Shown here: positions 1 to 47,180 of the stretch, piece by piece | How the letters are laid out: every line of letters begins with the position of its first letter | Numbering within the stretch: position 1 is the first letter of the stretch | Assembly: GCA_017626145.1 (NCBI GenBank) | Contig: JAGAJK010000078.1 | Span: 1 to 47,180, forward strand | DNA from: Clostridia bacterium | Lineage (GTDB): Bacteria; Bacillota; Clostridia; RGIG6154 | Direction of reading: 5' to 3' | Length of the DNA stretch: 47,180 bases | Position numbers and translations under genes: made by a program | Notes under the pieces: generated by a model | The model's input: the letters and a program-made list of their open reading frames with translations, nothing else | The model's database searches: none | Told to the model about the DNA's origin: nothing

Positions 1-99
1 AATTGTATCGAAGAAGAGAAATACAAGAAAATGCAGAATGAATGTGGTGCTATTCGCAGAATGTTGATTTCATCACTAAAAACAGTTAAATCTAAATAA
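1..99 (+). CDS. C-terminal end of an unknown protein (5' end outside window)
   Basis: Frame 1 is open from the first base to a TAA at 97-99 and encodes 32 residues ending in ISSLKTVKSK. The peptide is charged and helix-prone (EEEKYKKMQNE). It is followed at once by a good rho-independent terminator, which supports it being the true end of a plus-strand gene. Too little is present to name a family. Confidence 0.5.
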   Translation, partial: NCIEEEKYKKMQNECGAIRRMLISSLKTVKSK

Positions 100-103
100 A
101 TAG

Positions 104-141
104 TAAGCCTGAAACGAGAATGATCGTTTCAGGCTTTTTTA
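104..141 (+). terminator. Intrinsic terminator of the gene ending at 99
   Basis: An inverted repeat (AAGCCTGAAACGA / TCGTTTCAGGCTT) with a short loop is followed by a T run. It sits 5 bases after the stop codon of the partial upstream gene. Confidence 0.85.
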
Positions 142-201
142 ATTATACTGTCCTTAAGAACACTCGACTATAAGTGAAGAATTTTTTATTTATTATATCA
201 G

Positions 202-236
202 AATCGGCTAAAAATTAATATTTTTAGCCGATTTTA
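202..236. terminator. Hairpin between convergent genes, probable spoIIR terminator
   Basis: A 13-bp inverted repeat (AATCGGCTAAAAA / TTTTTAGCCGATT) surrounds a 6-base loop just beyond the spoIIR stop. The T tract is short on both strands, so its strength is uncertain. Confidence 0.55.
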
Positions 237-244
237 CTTGTCTG

Positions 245-847
245 TCAGTTAAAAAGCTTATTGAAAAGCTCTACGGTTTTAAAACGGATTTCAATTTTAT
301 CTCCTGTAATCAGATTATAATCAGAAGCTGAAAGATTTTCCTTTAAATACTTGTCACTTTCAGGGTCTATCAATCCGGCAACACCTTCGGTAAAGCACAT
401 AGGCGGAAACATTACGCACCACCAGTTTTTTCCGTCACCGTTGCCGAGTATTATTTTAAGGGCTGTATATTTACCGTAAGGAAGCTTTAAATTTGCATAC
501 TCCTTTGTGGGAAACACATCCTCCGTAAGAGTTACACTACATTGATAATCCACCCCAAGCTCCATAAGCCACTTATCCACATCGGATTTTATATTACCGA
601 GGTTTTCCTTCAGGTAATTATACTGCTCATCCCTGTTACTACCTTCAAAATTATAGCTTTCGATCACTTTGTCACGGATTTTATACTTTATTTCCTGATC
701 AAAAATATTGTTGCTGTTTCCTAAAATATGCAGTCTTATGATTTTCTCACTTATATTTTTATTTACGTTATAAGCGTAAACTCCGGTAGCGGAAACTGCT
801 ACAATAACCGCAATTAAAATAATATACAATCTTTTCAAATTTATCAC
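245..847 (-). CDS. spoIIR: Stage II sporulation protein R
   Basis: SpoIIR is a forespore-made secreted signal needed to activate SpoIIGA, which processes pro-sigma-E in the mother cell during sporulation (family knowledge). The 200-residue product has one N-terminal hydrophobic segment (about residues 5-25). The family blocks RLHILGNSN (38-46) and GNGDGKNWWC followed by MFPPMCF (about 135-152) are present. Its length is close to the family norm. It lies 38 bases downstream of ispE on the same strand, so the two are probably cotranscribed. This pairing is common in Clostridia. Its presence marks the host as a spore former. Confidence 0.95.
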   Translation of the reverse strand: MINLKRLYIILIAVIVAVSATGVYAYNVNKNISEKIIRLHILGNSNNIFDQEIKYKIRDKVIESYNFEGSNRDEQYNYLKENLGNIKSDVDKWLMELGVDYQCSVTLTEDVFPTKEYANLKLPYGKYTALKIILGNGDGKNWWCVMFPPMCFTEGVAGLIDPESDKYLKENLSASDYNLITGDKIEIRFKTVELFNKLFN

Positions 848-885
848 CTGAAAAGATTATTGCCTTTCTTTAAAGTGATTATACT

Positions 886-1743
886 TTATATGTCAAGAGT
901 TTTTGTTACCGTACAAAAGGAACACAGCTTGTGTATCTCTTCCTTTGCCCTTACTGCATCAGCTTCATTTTCAAAAAAGCCGAAAACCGAAGGTCCACTA
1001 CCGCTCATCATCGCACCCACCGAGCCATTATCGTACATAATACTTTTAATCTCACCGATAACAGAGTACTTTTCCCCCGTTACCTCCTCTAAAACATTAT
1101 ACATTCTTTTGCCGAGCAATTTTAAATCATTATCAGCTATAGCTTCAATTGCCCCCTCCGTATCAGGGTGCATATAATTTCTTTTTGAATCATATTCCTT
1201 ATATACAGATGCCGTATTTACGCTGTAATCAGGCTTTGCAAGACATATTATACTCTTTTTCAATGGTTTAAGTGAAGTAAGCTTCTCTCCCAGTCCCTCT
1301 GCAAGAGCAGTCTTTTTAAAAAGACAAAAAGGCACATCTGCACCCAGCTTTAAGCCAATTTCCATAAGCTTTTCCAACGTAAGAGGAGTCCCTGTCAGAG
1401 CGTTAAGTGCCTCCAGAACTGCCGCCGCATCGCTGCTGCCGCCTGCAAGACCTGCAGAAACAGGAATGTTTTTTTCTATATAAATATCTGCGCCGCCTTT
1501 TATGCCGGTTTCTTCGAAGAACAAGCTGCACGCACGCCACGCAAGATTTTTTTCGCCTACAGGTAAATACGGAACGCTGTTTTTAAGACTTATCCCGTCA
1601 GACTTTAACGTAACAGTAACCTTATCACAAAGCTCAAGGCTCTGCATTATCATCCTTACATCGTGATAACCATTTTCACGTCTGCCTACCACGTCAAGGG
1701 TAAGATTAATTTTTGCGTAAGCATTAACAGTAACCGTATTCAT
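886..1743 (-). CDS. ispE: 4-diphosphocytidyl-2-C-methyl-D-erythritol kinase
   Basis: IspE is the ATP-dependent kinase of the MEP isoprenoid pathway. It phosphorylates the 2-hydroxyl of CDP-methylerythritol in the cytoplasm. The 285-residue product starts with the typical AYAKINLTLDV motif, with a catalytic-region Lys. It carries the GHMP ATP-binding loop PVSAGLAGGSSDAA (94-107) and a C-terminal MMSGSGPSVFG motif. Length and motif order are normal. A GGAG ribosome binding site precedes the ATG. A sigma-A-like promoter lies about 40 bases upstream, so ispE-spoIIR is transcribed independently of the phage-like genes behind it. Confidence 0.96.
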   Translation of the reverse strand: MNTVTVNAYAKINLTLDVVGRRENGYHDVRMIMQSLELCDKVTVTLKSDGISLKNSVPYLPVGEKNLAWRACSLFFEETGIKGGADIYIEKNIPVSAGLAGGSSDAAAVLEALNALTGTPLTLEKLMEIGLKLGADVPFCLFKKTALAEGLGEKLTSLKPLKKSIICLAKPDYSVNTASVYKEYDSKRNYMHPDTEGAIEAIADNDLKLLGKRMYNVLEEVTGEKYSVIGEIKSIMYDNGSVGAMMSGSGPSVFGFFENEADAVRAKEEIHKLCSFCTVTKTLDI

Positions 1744-1781
1744 TTTCCATTCTCCTCTGTATGAATTACTTTATACGGTAT

Positions 1782-1809
1782 ATTATATCACATCCGTTAA
1801 AAAAGACAA
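1782..1809 (-). promoter_or_regulatory. Sigma-A-type promoter for ispE-spoIIR
   Basis: Read on the minus strand: TTGTCT (1809-1804), a 16-base spacer, then TATAAT (1787-1782). It lies between the RinA-like gene and ispE. Confidence 0.65.
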
Positions 1810-1831
1810 CCTTTTTAATCAAAATGTACTG

Positions 1832-2200
1832 CTAAGCAGATACTTTTTCAATCTCCTTCACCGCCTCCTGCATTTTACGCATTATCTGGCGAAGCGAATA
1901 ATTGGTAAGCTCAGCAATATCCTCATATTCCATAAGATAAACATATCTGTATTCAAGTAATGTTCTTAAATTAGAATCCTTTACATTGGAAATCAGCTCG
2001 TAAAGCCTTAATCTTTCAACGCAAAGCTGATTATATTCGCTTTTTGTTTTTTCTTTTATAAGAGAAAGACAATAATATGCTTTGCATTTTTCACTTCCCG
2101 TTTTCTTTACTGCACAAAGCTGACAGTTAAGAAAATCGAGCTGTCTGCTGATTGCCTTCATTCTTTCGTTTACATCAAAAAGTCTGTTTAATTTATTCAA
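1832..2200 (-). CDS. Phage-type RinA/ArpU-like (DUF1492-like) transcriptional regulator
   Basis: This is a small helical protein of about 122 residues. Its N-terminal half looks coiled, and its C-terminal half resembles sigma region 4 (LLEYRYVYLMEYEDIAELTN then SLRQIMRKMQEAVKEIE). This layout is typical of phage late-gene activators of the RinA/ArpU/DUF1492 type. No phage target genes follow. A GTG at 2209 is in frame, but the TTG at 2200 sits 5 bases behind AGAGGTGA and is the better start. The stop codon of the upstream Cys-rich gene lies inside that ribosome binding site, so the two genes are translationally coupled. The function is inferred only from the fold-like pattern. Confidence 0.65.
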   Translation of the reverse strand: MNKLNRLFDVNERMKAISRQLDFLNCQLCAVKKTGSEKCKAYYCLSLIKEKTKSEYNQLCVERLRLYELISNVKDSNLRTLLEYRYVYLMEYEDIAELTNYSLRQIMRKMQEAVKEIEKVSA

Positions 2201-2205
2201 AATTT

Positions 2206-2511
2206 TCACCTCTTTGTGGGAATAAACTGCGGACAGTCATGAACGATGTAGCTGTCGGTGTACTCTCTGACATCTGAATTATACTTAATCCTTATCGGCG
2301 TTGCATCCCACCCCTTAACGGGAACCAAAGCCTTTGACCAGCTGCAGCCCGTGCAGGCATTGTCACAGCTCCAGCAAAGCGTTTCCTTTCTTTTACGTTT
2401 TCTTTTTTTCTTAGGCATAAAGGGTGCCTTGAAACGGCATATATCACTACAATAGCTTTTTCTGAACTTTGCCGTTATTTCTTTTCCACATACCACACAC
2501 AGTCTAATCAA
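2206..2511 (-). CDS. Cys-rich, zinc-finger-like phage-associated protein
   Basis: This product of about 101 residues has Cys pairs CVVCG, CSDIC, CWSCDNACTGCSW and a terminal HDC, spaced as in small metal-binding phage proteins. A very basic linker (KKKRKRKRKE) lies between the two Cys clusters. The block CWSCDNACTGCSW with a following VKGWDA resembles conserved proteins seen in clostridial prophages (recalled, not searched). The longer reading frame to 2532 starts inside the ribosome binding site. The TTG at 2511 lies 9 bases after AGGAGG and overlaps the stop region of the preceding gene, which indicates coupling. Function unknown; nucleic-acid binding is plausible. Confidence 0.65.
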   Translation of the reverse strand: MIRLCVVCGKEITAKFRKSYCSDICRFKAPFMPKKKRKRKRKETLCWSCDNACTGCSWSKALVPVKGWDATPIRIKYNSDVREYTDSYIVHDCPQFIPTKR

Positions 2512-2659
2512 TTCTACTCTCCTCCTTTTCAATATCCATATCCTTACAGTAAGGACATATCAGAATGACTTCAAAGGGATTTTCGTCGCATTCGTAGTGA
2601 ATCTCCCTTTCAGATAGCGGAAAAAGAAATTCTTCTCCGCAATTTAAGCATTGATACAT
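2504..2659 (-). CDS. 51-residue zinc-ribbon-like protein, first gene of the phage-like operon
   Basis: This short gene starts with ATG behind GGAGG (spacing about 4) and encodes 51 residues. Two CxxC knuckles (CLNCG at 4-8 and CPYC at 35-38) are separated by an acidic stretch, a layout typical of a single zinc ribbon. Its 3' end carries the AGGAGG site used by the next gene and its stop overlaps that gene's start. It is the first gene downstream of the divergent promoter at 2708-2736. No specific family is recognised. Confidence 0.7.
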   Translation of the reverse strand: MYQCLNCGEEFLFPLSEREIHYECDENPFEVILICPYCKDMDIEKEESRID

Positions 2660-2674
2660 ATTACCTCCAATAAT

Positions 2675-2759
2675 TTGAATTTAATTCAATTTTTGAATTC
2701 AAATCATATTATAATTGAATTTAATTCAAATGTCAACACTTTTATTGAATTAAATTCAA
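2675..2759. promoter_or_regulatory. Three 15-bp palindromic operators in the divergent control region
   Basis: TTGAATTTAATTCAA occurs at 2675-2689 and 2715-2729, and TTGAATTAAATTCAA at 2745-2759. A shorter palindrome TTTGAATTCAAA lies at 2692-2703. Start-to-start spacings are 40 and 30 bases, close to four and three helical turns. The 2715 copy lies wholly inside the 17-base spacer of the minus-strand promoter. The 2745 copy lies between the two -35 boxes. Presumed operators for the adjacent XRE protein. Confidence 0.8.
2708..2736 (-). promoter_or_regulatory. Consensus sigma-A promoter for the zinc-ribbon/Cys-rich/RinA-like operon
   Basis: Minus strand: TTGACA (2736-2731), a 17-base spacer, TATAAT (2713-2708), a perfect consensus. 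The whole spacer is occupied by an operator palindrome, so a bound protein should exclude RNA polymerase. Confidence 0.85.
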
Positions 2760-2768
2760 ATTTGTGTA

Positions 2769-2797
2769 TTGACAAATACCCCGAAGCATTGTATAAT
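2769..2797 (+). promoter_or_regulatory. Consensus sigma-A promoter for the XRE gene
   Basis: TTGACA (2769-2774), a 17-base spacer and TATAAT (2792-2797), a perfect consensus, are followed by GGGAGG and the ATG at 2819. The nearest operator ends 9 bases upstream of the -35 box. Confidence 0.88.
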
Positions 2798-2818
2798 AAT
2801 TTACAGGGAGGCGATCAA

Positions 2819-3190
2819 ATGCTTGCAACGAGGCTTAAAGAGCTGAGAAAGAGCAGAGGACTTACGCAAAAGAGTATTGCAGATATTTTCAACCTCGACA
2901 CTTCAAGTATCTGTAAATACGAATCAGGTCAGGCAACACCCCCGTCTGACATAGTGAAAAAATTTGCGGAGTTTTTCCAGGTAACAACCGACTATATTTA
3001 CGGGCTTGACGATAACCCAAATCCGCCCATCCGTCAGAATGACGAGGTTACGGCAAAGCTTGAGGAATTAAAAAACGGTCCCGGTTACCGGATACTTTGC
3101 GACCTTATCAGAGATGCAAGTTCCGAGGACATTGAAAAGCTGAAAATAATTCACGACACATTAAAAAGTAAAAACAAATACGAAGATTGA
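2819..3190 (+). CDS. XRE-family (Cro/CI-like) transcriptional repressor
   Basis: The 123-residue protein has an N-terminal helix-turn-helix of the Cro/CI type over residues 1-65. Its motifs are LKELRKSRGLTQKSIAD, SSICKYESGQATPPSD and FFQVTTDYIYGLDD. A short helical tail of about 50 residues probably serves dimerisation. The reading frame is open upstream to 2651, but the promoter at 2769-2797 and the GGGAGG site fix the start at 2819. It lies divergent from phage-like genes and next to three identical palindromes, so it very likely binds them and represses the minus-strand operon. It may also act on its own promoter. The following HExxH gene is a candidate partner for relief of repression. 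Confidence 0.9.
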   Translation: MLATRLKELRKSRGLTQKSIADIFNLDTSSICKYESGQATPPSDIVKKFAEFFQVTTDYIYGLDDNPNPPIRQNDEVTAKLEELKNGPGYRILCDLIRDASSEDIEKLKIIHDTLKSKNKYED

Positions 3191-3203
3191 TTTGGAGGTG
3201 CAG

Positions 3204-3410
3204 ATGAGTAATATCATAGTCCGTATTATTGATTTACCGTGCACTGTAAGAGGATATACGGCGTTGGATGACGAGGGAGATTATAATATCTATCTTAACG
3301 CCAGATTAAACCCACAGCAACAGGAAAAGGCATACAACCACGAAATGCGTCATATAACCCGTGACGACTGGAATGATGCTAAAACTGTTCAGATGGCAGA
3401 ATATATGTAA
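3204..3410 (+). CDS. Very short ImmA/IrrE-like HExxH protein
   Basis: This 68-residue protein contains the zinc-peptidase-like motif HEMRH (in YNHEMRHITRDDW). That resembles the core of ImmA/IrrE metallopeptidases, which cleave XRE repressors in mobile elements such as ICEBs1. Typical ImmA proteins are more than twice as long, so this is either a minimal version or a remnant. It starts at the ATG behind GGAGGTG, 13 bases after the XRE stop, and shares that transcript. A strong terminator follows. Catalytic activity is not demonstrated by the sequence alone. Confidence 0.6.
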   Translation: MSNIIVRIIDLPCTVRGYTALDDEGDYNIYLNARLNPQQQEKAYNHEMRHITRDDWNDAKTVQMAEYM

Positions 3411-3415
3411 ATAAA

Positions 3416-3458
3416 AAACCTCTCAGACAGAATAAATTCCGTCTGAGAGGGCTTTTTT
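3416..3458. terminator. Bidirectional terminator between XRE operon and AI-2E gene
   Basis: The stem CCTCTCAGAC / GTCTGAGAGG has an A run on one side and TTTTTT on the other. It serves the plus-strand XRE operon and the minus-strand AI-2E-family gene, whose stop lies just to the right. Confidence 0.88.
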
Positions 3459-3460
3459 AT

Positions 3461-4717
3461 TTAATTATTTAAATTGTTTTCCGAACTTTCTGCTTTCACC
3501 TCAAGCTGAGGAACAGAAGGCTTTTTTATATTGGTGCTTGCTATTTTTTTATATACATATTTACGTGCAAGACAGTATAAAACAGAGCAGGTAGGAACAC
3601 TGAAAAGCATACCCACAACACCTGAAATATTACCACCTACAGTAACCGCAGCAAGAACCCATATTCCCGGCAGACCTACTGATTTACCTACAACTCTCGG
3701 ATAAATAAGATTATTTTCAAGCTGTTGAAGAATAAGCAGGAAAATGGTAAACCACAATGCATCAATGGGATTTATAAGAAGAATCAGAAATGCACCTATA
3801 ACGTTACCTACAAACGCACCGAACACGGGAATAAGTGCGGTAAAGCCTACAAGCACCGAAATAACCGATGCATACGGGAAGCCGAAAATAAGCATTCCTA
3901 TAAAGCATAAAACACCAAGTATAACCGCTTCGGTAAGCTGACCTGTTACAAAATTTGTAAATGTAACACTTGTAAGACCTATAAAGTCAATTATTTTATC
4001 AGTCTTTTTCTGAGGCATAATGGCATACATAACCATTCTTGCCTGCCTGCACAGCTTTTCCTTCTGAGCAAGCAGATACATCGAAAAGCCTATTGCGATG
4101 GCAAGATCCATAATAACCCCGAATATCGAATTTGTTATACTTACGGTTTTGTCTATAACGTTGTTACCGTATACTCTTACAAACTCGTTTATAATATCCC
4201 CGATTTTATCGTAATCGAACTGAATTTCAGGAATAATTATATTGTAATTTTCAAAGAAATGAACAACTCCGTTCCACCAGTTTTCCAGATTCTGAATGTA
4301 GTACGGCATCATATTTATGAAATTATAGCCTGTCTTGATAAATTCAGGAACAAGCATAAAAATTACCATAAACACTATTCCTAAAAAGAACAAAATACTG
4401 AATATAAGACACACCGGTCTTTTAAGCTTTGATTTAAGCTTGCCTTTGCTTTTCCTGAAAATTCTCTCCCATAGCTTCTCAACGGGAACGAGAATTGCAT
4501 TGATTACAAATGCAATGCAAAAGCCAACAATCAGCGGTGAAAACAGACCGAAAATCCATTTTATCGCATCGGCAACGATTGACATATGACGTATAAATGA
4601 ATAGAACAAAATGCCAAAGGTAACCAGTATAACCGCATACTTGAAGGTTTTGTTGTTTATAGGAATTTCAAGCTTTGAATCACGTTCATCTTCGGTGGTG
4701 AATTTATCATTTTTCAT
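3461..4717 (-). CDS. AI-2E family (PerM/YdiK-type) membrane protein
   Basis: The 418-residue integral membrane protein has about seven to eight hydrophobic segments. The family pattern includes AFVINAILVPVEKL near residue 75 and the C-terminal block LLILQQLENNLIYPRVVGKSVGLPGIWVLAAVTVGG. Family members have been linked to autoinducer-2 export and, in some bacteria, to Na+/H+ antiport. The substrate cannot be read here. Its ATG overlaps the last 11 bases of the CNNM/CorC gene, so the two are translationally linked and share the leader-controlled promoter upstream of that gene. A GGAGGCG site lies inside the upstream coding region. Confidence 0.88.
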   Translation of the reverse strand: MKNDKFTTEDERDSKLEIPINNKTFKYAVILVTFGILFYSFIRHMSIVADAIKWIFGLFSPLIVGFCIAFVINAILVPVEKLWERIFRKSKGKLKSKLKRPVCLIFSILFFLGIVFMVIFMLVPEFIKTGYNFINMMPYYIQNLENWWNGVVHFFENYNIIIPEIQFDYDKIGDIINEFVRVYGNNVIDKTVSITNSIFGVIMDLAIAIGFSMYLLAQKEKLCRQARMVMYAIMPQKKTDKIIDFIGLTSVTFTNFVTGQLTEAVILGVLCFIGMLIFGFPYASVISVLVGFTALIPVFGAFVGNVIGAFLILLINPIDALWFTIFLLILQQLENNLIYPRVVGKSVGLPGIWVLAAVTVGGNISGVVGMLFSVPTCSVLYCLARKYVYKKIASTNIKKPSVPQLEVKAESSENNLNN

Positions 4718-5975
4718 TATTTTTTATCGCCTCCGACTCCTTTTCTTCCTTTTCATTACTGATAACCTTTACTGTTACAACACGATGAGCATCTGTCTCG
4801 GTAACTGTAATTTCAAGATTTTCATACACAAAATTATCATCCTTATGAGGAACAGAGCCAAGCTGTTCCATTACCCATCCGCCAAGGGATACGCTGTCGG
4901 TTTCTGTTTCGATATCAAAAAATTCACAGAAATCATCAATATTTACATTACCGTCAACAAAGTAGCTGTTATCGGTAATCTTTCTGAAATCTTCAACGAT
5001 TTCATCGTGCTCGTCCCAGATTTCACCTACAAGCTCCTCTAAAATATCTTCCATTGTTACAATACCGAGTGTTCCGCCGTACTCGTCAATTACAATTGCA
5101 ATATGTGATTTCTCCTTCTGGAAAAGGGTTAAAAGGTCGCTGATTTTTTCAGACTTGTGAATAAACAACGGCGGTGTAATAAGCTGCTTTATTGACTTGT
5201 TCGTGATGCCTGTTCCCACATAAAAATCCTTCTGATGGATTACACCTACAATACTGTCAATGTTTTCCTCATACACCAAAAGTCTTGAATAACCCGACTG
5301 AGTAAATACCTTTGCAATTTCTTCCTTTGTGTCATCAATACTTACCGCTTCAAGATCAACACGGTGAGTCAAAATGTCTTCTGCCTCACGGTCTGTAAAT
5401 TCGATGGCGTTACGAAGTAAATCACCCTCACTCTCGCCGATTGAGCCCTCCTGCTGAACCTCTTCAACAAGCATTAAAAGCTCATCCTGAGACATTTTTG
5501 CATCCTCTTCGACCTTTAAGATTCTATTAATCAGCTTTTTCCATAGTGAGAAAATAAAATTCACAGGCGTTAAAATCCAGATAAAAATTCTTATAAGTGA
5601 TACCGAAAACATTGCAAATTTTTCAGGCATATCCTTTGCAATACTTTTTGGTGTAATTTCACCAAAAATAAGCACAACAACTGTAATAACAATTGTAGAA
5701 ATAGTTGCCCCCATTTCCTTACTGACATATTCTACAAAAAACAGTGTACCCACAGTTGCAAGCAAAATATTTACCACATTATTACCAACAAGTATAGTAG
5801 ATATAAGCTTATCGTATTTTTCCGACAAATTTAAAGCAAGCTCTGCTTTTCTGTTTCCTTTTTCAACCAATGTTTTAAGTCTTGTTTTGTTAAGTGATGA
5901 AAAAGCCGTTTCGGTAGCCGAAAAATATGCCGACATAATCACACACAAGACCATTATTATAATATACGTACCCAT
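4707..5975 (-). CDS. CNNM/CorC-HlyC family transporter (DUF21-CBS-CBS-CorC)
   Basis: This 422-residue membrane protein has an N-terminal DUF21 domain with about four hydrophobic segments (residues 1-140). A CBS pair follows (about 205-330, including YSRLLVYEENIDSIVGVIHQKD and HIAIVIDEYGGTLGIVTMEDILEELVG, each split here by motif). A C-terminal CorC_HlyC ligand domain ends near residue 405. Bacterial relatives such as MpfA of Staphylococcus aureus and B. subtilis act in Mg2+ export. The old name hemolysin C is misleading. Expression is probably controlled by the long leader upstream, which has its own promoter, a leader ORF and an internal terminator. Confidence 0.92.
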   Translation of the reverse strand: MGTYIIIMVLCVIMSAYFSATETAFSSLNKTRLKTLVEKGNRKAELALNLSEKYDKLISTILVGNNVVNILLATVGTLFFVEYVSKEMGATISTIVITVVVLIFGEITPKSIAKDMPEKFAMFSVSLIRIFIWILTPVNFIFSLWKKLINRILKVEEDAKMSQDELLMLVEEVQQEGSIGESEGDLLRNAIEFTDREAEDILTHRVDLEAVSIDDTKEEIAKVFTQSGYSRLLVYEENIDSIVGVIHQKDFYVGTGITNKSIKQLITPPLFIHKSEKISDLLTLFQKEKSHIAIVIDEYGGTLGIVTMEDILEELVGEIWDEHDEIVEDFRKITDNSYFVDGNVNIDDFCEFFDIETETDSVSLGGWVMEQLGSVPHKDDNFVYENLEITVTETDAHRVVTVKVISNEKEEKESEAIKNNEK

Positions 5976-6027
5976 TAAAAATATAACTCCTTTTGTTAAT
6001 AATTAAATTTCAAACCTGCCTCTTTTA

Positions 6028-6153
6028 TCAGTTCAAATCCCTTTTAAGACACAAAAAGGCACACCTACACCATAAAAAATAGCGTAGATATGCCGTATAT
6101 TTTGAAATATAACTATAACAGTTGGCAGGGTCCGCGTCGCTGTTACTGTCCAT
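6028..6153 (-). CDS. 41-residue acidic leader peptide upstream of the CNNM gene (putative)
   Basis: An ATG frame of 41 codons begins MDSNSDADPA, with three Asp and one Pro in the first nine residues. It ends in a Cys/Tyr/Leu-rich and basic tail. GGAGG lies 12 bases before the ATG, longer than ideal; an in-frame CTG at 6159 would be at 6 bases. The ORF starts about 30 bases after the predicted transcription start. An intrinsic terminator is contained inside codons 20-32 and its T tract. The stop lies 52 bases before the CNNM gene. Acidic/Pro-rich leader starts are known in MgtL of enterobacteria, where they provoke ribosome drop-off at low Mg2+. The analogy is my inference. Confidence 0.6.
   Translation of the reverse strand: MDSNSDADPANCYSYISKYTAYLRYFLWCRCAFLCLKRDLN
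6053..6094 (-). terminator. Attenuator-like intrinsic terminator inside the leader ORF
   Basis: On the minus strand GGCATATCTACGC pairs with GTGTAGGTGTGCC (Watson-Crick plus several G-U pairs, about 13 bp). The AT-rich loop is followed directly by TTTTT. The hairpin falls within the coding region of the leader peptide, so active translation would disrupt it. Confidence 0.72.
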
Positions 6154-6189
6154 AATCAGTTAATTCCTCCATCTTTAATATTCTAATAC

Positions 6190-6218
6190 ATTGTAACACA
6201 ATACATTTGCAATGTCAA
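6190..6218 (-). promoter_or_regulatory. Sigma-A promoter for leader-CNNM-AI-2E operon, overlapping the aroA stop
   Basis: Minus strand: TTGACA (6218-6213), a 17-base spacer, TACAAT (6195-6190). The TGA of aroA is part of the -35 box. The predicted start near 6183 gives a leader of about 205 bases. Confidence 0.82.
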
Positions 6219-7408
6219 GATTTTTCTATAATAACACCTAATGAAGCTATTTTTTCAAAAAAGTCAGGATAGCTTTTTGCCACCGCTTCCGCTCCTTCAA
6301 TTTTACCGCCGCACAGGGTAAATAAAAGTGCCATTGACATTACGATTCGGTGGTCGTTATGACCGTTTGCAACCTTATTTACAAGTGGTTTAAATGGGAA
6401 AACCTCTATGCTGTTTTCGAAAACATTTACCTTTCCGCCCACATTTTCCAATTCCTGCTTCATAACCTCGCCACGGTCACTTTCTTTAATTTTAAGACGT
6501 CTTGTTCCCACAAAGGTTGCACCCTTGTTCATTGCCGCAACCACCATTAAAACAGGTACTAAATCGGGACAATCCGAAACGTCAAAGGTTTCGTTTCTTT
6601 CTTTCATCACATCAATTATTTCTTTATACACTCTGTCACCCTGCAAAGTGTTTTCGTTTATCCCCTTAACCGTTACACTACCGCCTAATGCATTAAAGGC
6701 ATATAAAAATGCCGCATTTGACATATCGCCCTCAACTGCCTTTTTTATCGGCCTGTAGCTTTGATTTCCTTTAATATAGAAATTATTGCCCTCTTTTTTT
6801 ATGCTTATACCGCTGTCAAGAAGTGCCTGCAGGGTCAAATCAACATAAGATGCACTCTCAAACGGAGGTAAAATTTTAATTACACTGTCACCGTCACAAA
6901 GAGGAAGTGCAAATAAAAGTCCCGTTATAAACTGACTGCTTACATCTCCCTGCAGTACATATTCTCCCGCTTTTAATTTTCCTTTAACGGTAAGGTAATC
7001 CTCGCCTTTTTTAAATAAAAAGCCGTGCTTTTTGCATATTTCCTCGTAAATTCCCAAAGGTCTTTCAAAAAGGCGTTTTGCACCTCTGAAAGTAACTTTT
7101 TTATCAAGAAGCAAGGCAATGGGAACAAAAAATCTTAAGGTGCTTCCGCTTTCATTACAGAAAAGCTCATCACAAACATTTAACGTTCTGCCATTAACCT
7201 TTGCTGTATCTCCCAAAAGCTCCACCTCTCCGCCAAGAGCCTTAATGCAGTTAATCGTTGCCTTTATATCCTCAGAAAATGCCAGAGAAGATATTTGACT
7301 TTCTTCATTTGCAAGAAAAGCACAAATCAAATTTCTGTGTGCAATGCTTTTTGACGGCGGTGCAAAAATTTCGCCTTGTGCCGTGCTTTTCTTTACTGTA
7401 ATATCCAA
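6215..7408 (-). CDS. aroA: 3-phosphoshikimate 1-carboxyvinyltransferase (EPSP synthase)
   Basis: EPSP synthase joins shikimate-3-phosphate and phosphoenolpyruvate in the shikimate pathway. The 397-residue protein has the N-terminal PPSKSIAHR motif (17-25) and the substrate motif CNESGSTLRFF. It also has GDVSSQFITGLLFALP, the central IKESDRG motif and the C-terminal NDHRIVMSMAL motif, all in the normal order. Length is slightly below the 420-430 of many homologues. The sequence does not settle whether it is a class I or II (glyphosate-sensitive or tolerant) enzyme. It is the last gene of the pheA-aroB-aroC-aroA run, about 20 bases after aroC. Confidence 0.96.
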   Translation of the reverse strand: MDITVKKSTAQGEIFAPPSKSIAHRNLICAFLANEESQISSLAFSEDIKATINCIKALGGEVELLGDTAKVNGRTLNVCDELFCNESGSTLRFFVPIALLLDKKVTFRGAKRLFERPLGIYEEICKKHGFLFKKGEDYLTVKGKLKAGEYVLQGDVSSQFITGLLFALPLCDGDSVIKILPPFESASYVDLTLQALLDSGISIKKEGNNFYIKGNQSYRPIKKAVEGDMSNAAFLYAFNALGGSVTVKGINENTLQGDRVYKEIIDVMKERNETFDVSDCPDLVPVLMVVAAMNKGATFVGTRRLKIKESDRGEVMKQELENVGGKVNVFENSIEVFPFKPLVNKVANGHNDHRIVMSMALLFTLCGGKIEGAEAVAKSYPDFFEKIASLGVIIEKS

Positions 7409-7428
7409 GCTTTCGCCGCCTTTCTTAG

Positions 7429-8499
7429 TTAACGTTTATACAACATATCAGCAACCGCTAAAGCAGTAATGCTGTCAGCAACCACCCTTGCACGGTGAAT
7501 AATGGCAGGGTCGTGTCTGCCCTGAATCTGAAGCTTTGCATTTTCCATCTTTTCAAAATCTATGGTATCCTGTTCCTTATAAATGGAAGGAGTAGGCTTA
7601 ACGGCACAGTTAACTATAACCGGCATACCGTTACTGATACCGCCGTTTATACCGCCGTTATTGTTTGTAAGGGTTTTAACTTTGCCGTTTTCAACCGTAA
7701 ACGGGTCATTTGCAACAGACCCTTGCATATCCTTAAACTTAAAGCCTGCACCAAATTCTACGCCTTTAATACCCGGAATTGCAAAAAGACCTTTTGCAAG
7801 AACGCCCTCAAAGGTATCAAACCACGGGTCGCCAACACCTGCAGGAAGTCCGAAAATTGCAGTCTGCAAAACACCTCCTACGCTGTCACCAACGGCAGCA
7901 ACCTCTTCAATTCTTGCACGCATTTTTTCTTCAACACCTTCACCTAAAACAGCAAAGTCGGTGTCGGATAAAATTTTGTAATCTTCTTCCAGATTTAAAA
8001 ATTCTCTGTCACGTACTCCGCCACACTCTGAAATATGAGTACAGATATAAATACCCTCACTCATAAGATACTTCAGCAAAATCGCACCTGCGGCAACAAT
8101 CGGAGCTGTTATTCTGCCGGAAAAATGACCGCCTCCACGATAGTCGTTAAAACCGTCATATTTGACAAAGCCTGTATAATCTGCGTGAGAAGGACGAGCC
8201 AGGGACTTTGTTTTTGAATAGTCCTTTGACCTTGTATCTTCATTTTCTATTATTATCGTTATCGGCGTTCCCGTTGTTTTTCCTTCAAAAACTCCGCTTA
8301 CTATTTTAACCTTATCAGCTTCCTGACGTTTTGTTGAAATTTTTCCCTTTGCACGGCGTTTTTCCATCTGCAAAGCAATAAATTCCTCGTCAACCTCAAC
8401 GCCTGCCTTAAGTCCGTCTAAAACCGCACCTATTGCAACGCCATGGCTTTCTCCGAAAAGAGTTAAGCTTATTCTGTCACCATATGTATTAGAACTCAA
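7429..8499 (-). CDS. aroC: Chorismate synthase
   Basis: Chorismate synthase eliminates phosphate from EPSP using reduced FMN. The 356-residue protein carries the FGESHGVAIGAVLDG signature near the N-terminus, the block RPSHADYTGFVKY, GGGHFSGRITAPIVAAGA in the middle and GRHDPAIIHRARVVADS near the C-terminus. Translation probably begins at a TTG (8499) with AGGTGA six bases before it. This lies immediately after the aroB TGA, so the two genes are tightly coupled. It follows aroB and precedes aroA in one operon. Confidence 0.96.
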   Translation of the reverse strand: MSSNTYGDRISLTLFGESHGVAIGAVLDGLKAGVEVDEEFIALQMEKRRAKGKISTKRQEADKVKIVSGVFEGKTTGTPITIIIENEDTRSKDYSKTKSLARPSHADYTGFVKYDGFNDYRGGGHFSGRITAPIVAAGAILLKYLMSEGIYICTHISECGGVRDREFLNLEEDYKILSDTDFAVLGEGVEEKMRARIEEVAAVGDSVGGVLQTAIFGLPAGVGDPWFDTFEGVLAKGLFAIPGIKGVEFGAGFKFKDMQGSVANDPFTVENGKVKTLTNNNGGINGGISNGMPVIVNCAVKPTPSIYKEQDTIDFEKMENAKLQIQGRHDPAIIHRARVVADSITALAVADMLYKR

Positions 8500-8500
8500 A

Positions 8501-9499
8501 TCATTTCACCTTCTCGTTATATAACACTTCTTTTAATTCTTTCTCGCTTATTTTTCTTATTTCAAAGCTGCCGGGGTTTTCAACATAAATTATATCAACA
8601 CTTCCCGACGATGCTTTCTTATCGTGCATTGCCGCTTTTAAAATAAGGTCTTTTTCAACATCGCTTGTTATAGGAAGATTTACATTTTTTAAAGCAACAT
8701 CAAGCTTTTCTCTTACGCTGTCGGAGCACATATAACGCATACCGATACCTACACATTCACCGTGATAAAGTTCCCCGTCACAGTTTGCTTCAATTCCGTG
8801 ACCTAAAGTATGTCCGAAATTAAGAACCTTTCTTAAATTGCTTTCCTTTTCGTCCTGCTCCACAATTTTTCTTTTAACGTCAAGGCTTCTTGTTATCACT
8901 TCTATAATATCAATTTTATTTTCATAAAACATATTAAAAAGCTTTTCGTCGGAGGTAAGTCCCATTTTTATCGCTTCCGCATAGCCGTTTGACAGCTGTC
9001 TTTTATCAAGCGTTTCCAAGAGTGTGGGGTCAATTAAAACCTTTTTTGGCTGATAGAAAGAACCTACAATATTTTTAACCGTTCCTAAATTAACCGCCGT
9101 TTTACCGCCAACGGAAGAATCAATCTGAGATAAAAGTGTTGTAGGAATATTGTAAAAATCTATTCCTCTCATAAATACAGATGCCGCAAAGCCTGCTAAA
9201 TCTCCGCAAACTCCGCCGCCTACTGCCACAACACAATCCTTTCTGTGAAAACCTTTTTCCAGCATAACAGAGCAAAGCTTTTCAAGAAAGACAAAGCTTT
9301 TACTTTTTTCACCTTGCGGAACTGTTAGAATTGTTGCAAAATCGCATTTGTTTGCAAGAGCTTTGCTGTATTTCGAAGGAACACCCTCATCGGTTACAAT
9401 TAAAACCTTTCTTTTAAGGTTTAAAAGATTTTCCGCCTTTTCAAAGCAGCCTCTTTCAATTACCGCTTCGTAGCCATTTTCCTTTAAGTCAATATACAT
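8501..9499 (-). CDS. aroB: 3-dehydroquinate synthase
   Basis: AroB converts DAHP to 3-dehydroquinate with catalytic NAD+ and a divalent metal, usually zinc. The product of about 332 residues has the NAD-binding motif GGGVCGDLAGFAAS, then the IPTTLLSQIDSSVGGKTAVN block and the C-terminal metal-ligand motif NFGHTLGHGIE. A GTG at 9508 is in frame, but the ATG at 9499 lies six bases behind AGAGGTG and is preferred. It sits between pheA and aroC. DAHP synthase, dehydroquinase, shikimate dehydrogenase and shikimate kinase genes are not in the window. Confidence 0.95.
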   Translation of the reverse strand: MYIDLKENGYEAVIERGCFEKAENLLNLKRKVLIVTDEGVPSKYSKALANKCDFATILTVPQGEKSKSFVFLEKLCSVMLEKGFHRKDCVVAVGGGVCGDLAGFAASVFMRGIDFYNIPTTLLSQIDSSVGGKTAVNLGTVKNIVGSFYQPKKVLIDPTLLETLDKRQLSNGYAEAIKMGLTSDEKLFNMFYENKIDIIEVITRSLDVKRKIVEQDEKESNLRKVLNFGHTLGHGIEANCDGELYHGECVGIGMRYMCSDSVREKLDVALKNVNLPITSDVEKDLILKAAMHDKKASSGSVDIIYVENPGSFEIRKISEKELKEVLYNEKVK

Positions 9500-9510
9500 T
9501 AAAAGCACCT

Positions 9511-10605
9511 CTATACATTTAAGTTCTTAATTTTGGGATAAACGCCTGCAACCTTTAAACGATCGCAGAACTTTTCAAGTTGGGATAACATAATTTTGCC
9601 TTCCATACTGAAAATATCGCCTTCCGCTTCAATCTGAAAATAATACTGCCACGCAAGCTCCTTTAATGCTCTGCTGCGGAGCTTTGTCATATTAAATCCG
9701 TATCTTCCGATAATATCAATAGCCTTCGCTAAAGCGCCGGCTTCATGCTTAACAGTAAACATTATATCAAAATAATTTTCATCTCCCGCAGCCTTGTTTT
9801 CCGAAGGTGACAGCACTGCAAAACGTGTTGTATTGGTATTATCTTCATTAATTTTGTTTTCTATTATTTCAAGACCGTAAAGATTTGCAGTTTCCTTGCT
9901 TGCAACTGCCGCAATCGTAACATCGTTTAATTCCTTAACTTTTTTAGCGGCAAGAGCCGTATTTTCATACTCGGATGTTTTATAGCCTCTTTCTTTAAGA
10001 AAAGCTTCACACTGACTGAGTGCCTGAGGATGACTGATAACTTCCTTTATGCTGTCTTTAGTTGTGCCTTTTACACCAACTAAATTCTGCATAATTTCAA
10101 GATTATACATTGCATTTATGTTAAGTGAACCTGAAAAAACAAGGTCGCTTACCTGACCTACTTCGCCGGAATTACTGTTTTCCACCGGAAGAACGGCACA
10201 GTTGCACTCACCTTTTTCAACAGCCTTATACGCCGCCTTAAAATTGGGATATGAAACATATTCAGAATCGGGAAAAATATTTTTTGCCGCAATGTGAGCA
10301 AAAGCACCTTCAACACCACTGTACGCAATTCTCATTCCGCTTATTATAAGCTTCTGATAATCACGTGAAACTGCCATATTATTCTCTAAAAAGGTTCTGT
10401 AAAAGGGTACAAGCTCTTTATTTTCTATTTTTTCAGAGTTTCTCTTTATGACTTCTTCTTCTCTTTTTGCATCGAAGATAGGCTTGCCTTTTTCCATTTT
10501 ATATTCGGCAATCTTTTTAACCGTTTCCATTCTTAACGTAAACAGCTTAGCCATTTCCTCGTCAACTTCATTAATCGTTTGTCTGAGTTCATCAAGATTC
10601 TGCAT
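9511..10605 (-). CDS. pheA: Bifunctional chorismate mutase / prephenate dehydratase (P-protein)
   Basis: The 364-residue protein converts chorismate via prephenate to phenylpyruvate. Residues 1-85 form an AroQ-type chorismate mutase (LDELRQTINEVDEEMAKLF, then RMETVKKIAEYK). Prephenate dehydratase starts near 91 (MRIAYSGVEGAFAH), with PVENSNSGEVG and the active-site NTTRFAVL. A C-terminal ACT domain (about 280-335) follows. The usual Phe-binding ESRP motif reads RSRA here (KLRSRALKELAWQYYF), which may alter feedback inhibition. An upstream in-frame GTG exists at 10638; the ATG at 10605 with GGAG six bases before it is better. It is first in the aromatic operon, behind a structured leader. Confidence 0.95.
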   Translation of the reverse strand: MQNLDELRQTINEVDEEMAKLFTLRMETVKKIAEYKMEKGKPIFDAKREEEVIKRNSEKIENKELVPFYRTFLENNMAVSRDYQKLIISGMRIAYSGVEGAFAHIAAKNIFPDSEYVSYPNFKAAYKAVEKGECNCAVLPVENSNSGEVGQVSDLVFSGSLNINAMYNLEIMQNLVGVKGTTKDSIKEVISHPQALSQCEAFLKERGYKTSEYENTALAAKKVKELNDVTIAAVASKETANLYGLEIIENKINEDNTNTTRFAVLSPSENKAAGDENYFDIMFTVKHEAGALAKAIDIIGRYGFNMTKLRSRALKELAWQYYFQIEAEGDIFSMEGKIMLSQLEKFCDRLKVAGVYPKIKNLNV

Positions 10606-10809
10606 AAAAATCTCCATTCCACCGCCATACGTCGGCACAAATAGTAATTAAATTTCTCTTATCCGCAAGCAAAGAATGATAAGAGTTTTTTTGCCCATGT
10701 GCGTTTCTGAACGAATGTGAAGAAATTTTCGCACGGGCTGTTTAAATCCGCCGGAGGCATAACGGGAAATGAAATTTCACGTTATGCGCCCCTGCATAAA
10801 AATTAATCA
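10606..10809 (-). other. Structured, mostly non-coding leader of the pheA operon
   Basis: About 200 transcribed bases precede pheA. On the minus strand there are three hairpins: GCATAACG/CGTTATGC (10757-10787), GCCCGTGCG/CGCACATGGGC (10693-10738) and CTCTTATC/GATAAGAG (10656-10685). On the plus strand the last hairpin is followed by seven T and would be a terminator for plus-strand transcription. No T-box sequence is present. A 12-codon GTG frame starting MKFHFPLC lies within the first hairpin. Whether this is regulatory or an inserted repeat cannot be decided from one copy. Confidence 0.5.
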
Positions 10810-10815
10810 TTATAA

Positions 10816-10844
10816 ATTTTATCACAACAAATAATTGGTGTCAA
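10816..10844 (-). promoter_or_regulatory. Sigma-A promoter for the pheA-aroBCA operon
   Basis: Minus strand: TTGACA (10844-10839), a 17-base spacer, TAAAAT (10821-10816). It diverges from the RNase M5 promoter located just to the right. Confidence 0.78.
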
Positions 10845-10853
10845 TAATTGAGA

Positions 10854-10882
10854 TTGCAAATTTATGCATTTTATGATACAAT
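10854..10882 (+). promoter_or_regulatory. Promoter giving an apparently leaderless RNase M5 mRNA
   Basis: TTGCAA (10854-10859), a 17-base spacer and TACAAT (10877-10882). The start codon at 10889 is where transcription is expected to begin, and no Shine-Dalgarno sequence is visible. Confidence 0.65.
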
Positions 10883-10888
10883 CAATGT

Positions 10889-11470
10889 ATGAAAATAAAA
10901 GAAGTTATAATTGTTGAAGGAAAATATGATAAAATACGAGTTGATTCTGCTGTCGATGCTGTAGTTCTGGAAACCAACGGCTTCGGCATATTTCGTGACG
11001 CCCAGATGCGAAAGCTCATAAAAAGATACGCCGAAACAAAGGGTATAATCGTTTTGACCGATTCCGACTCGGCAGGCTTTGTTATACGCAATCACATAAA
11101 AAACATTGCCTCATCCGGAACTGTTAAAATGGCTTATGTTCCCGAAATTAAAGGTAAGGAAAAAAGAAAAGCACAGGGCGGAAAGGAAGGTCTTTTAGGT
11201 GTCGAGGGAATCGATAACCGGATAATTATTGACGCACTTATCCGTGCCGGCTGCAACGAAGAGGAACAGACACCAAAAATTACAAATATCGACCTTTTCA
11301 ATCTCGGTTATTCCGGGAAAGCGGACAGTAAAGAAAAAAGAACAAGGCTTTTAAAGGAACTTAATTTGCCCGTAAAACTCAGTAACAATGCACTTTTAGA
11401 TGCTCTTAACGCTTTCTGTGATTTGGAAAAATTAAAAAAATTGACGAAAATCCTTGACAAAGAAAAATAA
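10889..11470 (+). CDS. rnmV: Ribonuclease M5
   Basis: RNase M5 performs the final maturation of 5S rRNA in low-G+C Gram-positive bacteria. The 193-residue protein has an N-terminal Toprim domain with the EVIIVEGKYDK motif (catalytic Glu) and the VLTDSDSAGF motif (metal-binding Asp pair). A C-terminal DUF4093-type region ends in LDALNAFCDLEKLKKL. Length and order are normal. The ATG has no ribosome binding site and lies seven bases after the -10 box, so translation is probably leaderless. The 3' end of the gene contains the -35 box of the T-box promoter. Confidence 0.93.
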   Translation: MKIKEVIIVEGKYDKIRVDSAVDAVVLETNGFGIFRDAQMRKLIKRYAETKGIIVLTDSDSAGFVIRNHIKNIASSGTVKMAYVPEIKGKEKRKAQGGKEGLLGVEGIDNRIIIDALIRAGCNEEEQTPKITNIDLFNLGYSGKADSKEKRTRLLKELNLPVKLSNNALLDALNAFCDLEKLKKLTKILDKEK

Positions 11471-11482
11471 AAGTGCTACAAT
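11454..11482 (+). promoter_or_regulatory. Sigma-A promoter for the T-box RNA
   Basis: TTGACA (11454-11459), a 17-base spacer and TACAAT (11477-11482). The -35 box lies within the last codons of rnmV. Confidence 0.85.
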
Positions 11483-11488
11483 GAATTA

Positions 11489-11787
11489 ACAGTTTAATAA
11501 ACAACAAATGCGTTGACCGGAAACAAGTAGTTTCGGTAATCTGTTTTAAGAGAGCTGTCGGATGGTGCAAGACAGAAACAGACCCAAAATGAATACATTC
11601 CGAGAGCAGTGTACCGAAAGGAAACAAGTAGGCTACAACGGGTGTGCCCGTTACAGCACTAAGGTAGTACCCATTTATGGAATACCTGAAGCGGTCAGGC
11701 TTGTAAAAGTCTGGCAATAGAGGTGGTACCGCGGGATATATTCTCGTCCTCTTGTAAAAAAATTTTTACATGAGGACGGGTTTTTTT
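11489..11787 (+). ncRNA. T-box riboswitch, probable tyrosine specifier (UAC)
   Basis: This is a tRNA-sensing leader of about 300 bases. Stem I carries AAGTAG (11525-11530), AGAGAGCTGTCGGATGGTGC and the CTGTC/GACAG distal stem. On its 3' side GAATACA precedes the TTCCG that pairs with CGGAA at the base, giving specifier UAC (11594-11596) for tRNA-Tyr. The T-box AGGTGGTACCGCGG is at 11721-11734. Its UGGU bulge would pair with an A discriminator base, as in bacterial tRNA-Tyr. A terminator hairpin with seven T lies at 11745-11787. Uncharged tRNA should stabilise antitermination and raise expression of the downstream symporter. Confidence 0.93.
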
Positions 11788-11790
11788 ATA

Positions 11791-11807
11791 CCTTTCCTCA
11801 GGAAAGG
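11791..11807 (+). promoter_or_regulatory. Hairpin covering the symporter ribosome binding site
   Basis: CCTTTCC TCA GGAAAGG forms a 7-bp stem with a 3-base loop. It lies four bases after the T-box terminator's T run and contains the AGGAAAGG Shine-Dalgarno sequence of the gene starting at 11818. Confidence 0.6.
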
Positions 11808-11817
11808 ACTTGGTAAA

Positions 11818-13356
11818 ATGTTTATTAAATTCTCAATGTTAGTAGTTTTCTTCGCTGTTATGATTGCCGTAGGCATTTATTGCAGAAAGAACGCAACAGA
11901 CGTTAACGGCTTCGTGCTCGGCGGAAGAAGTGTAGGTCCGTGGCTTACCGCTTTCGCATACGGCACAAGCTACTTTTCAGCAGTTATCTTCGTAGGTTAT
12001 GCAGGTCAGTTCGGCTGGAAGTTCGGTATCGCATCAACGTGGATTGGTATCGGAAACGCAATTATCGGCTCACTTCTTGCCTGGGTTATTTTAGGAAGAA
12101 GAACAAGACTTATGAGTCAGCACCTTAATTCGGCAACAATGCCTGAATTTTTCGGCAAAAGATTTAACAGCTCATCACTTAAAATCTTTGCATCACTTTT
12201 GGTGTTTGTATTCCTTATTCCTTATACAGCATCACTCTACAACGGTTTATCCCGTCTGTTTGAAATGGCTTTCCCAATGGTAAGCTACGATACATGTGTT
12301 ATAGTAATGGCAATTCTTACAGGTATTTATGTTATTGCCGGTGGATATATGGCAACTGCTATAAATGACTTTATTCAGGGCATTATAATGCTTATTGGTA
12401 TTGTTGCTGTTATTGCTTCTGTTTTAAACGGTCAGGGCGGTTTTATGGGAGCGTTAAAAGGTCTTAACGAGATTCCTTGTGAAGCAATGAACGGCGGTTT
12501 CGGCTCATTCTTCGGTCCCGACCCATTTAATCTTCTTTGCGTAGTTATTCTTACATCACTTGGTACCTGGGGTCTTCCTCAGATGGTACAGAAGTTCTAT
12601 GCTATCAAGAGTGAAAGTAACATCGCAAAAGGTACAATCATTTCAACATTCTTTGCTTTAATCGTTGCAGGCGGTTGCTACTTCCTCGGCGGCTTCGGCA
12701 GACTTTTCTCAGACAAGTTTACTCTTGTTAACGGTGTTCCTGACGGAAGCTATGATGCAATTATTCCAAAAATGCTTGAAAATCTTCCCGTTGTACTTAT
12801 CGGCATTGTAATCGTTCTTGTTTTATCAGCTTCAATGTCAACACTTTCATCACTTGTTTTAACATCAAGCTCAACACTTACTCTTGATATGATTAAAGGC
12901 CATATAATTAAAAATATGAGTGAAAAGAAACAGGTTCTTGTTATGAGAATATTAATAGTATTCTTCATTGTAATTTCAGCAATTATTGCAATTAACAAGG
13001 ATAAGCTCGGTTATATTGCAGATATGATGGGTATTTCCTGGGGTGCGTTGGCAGGTGCATTTTTAGCTCCGTTCCTCCTTGGACTTTACTGGAAAAAGGT
13101 TACAAAATCAGCTGTATGGGTTAACTTCATTTTCAGCTCGGTACTTATGATTGCAAATATGCTTGTAAGAGGTTCATTCCCACAAGTGTTACAGTCACCA
13201 ATTAACTGCGGTGCAATGGCGATGCTTGCAGGATTTATAATTGTTCCTGTCGTAAGCTTAATTACAAAGAAGCCTGACGATAAAAAGGTTGAAGAAATGT
13301 TCAGCTGTTACAATGCTGACATAACAGTTAAAGCTAAAAAATCATTAGGTGAATAA
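11818..13356 (+). CDS. Sodium:solute symporter (SSS family), probable aromatic amino acid uptake
   Basis: The 512-residue membrane protein has about 13 hydrophobic helices. Family features include GGRSVGPWLTAFAYGTSYFSAV after helix 1, GIYVIAGGYMATAINDFIQG in the middle and a later LSASMSTLSSLVLTSSSTLT sodium-site helix. Family members couple Na+ influx to uptake of amino acids, sugars or carboxylates. The upstream T-box with an apparent Tyr specifier and the downstream aryl-acid genes suggest tyrosine or another aromatic substrate, which is inference. The start at 11818 is chosen because the in-frame ATG at 11770 lies inside the terminator hairpin, and AGGAAAGG precedes 11818. Confidence 0.85.
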   Translation: MFIKFSMLVVFFAVMIAVGIYCRKNATDVNGFVLGGRSVGPWLTAFAYGTSYFSAVIFVGYAGQFGWKFGIASTWIGIGNAIIGSLLAWVILGRRTRLMSQHLNSATMPEFFGKRFNSSSLKIFASLLVFVFLIPYTASLYNGLSRLFEMAFPMVSYDTCVIVMAILTGIYVIAGGYMATAINDFIQGIIMLIGIVAVIASVLNGQGGFMGALKGLNEIPCEAMNGGFGSFFGPDPFNLLCVVILTSLGTWGLPQMVQKFYAIKSESNIAKGTIISTFFALIVAGGCYFLGGFGRLFSDKFTLVNGVPDGSYDAIIPKMLENLPVVLIGIVIVLVLSASMSTLSSLVLTSSSTLTLDMIKGHIIKNMSEKKQVLVMRILIVFFIVISAIIAINKDKLGYIADMMGISWGALAGAFLAPFLLGLYWKKVTKSAVWVNFIFSSVLMIANMLVRGSFPQVLQSPINCGAMAMLAGFIIVPVVSLITKKPDDKKVEEMFSCYNADITVKAKKSLGE

Positions 13357-13357
13357 A

Positions 13358-13385
13358 TTAAAAGGGGTGACATCACCCCTTTTAA
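13358..13385 (+). terminator. Hairpin after the symporter gene (partial terminator)
   Basis: A 13-bp inverted repeat (TTAAAAGGGGTGA / TCACCCCTTTTAA) follows the stop directly. It has only the T residues of the stem itself, so read-through into the ligase gene is likely. The gap holds no other promoter I can recognise. Confidence 0.6.
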
Positions 13386-13417
13386 AAGCTATATAGATAA
13401 AGAAAGGGTTTATAATT

Positions 13418-15055
13418 ATGCCTATTACTGAAATTCTTGCAAAAAATGCAAGAGAATTTACAAACGATGTATGTCTTGTTGAGGTTAATCCTCAGCTTGA
13501 AGAAAAGTCAAGACGTACCTGGAAGGAATATTCCCTTATTGAAGCAGGCACGGAAAACGCTATGCGCCGTGAGCTTACCTGGGGGGAATTTGATAAAAAA
13601 GCAAACCGTTTTGCAAATCTTCTTTTAACAAGAGGTATTAAAAAAGGCGACAAGGTTGCAATTTTGCTTATGAACTGTCTTGAATGGCTTCCTGTTTACT
13701 TCGGTATTTTAAAAACAGGAGCTTTAGCTGTTCCTCTTAACTACCGTTACACAGCGGATGAAATTAAATACTGCCTTAAAAAGGCAGATTGCTGTGCTAT
13801 TATTTTCGGGCCTGAATTCATCGGCAGAATGGAAGAAATCACAGACAGAATCCCGGATGTTAAAATGCAGCTTTATGCAGGTGAACAGTGTCCTACCTTT
13901 GCGGAAAGCTATGACAGACTCGTTTCATACTGTTCGTCAAAAGCTCCCGAAATTGCAATTTCAGACGATGATGATGGTGCAATTTATTTCTCTTCGGGTA
14001 CAACAGGATTCCCAAAGGCAATTATTCACGCACACAGAAGCCTTGTTCATTCCTGCAAAGTTGAACAGGACCACCACAAACAGACTAAAGACGATGTGTT
14101 TTTATGCATTCCGCCTCTTTATCATACGGGAGCAAAAATGCATTGGTTCGGCAGCTTTTTAGTTGGCGGTAAGGCAGTTTTATTAAAGGGTGTTAAGCCT
14201 GAATGGATTATAAAAACTGTATCTGAAGAAAAATGTACAATTGTGTGGCTTCTCGTTCCCTGGGCACAGGATATTTTAGATGCCATTGAACGTGGAGACA
14301 TTAATTTAGACGACTATGAATTATCCCAGTGGAGACTTATGCACATCGGTGCACAGCCTGTTCCTCCAAGTCTTATTACAAGATGGAAGCAGGTATTCCC
14401 AAATCACGATTACGATACAAACTACGGTCTCAGCGAATCAATCGGCCCCGGTGCAGTACATCTTGGTATTGAAAACATTCACAAGGTTGGCGCAATCGGT
14501 AAAGCAGGCTACGGCTGGGAAACAAAAATTGTTGATATGGACGGTAACGTAGTTGCAAAGGGTGAAGTTGGTGAATTATGCCTTAAAGGCCCCGGCGTTA
14601 TGAACTGCTACTATAATGACGAACAGGCAACAAACGAAGTTTTAAAGGATGGCTGGCTGTACACAGGCGATATGGCAAAGGAAGACGAGGACGGCTTCAT
14701 TTACCTTGTTGACCGTAAAAAGGACGTTATCATTTCAGGCGGTGAAAACCTTTACCCTGTTCAGATTGAAGACTTTTTACGCAAGCACGATAAAATTAAG
14801 GACGTTGCTGTTATCGGTCTTCCCGATGCAAGACTTGGTGAAATTGCGGCAGCGATTATAGAAGCAAAAGAAGGTATGGAATTAACCGAAGAAGAAATTG
14901 AGGATTTCTGCTTCGACCTTCCAAAATATAAAAGACCAAGAAAGCTTATTTTTGCAGAGGTTCCGCGTAACCCAACCGGTAAAATTGAAAAACCGAAGCT
15001 TCGTGAAATCTATTGTGGCGACAGCTTGGTTGCAAAACAAAATGAAATTAAATAA
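13418..15055 (+). CDS. Class I adenylate-forming acyl/aryl-CoA ligase
   Basis: The 545-residue enzyme belongs to the ANL superfamily, which makes acyl-AMP and then acyl-CoA. It shows the P-loop-like YFSSGTTGFPKAIIHAHRS (about 190), the adenine motif YGLSES, and WLYTGDMAKEDEDGFIYLVD with the hinge region DRKKDVIISGGENLYP. The C-terminal catalytic Lys lies in NPTGKIEKPK (near 520). All key residues are present. The substrate cannot be read. Its position between a T-box aromatic transporter and indolepyruvate ferredoxin oxidoreductase suggests an aryl-acetate or aryl-propionate. GAAAGGG precedes the ATG. It is probably cotranscribed with the symporter and ends in a terminator. Confidence 0.9.
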   Translation: MPITEILAKNAREFTNDVCLVEVNPQLEEKSRRTWKEYSLIEAGTENAMRRELTWGEFDKKANRFANLLLTRGIKKGDKVAILLMNCLEWLPVYFGILKTGALAVPLNYRYTADEIKYCLKKADCCAIIFGPEFIGRMEEITDRIPDVKMQLYAGEQCPTFAESYDRLVSYCSSKAPEIAISDDDDGAIYFSSGTTGFPKAIIHAHRSLVHSCKVEQDHHKQTKDDVFLCIPPLYHTGAKMHWFGSFLVGGKAVLLKGVKPEWIIKTVSEEKCTIVWLLVPWAQDILDAIERGDINLDDYELSQWRLMHIGAQPVPPSLITRWKQVFPNHDYDTNYGLSESIGPGAVHLGIENIHKVGAIGKAGYGWETKIVDMDGNVVAKGEVGELCLKGPGVMNCYYNDEQATNEVLKDGWLYTGDMAKEDEDGFIYLVDRKKDVIISGGENLYPVQIEDFLRKHDKIKDVAVIGLPDARLGEIAAAIIEAKEGMELTEEEIEDFCFDLPKYKRPRKLIFAEVPRNPTGKIEKPKLREIYCGDSLVAKQNEIK

Positions 15056-15067
15056 CTAACTGCCATA

Positions 15068-15108
15068 AGGGGTCGGCTCACCAAATAAGTGAGGCAGCCC
15101 CTCGTTTT
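15068..15108 (+). terminator. Terminator after the ligase gene
   Basis: An imperfect stem AGGGG...CTCAC / GTGAG...CCCCT is followed by TCGTTTT, 12 bases after the stop. Confidence 0.72.
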
Positions 15109-15148
15109 GCAAATTTACATATAAATTATGTTTTTTTAGCTATTTATA

Positions 15149-15177
15149 TTGAAAAATTGCAGAAAATTTAGTATAAT
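15149..15177 (+). promoter_or_regulatory. Sigma-A promoter for iorA-iorB-paaK-ACT operon
   Basis: TTGAAA (15149-15154), a 17-base spacer and TATAAT (15172-15177), ahead of the ATG at 15221. No second T-box is present, so this operon is not directly under the upstream riboswitch. Confidence 0.75.
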
Positions 15178-15220
15178 AAAGAATTATAGGAAAAACAAAA
15201 AACGAAAGGTTTTGAAAAAT

Positions 15221-16957
15221 ATGAAAAAACTTATGCTTGGTAATGCGGCAGTAGCAAGAGGTGCTTACGAAGCCGGTGTACGTGTTGTTGCATCATATCC
15301 GGGAACTCCCAGCACCGAAATTACCGAAAACATTGTACAGTATGAAGAAATTTATGCTGAATGGGCTCCAAATGAAAAGGTTGCAGGTGAAGTCGCAATC
15401 GGTGCATCAATTGGCGGAGCAAGAGCTATGAGCTGTATGAAGCACGTAGGATTGAACGTTATGGCTGACCCTGTTTTTACCGTAAGCTACACAGGCGTTA
15501 ACGGCGGTCTTGTTTTCTGCGTTGCAGATGACCAGGGCATGCATTCATCACAGAATGAACAGGACTCACGTCACTATGCAAAGGCTTCAAAAATCGCTAT
15601 GCTTGAACCGTCAGATTCTTCCGAATGTAAGGAATTTACAAAATTGGCTTACGATATTTCCGAAAAGTTTGATACACCTATGTTCTTAAGACTTTCAACA
15701 AGAGTTTCACACTCACAGAGTATGGTTGAATTAAACGAAAGAGCAAATGACGAATTAAAGCCATACGAAAAGGATGATAATAAGTATGTTATGATGCCTG
15801 CACGTGCTATTAAGCGTCACGTGGTTGTTGAAGAAAGAATACAGGCTTTAACAAATTTTGCTGAAACAACCGAAATCAATGTTGTTGAAGATAACGGCAG
15901 TAAAATCGGTATTATTGCTTCAGGTATTACATATATGTATGCTAAAGAAGCTCTCGGCGACAAGGTAAACTACTTAAAGCTTGGTATGGTTTACCCGCTC
16001 CCTGAAAAGAAAATCAAGGATTTTGCCGCAAAATGCGACAAGGTTTATGTTATTGAAGAATTAGACCCATTCATCGAAGAACACTGCAAGGTAATTGGTG
16101 TTGATGTAATCGGCAAGGAAAAATTTACACTTTTAGGTGAATACACACCTTCAATGATTAAAAAGGTCGTTTTAGATGAAGATGCCGCTCCATTTGCTGA
16201 AATCGGAGAACAGATTCCTGTTCGTCCTCCCGTTATGTGTGCAGGCTGTCCTCACAGAGGTACATTCTATGTACTTAAGAAATTAGGTCTTACTGTTTGC
16301 GGCGACATCGGTTGCTACACATTAGGTGCCGTTGCTCCGTTGGCTTCAATTGATACAACCATTTGTATGGGTGCTTCCGTTTCTGCGGCAATGGGTATGG
16401 GTAAGGCTCGTGGCGAAGAATTCACTAAAAAGATGGTTTCCGTTATCGGTGACTCAACCTTTATGCATTCGGGTATAACAGGTCTTGTTGATATCGTATA
16501 CAATAAAGGAATAAATACTGTTATTATTTTAGATAACTCAATTACAGGTATGACAGGTCATCAGGATAACCCCACAACAGGTTATACAATCCGTGGCGAA
16601 GAAACAAAGCAGGTTAACTTAATTTCCCTTTGCAAGGCTGTTGGTGTTGAGCACGTTGTTGTTGCAGACCCATTTGATATCAAGAACTTCGAAAAGGTTG
16701 TTAAAGAAGAAACAGCCCGTGATGAAGCATCTGTTATCATTGCACAGCGTCCTTGTGCGCTATTAAAATCAGTTAAATATACAGGTCATTGCACTGTTTC
16801 CGATAAATGTAAAAAGTGTAAGCTTTGTATGAAGCTTGGCTGTCCTGCAATTACTGCAGACGGTGACGGCGTTAAAATTGATATTACTCAGTGTAACGGC
16901 TGCGGACTTTGCGTAAATGTTTGTCCGTTCGGCGCTATTGAAAAGAAGGAGGACTAA
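15221..16957 (+). CDS. iorA: Indolepyruvate ferredoxin oxidoreductase, alpha subunit
   Basis: IorA with IorB oxidatively decarboxylates aryl-pyruvates (indolepyruvate, phenylpyruvate, hydroxyphenylpyruvate) to aryl-acetyl-CoA, reducing ferredoxin. The 578-residue protein starts MKKLMLGNAAVARGAYEAGV, a pyrimidine-binding domain typical of the family. It has the CAGCPHRGTFY block and a TPP-binding core (GDIGCYTLG and GDSTFMHSGITGL). Two C-terminal 4Fe-4S clusters follow (CKKCKLCMKLGCPA and CNGCGLCVNVCPFGAI, about 528-573). The longer frame from 15149 begins at the promoter, so the ATG at 15221 is used. It is the first gene of a four-gene operon. Confidence 0.96.
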   Translation: MKKLMLGNAAVARGAYEAGVRVVASYPGTPSTEITENIVQYEEIYAEWAPNEKVAGEVAIGASIGGARAMSCMKHVGLNVMADPVFTVSYTGVNGGLVFCVADDQGMHSSQNEQDSRHYAKASKIAMLEPSDSSECKEFTKLAYDISEKFDTPMFLRLSTRVSHSQSMVELNERANDELKPYEKDDNKYVMMPARAIKRHVVVEERIQALTNFAETTEINVVEDNGSKIGIIASGITYMYAKEALGDKVNYLKLGMVYPLPEKKIKDFAAKCDKVYVIEELDPFIEEHCKVIGVDVIGKEKFTLLGEYTPSMIKKVVLDEDAAPFAEIGEQIPVRPPVMCAGCPHRGTFYVLKKLGLTVCGDIGCYTLGAVAPLASIDTTICMGASVSAAMGMGKARGEEFTKKMVSVIGDSTFMHSGITGLVDIVYNKGINTVIILDNSITGMTGHQDNPTTGYTIRGEETKQVNLISLCKAVGVEHVVVADPFDIKNFEKVVKEETARDEASVIIAQRPCALLKSVKYTGHCTVSDKCKKCKLCMKLGCPAITADGDGVKIDITQCNGCGLCVNVCPFGAIEKKED

Positions 16958-16961
16958 GACC

Positions 16962-17528
16962 ATGACAAAGAATATTATGATTGTAGGTGTTGGCGGTCAG
17001 GGTACTCTCCTTGCCAGCAGAATTTTAGGTAATACAGTTATTAAAGAAGGCTATGACGTTAAGGTTTCCGAGGTTCACGGTATGAGTCAGAGAGGCGGAA
17101 GCGTTGTAACATACGTTAAATACGGTGATAAGGTTTATTCACCTATTATTGATAAAGGCGAAGCTGATATTATTCTCGCATTCGAGCTTCTGGAAGGCTA
17201 TAGAGCTCTCCCCTTCCTTAAAAAGGGCGGTAAAATCATCGTAAATAATCAACAGATTGATCCTATGCCCGTTATTACAGGTGCTTGTGATTATCCTGCA
17301 GATATTGAAAAGAAGCTTGGCAAAAAGGCTGATCTTACAACTCTTGATGCATTATCTCTTGCAAAGGATGCAGGAAACATCAAGGCTGTTAATGTTGTTT
17401 TAATCGGCGTTATGGCAAAGCAGACCGATATCGCTTACGAAAAATGGGTTGAGGTTATTAAAGAAACTGTTCCCGCTAAATTTTTAGAGGTTAACTTAAA
17501 AGCATTTGATGCAGGTTACAATTTATAA
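16962..17528 (+). CDS. iorB: Indolepyruvate ferredoxin oxidoreductase, beta subunit
   Basis: The 188-residue subunit belongs to the pyruvate/2-oxoacid:ferredoxin oxidoreductase gamma-domain family. It carries the N-terminal IMIVGVGGQGTLLASRIL motif and the family block VSEVHGMSQRGGSVVTYVKYG. It completes the active enzyme with IorA. GGAGG lies ahead of the ATG, which is four bases after the iorA stop, so translation is coupled. A longer frame beginning inside iorA is not used because it lacks a ribosome binding site. Confidence 0.96.
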   Translation: MTKNIMIVGVGGQGTLLASRILGNTVIKEGYDVKVSEVHGMSQRGGSVVTYVKYGDKVYSPIIDKGEADIILAFELLEGYRALPFLKKGGKIIVNNQQIDPMPVITGACDYPADIEKKLGKKADLTTLDALSLAKDAGNIKAVNVVLIGVMAKQTDIAYEKWVEVIKETVPAKFLEVNLKAFDAGYNL

Positions 17529-17558
17529 TTTTATATATTTGAAAGGGATGAATTGACA

Positions 17559-18863
17559 ATGAAGTATTTTCAGGAAAAAGAAGAATGTATGTCCCGAGCA
17601 GAGCGTGCTGAAATTCAGACTCAAAGACTTATTGAGCAGGTAAAATACGTTTACGATAACGTTGCTCCCTACAGAGAAAGAATGGACGAAGCAGGCGTTA
17701 AACCCGAAGACATCAAAACACTTAAGGACTTAGCAAAATTACCGTTTACCTACAAAAAGGATTTAAGAGATTATTATCCTTACGAACTTTTTGCAGCTCC
17801 TATGAAGGACATTGTACGTCTTCACGCATCAAGCGGTACAACAGGCAAGCAGATTGTTGCAGGCTACACAAAAGGTGACCTGGAATTGTGGAACGACTGT
17901 ATGGCACGTCAATTCGTTGCAACAGGCGGTAATGAAAATTCAATCGTTCAGGTTGCTTACGGCTATGGTCTTTTCACAGGCGGTCTTGGTGCACACGGCG
18001 GAAGTGAAAGAATCGGTGCAACAACTATCCCTATTTCATCAGGTAACACCGAGCGTCAGGTAAGATTTTTAGTTGATATGGGTGTAACACATCTTTGCTG
18101 TACACCGTCATACGCTATGTACCTTGCTGAAGCTGTTAAAGAAGCCGGCGTTAAGGATAAATTAAAGCTTCAGGCAGGTATTTTTGGTGCTGAACCCTGG
18201 ACTGAAGATATGAGAAAGAAAATTGAAGAAGGTCTCGGAATTAAGGCATACGATGTTTACGGTCTTACCGAAATTTCAGGTCCCGGCGTTGCTTTCGAAT
18301 GCAGTGAGCAGGGCGGTATGCACATTAACGAAGACCACTTCCTTGCTGAAATTATAGACCCCGATACAGGTGAAGTTCTCCCCGAAGGTTCATTCGGTGA
18401 ATTGGTATTTAGTACAATCACCAAAAAGGGTATGCCGCTTATGCGTTACCGTACCCGTGACCTTTGTTCACTTAATTATGAAACCTGTTCCTGTGGAAGA
18501 ACTTTGGTTCGTATGAACAAACCTAAGGGACGTTCAGACGATATGCTTATCATTCGTGGCGTAAACGTATTCCCGTCACAAATCGAAGAGGTTCTTCTTA
18601 AGATTGGTAACGATATTACTCCTAACTACCAGATTATTGTTGACAGAGTAAATAACACAGATACCTTAGACGTTAACGTTGAAATGAGTGAAGAATTCTT
18701 TGCAGACGATGTTAAGTCAGTTGAAAAGTTCGAAAAGATGATTGCGGATAAAATCCGTACAACTCTTGGTATCGGTGCCAAGGTTCACCTTGTAAATCCA
18801 AAGTCAATTACAAGAAGTGAAGGTAAAGCAAAACGTGTTATCGACAACCGTAAGTTAGTTTAA
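17559..18863 (+). CDS. paaK: Phenylacetate-CoA ligase family protein (PaaK-type)
   Basis: The 434-residue AMP-forming ligase interconverts aryl-acetate and aryl-acetyl-CoA. Motifs are LHASSGTTGKQIVAGYT (ATP site), DVYGLTEISGPGVAFEC, the hinge DLCSLNYETCSCGRTL and the C-terminal IIRGVNVFPSQIEE. A terminal ACT-like dimerisation region is present, as in PaaK. The start ATG at 17559 follows AAAGGGATG; an in-frame TTG at 17553 is less likely. It directly follows iorAB, so its substrate is probably the product family of that enzyme (phenylacetate, hydroxyphenylacetate, indoleacetate). In fermenting anaerobes its direction in vivo is uncertain. Confidence 0.9.
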   Translation: MKYFQEKEECMSRAERAEIQTQRLIEQVKYVYDNVAPYRERMDEAGVKPEDIKTLKDLAKLPFTYKKDLRDYYPYELFAAPMKDIVRLHASSGTTGKQIVAGYTKGDLELWNDCMARQFVATGGNENSIVQVAYGYGLFTGGLGAHGGSERIGATTIPISSGNTERQVRFLVDMGVTHLCCTPSYAMYLAEAVKEAGVKDKLKLQAGIFGAEPWTEDMRKKIEEGLGIKAYDVYGLTEISGPGVAFECSEQGGMHINEDHFLAEIIDPDTGEVLPEGSFGELVFSTITKKGMPLMRYRTRDLCSLNYETCSCGRTLVRMNKPKGRSDDMLIIRGVNVFPSQIEEVLLKIGNDITPNYQIIVDRVNNTDTLDVNVEMSEEFFADDVKSVEKFEKMIADKIRTTLGIGAKVHLVNPKSITRSEGKAKRVIDNRKLV

Positions 18864-18875
18864 GGAGGTAAAACT

Positions 18876-19307
18876 ATGTTAATTAAACAGTTATCAGTTT
18901 TTGTTGAAAACAAAAAGGGCAGACTTTCCGAAATTCTCGGTGTTTTAAGTGACAACAATATTGACATAAGTGCACTTTCCATCGCTGACACAACAGAATT
19001 CGGTATTCTGCGTATGATAGTAAGTGACCCCGAAACAGCAAAGCAAAAGCTTCGCGAAAGCGGTGTTATCGTTAAAACAAGCAATGTTATCGGTATGATT
19101 GTTGACGATAAGCCCGGTGCTCTTGCAAAAGATATTCAGCTTCTTTCGGAAAACGGTGTAACAGTTGAATACACCTACGCATTCCTTTCAAGAAGCCACG
19201 ATAATGCTTTGGTTGTTCTTCGTGCAGACGACAACGAAAAGGCTGAAAAAATCCTTGCAGAGAACAAAATCGGTATGGCATCCCCTGCCGACTGCTACAG
19301 AATTTAA
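18876..19307 (+). CDS. Tandem ACT-domain protein
   Basis: The 143-residue protein is made of two ACT domains. The first begins LSVFVENKKGRLSEILGVLSDNNIDISALSIAD, the second IGMIVDDKPGALAKDIQLLSENGVTVEY (each shown here only as its leading motif). Such small ACT proteins typically bind amino acids and regulate neighbouring enzymes. They recur next to paaK/ior genes in anaerobes. It begins 12 bases after paaK behind GGAGG, at the end of the operon. An aromatic amino acid or aryl-acid ligand is a reasonable inference, not shown by sequence. Confidence 0.88.
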   Translation: MLIKQLSVFVENKKGRLSEILGVLSDNNIDISALSIADTTEFGILRMIVSDPETAKQKLRESGVIVKTSNVIGMIVDDKPGALAKDIQLLSENGVTVEYTYAFLSRSHDNALVVLRADDNEKAEKILAENKIGMASPADCYRI

Positions 19308-19344
19308 GTTTCTGTAGTAATCGGACAACAAATTTAAAACTACA

Positions 19345-19435
19345 CAGGCTGTTTCTACTTACATTTCGCGCAAATAAACATCAATGTCGATTTTATTCTG
19401 CAGATACAAATTATTGAAACAGTCTGTTTTTGTTT
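19345..19435 (+). terminator. Terminator of the ior-paaK operon
   Basis: CAGGCTGTTTC pairs with GAAACAGTCTG across a loop of about 60 bases, followed by TTTTTGTTTTT. The loop is unusually long; a small additional stem may form inside it. Confidence 0.6.
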
Positions 19436-19445
19436 TTGACGACTA

Positions 19446-19473
19446 TTGACTTTTTATGTTGTGGTGCTATAAT
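19446..19473 (+). promoter_or_regulatory. Sigma-A promoter for metF
   Basis: TTGACT (19446-19451), a 16-base spacer and TATAAT (19468-19473). The 5' untranslated region is only about 35 bases, too short for a SAM riboswitch. Confidence 0.78.
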
Positions 19474-19514
19474 TAAACTGCAAAATCTAAGTTTTGAATG
19501 AACGGAGTATGCAT

Positions 19515-20393
19515 ATGAAAATCATTGATTTAATTACAAAAGATACACCATCACTTTCCTTCGAAGTGTTTCCGCCTAAAACAGAAACAAGCTTTGAAAG
19601 TGTTAAAACTGCAACGGAGGAAATAGCAAAATTAAAGCCGTCATTTATGAGCGTTACCTACGGTGCAGGCGGTGGCACAAGCCAATTTACTCTTGATATC
19701 GCAAAAAACATTAAACAGCTTTACAATGTTCCGACCCTTGCACACCTTACCTGTGTTTCCTCGTCAAAGGAAACGGTAAAGCAAAAAATCAAGGAAATCA
19801 AGGAAGCCGGAATTACCAATGTAATGGCACTCCGCGGAGACATTCCTCCGCATCTTGAAAATGCAGACAGAACAAGCTGGGACTATAAGTATGCATTCGA
19901 GCTCATTCGTGATTTGAAAGCAGAGGATAACGGATTTTGCATCGGCGGTGCCTGCTATCCGGAAATTCATCCTGAAAGCGAGAATCAGAAGGAGGATATA
20001 AAAAGGCTCAAAGAAAAGGTTGACGCAGGCTGTGATTTTCTTACAACTCAGATGTTTTTTGATAATAATCTTCTTTATAATTTCCTTTATAAAATACGTG
20101 AGGCAGGAATAACCGTTCCTGTTATTCCCGGAATTATGCCAATAACAAACTCAAATCAGGTTGAAAGGGCAATTAAGCTTTCAGGCTCCTTTATGCCTCA
20201 ACGCTTCAAAAGCCTTGTGGACAAATTTGGCCATAACCCCGATGCAATGAAGCAGGCAGGTATTGCCTACGCTACCGACCAGATTATTGATTTATATGCA
20301 AATAACATAACAAACGTTCACGTTTATTCTATGAATAAGCCTGATGTTGCTGAAAAAATACAGAATAATCTTTCATATATTTTAGGAAAATAA
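19515..20393 (+). CDS. metF: 5,10-methylenetetrahydrofolate reductase
   Basis: MetF reduces methylene-THF to methyl-THF for methionine synthesis (and, in acetogens, for the methyl branch of carbon fixation). The 292-residue protein has the TIM-barrel signature LSFEVFPPKTETSFE with the catalytic Glu, VTYGAGGG, NVMALRGDIP and CIGGACYPEIHPE (FAD/folate site). The C-terminal QMFFDN and VIPGIMPI blocks follow. The ATG at 19515 has GGAG seven bases before it; in-frame ATGs at 19494 and 19509 are badly spaced. It is monocistronic between its own promoter and a terminator. No MetV zinc-finger partner is next to it. Confidence 0.95.
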   Translation: MKIIDLITKDTPSLSFEVFPPKTETSFESVKTATEEIAKLKPSFMSVTYGAGGGTSQFTLDIAKNIKQLYNVPTLAHLTCVSSSKETVKQKIKEIKEAGITNVMALRGDIPPHLENADRTSWDYKYAFELIRDLKAEDNGFCIGGACYPEIHPESENQKEDIKRLKEKVDAGCDFLTTQMFFDNNLLYNFLYKIREAGITVPVIPGIMPITNSNQVERAIKLSGSFMPQRFKSLVDKFGHNPDAMKQAGIAYATDQIIDLYANNITNVHVYSMNKPDVAEKIQNNLSYILGK

Positions 20394-20411
20394 TAAATAT
20401 TCTTTCAGTGG

Positions 20412-20445
20412 GTCTGTAAATACCATATTTTACAGACTCATTTTT
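20412..20445 (+). terminator. metF terminator
   Basis: GTCTGTAAA / TTTACAGAC, loop of 8 bases, followed by TCATTTTT. Confidence 0.75.
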
Positions 20446-20448
20446 ATA

Positions 20449-20477
20449 TTGAAATACAATAAAAATTATTGTATAAT
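20449..20477 (+). promoter_or_regulatory. Sigma-A promoter for the SLH surface protein
   Basis: TTGAAA (20449-20454), a 17-base spacer and TATAAT (20472-20477), followed by TGGAGAA ahead of the ATG at 20508. Confidence 0.78.
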
Positions 20478-20507
20478 TAAATCAATAATACTTTCTGGAG
20501 AAAATTT

Positions 20508-23500
20508 ATGAGAAAAACCATTATTTCTTTAATTTTAATAATATGTCTTTTGTCATCGTCATTTTGTGCTCTTGCACAGGATGACTACACCTCGCTTTTG
20601 CTTGAAAGAGGAATTATTTCAGGGGACGAAAAGGGGCTTCGCGAAAATGACCCTGTTTTAAGATGTGAGTTTGTAAAAATGGTTAACCGCAGCTTTAATA
20701 TCACGAAAAACAACGATGAGCTAAGCTTTAACGACGTACATCCGAATGACTGGTTTTACAATGATTTTGCTGCCGCTGTCGGACACGGCTACGTTAAAGG
20801 CGACGAAAAGGGAAATTTAAACCCCTACGACCTTATAACACGTCAGGAAGCTGTTGTTGTGATTGGCAGACTTATCGGCTCGTACAGTCACGGCGAAACC
20901 TCATTTTCCGACAATGACCTTATCGCCTCATGGGCTAAAGGCTCCGTTCTTTCTCTTGCCGAAGTGAAAATCATTACAGGAAACACGGACAACAGCTTCA
21001 ATCCTGAAGGAAAGCTCACAAGATACGAAAGCTTTGTGATTTTAACAAGAATTTTAGATATTGACAAAAATACTCAGATTAAAATAGATTCACCTTTTAA
21101 GCTTTACCTTACAGACATTTATCCTGACGGCAGATTCTTTCTTTCCGACAATCTTGACTTGTCAGGCAAAGCTCTTCCTTTGCCGCTTTGCAAAAACGGT
21201 TTTTCAGGAACATTTAACGGTAACGGTTTTAAAATATCCGGAATCACCACAGAATATAACGACTATGCGTTGTTTGATACCGTTGCTAAGGGTGGAAGAG
21301 TTGAAAACCTTATACTCGTGTGCCACGAATATTTTGCATCGGTATGTAACATAAATAACGGTACAATAGAAAACTGCGGACATAACTCGTTCGACAAAGA
21401 CGGTAAGCAATATCAGAGCGGGGAGTATTTCGGTTGCTTTGCCCGTACAAATAACGGTATCATCCGTTCCTGTTATACCTCCTCATTCTTAAAAGTGAGA
21501 AATGACGGATACATAGGCGGAATTTGCGGCATAAACAACGGAACGGTAAGTGATTGCTTCTCAACCTCAAACGGAAGTAAAAGTGCATTCGGTCTTACCG
21601 TAATTAACAATTCTATTTTAAAGAATTCCTTCTGTGCAGGAGCTCTTGTTGCCTGCAAGGAAAATACAGGCTCAATTTCCTACGTTTCTTTTGTAAATTC
21701 AGAAAGTGAAACAGGCATCAAAACAGACTTGTATTCTTTGAAAAATATTTATACCGACTATCCTTTTACTGCAGATAAAAACTACGATTTTCCGATTCTT
21801 AGCACAGTTGCATACAGTCCGGGCGATAATCTGGGAGAATTTGGCGGCGGAAGCGGAACTAAAGATGACCCGTTTTTAATAACCTCACCAAATCACCTGA
21901 AAAATGTTGCAAGCTACCCTGATGCATACTTTATTCAGAAAAATGACATAGATATGTCTTCTGTTTATGATTATATTCCTGCAGGAAATAAAGAAGCACC
22001 CTTCAGCGGTGAATATAACGGCAACGGATTTTTAATAAAAAATCTCACCATAGTACAGCCTGACATAAAAGAGCCTGCACTTTTCGGCACAAATATGGGT
22101 AAAATCACAGATGTACATTTAAAAAACTGTTACATCAGAAGTAACGATTCTGCCGCATCTGTAATTTACCGTAACTACGGTATCTGCTCATTTGTAACCT
22201 CTGACGCTCTTGTAGAAGCTCCTAACGCAGGCGGTATCGTTTACACAGGTGAAAGCTCGTCGTATGTTGAAAAATCAACCTTCAACGGAATGGTTAAGGC
22301 GACCAACGGAGCAGGTATAATTCACTCAAATAACGGCACCGTTAAAAACTGTGCATTTACGGGTACAATTAATGCCGTAAACGGAGCAGGTATATGCTAT
22401 AATAACCGATTATTACTTGAAAAGCTTTTCTCTGCAGGTGCAATTTCCGCAAACAGAGCAGATGACATTGCCTTAAGTAATTCAGGAACTGTAACAGACA
22501 GCTACTACACCAATTCAAGCAAATCTGAAAGCTCGGTTATACGTCAGCAGCAACAGCTTGTTTACAGAGAATCCTTCCCTGCCCTTGATTTTTCCAAAGT
22601 GTGGGAAATTAATAAATTCCCTCTGCCCTCGGGAAGTGAAAAATATATAACAGATGCTAAGGAAAACACAACGGATTTTGCAGGTGGTGACGGAAGTATT
22701 GCAAATCCGTATAAAATAGCAACACCTGTTAATTTTAAAAATATCACAAAATATCCCGATGCCTGCTTTGTTCTTATTAACGATATGGATTTTAGTATTG
22801 TAGGCACCAAAACACCTGTAGATGTTTTTAGCGGAAGATTAGACGGTAACGGTCATAAAATAACAGGGCTTGATAAGACATCGGCAATTTTCAACACCAA
22901 CAATGGCACAGTCAAGGATTTATCTTCAGAAAGCAACATAACACTTACAAATAACGCTGTATTGCTTAATTGTCATATAAATGCAGATATTTCAGGAGAA
23001 GCGGTGGGAGGAATATGTACAACCAATAACGGACTTATAGAAAAATGCTCCTTCAACGGAAATATTTTTGCTGCTGTAACAGGTGGTGGAATTTGTGCTT
23101 ATAACAGTGGCATTACCGAAAATTGCTACGTAAGCGGCACCGTTACGGGAAAGAACGAAAATTCATCAATTTACGGTATAACTGAAAACGACGGCGGAGA
23201 AATTAAGCTGTGTATTGTACTTGCAGACCTGTATTTTACGGACAGCTTAGGTACTTTTTACCCTGTTTCTGCGGATTATACAAACTGCAGATATCTGGAC
23301 AGATACAATAAAAAATATGAAGGTGCTCTCAGCTTCGGAGAAATAGCAAACAAAAACTCCTTCACAGACTTTGATTTTAACAATGTATGGAGCTTTAATA
23401 CCCTTAACCTCCCCGTTTTAAAGGGCAGAGAAAATATTTCATTTACTCTTAGTGTTCCTTTCAGGTCGGGAGACGGAAGTAAGGAGAATCCGTATACCGT

Positions 23501-25553
23501 TTCAACGGCTTCGGATTTATATAACATAAGAATGTATCCGAATTCTCATTTCATTCTTACAGGAGATATAAGCTATCTTGGCGAAACGCACTCCCCTTCA
23601 ATTCTTAACAACGCACAAAAAGGCTTTATGCCTCTTGCAGACTTTTACGGAAGCATAGACGGTAACGGTCACAGTATTTTAGGCCTTGAAATTCTTTATT
23701 CCGACAGCGATAGTGCAGGACTTGTGCAGACACTTTACGGCACCGTTAAAAATCTTAATTTTATAGACTGCCGTATTGAGGGTGATTTGAATTGCGGCAT
23801 TGTATGCGGTAATAATATGGGAAGTATAGAAAACGTAAATGTAATAGGCTCACGTATCGGAGCCAAAAGCGGCAATTGCGGTGCATTTTCAGGTATAAAT
23901 AACGGAAGTATTAAAAACTCCGTAAATCAATCAGATGTATTTTCTCCCGTCAGCACCGGCGGTATTGCAGGTGTAAATGCAAAGGATATAACATCGTGTA
24001 CAAATTACGGAGGTATCGTAACCAACGCTCCCGAATCAAATGCGCAAAGCGGTGGTATTTCAGGACTTAATACCGGTGTAATCAAGTCATCGGTAAACAA
24101 CGGAAAAATACTTTCCTACTCTGACCTTTCCTTTTCCGCATCAGGAGGCATTGCAGGTGAAAATAACGGAGATATTATAAATTGCTATAATACAGGTCAG
24201 ATTTCTTCAAAGGGTACCTTAAAAAGTGCTTCAGGCGGTATTTGCGGAACAACTAATGAAAATTCTTACATTACCAATGTTTACAACGTAGCTTACTGCA
24301 CCTCGGAATCACCTGATACTATGGTAGGTGCTTTAATCGGCTCCGCTGAAGGAAAAATTTTCAACGCATATTACGATAACACCTTAACCGAAGGATTCGG
24401 CAAAAATAATCTTCAGCGTGATACATCAAAAGCCCTTTCCCCCGACAGAATGGCAGATATAAATTGCTATGAAAACTTTAACACAAAGTCGGTGTGGACA
24501 ACAGAATACGGTTACATTTACCCGCAGCTTAAGGATAATCCCCATATTATTCTCAAGCCCACAGAAAATATCCGTGATTTTGCAGGCGGTGATGGAAGTG
24601 CAGAAAACCCGTACCTGATTTTTACACCTCAGCAGCTTGATAATGTACGTAAATATTTAGGCAGTACCTATATGCTTATCGGCGACCTGGATATGGAACG
24701 CTACTGTGAATTAAACGGCTTCGAGCCTATCGGGGACAACATCTTCGGCTTCTTCGGAACCTTTATAGGTAATTCAAATTCCATAAAAGGAATTAAACAA
24801 AGTGGTGGCAAGCTGGGCGGTCTTTTCAGCTGTAATAACGGTGAAATTTACAGTCTGGTTACTGAAAATTTCGATATAAATGCATCTGTTTCGGGTAACC
24901 TTACAGCAATAAATACAGGTCTTGTTTACAAGTGCACAAATATGAGCAGTATATCATCAAACAGCGAAACCGCAATGACAGGCGGTCTTGTCGGACTTAA
25001 TAAATCCTCCGGTATGATAATATATTCTGCAAATGCAGGTGATGTATCATCAAAGGGTGATAACAGCCAGTCAGGCGGCATATGCTACGGCAACTACGGT
25101 ATAATCGCAGGAAGCTTCAATTCAGGTAACTATGTTTTCTCTGAGGGTAGCAAATTGTCTATGGCAGGCGGTATTACAAGTTTTAATTACGGCACCGTTT
25201 CCGACTGCTATTCCAACGCAGAAATATATTCCAACGATATATCGGGCGGAATTTGTGCAACCAATACAGGAAATCTTATAAACTGCTATACCACCGCACC
25301 AAAAGTATTCGGTAAAACAGCAGGCGGAATCTGTGCAAATGCACAAAATTCATTTATTGGAAACTGCTACTACCCAATTGACCGCACAGAGCAAGGTGTT
25401 GTGACAGGAAACAGCGAAGGTGCAATAGGTGTCAACAGCGAAGAATTATTGATTCAGGACACTTTTTTCGGCTTTGATTTTGAAAATATGTGGGTAATGG
25501 CAGACGGATATTGCCCTCTTATATTAGAGGCAATCGTCGAAACAGATAATTAA
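20508..25553 (+). CDS. Very large secreted SLH-domain protein with GLUG-type beta-helix repeats
   Basis: The 1,681-residue protein has a signal peptide (MRKTIISLILIICLLSSSFC, cut near residue 24). Three S-layer-homology segments follow (about 25-180: GIISGDEKG, FNDVHPNDWFYNDFAAAVGHGYVKG, and FSDNDLIASWAKG). These would bind secondary cell-wall polymer at the surface. The rest is built of long modules. Four clear ones open with the pattern GDGSxxNPYxIxTPxxLxNVxxYP near residues 442, 722, 983 and 1,355. An eroded copy starts near 190. Each module contains many short NNGxIxNC/GGICxxNxG turns typical of GLUG-like right-handed beta helices, rich in Asn, Gly and Cys. The role is probably adhesion or surface architecture; no catalytic motif is seen. 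Confidence 0.88.
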   Translation: MRKTIISLILIICLLSSSFCALAQDDYTSLLLERGIISGDEKGLRENDPVLRCEFVKMVNRSFNITKNNDELSFNDVHPNDWFYNDFAAAVGHGYVKGDEKGNLNPYDLITRQEAVVVIGRLIGSYSHGETSFSDNDLIASWAKGSVLSLAEVKIITGNTDNSFNPEGKLTRYESFVILTRILDIDKNTQIKIDSPFKLYLTDIYPDGRFFLSDNLDLSGKALPLPLCKNGFSGTFNGNGFKISGITTEYNDYALFDTVAKGGRVENLILVCHEYFASVCNINNGTIENCGHNSFDKDGKQYQSGEYFGCFARTNNGIIRSCYTSSFLKVRNDGYIGGICGINNGTVSDCFSTSNGSKSAFGLTVINNSILKNSFCAGALVACKENTGSISYVSFVNSESETGIKTDLYSLKNIYTDYPFTADKNYDFPILSTVAYSPGDNLGEFGGGSGTKDDPFLITSPNHLKNVASYPDAYFIQKNDIDMSSVYDYIPAGNKEAPFSGEYNGNGFLIKNLTIVQPDIKEPALFGTNMGKITDVHLKNCYIRSNDSAASVIYRNYGICSFVTSDALVEAPNAGGIVYTGESSSYVEKSTFNGMVKATNGAGIIHSNNGTVKNCAFTGTINAVNGAGICYNNRLLLEKLFSAGAISANRADDIALSNSGTVTDSYYTNSSKSESSVIRQQQQLVYRESFPALDFSKVWEINKFPLPSGSEKYITDAKENTTDFAGGDGSIANPYKIATPVNFKNITKYPDACFVLINDMDFSIVGTKTPVDVFSGRLDGNGHKITGLDKTSAIFNTNNGTVKDLSSESNITLTNNAVLLNCHINADISGEAVGGICTTNNGLIEKCSFNGNIFAAVTGGGICAYNSGITENCYVSGTVTGKNENSSIYGITENDGGEIKLCIVLADLYFTDSLGTFYPVSADYTNCRYLDRYNKKYEGALSFGEIANKNSFTDFDFNNVWSFNTLNLPVLKGRENISFTLSVPFRSGDGSKENPYTVSTASDLYNIRMYPNSHFILTGDISYLGETHSPSILNNAQKGFMPLADFYGSIDGNGHSILGLEILYSDSDSAGLVQTLYGTVKNLNFIDCRIEGDLNCGIVCGNNMGSIENVNVIGSRIGAKSGNCGAFSGINNGSIKNSVNQSDVFSPVSTGGIAGVNAKDITSCTNYGGIVTNAPESNAQSGGISGLNTGVIKSSVNNGKILSYSDLSFSASGGIAGENNGDIINCYNTGQISSKGTLKSASGGICGTTNENSYITNVYNVAYCTSESPDTMVGALIGSAEGKIFNAYYDNTLTEGFGKNNLQRDTSKALSPDRMADINCYENFNTKSVWTTEYGYIYPQLKDNPHIILKPTENIRDFAGGDGSAENPYLIFTPQQLDNVRKYLGSTYMLIGDLDMERYCELNGFEPIGDNIFGFFGTFIGNSNSIKGIKQSGGKLGGLFSCNNGEIYSLVTENFDINASVSGNLTAINTGLVYKCTNMSSISSNSETAMTGGLVGLNKSSGMIIYSANAGDVSSKGDNSQSGGICYGNYGIIAGSFNSGNYVFSEGSKLSMAGGITSFNYGTVSDCYSNAEIYSNDISGGICATNTGNLINCYTTAPKVFGKTAGGICANAQNSFIGNCYYPIDRTEQGVVTGNSEGAIGVNSEELLIQDTFFGFDFENMWVMADGYCPLILEAIVETDN

Positions 25554-25574
25554 AGCTCAGCATAAAAATCTTAC

Positions 25575-25605
25575 AGGAGCACAAACTAAAGACGGAGGTG
25601 CTCCT
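25575..25605 (+). promoter_or_regulatory. Hairpin overlapping the ribosome binding site of the 55-residue gene
   Basis: AGGAGCAC and GTGCTCCT form a perfect 8-bp stem. The ACGGAGGTG Shine-Dalgarno region is in the loop and the 3' arm, immediately before the ATG at 25606. There is no T tract, so it is not a good terminator for the upstream gene. Confidence 0.5.
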
Positions 25606-25773
25606 ATGGATAAAAAATCTAAAAAGACCAAACAAAAAGAAAAAAGCAAGCCTGTTTACACAACTATGCCCACTTTAAACGGTGAATTTGTAACCGTTGA
25701 AACCAATGTCAAAATTCCCAAAGATTCCGATGTGGAAGACTTAAGAGAATTTTCAAAGGAGCATAAGCTTTAA
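25606..25773 (+). CDS. Small basic protein of unknown function (55 residues)
   Basis: An ATG behind GGAGG (spacing about 7) opens a 55-codon frame. The N-terminus is very Lys-rich (MDKKSKKTKQKEKSK). The rest is mixed and hydrophilic (TLNGEFVTVETNVKIPKDSD, then EDLREFSKEHKL), without Cys or a membrane segment. It lies between the SLH protein and a bidirectional terminator and may be cotranscribed with the former. I do not recognise a family. The good ribosome binding site, dense terminator spacing and sensible composition argue that it is real. Confidence 0.6.
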   Translation: MDKKSKKTKQKEKSKPVYTTMPTLNGEFVTVETNVKIPKDSDVEDLREFSKEHKL

Positions 25774-25777
25774 AATT

Positions 25778-25815
25778 TAAAAGGCAGAAACGAATAAATC
25801 GTTTCTGCCTTTTTG
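25778..25815. terminator. Bidirectional terminator between the 55-residue gene and ABC exporter
   Basis: AAAGGCAGAAACGA / TCGTTTCTGCCTTT with a 5-base loop, A run before and T run after, lies between convergent genes. Confidence 0.88.
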
Positions 25816-25835
25816 CTTTCTGCGTTTAACTGATA

Positions 25836-27761
25836 TTAAGCCAATTCAAAATCGCCGGTATACAATCTGTAGTATGTTCCTTTCTGAGCGATGAGTTCTT
25901 CGTGGTTACCACGTTCTATGATTTCACCTTTGTCAAGAACCATTATTACGTCGGCATTGCGGACAGTTGAAAGACGGTGAGCAATTACGAAAACTGTTCT
26001 GCCGTGCATAAGCTGTGCCATACCTTTTTGTACAATTAATTCAGTTCTTGTGTCGATGCTTGAGGTTGCTTCGTCAAGAATCAACACAGGTGGGTCTGCA
26101 ACCGCAACACGGGCGATTGAAAGAAGCTGACGCTGACCTTGTGAAAGGTTTGCACCGTTACCTGTTAAAACGGTATCGTAGCCATCAGGAAGAAGTGAAA
26201 TAAACTCGTGGGCATTAGCAAGCTTTGCCGCCTCTATTATTTCTTCATCTGTTGCATCAAGTCTGCCATAACGGATATTGTCGTATACTGTTCCCGTAAA
26301 CAGATTTGTATCCTGTAAAACTATACCCAGTGAACGTCTTAAGTCATGCTTGTTGATTTTGGAAATATTAATTCCGTCATAACGGATTTTACCTTCTTTT
26401 ATATCGTAAAAACGATTTATAAGGTTGGTTATTGTTGTTTTACCTGCACCTGTTGCACCGACGAACGCAACCATTTGTCCCGGTCTTGCGTAAAGATTTA
26501 TGTTATTTAAAACAATTTTTTCTTCGTTGTAACCGAAAACAACATTTTCCATTACAACGTCACCTTTAAGCTCAGTATATGTAACACTTCCGTCACCATG
26601 TGGATGCTTCCACGCCCACATTCCCGTTCTTTCTTCACTTTCTCTGATTTCACCGTTTTCAATATTGGCATTAACAAGCTTAACGTAACCTTCATCCGCT
26701 TCAGGGGCTTCGTTCAGCAGAGAGAATATTCTTTCCGCACCTGCCATAGCCATAATGATTGAATTAAATTGTGTTGCAAGCTGAGTTATGGGCATCGAAA
26801 AGCTTCTGTTAAGCTGTAAAAATGCAACCACGCCACCTATGGTTATTATGGTTTCGTTGGAATATATTGCAAGAAGTGAGCCTGCAATTAAGGTTATAAC
26901 GTAATTGATATGACCTAAATTACCCATTATAGGCATCAGGATATTAGCATATTTATTTGCGGTATTTGCACTTTTAAATAAGCTGTCATTAAGCTCGTTG
27001 AACTTATTTACCGTTTCTTCCTCGTGACAGAAAACCTTAACAACCTTTTGTCCTTCCATTGTTTCTTCAATGAAACCGTTTAAAATACCAAGATTTTTCT
27101 GCTGTGCCATAAATCCGGCACCACTTTTACCGCCAAGAGTTTTTGTAATAAAGCTCATTATAAAGATAACCACTACCGCCCAGACAGTTAAAATCGGGCT
27201 TATGGTAAGCATTGAAATGAAAACGCTTATCAATGTAACAATTGAACTTAAAAGCTGAGGCAGACTCTGGCTTATCATCATACGAAGAGTATCGGTATCG
27301 TTGGTGTAGATGCTCATAATATCGCCGTGTGCGTGAGTATCAAAATAACGAAGGGGCAATGTCTGCATATGAACAAAAAGGTCATTTCTTATATTTTTAA
27401 GAGTTCCCTGAGTAACGGAAAGCATTATTCTTCCGTATCCCCACGTGCTGAAAGCACCTGTTACATATATTGCACCCATAACACAAAGAGCCTTTAAAAG
27501 CGGAATGAAGTTCGGATGAGCTACTCCTATATTAGGCACTACATAATCGTCAATCAATGATTTAATAAAGGTCTGACCTATTACATTGGCAACAGAGCTT
27601 AAGAAAATGAGCACAAGCACGGCAATGTAATGGTATTTATAGGTTTTAAATACATAACCCATAAGTCGCATAAAAGTTTTTAAAGTTTCTTTTGTGAATT
27701 TAACGGGCATTATTGCACCCCTCGGACCTCTCGGCGGAGGACTTTGCATACCTTTTGCCAT
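25836..27761 (-). CDS. Heterodimeric ABC exporter, catalytic-competent subunit
   Basis: The 641-residue half-transporter has an extended N-terminus (KGMQSPPPRGPRGA), six membrane helices (about 30-350) and a C-terminal ATPase. The ATPase has Walker A GATGAGKTT, Q-loop, signature LSQGQRQLL, Walker B VLILDEATSSID with the catalytic Glu, and H-loop IAHRLST. The partner encoded just upstream carries the degenerate set, so one ATP site of the dimer should be fully active (BmrCD/TM287-288 type). Its ATG overlaps the stop of the partner by one base (TAATG). Substrate unknown; multidrug or peptide export are both possible. Confidence 0.92.
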   Translation of the reverse strand: MAKGMQSPPPRGPRGAIMPVKFTKETLKTFMRLMGYVFKTYKYHYIAVLVLIFLSSVANVIGQTFIKSLIDDYVVPNIGVAHPNFIPLLKALCVMGAIYVTGAFSTWGYGRIMLSVTQGTLKNIRNDLFVHMQTLPLRYFDTHAHGDIMSIYTNDTDTLRMMISQSLPQLLSSIVTLISVFISMLTISPILTVWAVVVIFIMSFITKTLGGKSGAGFMAQQKNLGILNGFIEETMEGQKVVKVFCHEEETVNKFNELNDSLFKSANTANKYANILMPIMGNLGHINYVITLIAGSLLAIYSNETIITIGGVVAFLQLNRSFSMPITQLATQFNSIIMAMAGAERIFSLLNEAPEADEGYVKLVNANIENGEIRESEERTGMWAWKHPHGDGSVTYTELKGDVVMENVVFGYNEEKIVLNNINLYARPGQMVAFVGATGAGKTTITNLINRFYDIKEGKIRYDGINISKINKHDLRRSLGIVLQDTNLFTGTVYDNIRYGRLDATDEEIIEAAKLANAHEFISLLPDGYDTVLTGNGANLSQGQRQLLSIARVAVADPPVLILDEATSSIDTRTELIVQKGMAQLMHGRTVFVIAHRLSTVRNADVIMVLDKGEIIERGNHEELIAQKGTYYRLYTGDFELA

Positions 27762-29488
27762 TACGCTTTCGCTCCTTTCATCTGAATTTCGTAAACTTCA
27801 TTATATATCTTACTGGTTTGAATTAATTCATCGTGAGTTCCGATTGCACTTATTTTACCGTTATCAAGAACGATTATTTTGTCAGCATCCTCAATAGACG
27901 AGATTCTCTGTGCAATAATAATCTTTGTTGTTTCGGGAATATAGCTTTTAAGTGCAGATCTTATTTTACTGTCTGTCGCAGTATCAACCGCACTTGTTGA
28001 ATCGTCAAGAATAAGAATTTTAGGAGCTTTTAATAGTGCTCTTGCAATACAAAGTCTTTGTCTCTGTCCACCCGAAACGTTTGTTCCGCCCTGCTCAATA
28101 AAAGTATCGTACCCGTCGGGGAAACGTTCTATAAACTCATCGGCACAGGCAAGTCGGCATGCTTCCTTCATTTCTTCGTCTGTTGCGTCCTTCTTGCCCC
28201 ATCTTAAATTTTCCTTAATTGTACCCGAAAACAATACGTTTTTCTGCAGTACCATTGCAACGTTGTTTCGAAGTGTTTCAATATCGTATTCCTTTACATC
28301 AACACCGCCGACACTTACACTTCCCTCAATACAATCGTAAAGACGTGGAATAAGCTGAACAACTGCTGATTTGGAGCTTCCCGTACCGCCTATAATACCT
28401 ACGGTTTCACCAGATTTAATTTCAAAGTTTATGTCCTTAAGGTGTAATTTTTCAGGATTGTCAAGATAGCTGAAGCTTACGTTTGTAAACCTTACAGAAC
28501 CGTCTTTTACTTCTGTTACAGGATTTTCACAGTTTCTGATGCTGCTTTCTTCAAAGCAGACCTCTTCAATTCTCTCTGCCGCCGCTCTTGACATTACGAA
28601 CATAACAATCATCATTGAAAACATCATAAGGCTCATTAAGATGTTTGATGTGTATGTAAACAATGAAGAAAGCTGACCTGTTGTAAGGTCTCCTACCGAC
28701 ACCATTTTAGCACCGAACCAGGAGAAAAGTATGATACACGAATACATAGTAAGCTGCATTATTGGTGAATTGAGCATAATCAGCTTTTCAGCACTTACAA
28801 ACATCTGCTGTATTCTTCCCGACATATTCTTAAATTTATCTATTTCGTGTTCCTCACGCACGAAGGATTTAACTACTCTTATACCGTTTACGTTTTCCTG
28901 AACACTTGCGTTAAGGTCGTCGTATCTTTTAAAAACCTTTCTGAAACGTGGATGAACCTTAATTGAAATAATACTGATTGCCGTTCCTAAAACAATTGCC
29001 GCTCCCACAAAAATGAGAGATAATTTTCCGCTTATACCTATTACCATACAAAGCGCACTTGTCATCATAATAGGTGAACGGATAAACACACGAATTAGCA
29101 TCTGGTACGAATTCTGCACGTTATTTACATCTGTTGTAAGTCTTGTTATCAGACCTGCTGTTGAAAACTTATCTATGTTTGCAAAGGAAAAATTCTGAAT
29201 GTTTGCAAACATGGCACGTCTTATATTTTTGGCAAAACCGGTAGATGCTTTAGCGGCAAACATTCCCGAAAGTGAACCGCAGGTAAGTGAAAGAGCCGCA
29301 CACAGAAGCATAAGAAGTCCTGTTTTTACAACATATGACATGTTCTGCGCCTCAACGCCATAGTCTATGACCTTTGACATAAGAAAGGGAATTATAATTT
29401 CAAGTATAACTTCAAAGGCTATAAACAAAGCCGCAAGGAATGAACCAAGTCTGTAGCCCTTTGAAAACTTAAGTAATCTTTTTGTCAT
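27761..29488 (-). CDS. Heterodimeric ABC exporter, degenerate subunit
   Basis: The 575-residue half-transporter has six membrane helices (about 15-300) and an ATPase domain. Walker A reads GGTGSSKS instead of GxxGxGKS. The signature is VSGGQRQRL. Walker B is ILILDDSTSAVD, with Asp in place of catalytic Glu, and the H-loop is IAQRISS, with Gln in place of His. These substitutions mark the non-catalytic half of asymmetric exporters, working with the 641-residue subunit. It overlaps the MarR gene by four bases (ATGA), so the three genes form a tight operon under MarR control. Confidence 0.92.
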   Translation of the reverse strand: MTKRLLKFSKGYRLGSFLAALFIAFEVILEIIIPFLMSKVIDYGVEAQNMSYVVKTGLLMLLCAALSLTCGSLSGMFAAKASTGFAKNIRRAMFANIQNFSFANIDKFSTAGLITRLTTDVNNVQNSYQMLIRVFIRSPIMMTSALCMVIGISGKLSLIFVGAAIVLGTAISIISIKVHPRFRKVFKRYDDLNASVQENVNGIRVVKSFVREEHEIDKFKNMSGRIQQMFVSAEKLIMLNSPIMQLTMYSCIILFSWFGAKMVSVGDLTTGQLSSLFTYTSNILMSLMMFSMMIVMFVMSRAAAERIEEVCFEESSIRNCENPVTEVKDGSVRFTNVSFSYLDNPEKLHLKDINFEIKSGETVGIIGGTGSSKSAVVQLIPRLYDCIEGSVSVGGVDVKEYDIETLRNNVAMVLQKNVLFSGTIKENLRWGKKDATDEEMKEACRLACADEFIERFPDGYDTFIEQGGTNVSGGQRQRLCIARALLKAPKILILDDSTSAVDTATDSKIRSALKSYIPETTKIIIAQRISSIEDADKIIVLDNGKISAIGTHDELIQTSKIYNEVYEIQMKGAKA

Positions 29489-29982
29489 TTTTCTTCCTCC
29501 TCTATTTTTTTGATTATGGCAATTGCCTCTCTGCGTTGAGGGTGCTTGCCGTCAAAGTAAGAATTTACAATATTATCGGTTATACGCTGTGCAAAATCTT
29601 CAAATTGCTTTAATTCCTCATCGGAAAAGTCTTTGAAAGCATTTGTATCAAACTCATCCATAATTTCACGGCTCTTTATAATGGCATCTCTCGCCTTTTC
29701 CGTGCAGTAAAGCTTGTTGCACCTTAAATTTTGGGCATCCGCTTCCTTAACAAGAAGCTGTGCCTTTGTAAGTCTTTTCACGGAAAGTGCCACACAGGCA
29801 GGACTTATCATTAACTCACAGGCAAGCTGTGCCTGACTGCAGCCCGGATTTTCCATAACATAATTAAGAAGCTCGTACTGCCCCTTATACAGCGGAATTT
29901 TCAGAGTTCTTCCCCCTGTTGCTATCCGCCTTAAAATGTGTATTTTACATAAAATCCGGTTCGCATTAAAATACTTCGTCAT
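29485..29982 (-). CDS. MarR-family transcriptional regulator of the ABC exporter operon
   Basis: The 165-residue protein has a winged helix (PLYKGQYELLNYVMENPGCS, then QAQLACELMISPACVALSVKRL for the recognition helix and wing LLVKEADAQNLRCNKLYCTE). Long N- and C-terminal helices for dimerisation frame it. This is the typical layout of MarR repressors placed as the first gene of the multidrug exporter operons they control. A GGTTAATTGTTAACC palindrome overlaps the predicted transcription start, consistent with autoregulation. The effector is unknown. Confidence 0.9.
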   Translation of the reverse strand: MTKYFNANRILCKIHILRRIATGGRTLKIPLYKGQYELLNYVMENPGCSQAQLACELMISPACVALSVKRLTKAQLLVKEADAQNLRCNKLYCTEKARDAIIKSREIMDEFDTNAFKDFSDEELKQFEDFAQRITDNIVNSYFDGKHPQRREAIAIIKKIEEEEK

Positions 29983-30006
29983 TTCAACACCACCAAATAA
30001 TTAATC

Positions 30007-30057
30007 GGTTAATTGTTAACCACTTAACTATTATATCACAACCTTACTTTAAGTCAA
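30007..30057 (-). promoter_or_regulatory. MarR operon promoter and operator
   Basis: Minus strand: TTGACT (30057-30052), a 16-base spacer, TATAAT (30035-30030). GGTTAATTGTTAACC, a 15-base perfect palindrome around the centre base, lies at 30007-30021 over the transcription start. Confidence 0.78.
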
Positions 30058-30100
30058 TAGTTTATAAGGTATTTCACCCTTTTTTCACACAAAAAATGTA

Positions 30101-30129
30101 TTGCTATTTATCCTTTAATATAGTATAAT
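30101..30129 (+). promoter_or_regulatory. Sigma-A promoter for the secreted protease operon
   Basis: TTGCTA (30101-30106), a 17-base spacer and TATAAT (30124-30129), ahead of GGAAG and the ATG at 30153. Confidence 0.7.
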
Positions 30130-30152
30130 AAAACAAAGAAAGGAAGACAGCA

Positions 30153-31268
30153 ATGAAAAGATTATTATTTATGTCAGTAATTATTGTTCTACTGATTTCC
30201 TGTACGACTGTTTCGGCAGCTCCGGCAGTTTTTGTAAACGGTATAAGGCTTTCCACAGATGCCCGCTTAATTAACGACAGAATATACGTCCCCTTAAGAG
30301 CAGTAAGCGAATCTATGGGTGCAACAGTTAACTGGAGCGATGAAAATTATGCGGCATACATTGAATCCGCTGCCGACGATAACAGTGTTATAAATGCAAT
30401 TAAAACAGCAGGGGAATCGGTTGTTGCAATAGTCGGAAACTACAAGCCTGAATATATGTCCCAGCAAGCACTTTCATATAACGAATCATACGCTCACGGT
30501 GCAGGCGTTATTATAAAAAATAACGGACTTATACTTACCAATGCCCATGTAGTTGAGAATCTTGAAAATATTACGGTTATTCTCGCAAACGGAGAAAGCT
30601 ACGGCGCGGCTTTACAGTGTATTGATACAAAGTCCGACCTTGCTACCGTTAAAATAAACAAGCTTGGCTTAAAGCCTATCACATTCGGCACTATGGACAG
30701 TGTAGTTACCGGTTCAACGGTAATTGCCATCGGTACTCCCATATCACTTAGTATGATGAATTCCGCATCAAAGGGTATCGTAAGCGGCAAAAACGTAAAT
30801 ATCGGTGAGCATTATTCCTTTACTCAGTCCGATGTTGCTATAAACGGCGGTAATTCCGGCGGTGCACTTATTAATTTAAAAGGCGAGCTTGTAGGTATCA
30901 ACTCTTCTAAATTTGCAGGTATAGGAATTGAGGGTATGAGCTTTTCAATCCCTGTTGATACTGTAAATTACGTTTTATCTCAGTTTGAGAAAAATGGTAA
31001 GGTTTTAAGACCTGTAACAAATATCACCTTTTCGGAATCATGGGAAGCTAAAATAGGTCTCCCTACCGCAAAGGGGCTTACAGTTAAGTCAAGCACAAAC
31101 AGTCAGATAAAATCGGGAGATATGGTAACAAAAATAAACGGAATTAACGTCCACAGTATAACCGACTACAACGAAGCAGTTAAATTAAGTAAAAATAATG
31201 AAGTGGTATTTACTGTTTCCAGAGACGGAACAGATACAAATATCGTCATAACGCCCGAATGGAAATAA
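30153..31268 (+). CDS. Secreted HtrA-like serine protease with copper-amine-oxidase-N-like domain
   Basis: The 371-residue protein has a signal peptide (about 1-22). A single copper-amine-oxidase-N-type domain follows (FVNGIRLSTDARLINDRIYVPLRAVSESMGATVNW, 25-70, seen as VNG...VPLRAVSE...GATVNW). A trypsin-fold domain carries His in TNAHVVENL (about 131), Asp in KSDLATVKI (about 161) and Ser in GGNSGGALI (about 233). A C-terminal PDZ-like part (GLTVKSSTNSQIKSGDMVTKING) completes it. DegP/HtrA proteases handle misfolded exported proteins. The added N-terminal domain replaces the usual membrane anchor and may tether it to the wall. It is first of three secreted-protein genes, and its end overlaps the next reading frame. 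Confidence 0.9.
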   Translation: MKRLLFMSVIIVLLISCTTVSAAPAVFVNGIRLSTDARLINDRIYVPLRAVSESMGATVNWSDENYAAYIESAADDNSVINAIKTAGESVVAIVGNYKPEYMSQQALSYNESYAHGAGVIIKNNGLILTNAHVVENLENITVILANGESYGAALQCIDTKSDLATVKINKLGLKPITFGTMDSVVTGSTVIAIGTPISLSMMNSASKGIVSGKNVNIGEHYSFTQSDVAINGGNSGGALINLKGELVGINSSKFAGIGIEGMSFSIPVDTVNYVLSQFEKNGKVLRPVTNITFSESWEAKIGLPTAKGLTVKSSTNSQIKSGDMVTKINGINVHSITDYNEAVKLSKNNEVVFTVSRDGTDTNIVITPEWK

Positions 31269-31282
31269 AAGGAGATATGAAT

Positions 31283-33169
31283 ATGAAAAGAATTATTGCA
31301 CTGTTACTTACATTGGTTTTAGCGTTTTCAGCATTGGGTATTCTGCCCGTTATGGCTGAAGATACACCGACAAAGGTTGAAATTACCTTTAAGGTTGGAG
31401 ATTCAACTCTTTCAATCAACGGTAAAGACGTAGCTGTTGAAACACCTTACGTTGTAGGTGAAGGTACAACTCTTGTTCCTTTAAGAGTTATCACAGAAGC
31501 CTTCGGTGCAACTGTTGGCTGGGAGGAAGCAACACAGAAAATTACACTTGAATACCCTGACGTAAATATTGTTCTTCAGATTGGTAACAAGACAGTTACA
31601 GTTAACGACCACACAGAAACATTGTTAGCCGCTCCCGAGCTTCCAAAGGATACAACAATGGTTCCTCTGCGTTTTATCTCTGAAACCTTCGGTGCAACAG
31701 TTACATATGACGAAGAGACAGAATTAATTACCGTAACCAAGGAAATTTCATCCGAAAATGAATCAGGTCTTAAGGGTATTACAACAAAAGAAAGAATCGG
31801 AGACAGCTATTATAACTGGTCAATTGATACTCCCTCCGAGCTTTTTATGGAGGACAGAACCTTTGACGGAATTCAGACCGAATTTACAGACGATTCAGGA
31901 AACGTTCTTTTAATCACAGTTGGTCCTAAAAACGAAGATGCAGATTTTAGTTCCCTATACAATGATTTGAAAAAAACAGAAAGAAACGAAACCCTTATAG
32001 TTGCAGAAAAGCACACCGACAGTCACGATAATCAGTATATGCAGTTACGTAAAAAGGACGCAGAGAAAATGCGCGAAATCTACGTATACTTTACTGACGA
32101 TATCATATATACCGTAAATGTAACAGGCGATGTTAAAAATGACCTTTCGTATCTCTTCGATATCGCTTCATCCTTCAGAGTTGAATTTATACCTGCAACA
32201 ACACACAATCTTTCAAATGTTGTTTCAAATATGCGTAAGTATGAAAACGAAAAGTATAAATTTTCTCTGGACGTTCCTGCAGACTGGATGGCTGTTCCTG
32301 ATTTAGCAGAAAATCTTACTGCTTTTGTTACATTGAAGGACAGCAACAAAAATATGATAAGTCTTGGCATTTATTCGGCGTCAGATGACGTTTCTGCAAG
32401 AGCACTTGCAAATAACGACTATAAGCACAACTCGAAATATCTTAGTGCGAATGCAAAAATCACACCTGTTAAGTCAGCGCTTATCACAAATCAGATTATG
32501 GGATACGAATACACAAAAACCGTATCGGGCACAGAAAACGAAGACAGCTATCTGCACGACATTTTCTTTGATAAGGGGGATTACGTATATAACCTTACAA
32601 TAAAAATGTCTTCAAAGAATTCACAGATTATAAATAAGGTTATAACATCTCTTAAGGTTGAACCTCTTGACAAGGATGAAATAGGTATTATCTTAAGAAA
32701 TGACGATGAAACAGAAGATGAAACACGTGAAGTAACCCACGGTTTCTGGACCGCTCAGATGCCGGGAACCTGGAAGGAGGAGAACCTCGAAAACAGTAAT
32801 CTCGTTGCTTACGGCAATAACGCTGCTGAGTCACTTCTTACCTTCTCAATAACCAAAACAACATTTATGGAATTAGGTCTTTTAAGAGCCGCAATGGAAG
32901 AACAACTGAGCGATATGCAGCAAAAATTCCCCGGTTCTGAAGTTATCAAAAAGGTTTATCAGAAGAAACTCGATAATCACGTATACTATTCATTTGTTAT
33001 AAAAGTTCCTATGGGTGATTTAGGTTATCAGTACTACAATTACTATGCAACTGTTAAAGGTGATACAGTTATTTCCGTAGGTCATTCTGCCGGTGAAAAA
33101 TCAAACGGCGAAGCTTTGACAGCCGAAGTTGAAGAAATTATCAGTTCAATAACAATTAACGAAAAATAA
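31283..33169 (+). CDS. Secreted protein with copper-amine-oxidase-N-like domain and PsbP/DcrB-like repeats
   Basis: The 628-residue protein has a signal peptide (MKRIIALLLTLVLAFSALG...). The two-part copper-amine-oxidase-N domain has VPLRVITEAFGATVGWEE and VPLRFISETFGATVTYDEE. About three 140-residue segments follow, each starting like YENEKYKFSLDVPADWMA. These resemble PsbP/DcrB-like folds (tentative). The domain name does not imply amine oxidase activity; catalytic domains are absent. In-frame ATGs at 31259 and 31277 lie in or too near the AAAGGAG site, so 31283 is chosen. The gene starts within the stop region of the protease gene and precedes a close paralogue. Confidence 0.85.
   Translation: MKRIIALLLTLVLAFSALGILPVMAEDTPTKVEITFKVGDSTLSINGKDVAVETPYVVGEGTTLVPLRVITEAFGATVGWEEATQKITLEYPDVNIVLQIGNKTVTVNDHTETLLAAPELPKDTTMVPLRFISETFGATVTYDEETELITVTKEISSENESGLKGITTKERIGDSYYNWSIDTPSELFMEDRTFDGIQTEFTDDSGNVLLITVGPKNEDADFSSLYNDLKKTERNETLIVAEKHTDSHDNQYMQLRKKDAEKMREIYVYFTDDIIYTVNVTGDVKNDLSYLFDIASSFRVEFIPATTHNLSNVVSNMRKYENEKYKFSLDVPADWMAVPDLAENLTAFVTLKDSNKNMISLGIYSASDDVSARALANNDYKHNSKYLSANAKITPVKSALITNQIMGYEYTKTVSGTENEDSYLHDIFFDKGDYVYNLTIKMSSKNSQIINKVITSLKVEPLDKDEIGIILRNDDETEDETREVTHGFWTAQMPGTWKEENLENSNLVAYGNNAAESLLTFSITKTTFMELGLLRAAMEEQLSDMQQKFPGSEVIKKVYQKKLDNHVYYSFVIKVPMGDLGYQYYNYYATVKGDTVISVGHSAGEKSNGEALTAEVEEIISSITINEK
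31379..31746 (+). repeat. Near-identical 368-bp tract, copy 1
   Basis: This stretch encodes the copper-amine-oxidase-N-like domain. It aligns without gaps to 33276-33643, with about 11 differences counted by eye (about 97%). Flanking coding sequence is much more diverged. Confidence 0.92.
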
Positions 33170-33182
33170 GGAGTAGCTTTAT

Positions 33183-35063
33183 ATGAAAAAAATATTTTGT
33201 TTATTACTTGCATTAACTCTGACACTCTCTGTGTTTACCTGCGCTTTTGCAGAAGAGGCAGTTTCAGGAAAAGTAGAAATTACCTTTAAGGTTGGAGATT
33301 CAACTCTTTCAATCAACGGTAAAGACATAGCTGTTGAAACACCTTACGTTGTAGGTGAAGGTACAACTCTTGTTCCTTTAAGAGTTATTACAGAAGCCTT
33401 CGGTGCAACTGTTGGCTGGGAGGAAGCAACACAGAAAATTACACTTGAATACCCTGACGTAAATATTGTTCTTCAGATTGGTAACAAGACAGTTACAGTT
33501 AATGACCATACAGAAACATTGTTAGCCGCTCCCGAGCTTCCAAAGGATACAACAATGGTTCCTCTACGTTTTATCTCTGAAACCTTCGGCGCAACAGTTA
33601 CATATGATGAAGCAACTGAATTAATTACTGTAACCAAGGAAATAACCGATGAATCAGAAACCCCTTTAAAAGGCATTACCTCAAAGGAAAGAATCGGAGA
33701 CAGCTATTACAAGTGGTCAATGAACACACCTTTGGAGCTTTTTATGGACGACAGAAACTTCAACGGTTCACTTACATACTTCTCAGGTGATGACGATGTA
33801 AGAATGTATGTAAATATTATACCCACAACAGAAGAGGACGATTTCGAAACCGATTTCGACTATTACAAAAACGGTACATACGGCACTTTAACCATTGCCG
33901 ACAAGAAAACCGATGCAAACGGAAATAACTATATGCATCTCAGAAGCAAAACTCCAACAACATTTACCGAAACATACCGCTACTACACAGATGAATACAT
34001 TTATGCTGTTATTCTCAGCGTGGCAATTGATTCAGAATCAGCTAACGATATGTACGCAATAGCAGAATCCTTTGCTTTGAATTTTGACGAAGAAACGACC
34101 CACGACCTTTCAAATGTTAAAGACGGTTACCGTACATACGAAAATGAAGACTATAAATTCTCATTTGACCTTCCTGCAAGCTGGGAAGAAGACAGTTACG
34201 GCTACGGCGGTTCAGGTACGGACTTCTCGTTCATCGACTCACAGAATACAGAGGATGATGACTACATCTCCATCACCTTCTTCTCAAGCTCAGATACTGT
34301 ATCTGCTAAAAAGCTCGCAGACAAGGACCACGATGTAAAAGCAGATTACACATCAGATATATTAAAGTTAAGCGATGTTAAAGAAATCAAAATAAACGAT
34401 TCTCTTAATGGCTATTACTATATATTTGAAATTGAAGGCTCAGAAAAGCTTGACAATCATTTCACAGACGTATTCTTCGAGGTTGGAGACTACACATACA
34501 ATATGTGCTTCAGCTTTAAGGAAGAAAACAAGGAATTTGTTGAAAAGGTTTTAAGTTCGTTAAAGGTTGACGCTCTCGACAGCGAAACAGTAGGTACTAT
34601 TTTAAGAAATGACCCTACAAGCGAAACACTTAAAATCAACAACAAGACCTTTACAATGTCTATGCCGACAGTATGGGAAGAATTAAATGCAAGTGACGGA
34701 TTCTATGTTTATATGAATGGCATAAACTATTCAACCTTATCAGTAATCGTTGTTCCTGCAAATGGTGCAAGCTACGAGGATGTCAAAGCTTATGTGGATT
34801 CTGCAATAGATGACGTAAAGACCGCTGACCTTTCAACAAAGATTACAAAAGAGCCTTATGACATCAAAATTGACGGCGAGACATACCGTTCATTCAAGGC
34901 TACAACAATAAACGAAGAATTCGGCACAAGTTATTCAGAATGCTTTGCAATACTTAAGAATAATAAGCTTATATTCTTCGCAACAGATTGCTTCGATATA
35001 GCCAATAATGAAAATACAAGAAACGAATTACTTGAAATTATAAAAAGCTTCGAGATTAAATGA
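33183..35063 (+). CDS. Paralogue of the preceding secreted protein
   Basis: The 626-residue protein has the same architecture as its neighbour: signal peptide (MKKIFCLLLALTLTLSVFTC), two-part copper-amine-oxidase-N-like domain, then three PsbP/DcrB-like segments (for example YENEDYKFSFDLPASWEE). Its N-terminal domain is almost identical at DNA level to the neighbour's, while the C-terminal two thirds agree only in scattered blocks (KGIT.KERIGDSYY.WS, VGTILRND). It is 13 bases downstream behind GGAG and ends at a strong bidirectional terminator. The pair may be a surface sensor or binding couple; function unknown. Confidence 0.85.
   Translation: MKKIFCLLLALTLTLSVFTCAFAEEAVSGKVEITFKVGDSTLSINGKDIAVETPYVVGEGTTLVPLRVITEAFGATVGWEEATQKITLEYPDVNIVLQIGNKTVTVNDHTETLLAAPELPKDTTMVPLRFISETFGATVTYDEATELITVTKEITDESETPLKGITSKERIGDSYYKWSMNTPLELFMDDRNFNGSLTYFSGDDDVRMYVNIIPTTEEDDFETDFDYYKNGTYGTLTIADKKTDANGNNYMHLRSKTPTTFTETYRYYTDEYIYAVILSVAIDSESANDMYAIAESFALNFDEETTHDLSNVKDGYRTYENEDYKFSFDLPASWEEDSYGYGGSGTDFSFIDSQNTEDDDYISITFFSSSDTVSAKKLADKDHDVKADYTSDILKLSDVKEIKINDSLNGYYYIFEIEGSEKLDNHFTDVFFEVGDYTYNMCFSFKEENKEFVEKVLSSLKVDALDSETVGTILRNDPTSETLKINNKTFTMSMPTVWEELNASDGFYVYMNGINYSTLSVIVVPANGASYEDVKAYVDSAIDDVKTADLSTKITKEPYDIKIDGETYRSFKATTINEEFGTSYSECFAILKNNKLIFFATDCFDIANNENTRNELLEIIKSFEIK
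33276..33643 (+). repeat. Near-identical 368-bp tract, copy 2
   Basis: Second copy of the tract at 31379-31746, same length and orientation, 1,897 bases apart. Most differences are silent. Confidence 0.92.
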
Positions 35064-35087
35064 TAAGCAGTCTCGACAAACATAAAC

Positions 35088-35127
35088 AATACCCCCTGAC
35101 GGATGAAATCATCCGTCAGGGGGTATT
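35088..35127. terminator. Bidirectional terminator with 19-bp arms
   Basis: AATACCCCCTGACGGATGA and its exact complement are separated by only two bases. It lies between the convergent paralogue gene and the znuB-like gene. Confidence 0.85.
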
Positions 35128-35134
35128 CATCTTG

Positions 35135-35950
35135 TTATTTTTTTATTACGGAAATAAGATTTGTTATAATGAATATTATCAGATTTACAATCACCACCGT
35201 TGCACCGACAGGAGTTGACATAACAAATGAAACAAGTATTCCGATAACAAAGCATACAACAGAGATTATTGCCGAAAGGATTACGGTAGCTTTAAAATTC
35301 TTAGTCACACGCATTGCCGAAAGCGGAGGAAAAATAAGTAATCCCGAAATGAGTAATGTTCCCATCATTCTCATACCCAAAACTACGACAATTGCGGTAA
35401 GTAAGGATGTAAGCATTCTGTATATATCAACCCTCACACCTGTAGCCCTTGCAAAGCTCTCGTCAAACGTAACTGCGAAAATACCTCTGTAAAATATTAT
35501 GTAAAGAAACACTACCGCTACACTTAATATTATACTCAGTGCCGTATCCGTGTCACTCAGTGAAAGAATACTTCCGAACATATAATTCATAAGATCGGTG
35601 TTCATCCCGCCTGACAGAGTGGAAACAGTTACACCCACAGCAAGTGAAGAGCAGGTTATCAGAGCTATTGCAGAATCACCCTTTATTCTGCTATTCTCCT
35701 TTACACCAAGCAGAAAGAATGCCGCAAGTATAACTACGGGAACCGATGCCGCAAGAGGAGCAAGATTAAGAGCTGCTGCAATTGCCATTGCTCCGAAGGC
35801 TACGTGTGACAAGCCGTCACCAATCATTGAATATCTTTTAAGAACTAAATTAACGCCTAAAAGTGCACCGCATAAAGAAACAAGAATTCCCACAATCAAT
35901 GCACGCAGCATAAACGGATAGGAAAAAACACTAAATAAATAATCAATCAT
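35135..35950 (-). CDS. znuB: Zinc/manganese ABC transporter permease
   Basis: The 271-residue membrane protein has about eight hydrophobic helices and belongs to the ABC-3 permease family (ZnuB/MntB/AdcB). Family features include ALIVGILVSLCGALLGVNLVLKRYSMIGDGLSHVAFG near the N-terminus, whose GDGLSH segment is the family signature, and GTLLISGLLIFPPLSAM later. The length is normal. It overlaps the ATPase gene by four bases and is last of the three-gene operon. The metal is inferred to be zinc from the His-rich loop of the binding protein; manganese cannot be excluded. Confidence 0.92.
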   Translation of the reverse strand: MIDYLFSVFSYPFMLRALIVGILVSLCGALLGVNLVLKRYSMIGDGLSHVAFGAMAIAAALNLAPLAASVPVVILAAFFLLGVKENSRIKGDSAIALITCSSLAVGVTVSTLSGGMNTDLMNYMFGSILSLSDTDTALSIILSVAVVFLYIIFYRGIFAVTFDESFARATGVRVDIYRMLTSLLTAIVVVLGMRMMGTLLISGLLIFPPLSAMRVTKNFKATVILSAIISVVCFVIGILVSFVMSTPVGATVVIVNLIIFIITNLISVIKK

Positions 35951-36657
35951 ATCCTCTTACCTCCAATAAAGCGTTTTCCCACATCGGAAGAAAGGTATGC
36001 ATCGAGATTACCGAAAAAGTTTTCCTCCTCACCAAGATGAAGAACCTTTTGTGCAAATTTTACAGTGCCTCTTACATCGTGAGATACCATTAAAACCGTT
36101 ATTCCTGCTTCACGGTTTATTTTATCAATTATTCTGTAAAATTCCTCTGTAACAACAGGGTCAAGATTTGAAGCCGGCTCATCTAAAATAAGCATACTTT
36201 TTGCAGCGCAAAGTGCCCGGGCAAGCAACACTCTCTGCTTTTGTCCGCCTGAAAGTGATGCAAAGGATTTAGCTTGTATATCATAAATATCAAGAAGCTT
36301 CATTTTTTCTTCAGCCGTTTTTTTATCCTCACGCGAATAAAAAAATCTGCCCTTAGAATTGCTTACGCATCCTGAAATAACGATTTCCTTCACACTTGCA
36401 GGAAAATCACTTTTAATTTCCGTTTGCTGCGGAAAATACCCGATATCATTTTTCTTTAGTCCGTTTTCAAATTCAATGTTCCCCTTTAGCGGTTTTATAA
36501 GCGATAGAATTCCCTTTACAAGAGTTGATTTACCCGAACCGTTTTCTCCTACTATAAAAACATAATCGCCTTGGTATATTGTAAAATCCAGATTTTCAAC
36601 AACCGCCCTTGAATCGTAGCCAAAAGAGGCATCGATACAACTTATAAGCTTCTTCAA
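35947..36657 (-). CDS. znuC: Zinc/manganese ABC transporter ATP-binding protein
   Basis: The 236-residue ATPase has Walker A GENGSGKST (about 36-44), a Q-loop at YFPQQTE, signature LSGGQKQRVLLARAL, Walker B MLILDEPASNLD and switch His in MVSHD. It resembles ZnuC/AdcC. It lacks the long C-terminal extension of some ZnuC proteins. Its start overlaps the stop of the binding-protein gene and its stop overlaps the permease start, so the operon is tightly packed. The role is energising divalent metal uptake through the ZnuB-like permease. Confidence 0.93.
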   Translation of the reverse strand: MKKLISCIDASFGYDSRAVVENLDFTIYQGDYVFIVGENGSGKSTLVKGILSLIKPLKGNIEFENGLKKNDIGYFPQQTEIKSDFPASVKEIVISGCVSNSKGRFFYSREDKKTAEEKMKLLDIYDIQAKSFASLSGGQKQRVLLARALCAAKSMLILDEPASNLDPVVTEEFYRIIDKINREAGITVLMVSHDVRGTVKFAQKVLHLGEEENFFGNLDAYLSSDVGKRFIGGKRI

Positions 36658-37547
36658 TTAAGTGCCTCCTTAAGATTATCAAGATTCTTATACATAAGTG
36701 AAACATACGTTTCACCGTCCTTAAATTCCTTTGTGCTTACATTATGACAGGAATGAAGCATAGCAGTTTTCGCTCCTGTATCTTCTGCAATGGCTTTCGC
36801 CATTTTATCTGACGACATCTCTATATAAAACACAACGGGAATATTTTCTTTTCTCACCTTATCGCACAGCTCTGCAACGGTTTTAGCATCAGGCTCCGAT
36901 TCATCAGCACAGCCGCCGAATGCAGAATAGCAGTCTAAATTATATCTTTCGGCAAAATAAAGGAAGGGAAATCTGTCACCGAATACAACCGTTTTTCTTG
37001 CCGAATTTTTAATCATTTCCTCAAAATCCGCATCAAGAATATTAAGCTTATTTATATATTCTGATGCATTTTCCTTATAGTAATTGCCATTTTGCGGGTC
37101 AATTGTACAAAGCTCATCACAAATTGCCTGCACTATCAGGCAGGCATTTAAGGGCGACGTCCATATATGCTCATCCACGCCATGACCGTGTCCTTCGTGA
37201 GCGGTATGGGTTTCTGTCTTATCCAGCATTTTTACTGCATTGACCGTTCCTGCATTATCGATAATACTTTGTGCCCACTTATCGTTTTCCCCACCTGTGT
37301 ATATAAACAAATCACATTCCGAAACATTTAATATATCGGCAGGCGCAGGTTCATAGGAATGGGCATCCGCCGAGGGCTTTATAAGCATAACAACCTCTGC
37401 TTTATCCCCTGCAACGGCTCTTGCAAAATCATAATATGCAAAGATTGTTGTTACTATATTTATTTTTCCATTATCTGTTGCCGGCACCTGTCCGCATCCG
37501 CATAAAAGCAAAGCAAGCGCAAGAACACATACGAGTAGTCTTTTCAT
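36654..37547 (-). CDS. znuA: Zinc-binding lipoprotein (ZnuA/AdcA-like)
   Basis: The 297-residue protein starts with a lipoprotein signal (MKRLLVCVLALALLLCGCGQ) whose lipobox Cys is near residue 18. It shows the cluster A-I pattern: VTTIFAYYDFARAVAGDK, SADAHSYEPAPADI (His ligand), and a His-rich loop HTAHEGHGHGVDEHIWTSP, typical of zinc-specific members. HSCHNVSTKEF comes near the end. Glu/Asp ligand regions (FGGCADESEPDA) are present. The ATG at 37547 lies behind GGAGG and after the promoter; an in-frame ATG at 37577 falls in the promoter region. It captures metal outside the membrane and delivers it to the permease. Confidence 0.92.
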   Translation of the reverse strand: MKRLLVCVLALALLLCGCGQVPATDNGKINIVTTIFAYYDFARAVAGDKAEVVMLIKPSADAHSYEPAPADILNVSECDLFIYTGGENDKWAQSIIDNAGTVNAVKMLDKTETHTAHEGHGHGVDEHIWTSPLNACLIVQAICDELCTIDPQNGNYYKENASEYINKLNILDADFEEMIKNSARKTVVFGDRFPFLYFAERYNLDCYSAFGGCADESEPDAKTVAELCDKVRKENIPVVFYIEMSSDKMAKAIAEDTGAKTAMLHSCHNVSTKEFKDGETYVSLMYKNLDNLKEALN

Positions 37548-37561
37548 TATTACCTCCAAAT

Positions 37562-37606
37562 TGAGACTGTGTCTCATATTATATTATATTCTTCTCATTT
37601 TGTCAA
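37562..37606 (-). promoter_or_regulatory. Promoter and Fur/Zur-type palindrome for the znu operon
   Basis: Minus strand: TTGACA (37606-37601), a 17-base spacer, TATAAT (37583-37578). TGAGACTGTGTCTCA, a 6-3-6 perfect inverted repeat, lies at 37562-37576 directly downstream of the -10 box over the transcription start. Its position suits a metal-responsive repressor; which family binds it is not established. Confidence 0.78.
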
Positions 37607-37633
37607 TATAACATTTCCTATTTATAAGTATAC

Positions 37634-37670
37634 AAAAATGCAGGAGCGGATGAATCAATCCACTCCTGCA
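37634..37670 (-). terminator. Terminator of the AraC-family gene
   Basis: TGCAGGAG / CTCCTGCA outer stem and a GGAT/ATCC inner stem, followed on the minus strand by ATTTTTG. Confidence 0.75.
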
Positions 37671-37704
37671 AATATAAATTATTAAAATGCTCTCAATGTA
37701 ATAT

Positions 37705-38574
37705 TTAATTATCTCTTACCGATTGCATATACTCAGATGGTGTCATACCTGAAATCGCTTTAAAGCGTCTTGAAAAATACTGTAGTGAAGAAAAGGAAAG
37801 ATAGTCACTTATCTGAGAGAAATTCATCTCCTTTTCACGCATCAAATGCTTTGCACAATCAATTTTACAACGTGAAAAGTAATCCATAGCACCTATACCT
37901 ACGTTGTCACGGAACAGCTTTTTCATATTGGTTCCGCTTATCCCAAACCTTTCGCACAAATCCTTAAATGTTATATCACGGCAAACATTATTCTCAAGAT
38001 AGGTACATATCTCGGAGAGAACAGGGTCTGAAATATGCGTAAGCGGAGATGCTTTCGCAGGTGAAAATGCACTTTCCCTGATACAGCTCAGTAAAAACAA
38101 CTCAAGATATATCTTTACTAAGTTCTGAGCGCCTGCCGCAGCATCCGGATTCTTAACAAGTCTTGTGCTGTACGGTTCCCCCAGCGGTGTGGAAAATGCC
38201 TCCTGCGCTGCACAAATCAGCTTTGAAATAAAATCTTTTTTTTCATCGTCACATTTTACTGTTCTGCCCGCCGTTTTCATCAGCTTTTCATTTGAACATA
38301 CAAATGAAAATATAACTGCGTTGGCAGACTTGCCCTCAGCAGGTTTAACCGAATGAAATTCCATAGGATTTATAAGACGAAAATGCCCGGGAGGGATAAT
38401 TTCCTCCTTTGACCTTACGGTAACCGAAAGGTAGTCTCTGTCCGAATATACAACCTCCCAGAAGTCGTGCATCTCGCCCGAAAAGACAAAATCACGTGCA
38501 TATTCAAAATACTGAACCGCCACTATTTTTTCAACATTAATTTCAGTTTCCAGTTCAATTGGAGTATATACCAT
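37705..38574 (-). CDS. AraC-family transcriptional regulator
   Basis: The 289-residue protein has an N-terminal cupin-like sensing part (about 20-130, with HDFWEVVYSDRDYLSV and PGHFRLINPMEFHSV). A C-terminal double helix-turn-helix follows (DITFKDLCERFGISGTNMKKLFRD and FSQISDYLSFSSLQYFSRRFKAISGMTPSEY, each cited here only as landmarks). This is the usual layout of sugar- or stress-responsive AraC proteins. A longer frame reaches 38619, but that start lies at the -35 box; 38574 follows GGTGA at five bases. It is divergent from the phosphohexomutase gene, which could be a target. Confidence 0.88.
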   Translation of the reverse strand: MVYTPIELETEINVEKIVAVQYFEYARDFVFSGEMHDFWEVVYSDRDYLSVTVRSKEEIIPPGHFRLINPMEFHSVKPAEGKSANAVIFSFVCSNEKLMKTAGRTVKCDDEKKDFISKLICAAQEAFSTPLGEPYSTRLVKNPDAAAGAQNLVKIYLELFLLSCIRESAFSPAKASPLTHISDPVLSEICTYLENNVCRDITFKDLCERFGISGTNMKKLFRDNVGIGAMDYFSRCKIDCAKHLMREKEMNFSQISDYLSFSSLQYFSRRFKAISGMTPSEYMQSVRDN

Positions 38575-38590
38575 ATTTATCACCAAACCA

Positions 38591-38619
38591 ATTATACAAC
38601 ATAATTTAAAATAAATCAA
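38591..38619 (-). promoter_or_regulatory. Sigma-A promoter for the AraC-family gene
   Basis: Minus strand: TTGATT (38619-38614), a 17-base spacer, TATAAT (38596-38591). It fixes the gene start at 38574. Confidence 0.75.
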
Positions 38620-38651
38620 CCAAAAGTATAAATTTAATGTCCGATTTTTAT

Positions 38652-38679
38652 TTGACAGATAGAAATTTTATGTTATACT
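38652..38679 (+). promoter_or_regulatory. Sigma-A promoter for the phosphohexomutase gene
   Basis: TTGACA (38652-38657), a 16-base spacer and TATACT (38674-38679), divergent from the AraC promoter about 30 bases away. Confidence 0.78.
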
Positions 38680-38714
38680 TATAGTAGGAAAAATTTTAAA
38701 GGACGTGAAATGTT

Positions 38715-40130
38715 ATGATAAAATTCGGAACAGGTGGCTGGAGAGCAGAAATCGGCAAAGATTTTAATATGGAAAACATATGCAAGGTAGCACAAGGTCT
38801 TTGTGTGTATATTAAAAAGAAAAAACAGGAAAAGCTTCCTGTTATAATCGGCTATGACAGACGTTTCCTCTCTGACTGTGCGGCAAAATGGCTTGCTGAG
38901 GTACTCAGCGCCAACGACATTAAGGTTATTTTCCTTAACAGAAGTGCACCTACTCCTCTTATTATGCACTATGTAAAGAAAAACAATCTTTATTACGGTC
39001 TTGAGGTTACAGCATCTCACAATCCTTCAAACTACAACGGTATCAAAATAATCGTAAAAGAGGGCAGAGATGCACCGTTGGAAACAACAGGCGCTCTGGA
39101 AGAAATCATTGCTAAAATAAGTGAAAAGGACATTGTTTCACAGCCTTTCGAAACAGGCGTTGCAAACAAAAGCATCGAATATCTTAAAAATCCATTCAAC
39201 GATTTCCTTGACGATATTTTAGGGCTTCTTGACGTTCAGGCAATTCGTGACCGCGGTCTCAGAATTCTTTTTGACCCTATGCACGGCTCTTCATCTTATC
39301 CGTTAATGGTAATTCTTCACACAGCACGCTGTACCGTTGATATTATAAACGGCAACCGTGATGCTTACTTTGGCGGCACTATGCCTGCACCTACAGAATC
39401 AACCTTAAAAGGTCTTGCTATGGAGGTAGTTCACGGTGGCTACGATTTAGGTATAGGTGTTGACGGTGACGGCGACAGACTTGGTATTATCGACTCAAAC
39501 GGACAGTATATCAACGCAAACGACATTTTAGTGCTTCTTTACCACTATCTCCACGAATACAAAGGCTGGAAGGGACCTGTGGTAAGAAATCTTGCAACAA
39601 CACACCTTCTTGACAAGGTTGCGGCCGATTTCGGTGAAGAGTGCTACGAGGTTCCTGTAGGTTTTAAATACATTTCTTCTAAAATTGATGAAGTTGACGC
39701 AGTTTTAGGCGGTGAATCAAGCGGCGGTCTTACTGTACGCGGTCATATTCACGGCAAGGACTCTGTTTATGCGGCATCACTTTTCGTTGAAATGATAAGC
39801 AAAACAGGTAAAACACCAACAGAATTACTTAAGAAAATTCACAAAAAATACGGTTCATTCACAATGGTAGAGGAAAACTTAAAATTTCAGCCGGAACAGA
39901 AGGATGAAATTTTAAATATTGTTATGACAGAAAAGAAGCTTCCTGAATTTCCTGCTAAGGTTATGGCAGTTAATTACGAGGACGGCTGTAAGGTTTACTT
40001 TGAGGATTCTTCATTTGTTATCTGCCGTTTCAGCGGTACAGAACCACTTCTTCGAATCTTTGCAGAAAGCTCCACAAAAGACAAGGCAGCAGAATTCGTT
40101 TCTGCCTGGAAGAACTTCCTTAACCTTTAA
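38715..40130 (+). CDS. Phosphoglucomutase/phosphomannomutase family protein
   Basis: The 471-residue alpha-D-phosphohexomutase interconverts hexose 1- and 6-phosphates through a phosphoserine. Motifs are FGTGGWRAEIGKDF at the N-terminus, the active-site TASHNPSNYNG (Ser near 100), the metal loop GVDGDGDRLGII, the sugar-specificity loop GGESSGGLT and the phosphate-binding RFSGTEPLLRI. All four domains are present. Glucose- versus mannose-specificity is not settled. Its product could feed the nucleotide-sugar genes to the right, although those lie on the other strand. It is monocistronic between its promoter and a strong terminator. Confidence 0.93.
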   Translation: MIKFGTGGWRAEIGKDFNMENICKVAQGLCVYIKKKKQEKLPVIIGYDRRFLSDCAAKWLAEVLSANDIKVIFLNRSAPTPLIMHYVKKNNLYYGLEVTASHNPSNYNGIKIIVKEGRDAPLETTGALEEIIAKISEKDIVSQPFETGVANKSIEYLKNPFNDFLDDILGLLDVQAIRDRGLRILFDPMHGSSSYPLMVILHTARCTVDIINGNRDAYFGGTMPAPTESTLKGLAMEVVHGGYDLGIGVDGDGDRLGIIDSNGQYINANDILVLLYHYLHEYKGWKGPVVRNLATTHLLDKVAADFGEECYEVPVGFKYISSKIDEVDAVLGGESSGGLTVRGHIHGKDSVYAASLFVEMISKTGKTPTELLKKIHKKYGSFTMVEENLKFQPEQKDEILNIVMTEKKLPEFPAKVMAVNYEDGCKVYFEDSSFVICRFSGTEPLLRIFAESSTKDKAAEFVSAWKNFLNL

Positions 40131-40140
40131 TTATATCACA

Positions 40141-40176
40141 TAAAAACGGGCGGATGAAATCATCCGCCCGTTTTTA
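40141..40176. terminator. Bidirectional terminator, phosphohexomutase / polysaccharide operon
   Basis: The stem AAAACGGGCGGATGA / TCATCCGCCCGTTTT has a 2-base loop and flanking A and T runs. It serves the gene ending at 40130 and the convergent operon ending at 40174. Confidence 0.9.
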
Positions 40177-40878
40177 TATCTCAATTGAATTATCATGCTT
40201 CATATCCAGCTTTTCGGAATAAAGGTGTCCTATATCTGAAAAACAAAGACAAGTCGGAGCCGTTACTCCGTTTTCGTTGTTCTTAAATTCAATAACAGTT
40301 ACACCCGTATGTGTATACATAAAGGATGCCCACATAATGTTAATGGGGATATGTAAAAGATGAGAAAGCCACGCACGTGCCATTGCTGTGTGACAGAAAA
40401 GTGCAATTTTTTCATTATTAGGCTTAATTATACGGTATATTCCGTTTTCATACTTGTAACCAAGTCTTTCCAGAAACTCGTCGCCTTTTTCCCAGATATA
40501 CTTTGAAATTCCTTCCATACCGGATTCCTTAAAGCCTTGACATTCAAAAGCTTTATAAAAGCCTAAATCCATATTGCCGTTTTCACGGTAGTATGTATTC
40601 TGAACGTATGTTACGGATTTCATTTCACCATCAGGAAACGGCGTTAATCTTTCCTCCTCAATTTCGTGTGCCCATTCTTCAACATTGCATTCAAGCCCTA
40701 AAAGACGACAGGCAGGTGCTGCTGTTTCTTTTGCTCTTCCCATAGGCGACGAAAATATTTTATCAACCTTTGCATGGGCAATTCTCTTCCCTACTGCTTC
40801 AGCCTGAAGTTTTCCTCTTTCAGTTAAGGTATCGTTTACGTAATCGGGGTCACCGTGACGAACTATATAAAGTAACAT
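40174..40878 (-). CDS. Histidine phosphatase (phosphoglycerate-mutase-like)
   Basis: The 234-residue protein begins with the catalytic LYIVRHGDPDY motif (RHG). SSPMGRAKETAAP follows near residue 45, a central conserved Glu (WAHEIEEE) comes next, and the second catalytic His sits in ALFCHTAMARAW. This is the branch-1 histidine phosphatase pattern. Substrates in this superfamily range from sugar phosphates to nucleotides. The stop overlaps the terminator region. AAGGAG sits just before its ATG, nine bases after the epimerase stop, so it is last in the polysaccharide operon and may remove phosphate from a sugar intermediate there. Confidence 0.87.
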   Translation of the reverse strand: MLLYIVRHGDPDYVNDTLTERGKLQAEAVGKRIAHAKVDKIFSSPMGRAKETAAPACRLLGLECNVEEWAHEIEEERLTPFPDGEMKSVTYVQNTYYRENGNMDLGFYKAFECQGFKESGMEGISKYIWEKGDEFLERLGYKYENGIYRIIKPNNEKIALFCHTAMARAWLSHLLHIPINIMWASFMYTHTGVTVIEFKNNENGVTAPTCLCFSDIGHLYSEKLDMKHDNSIEI

Positions 40879-40887
40879 ATTTTCTCC

Positions 40888-41952
40888 TTACAAATAAAAT
40901 TCTTTATACCACATTGCAAACCTTTTCAAGCCCTCACGAAGTGAAGTTGAGGGTTTGAAGCCGAAATCTCTTTCCAGGTCGGAAGTGTCGGCAAAGGTAA
41001 CGGGAACATCGCCCGGCTGCATTGGTACTAATTTTTTATGTGCTTCAAAATCGTAATCTTCTGGAAGAACCTCTGCATTAATTAATTCCTGCTGAAGGAT
41101 ATCCACAAAATCAAGCAGGTTTTCAGGACTTGAATTTCCGATATTATAAACTCTGTACGGAGGTAACGGAAGTCCGTCCTCGCCGTTTTCCTTTTCAGGA
41201 GCACACTGCATAACTCTTTTTACGCCCTCTACAATATCATCAACATATGTAAAATCACGCTTGCAGTTACCAAAGTTGAAAATTTCTATAGTTTCACCTT
41301 TAATAAGCTTATTGGTAAAACCAAAGTACGCCATATCAGGTCTGCCTGCAGGTCCGTAAACCGTAAAGAAACGAAGACCTGTTGACGGAATATTATATAA
41401 TTTTGAATAAGAATGAGCAAGCAACTCATTGGATTTCTTTGTTGCCGCATATAGTGATACGGGATTGTCAACCTTATGTGAGGTTGAATAAGGTACTTCC
41501 TTATTTGAGCCGTAAACCGAAGAACTGGAAGCATAAACAAGATGCTCTACGGGATAATGTCTGCACGCTTCTAAAATGTTGTAAAAACCTATTATATTGG
41601 ATTCAATATAAACATCGGGGTTTGTAATCGAATATCTTACTCCTGCCTGAGCCGCTAAATTAACAACAACCTCAGGTCTGTTCTCTTTAAAAATTTTATC
41701 GATCAGCTCTCTGTCCGCAAGATTGCCTTTGATAAAGGTCCACTTACCACTTTTCTTTTCAAGCTTTTCTATTTCCTTAAGACGGAAATTCTTAATTGAA
41801 ACATCGTAATAATCGTTCATATTATCAAGACCGATAATATTAATATTTTCAACAGTTTTAAACAGTTCAGTAACAAGATTTGCACCGATAAAGCCTGCCG
41901 CACCCGTAATAAGAACCGTTTTGTTTTCTAAATTTACATTTATATCAAGCAT
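40888..41952 (-). CDS. NAD-dependent epimerase, UDP-glucuronate 4-epimerase-like
   Basis: The 354-residue extended SDR protein has the Rossmann motif GAAGFIGANLV (about 17-27) and the DNMNDYYDVSIKNFRL block, typical of UDP-glucuronate 4-epimerases. NLAAQAGVRYSI, the catalytic SLYAATK (Tyr-x3-Lys), FTVYGPAGRPDMA and PGDVPVTFADT follow. These features match enzymes interconverting UDP-glucuronate and UDP-galacturonate, although assignment among nucleotide-sugar epimerases is not certain by eye. Its start overlaps the upstream nucleotidyltransferase by eight bases. With that gene and the GHMP kinase it forms a kinase-pyrophosphorylase-epimerase set. Confidence 0.9.
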   Translation of the reverse strand: MLDINVNLENKTVLITGAAGFIGANLVTELFKTVENINIIGLDNMNDYYDVSIKNFRLKEIEKLEKKSGKWTFIKGNLADRELIDKIFKENRPEVVVNLAAQAGVRYSITNPDVYIESNIIGFYNILEACRHYPVEHLVYASSSSVYGSNKEVPYSTSHKVDNPVSLYAATKKSNELLAHSYSKLYNIPSTGLRFFTVYGPAGRPDMAYFGFTNKLIKGETIEIFNFGNCKRDFTYVDDIVEGVKRVMQCAPEKENGEDGLPLPPYRVYNIGNSSPENLLDFVDILQQELINAEVLPEDYDFEAHKKLVPMQPGDVPVTFADTSDLERDFGFKPSTSLREGLKRFAMWYKEFYL

Positions 41953-42694
41953 TTTCGTTTATTCCTTTGTAATCTTTTTTTACCTGCTCATAGCTTTCAA
42001 GGTTGCCGATATCGTAACGTTTTCCCGGCATCTTTAAAGCATGAACCTTTCTTTCGGAGCAAAGCCACGCTATAAAGCTTCCCGGTGCATCTGTCTTACA
42101 GCCTCCCTTTATTCCCTTTTCAACCATTTCTATATCTTCCTTTGCATAAACATAGAAAGGAGGAACACACCAGTTGGACTTGGGATTTTCAGGCTTTTCT
42201 TCCATATCAAGAACCAAATCATCTTCATCGATTAACGCAACACCGCATTTCTGAAGCTTTTTGGTTTCCTCTTCATAGTAACGCATAATACATGTAGTTT
42301 TCTTTTCCTTAAAGTAAGAAATGAATTTTCTTAATGAAAAATCAAGAACGTTATCACCTGCAATAACAAGCATATCATCATTTACATTAAGAGATTTAAC
42401 GGCAAAATCAATATCCGCAACAGCACCAAGTCTGTTGTCATTTTCTGTCGAACCGTCATCAATAACCGTAATTGGTGCAGAAAGCTTCTTGTTTTCTGCC
42501 CATTTGTTAAAATGCTCAACATAACGGTGATTTGAAATTATAATATATTCGTCAATTTCACCTGATTTATCAATATCATCTAAAAGCCAGTCAAGAATAG
42601 TCTTTTCATTTACTTCCAGGAGTGGCTTTGGAAAATTTTCTGTAATAGGGTAAAGTCTTGTTGCGTACCCTGCCGCAAGAACTGCACATTTCAT
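41945..42694 (-). CDS. Sugar-1-phosphate nucleotidyltransferase
   Basis: The 249-residue enzyme has the NTP-transferase signature LAAGYATRLYPITENFPKPLLEV at its N-terminus (nucleotide-binding G-x-x-T-R and P-K-P-L). It also has VIAGDNVLD with the metal-binding Asp and the later CGVALIDED. The EEKPENPKSNW sugar-binding region follows. The usual substrates of this family are NTP and a hexose 1-phosphate, with pyrophosphate release. Which nucleotide is used is not visible. GGGGAGG precedes the ATG, 21 bases after the kinase stop, and it overlaps the epimerase gene, so a joint pathway is likely. Confidence 0.9.
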   Translation of the reverse strand: MKCAVLAAGYATRLYPITENFPKPLLEVNEKTILDWLLDDIDKSGEIDEYIIISNHRYVEHFNKWAENKKLSAPITVIDDGSTENDNRLGAVADIDFAVKSLNVNDDMLVIAGDNVLDFSLRKFISYFKEKKTTCIMRYYEEETKKLQKCGVALIDEDDLVLDMEEKPENPKSNWCVPPFYVYAKEDIEMVEKGIKGGCKTDAPGSFIAWLCSERKVHALKMPGKRYDIGNLESYEQVKKDYKGINENA

Positions 42695-42715
42695 TTTTAT
42701 TCCTCCCCTGAATAA

Positions 42716-43894
42716 TTAAAATTTACAACCGTCTGCCGATTTACAGAAATGAACAGAGAATTTACCCTTAAGAGCAGGAAACTGCTTTAAATATTCTTCT
42801 GTTACCTTCTTTTCGATGCTTTCTTTAAAGGTTGGGTCTATCAGTGCCATACAACAGCCCTTAAAGCCTGCACCGCTGAAACGTCCGCCGTAAATACCGT
42901 CGGTTTCGAGCATTATATCATAAATAGCTTTTAATTCATCAGACCCTGTTTCGTAGCTGTATATGCTGCTGTAACCGCTTTCAAAGGAAAGCTTGCCAAA
43001 AGTTACAAGGTCACCGTTTCTCCATGCCTCTGCACCCTTTTCAACACGTTCAAATTCCGAATAGTAATGCTCAGCTCTTTTTCTCCAGTTTTCAGGCAAT
43101 TTATCTTTGTGCTTTAAGAAAACTTCAACGGGCACATCGCGAAGTCTTGTATCGGTAAACTTGCCGTATTCCAACCCTTCAAAAGCTTTTAAAGCATAGG
43201 ATGCCGCTTTTAATTCATCAACCCTCATATTGAACTTGCTTCCCACAAGGCTTCTTTCAACACCGCTGAAGAATACTGCGATTTCATAATCGGGCATATT
43301 GGGATTCTGCGGAATAAGCTCGTAAGAGTCATCCTTTGTATCAAGATACAAAAGGTGGTCTTTTTTTGAATATATTTCACAGGACTGGTCAAGCTTACCG
43401 CAGGAAACACCTACATAGCTGTTTTCCGTCTCAAGTGCAATTTCAATTATTTCGCTACTCTCAAGCTTTAAGTTATTGGACTTACAAAGAGCCGAAAGAT
43501 ATGCAAGTATTACTGCCGCCGAAGATGAAAGTCCTCCTATAGGTAAGCTGCCCGAAAGAAGTGCATACATTCCCTTTTCAAGAGGATGTCTCTTAGCCAG
43601 AGAAATAGTTGCACCTCTTAAATAATCCGCCCAGTCGTTCTGTCTCTTTTTAGGAACTGCATTAACATAAAACTGCATCGTTCCTTCAAAATTCATACTT
43701 GAAATTTCAATGATACCGTTATCTGTAGGCACAAAAACAACATCTATCCCCTTATCTATTGCAAGACCGGTAATTTTACCGTACTGATGGTCGCTGTGCG
43801 CACCGATAGGACAAACCCTGTACGGACAGAATGCATTTTTAATATCTGACGCATCCGGGTACATCCTTAAAAACTCTTTTTCCAAATTTTTCAT
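42716..43894 (-). CDS. GHMP sugar kinase, galactokinase family, resembling galacturonokinase
   Basis: The 392-residue enzyme belongs to the galactokinase branch of GHMP kinases. In place of the galactokinase signature (GRVNLIGEHTDY type) it reads PYRVCPIGAHSDHQ (24-37). It has GGLSSSAAVILAYLSAL as the ATP loop, SYVGVSCGKLDQS with the catalytic Asp, and GGRFSGAGFKGCC. As recalled, the PYR.CP.GAH.DHQ pattern and the following NxYxGxxxGxLDQS are those of plant galacturonokinase. The substrate is therefore more likely a uronic acid than galactose; this is inference. ATG at 43894 follows AAGGGATGG; an in-frame TTG at 43912 is less likely. Confidence 0.86.
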   Translation of the reverse strand: MKNLEKEFLRMYPDASDIKNAFCPYRVCPIGAHSDHQYGKITGLAIDKGIDVVFVPTDNGIIEISSMNFEGTMQFYVNAVPKKRQNDWADYLRGATISLAKRHPLEKGMYALLSGSLPIGGLSSSAAVILAYLSALCKSNNLKLESSEIIEIALETENSYVGVSCGKLDQSCEIYSKKDHLLYLDTKDDSYELIPQNPNMPDYEIAVFFSGVERSLVGSKFNMRVDELKAASYALKAFEGLEYGKFTDTRLRDVPVEVFLKHKDKLPENWRKRAEHYYSEFERVEKGAEAWRNGDLVTFGKLSFESGYSSIYSYETGSDELKAIYDIMLETDGIYGGRFSGAGFKGCCMALIDPTFKESIEKKVTEEYLKQFPALKGKFSVHFCKSADGCKF

Positions 43895-43961
43895 TTTAAT
43901 CCATCCCTTCAAAATTTACAAAACAATCCCCTCAATTATTTTTGCGTTTTGCCGGGGTTTT

Positions 43962-45530
43962 TTATGCTTTCTTCCTTTTTAATTTTCCTGTTATTCCACC
44001 TAAAAGATTTTTAACTGTCTGTTTTATATAAGTAAATTCCTTTGTCTTAAAATAAGCAACAAAGAACAGCAGGTTTGGAACAATTATACATAGTACCATT
44101 TTTATAACAAAAGAAACAACTGCATTTCCTGTATAAAAACCGCTCAAGAGCTCAACTATTACAACACTTATTAATACAATCATCACCGCAAAGATATACT
44201 TTACAAAGTACCCGAAAACGGGCATTTTAAAGGTTTTCTTATAAACAAGCATCGGTTCAAACCACCAGGTTGTAAGAAATCTGCTTATTATCGTTCCTAA
44301 AATTACACCTGTTACTCCTAACCTGTGAACCAAAAGCAACGATATTATTATGTTAAGTATTGCCGTAACCATAGGTCTGTATTTGCCAAACCAGAATAAA
44401 CCGCCTGCATCCTTGTAAGTAAGCGAAACCACCTGATACCCTTCCATAAGAAACTCAAGTGCAAATATCCAGGACGCAACCTGACCCAAGCTGTAACTAT
44501 CGCCTGCCCAAAGACAAACAAAAGGCTCTATAAGCACAAACATACATACAGCAAAAAAACCAAATATCCAATAAGAAATCTGCCCCAGACACCTGAAAAT
44601 AAATTCACTTTTTTCGGTTGTTTCCTTGGTTATAAGGTTTCCTACAGACGCCGTAACGGAAGAAAACATCATTCTGACAAATATAAATACATTGTTGGTT
44701 ATAAAATAATAGTTGGAATAACTTCCGTTTGTTCCCAGCCCCAGCACACTTGAAATAAGTATACTGTCGGTACTTTTTACTATTGTTGAATTAATCTTAT
44801 AAACAGATGTACCAAATATCTTTTTAAACAATTCTGTCTTTTCCGGCTTTGACAATTTCGCATCTCTTTTTTCTTTAAGATAAGGATACATTTTGTCGGC
44901 CTTTTTTGATATGACAAAGTTGATAAAAAACTGCGCAAGACAGCTTGCAAGCAAATAACAAATAAATGCCTCGGATGGGCCTATCAATTTATACACAACT
45001 ATAAGAATTCCGAATTGAGCTATCGTTGTTATAATAGTAGTTGTTATAGATACAATGTTTACAACATATCTTTTCTGATCTGCTATCAGAATAGTTCTCT
45101 TATAAGAAAATAATAAATATGATGCAGATATTTCCAAAAGATACAAAATATATATAAGATTTACATTTACAAGATCTGTCGAACCTTTCATAAGAAAAGG
45201 TAAGACAGGTATAAGTGAAGAACCGACAATTAATATAATCAATCCTATAACAAAATATGCTTTTTTCAAAAATCCCATTATAGCATATATTTTGTTTTCA
45301 TCTTTACTTTCCAAAGGCTTATAAAGGGTATAAGCAACAGCCAATGCAACACCCAGCTCAGCCAGATTAAGCAAGCCTAAAATATTGGAAAATAATCCCT
45401 GTAAACCTAAATATTCTTTGCCGAGAGTATGTATAAAAACTGTTCTTGTAACAAATTTCAGGAGATATACAAACAGCTGTCCGCCCATACCTGCAACTAT
45501 GTTTTTTACGGAACTTACACTCCTTGACAT
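43962..45530 (-). CDS. Polysaccharide flippase (Wzx/MATE-like)
   Basis: The 522-residue membrane protein has about 12-14 hydrophobic helices and the polysaccharide biosynthesis N-terminus NIVAGMGGQLFVYLLKFVTRTVFIHTLGKEYLGLQGLFSN (cited by position 9-48; only landmarks GGQLF, TRTVF, LGKEYLG matter). Such proteins move lipid-linked sugar repeat units across the membrane. A basic tail (KLKRKK) is typical. It begins two bases after the stop of the pyruvyltransferase/FrhB gene and stops 67 bases before the kinase gene. That gap has only a weak CCCC/GGGG pairing and no promoter I trust, so transcription probably continues. Confidence 0.9.
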   Translation of the reverse strand: MSRSVSSVKNIVAGMGGQLFVYLLKFVTRTVFIHTLGKEYLGLQGLFSNILGLLNLAELGVALAVAYTLYKPLESKDENKIYAIMGFLKKAYFVIGLIILIVGSSLIPVLPFLMKGSTDLVNVNLIYILYLLEISASYLLFSYKRTILIADQKRYVVNIVSITTTIITTIAQFGILIVVYKLIGPSEAFICYLLASCLAQFFINFVISKKADKMYPYLKEKRDAKLSKPEKTELFKKIFGTSVYKINSTIVKSTDSILISSVLGLGTNGSYSNYYFITNNVFIFVRMMFSSVTASVGNLITKETTEKSEFIFRCLGQISYWIFGFFAVCMFVLIEPFVCLWAGDSYSLGQVASWIFALEFLMEGYQVVSLTYKDAGGLFWFGKYRPMVTAILNIIISLLLVHRLGVTGVILGTIISRFLTTWWFEPMLVYKKTFKMPVFGYFVKYIFAVMIVLISVVIVELLSGFYTGNAVVSFVIKMVLCIIVPNLLFFVAYFKTKEFTYIKQTVKNLLGGITGKLKRKKA

Positions 45531-45531
45531 T

Positions 45532-47180
45532 TTACTTTATTCCCAGCTTTCTTTTAATTTTTTTGAAGGTTCTTTTATTTTGTTTTGATTTTATTTCTTT
45601 TTTTACTTCATCAAGCGGTTTGTTAATTTCAGAAATTGAAGCTATATAATTATCCTTTTGCTTTTGTGTTACCTCAACACTCATATCTTCATAAACCGTA
45701 ATACCTGTACTGTTTTTAAATATGCAGGCATTTGCAATATTATCTTTTCTTACATCAAGGGATTGAGATGAAGCGACTTTTTCCATCTTTGCTTCATAAA
45801 TTTCAAAACAGCCCTTAACATTCTCAAAAGCTTCGCTACCCCTTTGGCTTCTTACGATAATACTGTTAGAACCGCCCTTTACCTCATTTTCCTTTGTGTA
45901 ATTATCTCCTACAGATATATCTGCTAAAACATTAAGCTTATCAAAACACATAAGACATCTTTTAAGCTTGTAGTACTTTTTAGCATCCATTCTTGCGTAT
46001 GACGGGAAATATTCAGTCCTTCCGCCGTCATAGTCAATGCGCACGTTTCCCGGCCAGTTTGCAGTTGTTTTATCTCTGAAATAAAGATTCTTTATTTTTC
46101 CTTTTTTCAGAGTTTTGAAATATTCAATAAGATTATAGCTTTGAACATTGTCGCAAAATAAACCTAAAATAAGATAATTTTCACGGTTTAATTTATACTG
46201 TTCAATAACATTTGTAATTGCCTGAACTGCACAACCTGTTGCACAGATAATAATTTTTTCATCCCTGTTTGCAAGCATTTCCTTAACAAGCTTTTCCATT
46301 GATACCGAAAGATATCTGCTTTTAGCTGTGTTTTTCTCAAATTCGGTTACCTTGTCCGCTTTTAAAACAGAATCGTAATTATATCCTTTAACCAGATATG
46401 CACAATCATAAATTTTATTTTCCAGAAGGTATTTAACTGTTCCTGAAACAAATCCTCCGCTGGTAGAATTTTTAAGAATTTCCTTATTTTTAACACTTAC
46501 ATTATAACAATTTATGTAATTTCCTATAAGCTTATCTTCAGGAATACTTTGTCCTGATTTTTCATAAAGCTTTCCAACATTTGTACCAAGAGCACTGCAC
46601 ATATTACTACAGATGCCGCAATTTACACAACTATTATTAATGGTTGCTGTGTATGTGCCATCTTTAAGTTCAAGATTTATCGCATTTTTAGGGCATACAC
46701 CAACACAGATACCGCAAACAGAACAGATTTTGTTTTCAGTAACTCTTTGAACAGACTTGTTATATTTAATTTGTTCTTTTCTGCCAAGGATATCAAAAAC
46801 ATTAATTTGTCTTACTTCCACCATACCTTTTTCTATTTTAGCCGATTCATTTTTATATTCAGCAAGCATCACACTTACAGCAGAAACAACCTTTTCATTG
46901 TCAAGATTTCCTCTTACATCGAAAATATATTTTCCCTGACCGAATAAGCCTAAAAGCTCGTGATATTTAACCGCCCAGCCAAGAGCAATGCACGGAACAT
47001 ATTTTCTGTACGCATGAACAATTGAATGAAATCTTGAGGCAATCAAAAAGTCAAATTTGTCAACTATTTCATCGTACTCGAAACAGGATAATTCTGCATT
47101 TATTATTTCAACACTATTGTTTTCAGAATAGTTTTCCTTTATATTGAGACACGCTTCCATATCCTCTGCCGAATGGGTAA
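45532..47180 (-). CDS. Polysaccharide pyruvyltransferase / FrhB-type iron-sulfur fusion (5' end outside window)
   Basis: The frame is open to the window edge; the in-frame ATG at 47160 is internal, since codons before it read THSAED. The first part visible is the C-terminal half of a polysaccharide pyruvyl transferase (FLIASRFHSIVHAYRKYVPC, then ALGWAVKYHELLG). Next come two 4Fe-4S clusters (CSVCGICVGVCP and CVNCGICSNMC). The coenzyme F420 hydrogenase/dehydrogenase beta-subunit N- and C-terminal domains follow (TSGGFVSGTVKYLLE, ICATGCAVQA, GLFCDNVQSY, CLMCFDKLNVLADISVGDNY). Separate proteins of these types are often neighbours in exopolysaccharide clusters; here they are one chain. Reductive modification of a sugar substituent is possible but unproven. 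Confidence 0.88.
   Translation of the reverse strand, partial: THSAEDMEACLNIKENYSENNSVEIINAELSCFEYDEIVDKFDFLIASRFHSIVHAYRKYVPCIALGWAVKYHELLGLFGQGKYIFDVRGNLDNEKVVSAVSVMLAEYKNESAKIEKGMVEVRQINVFDILGRKEQIKYNKSVQRVTENKICSVCGICVGVCPKNAINLELKDGTYTATINNSCVNCGICSNMCSALGTNVGKLYEKSGQSIPEDKLIGNYINCYNVSVKNKEILKNSTSGGFVSGTVKYLLENKIYDCAYLVKGYNYDSVLKADKVTEFEKNTAKSRYLSVSMEKLVKEMLANRDEKIIICATGCAVQAITNVIEQYKLNRENYLILGLFCDNVQSYNLIEYFKTLKKGKIKNLYFRDKTTANWPGNVRIDYDGGRTEYFPSYARMDAKKYYKLKRCLMCFDKLNVLADISVGDNYTKENEVKGGSNSIIVRSQRGSEAFENVKGCFEIYEAKMEKVASSQSLDVRKDNIANACIFKNSTGITVYEDMSVEVTQKQKDNYIASISEINKPLDEVKKEIKSKQNKRTFKKIKRKLGIK

Follow-up and report, generated by a model that had tools for sequence, protein, structure and literature searches.

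A conserved acidic leader ORF overlapping an intrinsic terminator upstream of CNNM genes in Clostridia: a candidate ribosome-operated, Mg2+-responsive attenuator

The leader and the CNNM gene in the window

The window, i.e., the whole stretch of 47,180 nucleotides that was analyzed, carries on its minus strand a short leader ORF between aroA, the last gene of a pheA-aroB-aroC-aroA cluster, and a gene of the CNNM type (Table 1). The elements that the preliminary description had placed in this interval, namely a promoter, GGAGG, an ORF of 41 codons, a terminator in codons 20-32, and the CNNM start (ATG 5975) 52 nt past the ORF end, were all present as placed. The promoter (TTGACA-17-TACAAT, 6218-6190) matches the consensus at 11 of 12 positions and has an extended -10 TG; its -10 end lies 36 nt from the leader ATG, the family median being 38 nt. 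The terminator, which consists of 16 pairs followed by T5, spans nt 59-96 of the leader ORF, and the folding of the window leader exceeded that of shuffled sequences (z -3.5 and -3.7). As a control for chance, ATG ORFs of 12-70 aa preceded by a Shine-Dalgarno sequence were collected from the whole 47-kb window (n = 66), and the leader ORF alone among them reached a net acidity of at least 3 over residues 2-12. The window copy is also rich in Tyr, with five Tyr residues as well as Phe and Trp.

Table 1. Coordinates of the leader elements, the neighboring genes, and the leaders found upstream of P2-type ATPase genes
Feature	Position	Strand	Remark
aroA, 5' of the leader; final gene of pheA-aroB-aroC-aroA	6215..7408	-	
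-35 hexamer TTGACA	6213..6218	-	overlaps the aroA stop codon
-10 hexamer TACAAT with TG extension	6190..6195	-	putative transcription start near 6183
Shine-Dalgarno GGAGG of the leader ORF	6166..6170	-	12 nt 5' of ATG 6153
Leader ORF, 41 codons, MDSNSDADPANCYSYISKYTAYLRYFLWCRCAFLCLKRDLN	6028..6153	-	ATG 6153, end 6028
Candidate acidic sensor segment, leader codons 2-9, DSNSDADP	6127..6150	-	residue 2 acidic in 61/61 leaders
Intrinsic terminator hairpin	6058..6094	-	within leader ORF codons 20-32
Terminator U-tract TTTTT	6053..6057	-	from sequence
Shine-Dalgarno GGAG of the CNNM gene	5987..5990	-	from sequence
CNNM (DUF21)-CBS-CBS-CorC_HlyC gene, 422 aa	4707..5975	-	Pfam domains, MtCorB alignment
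Leader 5' of a P2-type ATPase gene (G242)	L257:196-360		
Leader 5' of a P2-type ATPase gene (G119)	L258:161-262		

The gene downstream of the leader had been described as a Mg-transport-type gene, and the analysis of its product was in line with this. The protein showed Pfam matches to PF01595 (6e-52), PF00571, and PF03471, and aligned at 5e-49 with the structure 7m1t of MtCorB. MtCorB is an archaeal Mg2+ transporter of solved structure, whose Mg2+ site comprises S21, S25, S71 (Asn in bacteria), G110, and E111 (PMC8242095); S15, S19, N65, G105, and E106 of the window protein align with these Mg2+-coordinating positions. The protein has the features of MpfA and CorB, i.e., a CNNM domain with a CBS pair and a CorC_HlyC domain together with the coordinating residues, and Mg2+ export is predicted. 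The gene probably encodes a Mg2+ exporter of the MpfA/CorB type. Bacterial relatives can also serve otherwise, as in the case of PaeA and polyamines.

Further genes of the window were noted in passing. The CNNM gene overlaps at its end with an AI-2E-family permease-like gene (3461-4717, minus strand), and at another locus (L103), an AI-2E-permease-like frame ends directly upstream of CNNM, which suggests a conserved partnership. A T-box leader (11504-11754, plus strand; 138.7 bits) lies directly 5' of a sodium:solute symporter-like ORF (11770-13356), followed by AMP-dependent ligase-like and indolepyruvate:ferredoxin oxidoreductase-like ORFs.

Conservation of the leader among Clostridia

When a few genomes of the same family were searched with the leader DNA, no significant match was obtained outside the window, because the leader sequence diverges fast; the CNNM protein was therefore used as the search anchor. 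This search covered 84,980 species genomes, and the best 80 loci were taken, of which 79 were usable (L099 came without upstream sequence). The conserved acidic ORFs that the preliminary description had proposed to look for 5' of CNNM genes were found in 68 of these 79 loci. The upstream ORFs (uORFs) follow the pattern MD-S/G/A-D-S-S-D/E-D..., and typical leader peptides begin MDSDSSDDYDNCY..., MDSSDSSDDNGDTNN..., MDADSSEDDTANYNN..., and MDSDDGDYPANTERY... A clean terminator accompanied 59 of the 68, in addition to the window leader, while L032, L069, L071, L073, L074, L076, L078, L087, and L108 had an acidic uORF whose hairpin was weaker, longer, or unscored or whose start codon was GTG. L069 and L108 come from Pseudoflavonifractor or Gemmiger isolates, which are cultured carriers of the leader. 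An acid/Pro uORF (MDEPPR...) was present in 4 of the 79 loci (L090, L094, L095, and L107), and six had no uORF of either kind. At L038 (1110-1196), the promoter and terminator were retained and the uORF was nearly neutral (MGSSCSPDNSASIPIPLHAACLFPEIGV); such a locus offers a natural example in which loss of the sensor can be examined. Among CNNM genes sampled from 255 Clostridia genomes, the closest orthologues, with identities of 57% or more, carried the leader, and most homologues below approximately 54% identity were without it. The leader layout is conserved in dozens of gut Clostridia, far beyond chance.

The leader set comprised 61 leaders in the reading-frame test, 60 in later tests, and 50 in alignment A1. 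Read in frame 0, codons 2-11 of the 61 leaders encoded on average 3.64 acidic residues and 0.13 basic ones, compared to 0.13 acidic residues per 10 codons in each of the other two frames. The frame was open from the ATG to the hairpin in 57 of the 61, and the other frames in 30 and 5. Among similar pairs, synonymous changes made up 20.9% of the differing N-terminal codons, against 10.0% expected from random substitutions. An unconserved frame or non-synonymous drift in relatives had been named in the preliminary description as the result that would speak against the leader; the test was run, and the frame proved to be conserved. The emphasis that had been laid on Asp and Pro codons held for the acidic part. 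What was conserved was the density of Asp and Glu plus an Asp as the second codon; Pro was no such determinant, appearing now and then in the main type and distinguishing a separate minority type (MDEPPR, MEDPP).

These data also bear on amino-acid attenuation, in which starvation for Asp, Asn, Ser, or an aromatic amino acid would stall the leader ribosome, a reading to which the Tyr-rich window copy and its location beside pheA-aroB-aroC-aroA lend some appeal. However, Tyr was not conserved among the relatives, and a Tyr or aromatic attenuator beside the aro operon was rejected for this reason. The acidity was conserved with Glu substituting for Asp at several positions, and there was no antiterminator for a stalled ribosome to favor, so that amino-acid attenuation in general appears highly improbable.

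The acidic stretch showed a nucleotide bias as well. Its Ser codons were AGY in 123 cases and TCN in 8 (window and 60 relatives), compared to an AGY share of 28% in the CNNM genes and to 6 AGY versus 25 TCN between leader codon 12 and the hairpin. The codons of the stretch were RRY-biased, with purines at positions 1 and 2 and a pyrimidine at position 3, and Cys codons were unusually many. This AGY/RRY bias is left unexplained by the peptide-charge model. It suggests some constraint at the RNA level, as might be expected if an unrecognized metal riboswitch or protein-bound RNA governed the terminator and the ORF were secondary. However, no relevant Rfam match was found on the leader at gathering or permissive thresholds, the M-box (ykoK) riboswitch RF00380 gave no match on the leader and none in 13 leader-bearing genomes, and the terminator was the sole conserved structure in the leader alignment. 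We regard such an RNA-based control as very unlikely.

The hairpin itself was strongly conserved. In the covariation check that had been called for at the outset, compensatory changes were detected at 12 of the 12 pairs of the consensus hairpin, and none of 500 shuffles matched its score. Hairpin cells were paired in 91.4% of cases, versus 82% in shuffles and 27-56% when slid. The phase of the hairpin relative to the ORF was mixed (25, 14, and 22 leaders across the three phases), indicating that conservation of the hairpin does not stem from its coding for part of the peptide, and that peptide and hairpin are conserved separately. The hairpin begins at a median of 60 nt after the leader ATG, and no leader stop codon ends farther than 10 nt 5' of it (range -10 to +106, median +36). 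With this geometry, a ribosome finishing the ORF always reaches the hairpin and a ribosome halted at codons 2-9 does not. An antiterminator had not been visible in the window, and none was conserved in the relatives either; the 5' arm of the hairpin paired with upstream RNA no more than shuffled sequences did, and thus there was no sign of a classical antiterminator.

A near-consensus promoter was present at the equivalent place in 56 of 60 leaders, approximately 38 nt before the ATG, compared to 2.3% of shuffles. The spacing between the Shine-Dalgarno sequence and the ATG had a median of 12 nt in the 60 leaders and of 11 nt in the CNNM genes themselves; the 12-nt spacing of the window leader, which the preliminary description had counted against it, is therefore the family norm and no weak point. 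The position of the promoter bears on the possibility that the hairpin does no more than terminate the aro operon upstream, alongside a CNNM promoter and an incidental ORF. In the window, no other terminator is listed between aroA and CNNM, and the leader promoter overlaps the aroA end, as this explanation would have it. Against it, the location of the promoter 5' of the hairpin in 56 of 60 relatives indicates that the hairpin attenuates that promoter and is not merely an upstream-gene terminator. The sequence 5' of the promoter varies among the relatives, and the acidity and frame of the ORF are conserved. We disfavor this explanation and give it the least credence of those considered. In the window, the leader terminator would stop read-through transcripts of the aro cluster too.

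Variant designs and leaders upstream of ATPase genes

At several loci, the stop codon of the acidic uORF overlaps or abuts the CNNM start; L158, L161, and L170 belong to the sample from 255 genomes, and L135 and L076 came from other searches. Translational coupling appears to replace the terminator at four of these and to act in addition to it at L076. Elsewhere, the N-terminus of the CNNM protein is itself acidic or of the acid/Pro kind (MDSDSST at L137, MEDPPR at L083, and MDSDSIG at L084). Judging from their anatomy, the terminator, coupled, and fused designs would all make CNNM output dependent on ribosome passage through the acidic stretch.

TTG-initiated acid/Pro uORFs were found at L162 (LEDPPKR) and, with a terminator, at L164 (LDEPPLPCNN). 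Acid/Pro uORFs 5' of CNNM, including these two and L090, L094, L095, and L107, mostly occur without a terminator, and may be a second sensor type that is nearer to the EPDP of MgtL. MDEPPR was considered as the mark of a general second family and rejected, the exact pattern occurring only four times in 291 Clostridia genomes.

To examine specificity, a covariance model built from 50 leaders was used to scan 391 Clostridia genomes. Apart from the window itself, the 12 top matches (L117-L128; E ≤1.2e-7) were all located 5' of CNNM genes. The next match, in G119 (1.7e-7), was an acidic uORF with a terminator 5' of a P2-type ATPase gene, and a match in G242 (1.5e-5) was likewise an acidic uORF with a terminator 5' of such a gene (Table 1). 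At the G242 locus (L257), the stop codon of the uORF and the start codon of the ATPase gene overlap in the sequence TAATG. By sequence, the leader-bearing P2-type ATPases were nearest to Ca2+ ATPases, at scores below equivalog cut-offs. In G272 (L136/L285), a leader of the same type stands at a contig end and a close ATPase opens another contig; the leader probably lies 5' of the ATPase across the contig break. The leader was absent from the more distant P-type ATPases that were fetched, and the association with ATPases is therefore clade-limited. In G152, a CNNM/hemolysin paralogue that is more distantly related (L130) had MSDDDSDSSNLINLI plus a terminator. Matches weaker than approximately E 1e-4 were mostly ordinary terminators and were discarded as candidates. 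The leader may serve as a flag for cation exporters generally.

Proposed mechanism and relation to known leaders

The anatomy of an attenuator, comprising promoter, ORF, acidity, frame conservation, covarying terminator, position, and target gene, is firm. We consider it likely that the leader is a ribosome-operated, Mg2+-responsive transcription attenuator of a CNNM-type divalent-cation exporter gene. A strong promoter of the constitutive type would produce a leader RNA carrying the short ORF, the first 8-12 codons of which would yield an Asp-rich, base-poor nascent chain. The 3' half of the ORF overlaps the intrinsic terminator, or its stop codon abuts it. A ribosome that has moved past the acidic stretch would occupy the hairpin's 5' arm, so that RNA polymerase could read into CNNM. 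If the ribosome dropped off or stalled near codons 2-9, its leading edge would stay short of the hairpin, the terminator would form, and the exporter would be off. High cytoplasmic Mg2+ would allow full translation of the leader and turn the exporter on, and at low Mg2+ the acidic codons would make the ribosome stall or fall off, resulting in termination. The ribosome would have to arrive before the hairpin forms, which would require effective coupling of ribosome and polymerase.

The sign of this response, from translation through the leader to transcriptional readthrough, is the only one that fits the anatomy, because no antiterminator is conserved. The interpretation offered in the preliminary description is supported in part, its anatomy by conservation and its sign by the absence of an antiterminator and by the coupled and fused variants. 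An ON-when-translated logic would be the reverse of that of the enterobacterial importer leaders and would suit an exporter. Cytoplasmic Mg2+ is proposed as the most likely signal by analogy, because low Mg2+ promotes such ribosome destabilization in enterobacteria (MgtL). In our assessment, the attenuator is well supported, and Mg2+ sensing is held with moderate confidence.

The same attenuator might answer to another signal, such as general translation capacity, polyamines, or the status of an ABC-F/EF-P-type factor or of ribosomal protein bL31, so that the exporter would be on whenever ribosomes manage acidic chains. EttA (PMC11282234) and bL31 (PMC8092293) modulate acidic-chain destabilization in E. 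coli and Salmonella, and the same leader type occurs 5' of Ca2+-ATPase-like P2-type ATPases, which means that cations besides Mg2+ may be involved. However, the strongest association of the leader is with CNNM genes that have conserved Mg2+-site residues, and among the modulators of such destabilization, Mg2+ is the one best established. We regard a different signal as rather unlikely and retain the Mg2+-responsive attenuator as the preferred reading.

The closest precedents are enterobacterial. In E. coli, the EPDP of MgtL destabilizes the ribosome at limiting Mg2+, and EttA relieves this effect (PMC11282234). The Clostridia leader resembles MgtL, which is known from E. coli and Salmonella, in that its ORF is short and has acidic codons near the start, the second residue being acidic in every leader of the set, and in its location 5' of a Mg2+ transporter gene, which is mgtA for MgtL and a predicted CNNM exporter gene here. 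MgtL differs in that it precedes an importer gene, involves Rho-dependent termination on full leader translation, and turns the gene on by drop-off, whereas the Clostridia leader precedes an exporter-type gene, has an intrinsic terminator inside the ORF instead, would turn the gene off by drop-off, and encodes another peptide in another phylum. In the Salmonella leader MgtQ, Asp2 and Glu5 impede leader translation and control the Mg2+ transporter gene mgtB (PMC8092293). Asp2 is a near-invariant position in the Clostridia leaders also; however, MgtQ acts on translation via alternative stem-loops within the operon, serves an importer, and has no intrinsic terminator.

A destabilizing sequence has also been reported at the N-terminus of CorC, and expression of corC and mgpA rises at high Mg2+ (PMC12421838). 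CorC (YbeX) and YoaL-MgpA (YoaE) thus offer high-Mg2+-induced CorC-domain genes for which an acidic or destabilizing N-terminus, or a positive leader ORF, has been proposed as the sensor, and the regulatory mechanism of Salmonella corC/mgpA was called unclear in 2025 (PMC12421838). Unlike the leader described here, they have no terminator, and their protein architecture differs from that of the window CNNM. The putative destabilizing sequences of the Clostridia leaders are of the DSDSSDD type rather than D/E runs or EPDP.

With regard to output, the leader resembles the ribosome-mediated attenuators, i.e., those of the trp type and the uORF attenuators of antibiotic resistance in Firmicutes, in which a stalled ribosome favors an antiterminator. 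It shares with them its own promoter, a leader ORF, and an intrinsic terminator 5' of the gene, and differs in that the terminator alone is conserved, with no antiterminator for a stalled ribosome to favor. The leader is partly MgtL/MgtQ-like, in its sensor, and partly attenuator-like, in its output, and is a member of neither class as defined.

We see an even chance that these leaders represent a new class of cation-responsive attenuators in Clostridia. Ribosome destabilization by an acidic nascent chain would be the sensor of such a class, forming a portable module combined with terminators, translational coupling, or the exporter N-terminus, placed 5' of two unrelated exporter families (CNNM and P2-type ATPases), and always ON when translated. 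A search of the open-access literature yielded no description of such a leader, which is weak evidence, with subscription papers mostly outside its scope. If the proposal is true, it would give a direct answer to how excess Mg2+ is sensed and CNNM-type exporters are switched on in many gut Clostridia, and would imply effective ribosome-polymerase coupling in these bacteria. It would mean that a metal sensor based on nascent-chain ribosome destabilization arose beyond the enterobacteria with its logic reversed, and it would provide a compact signature for finding such sensors, possibly one that flags exporters without a known specificity.
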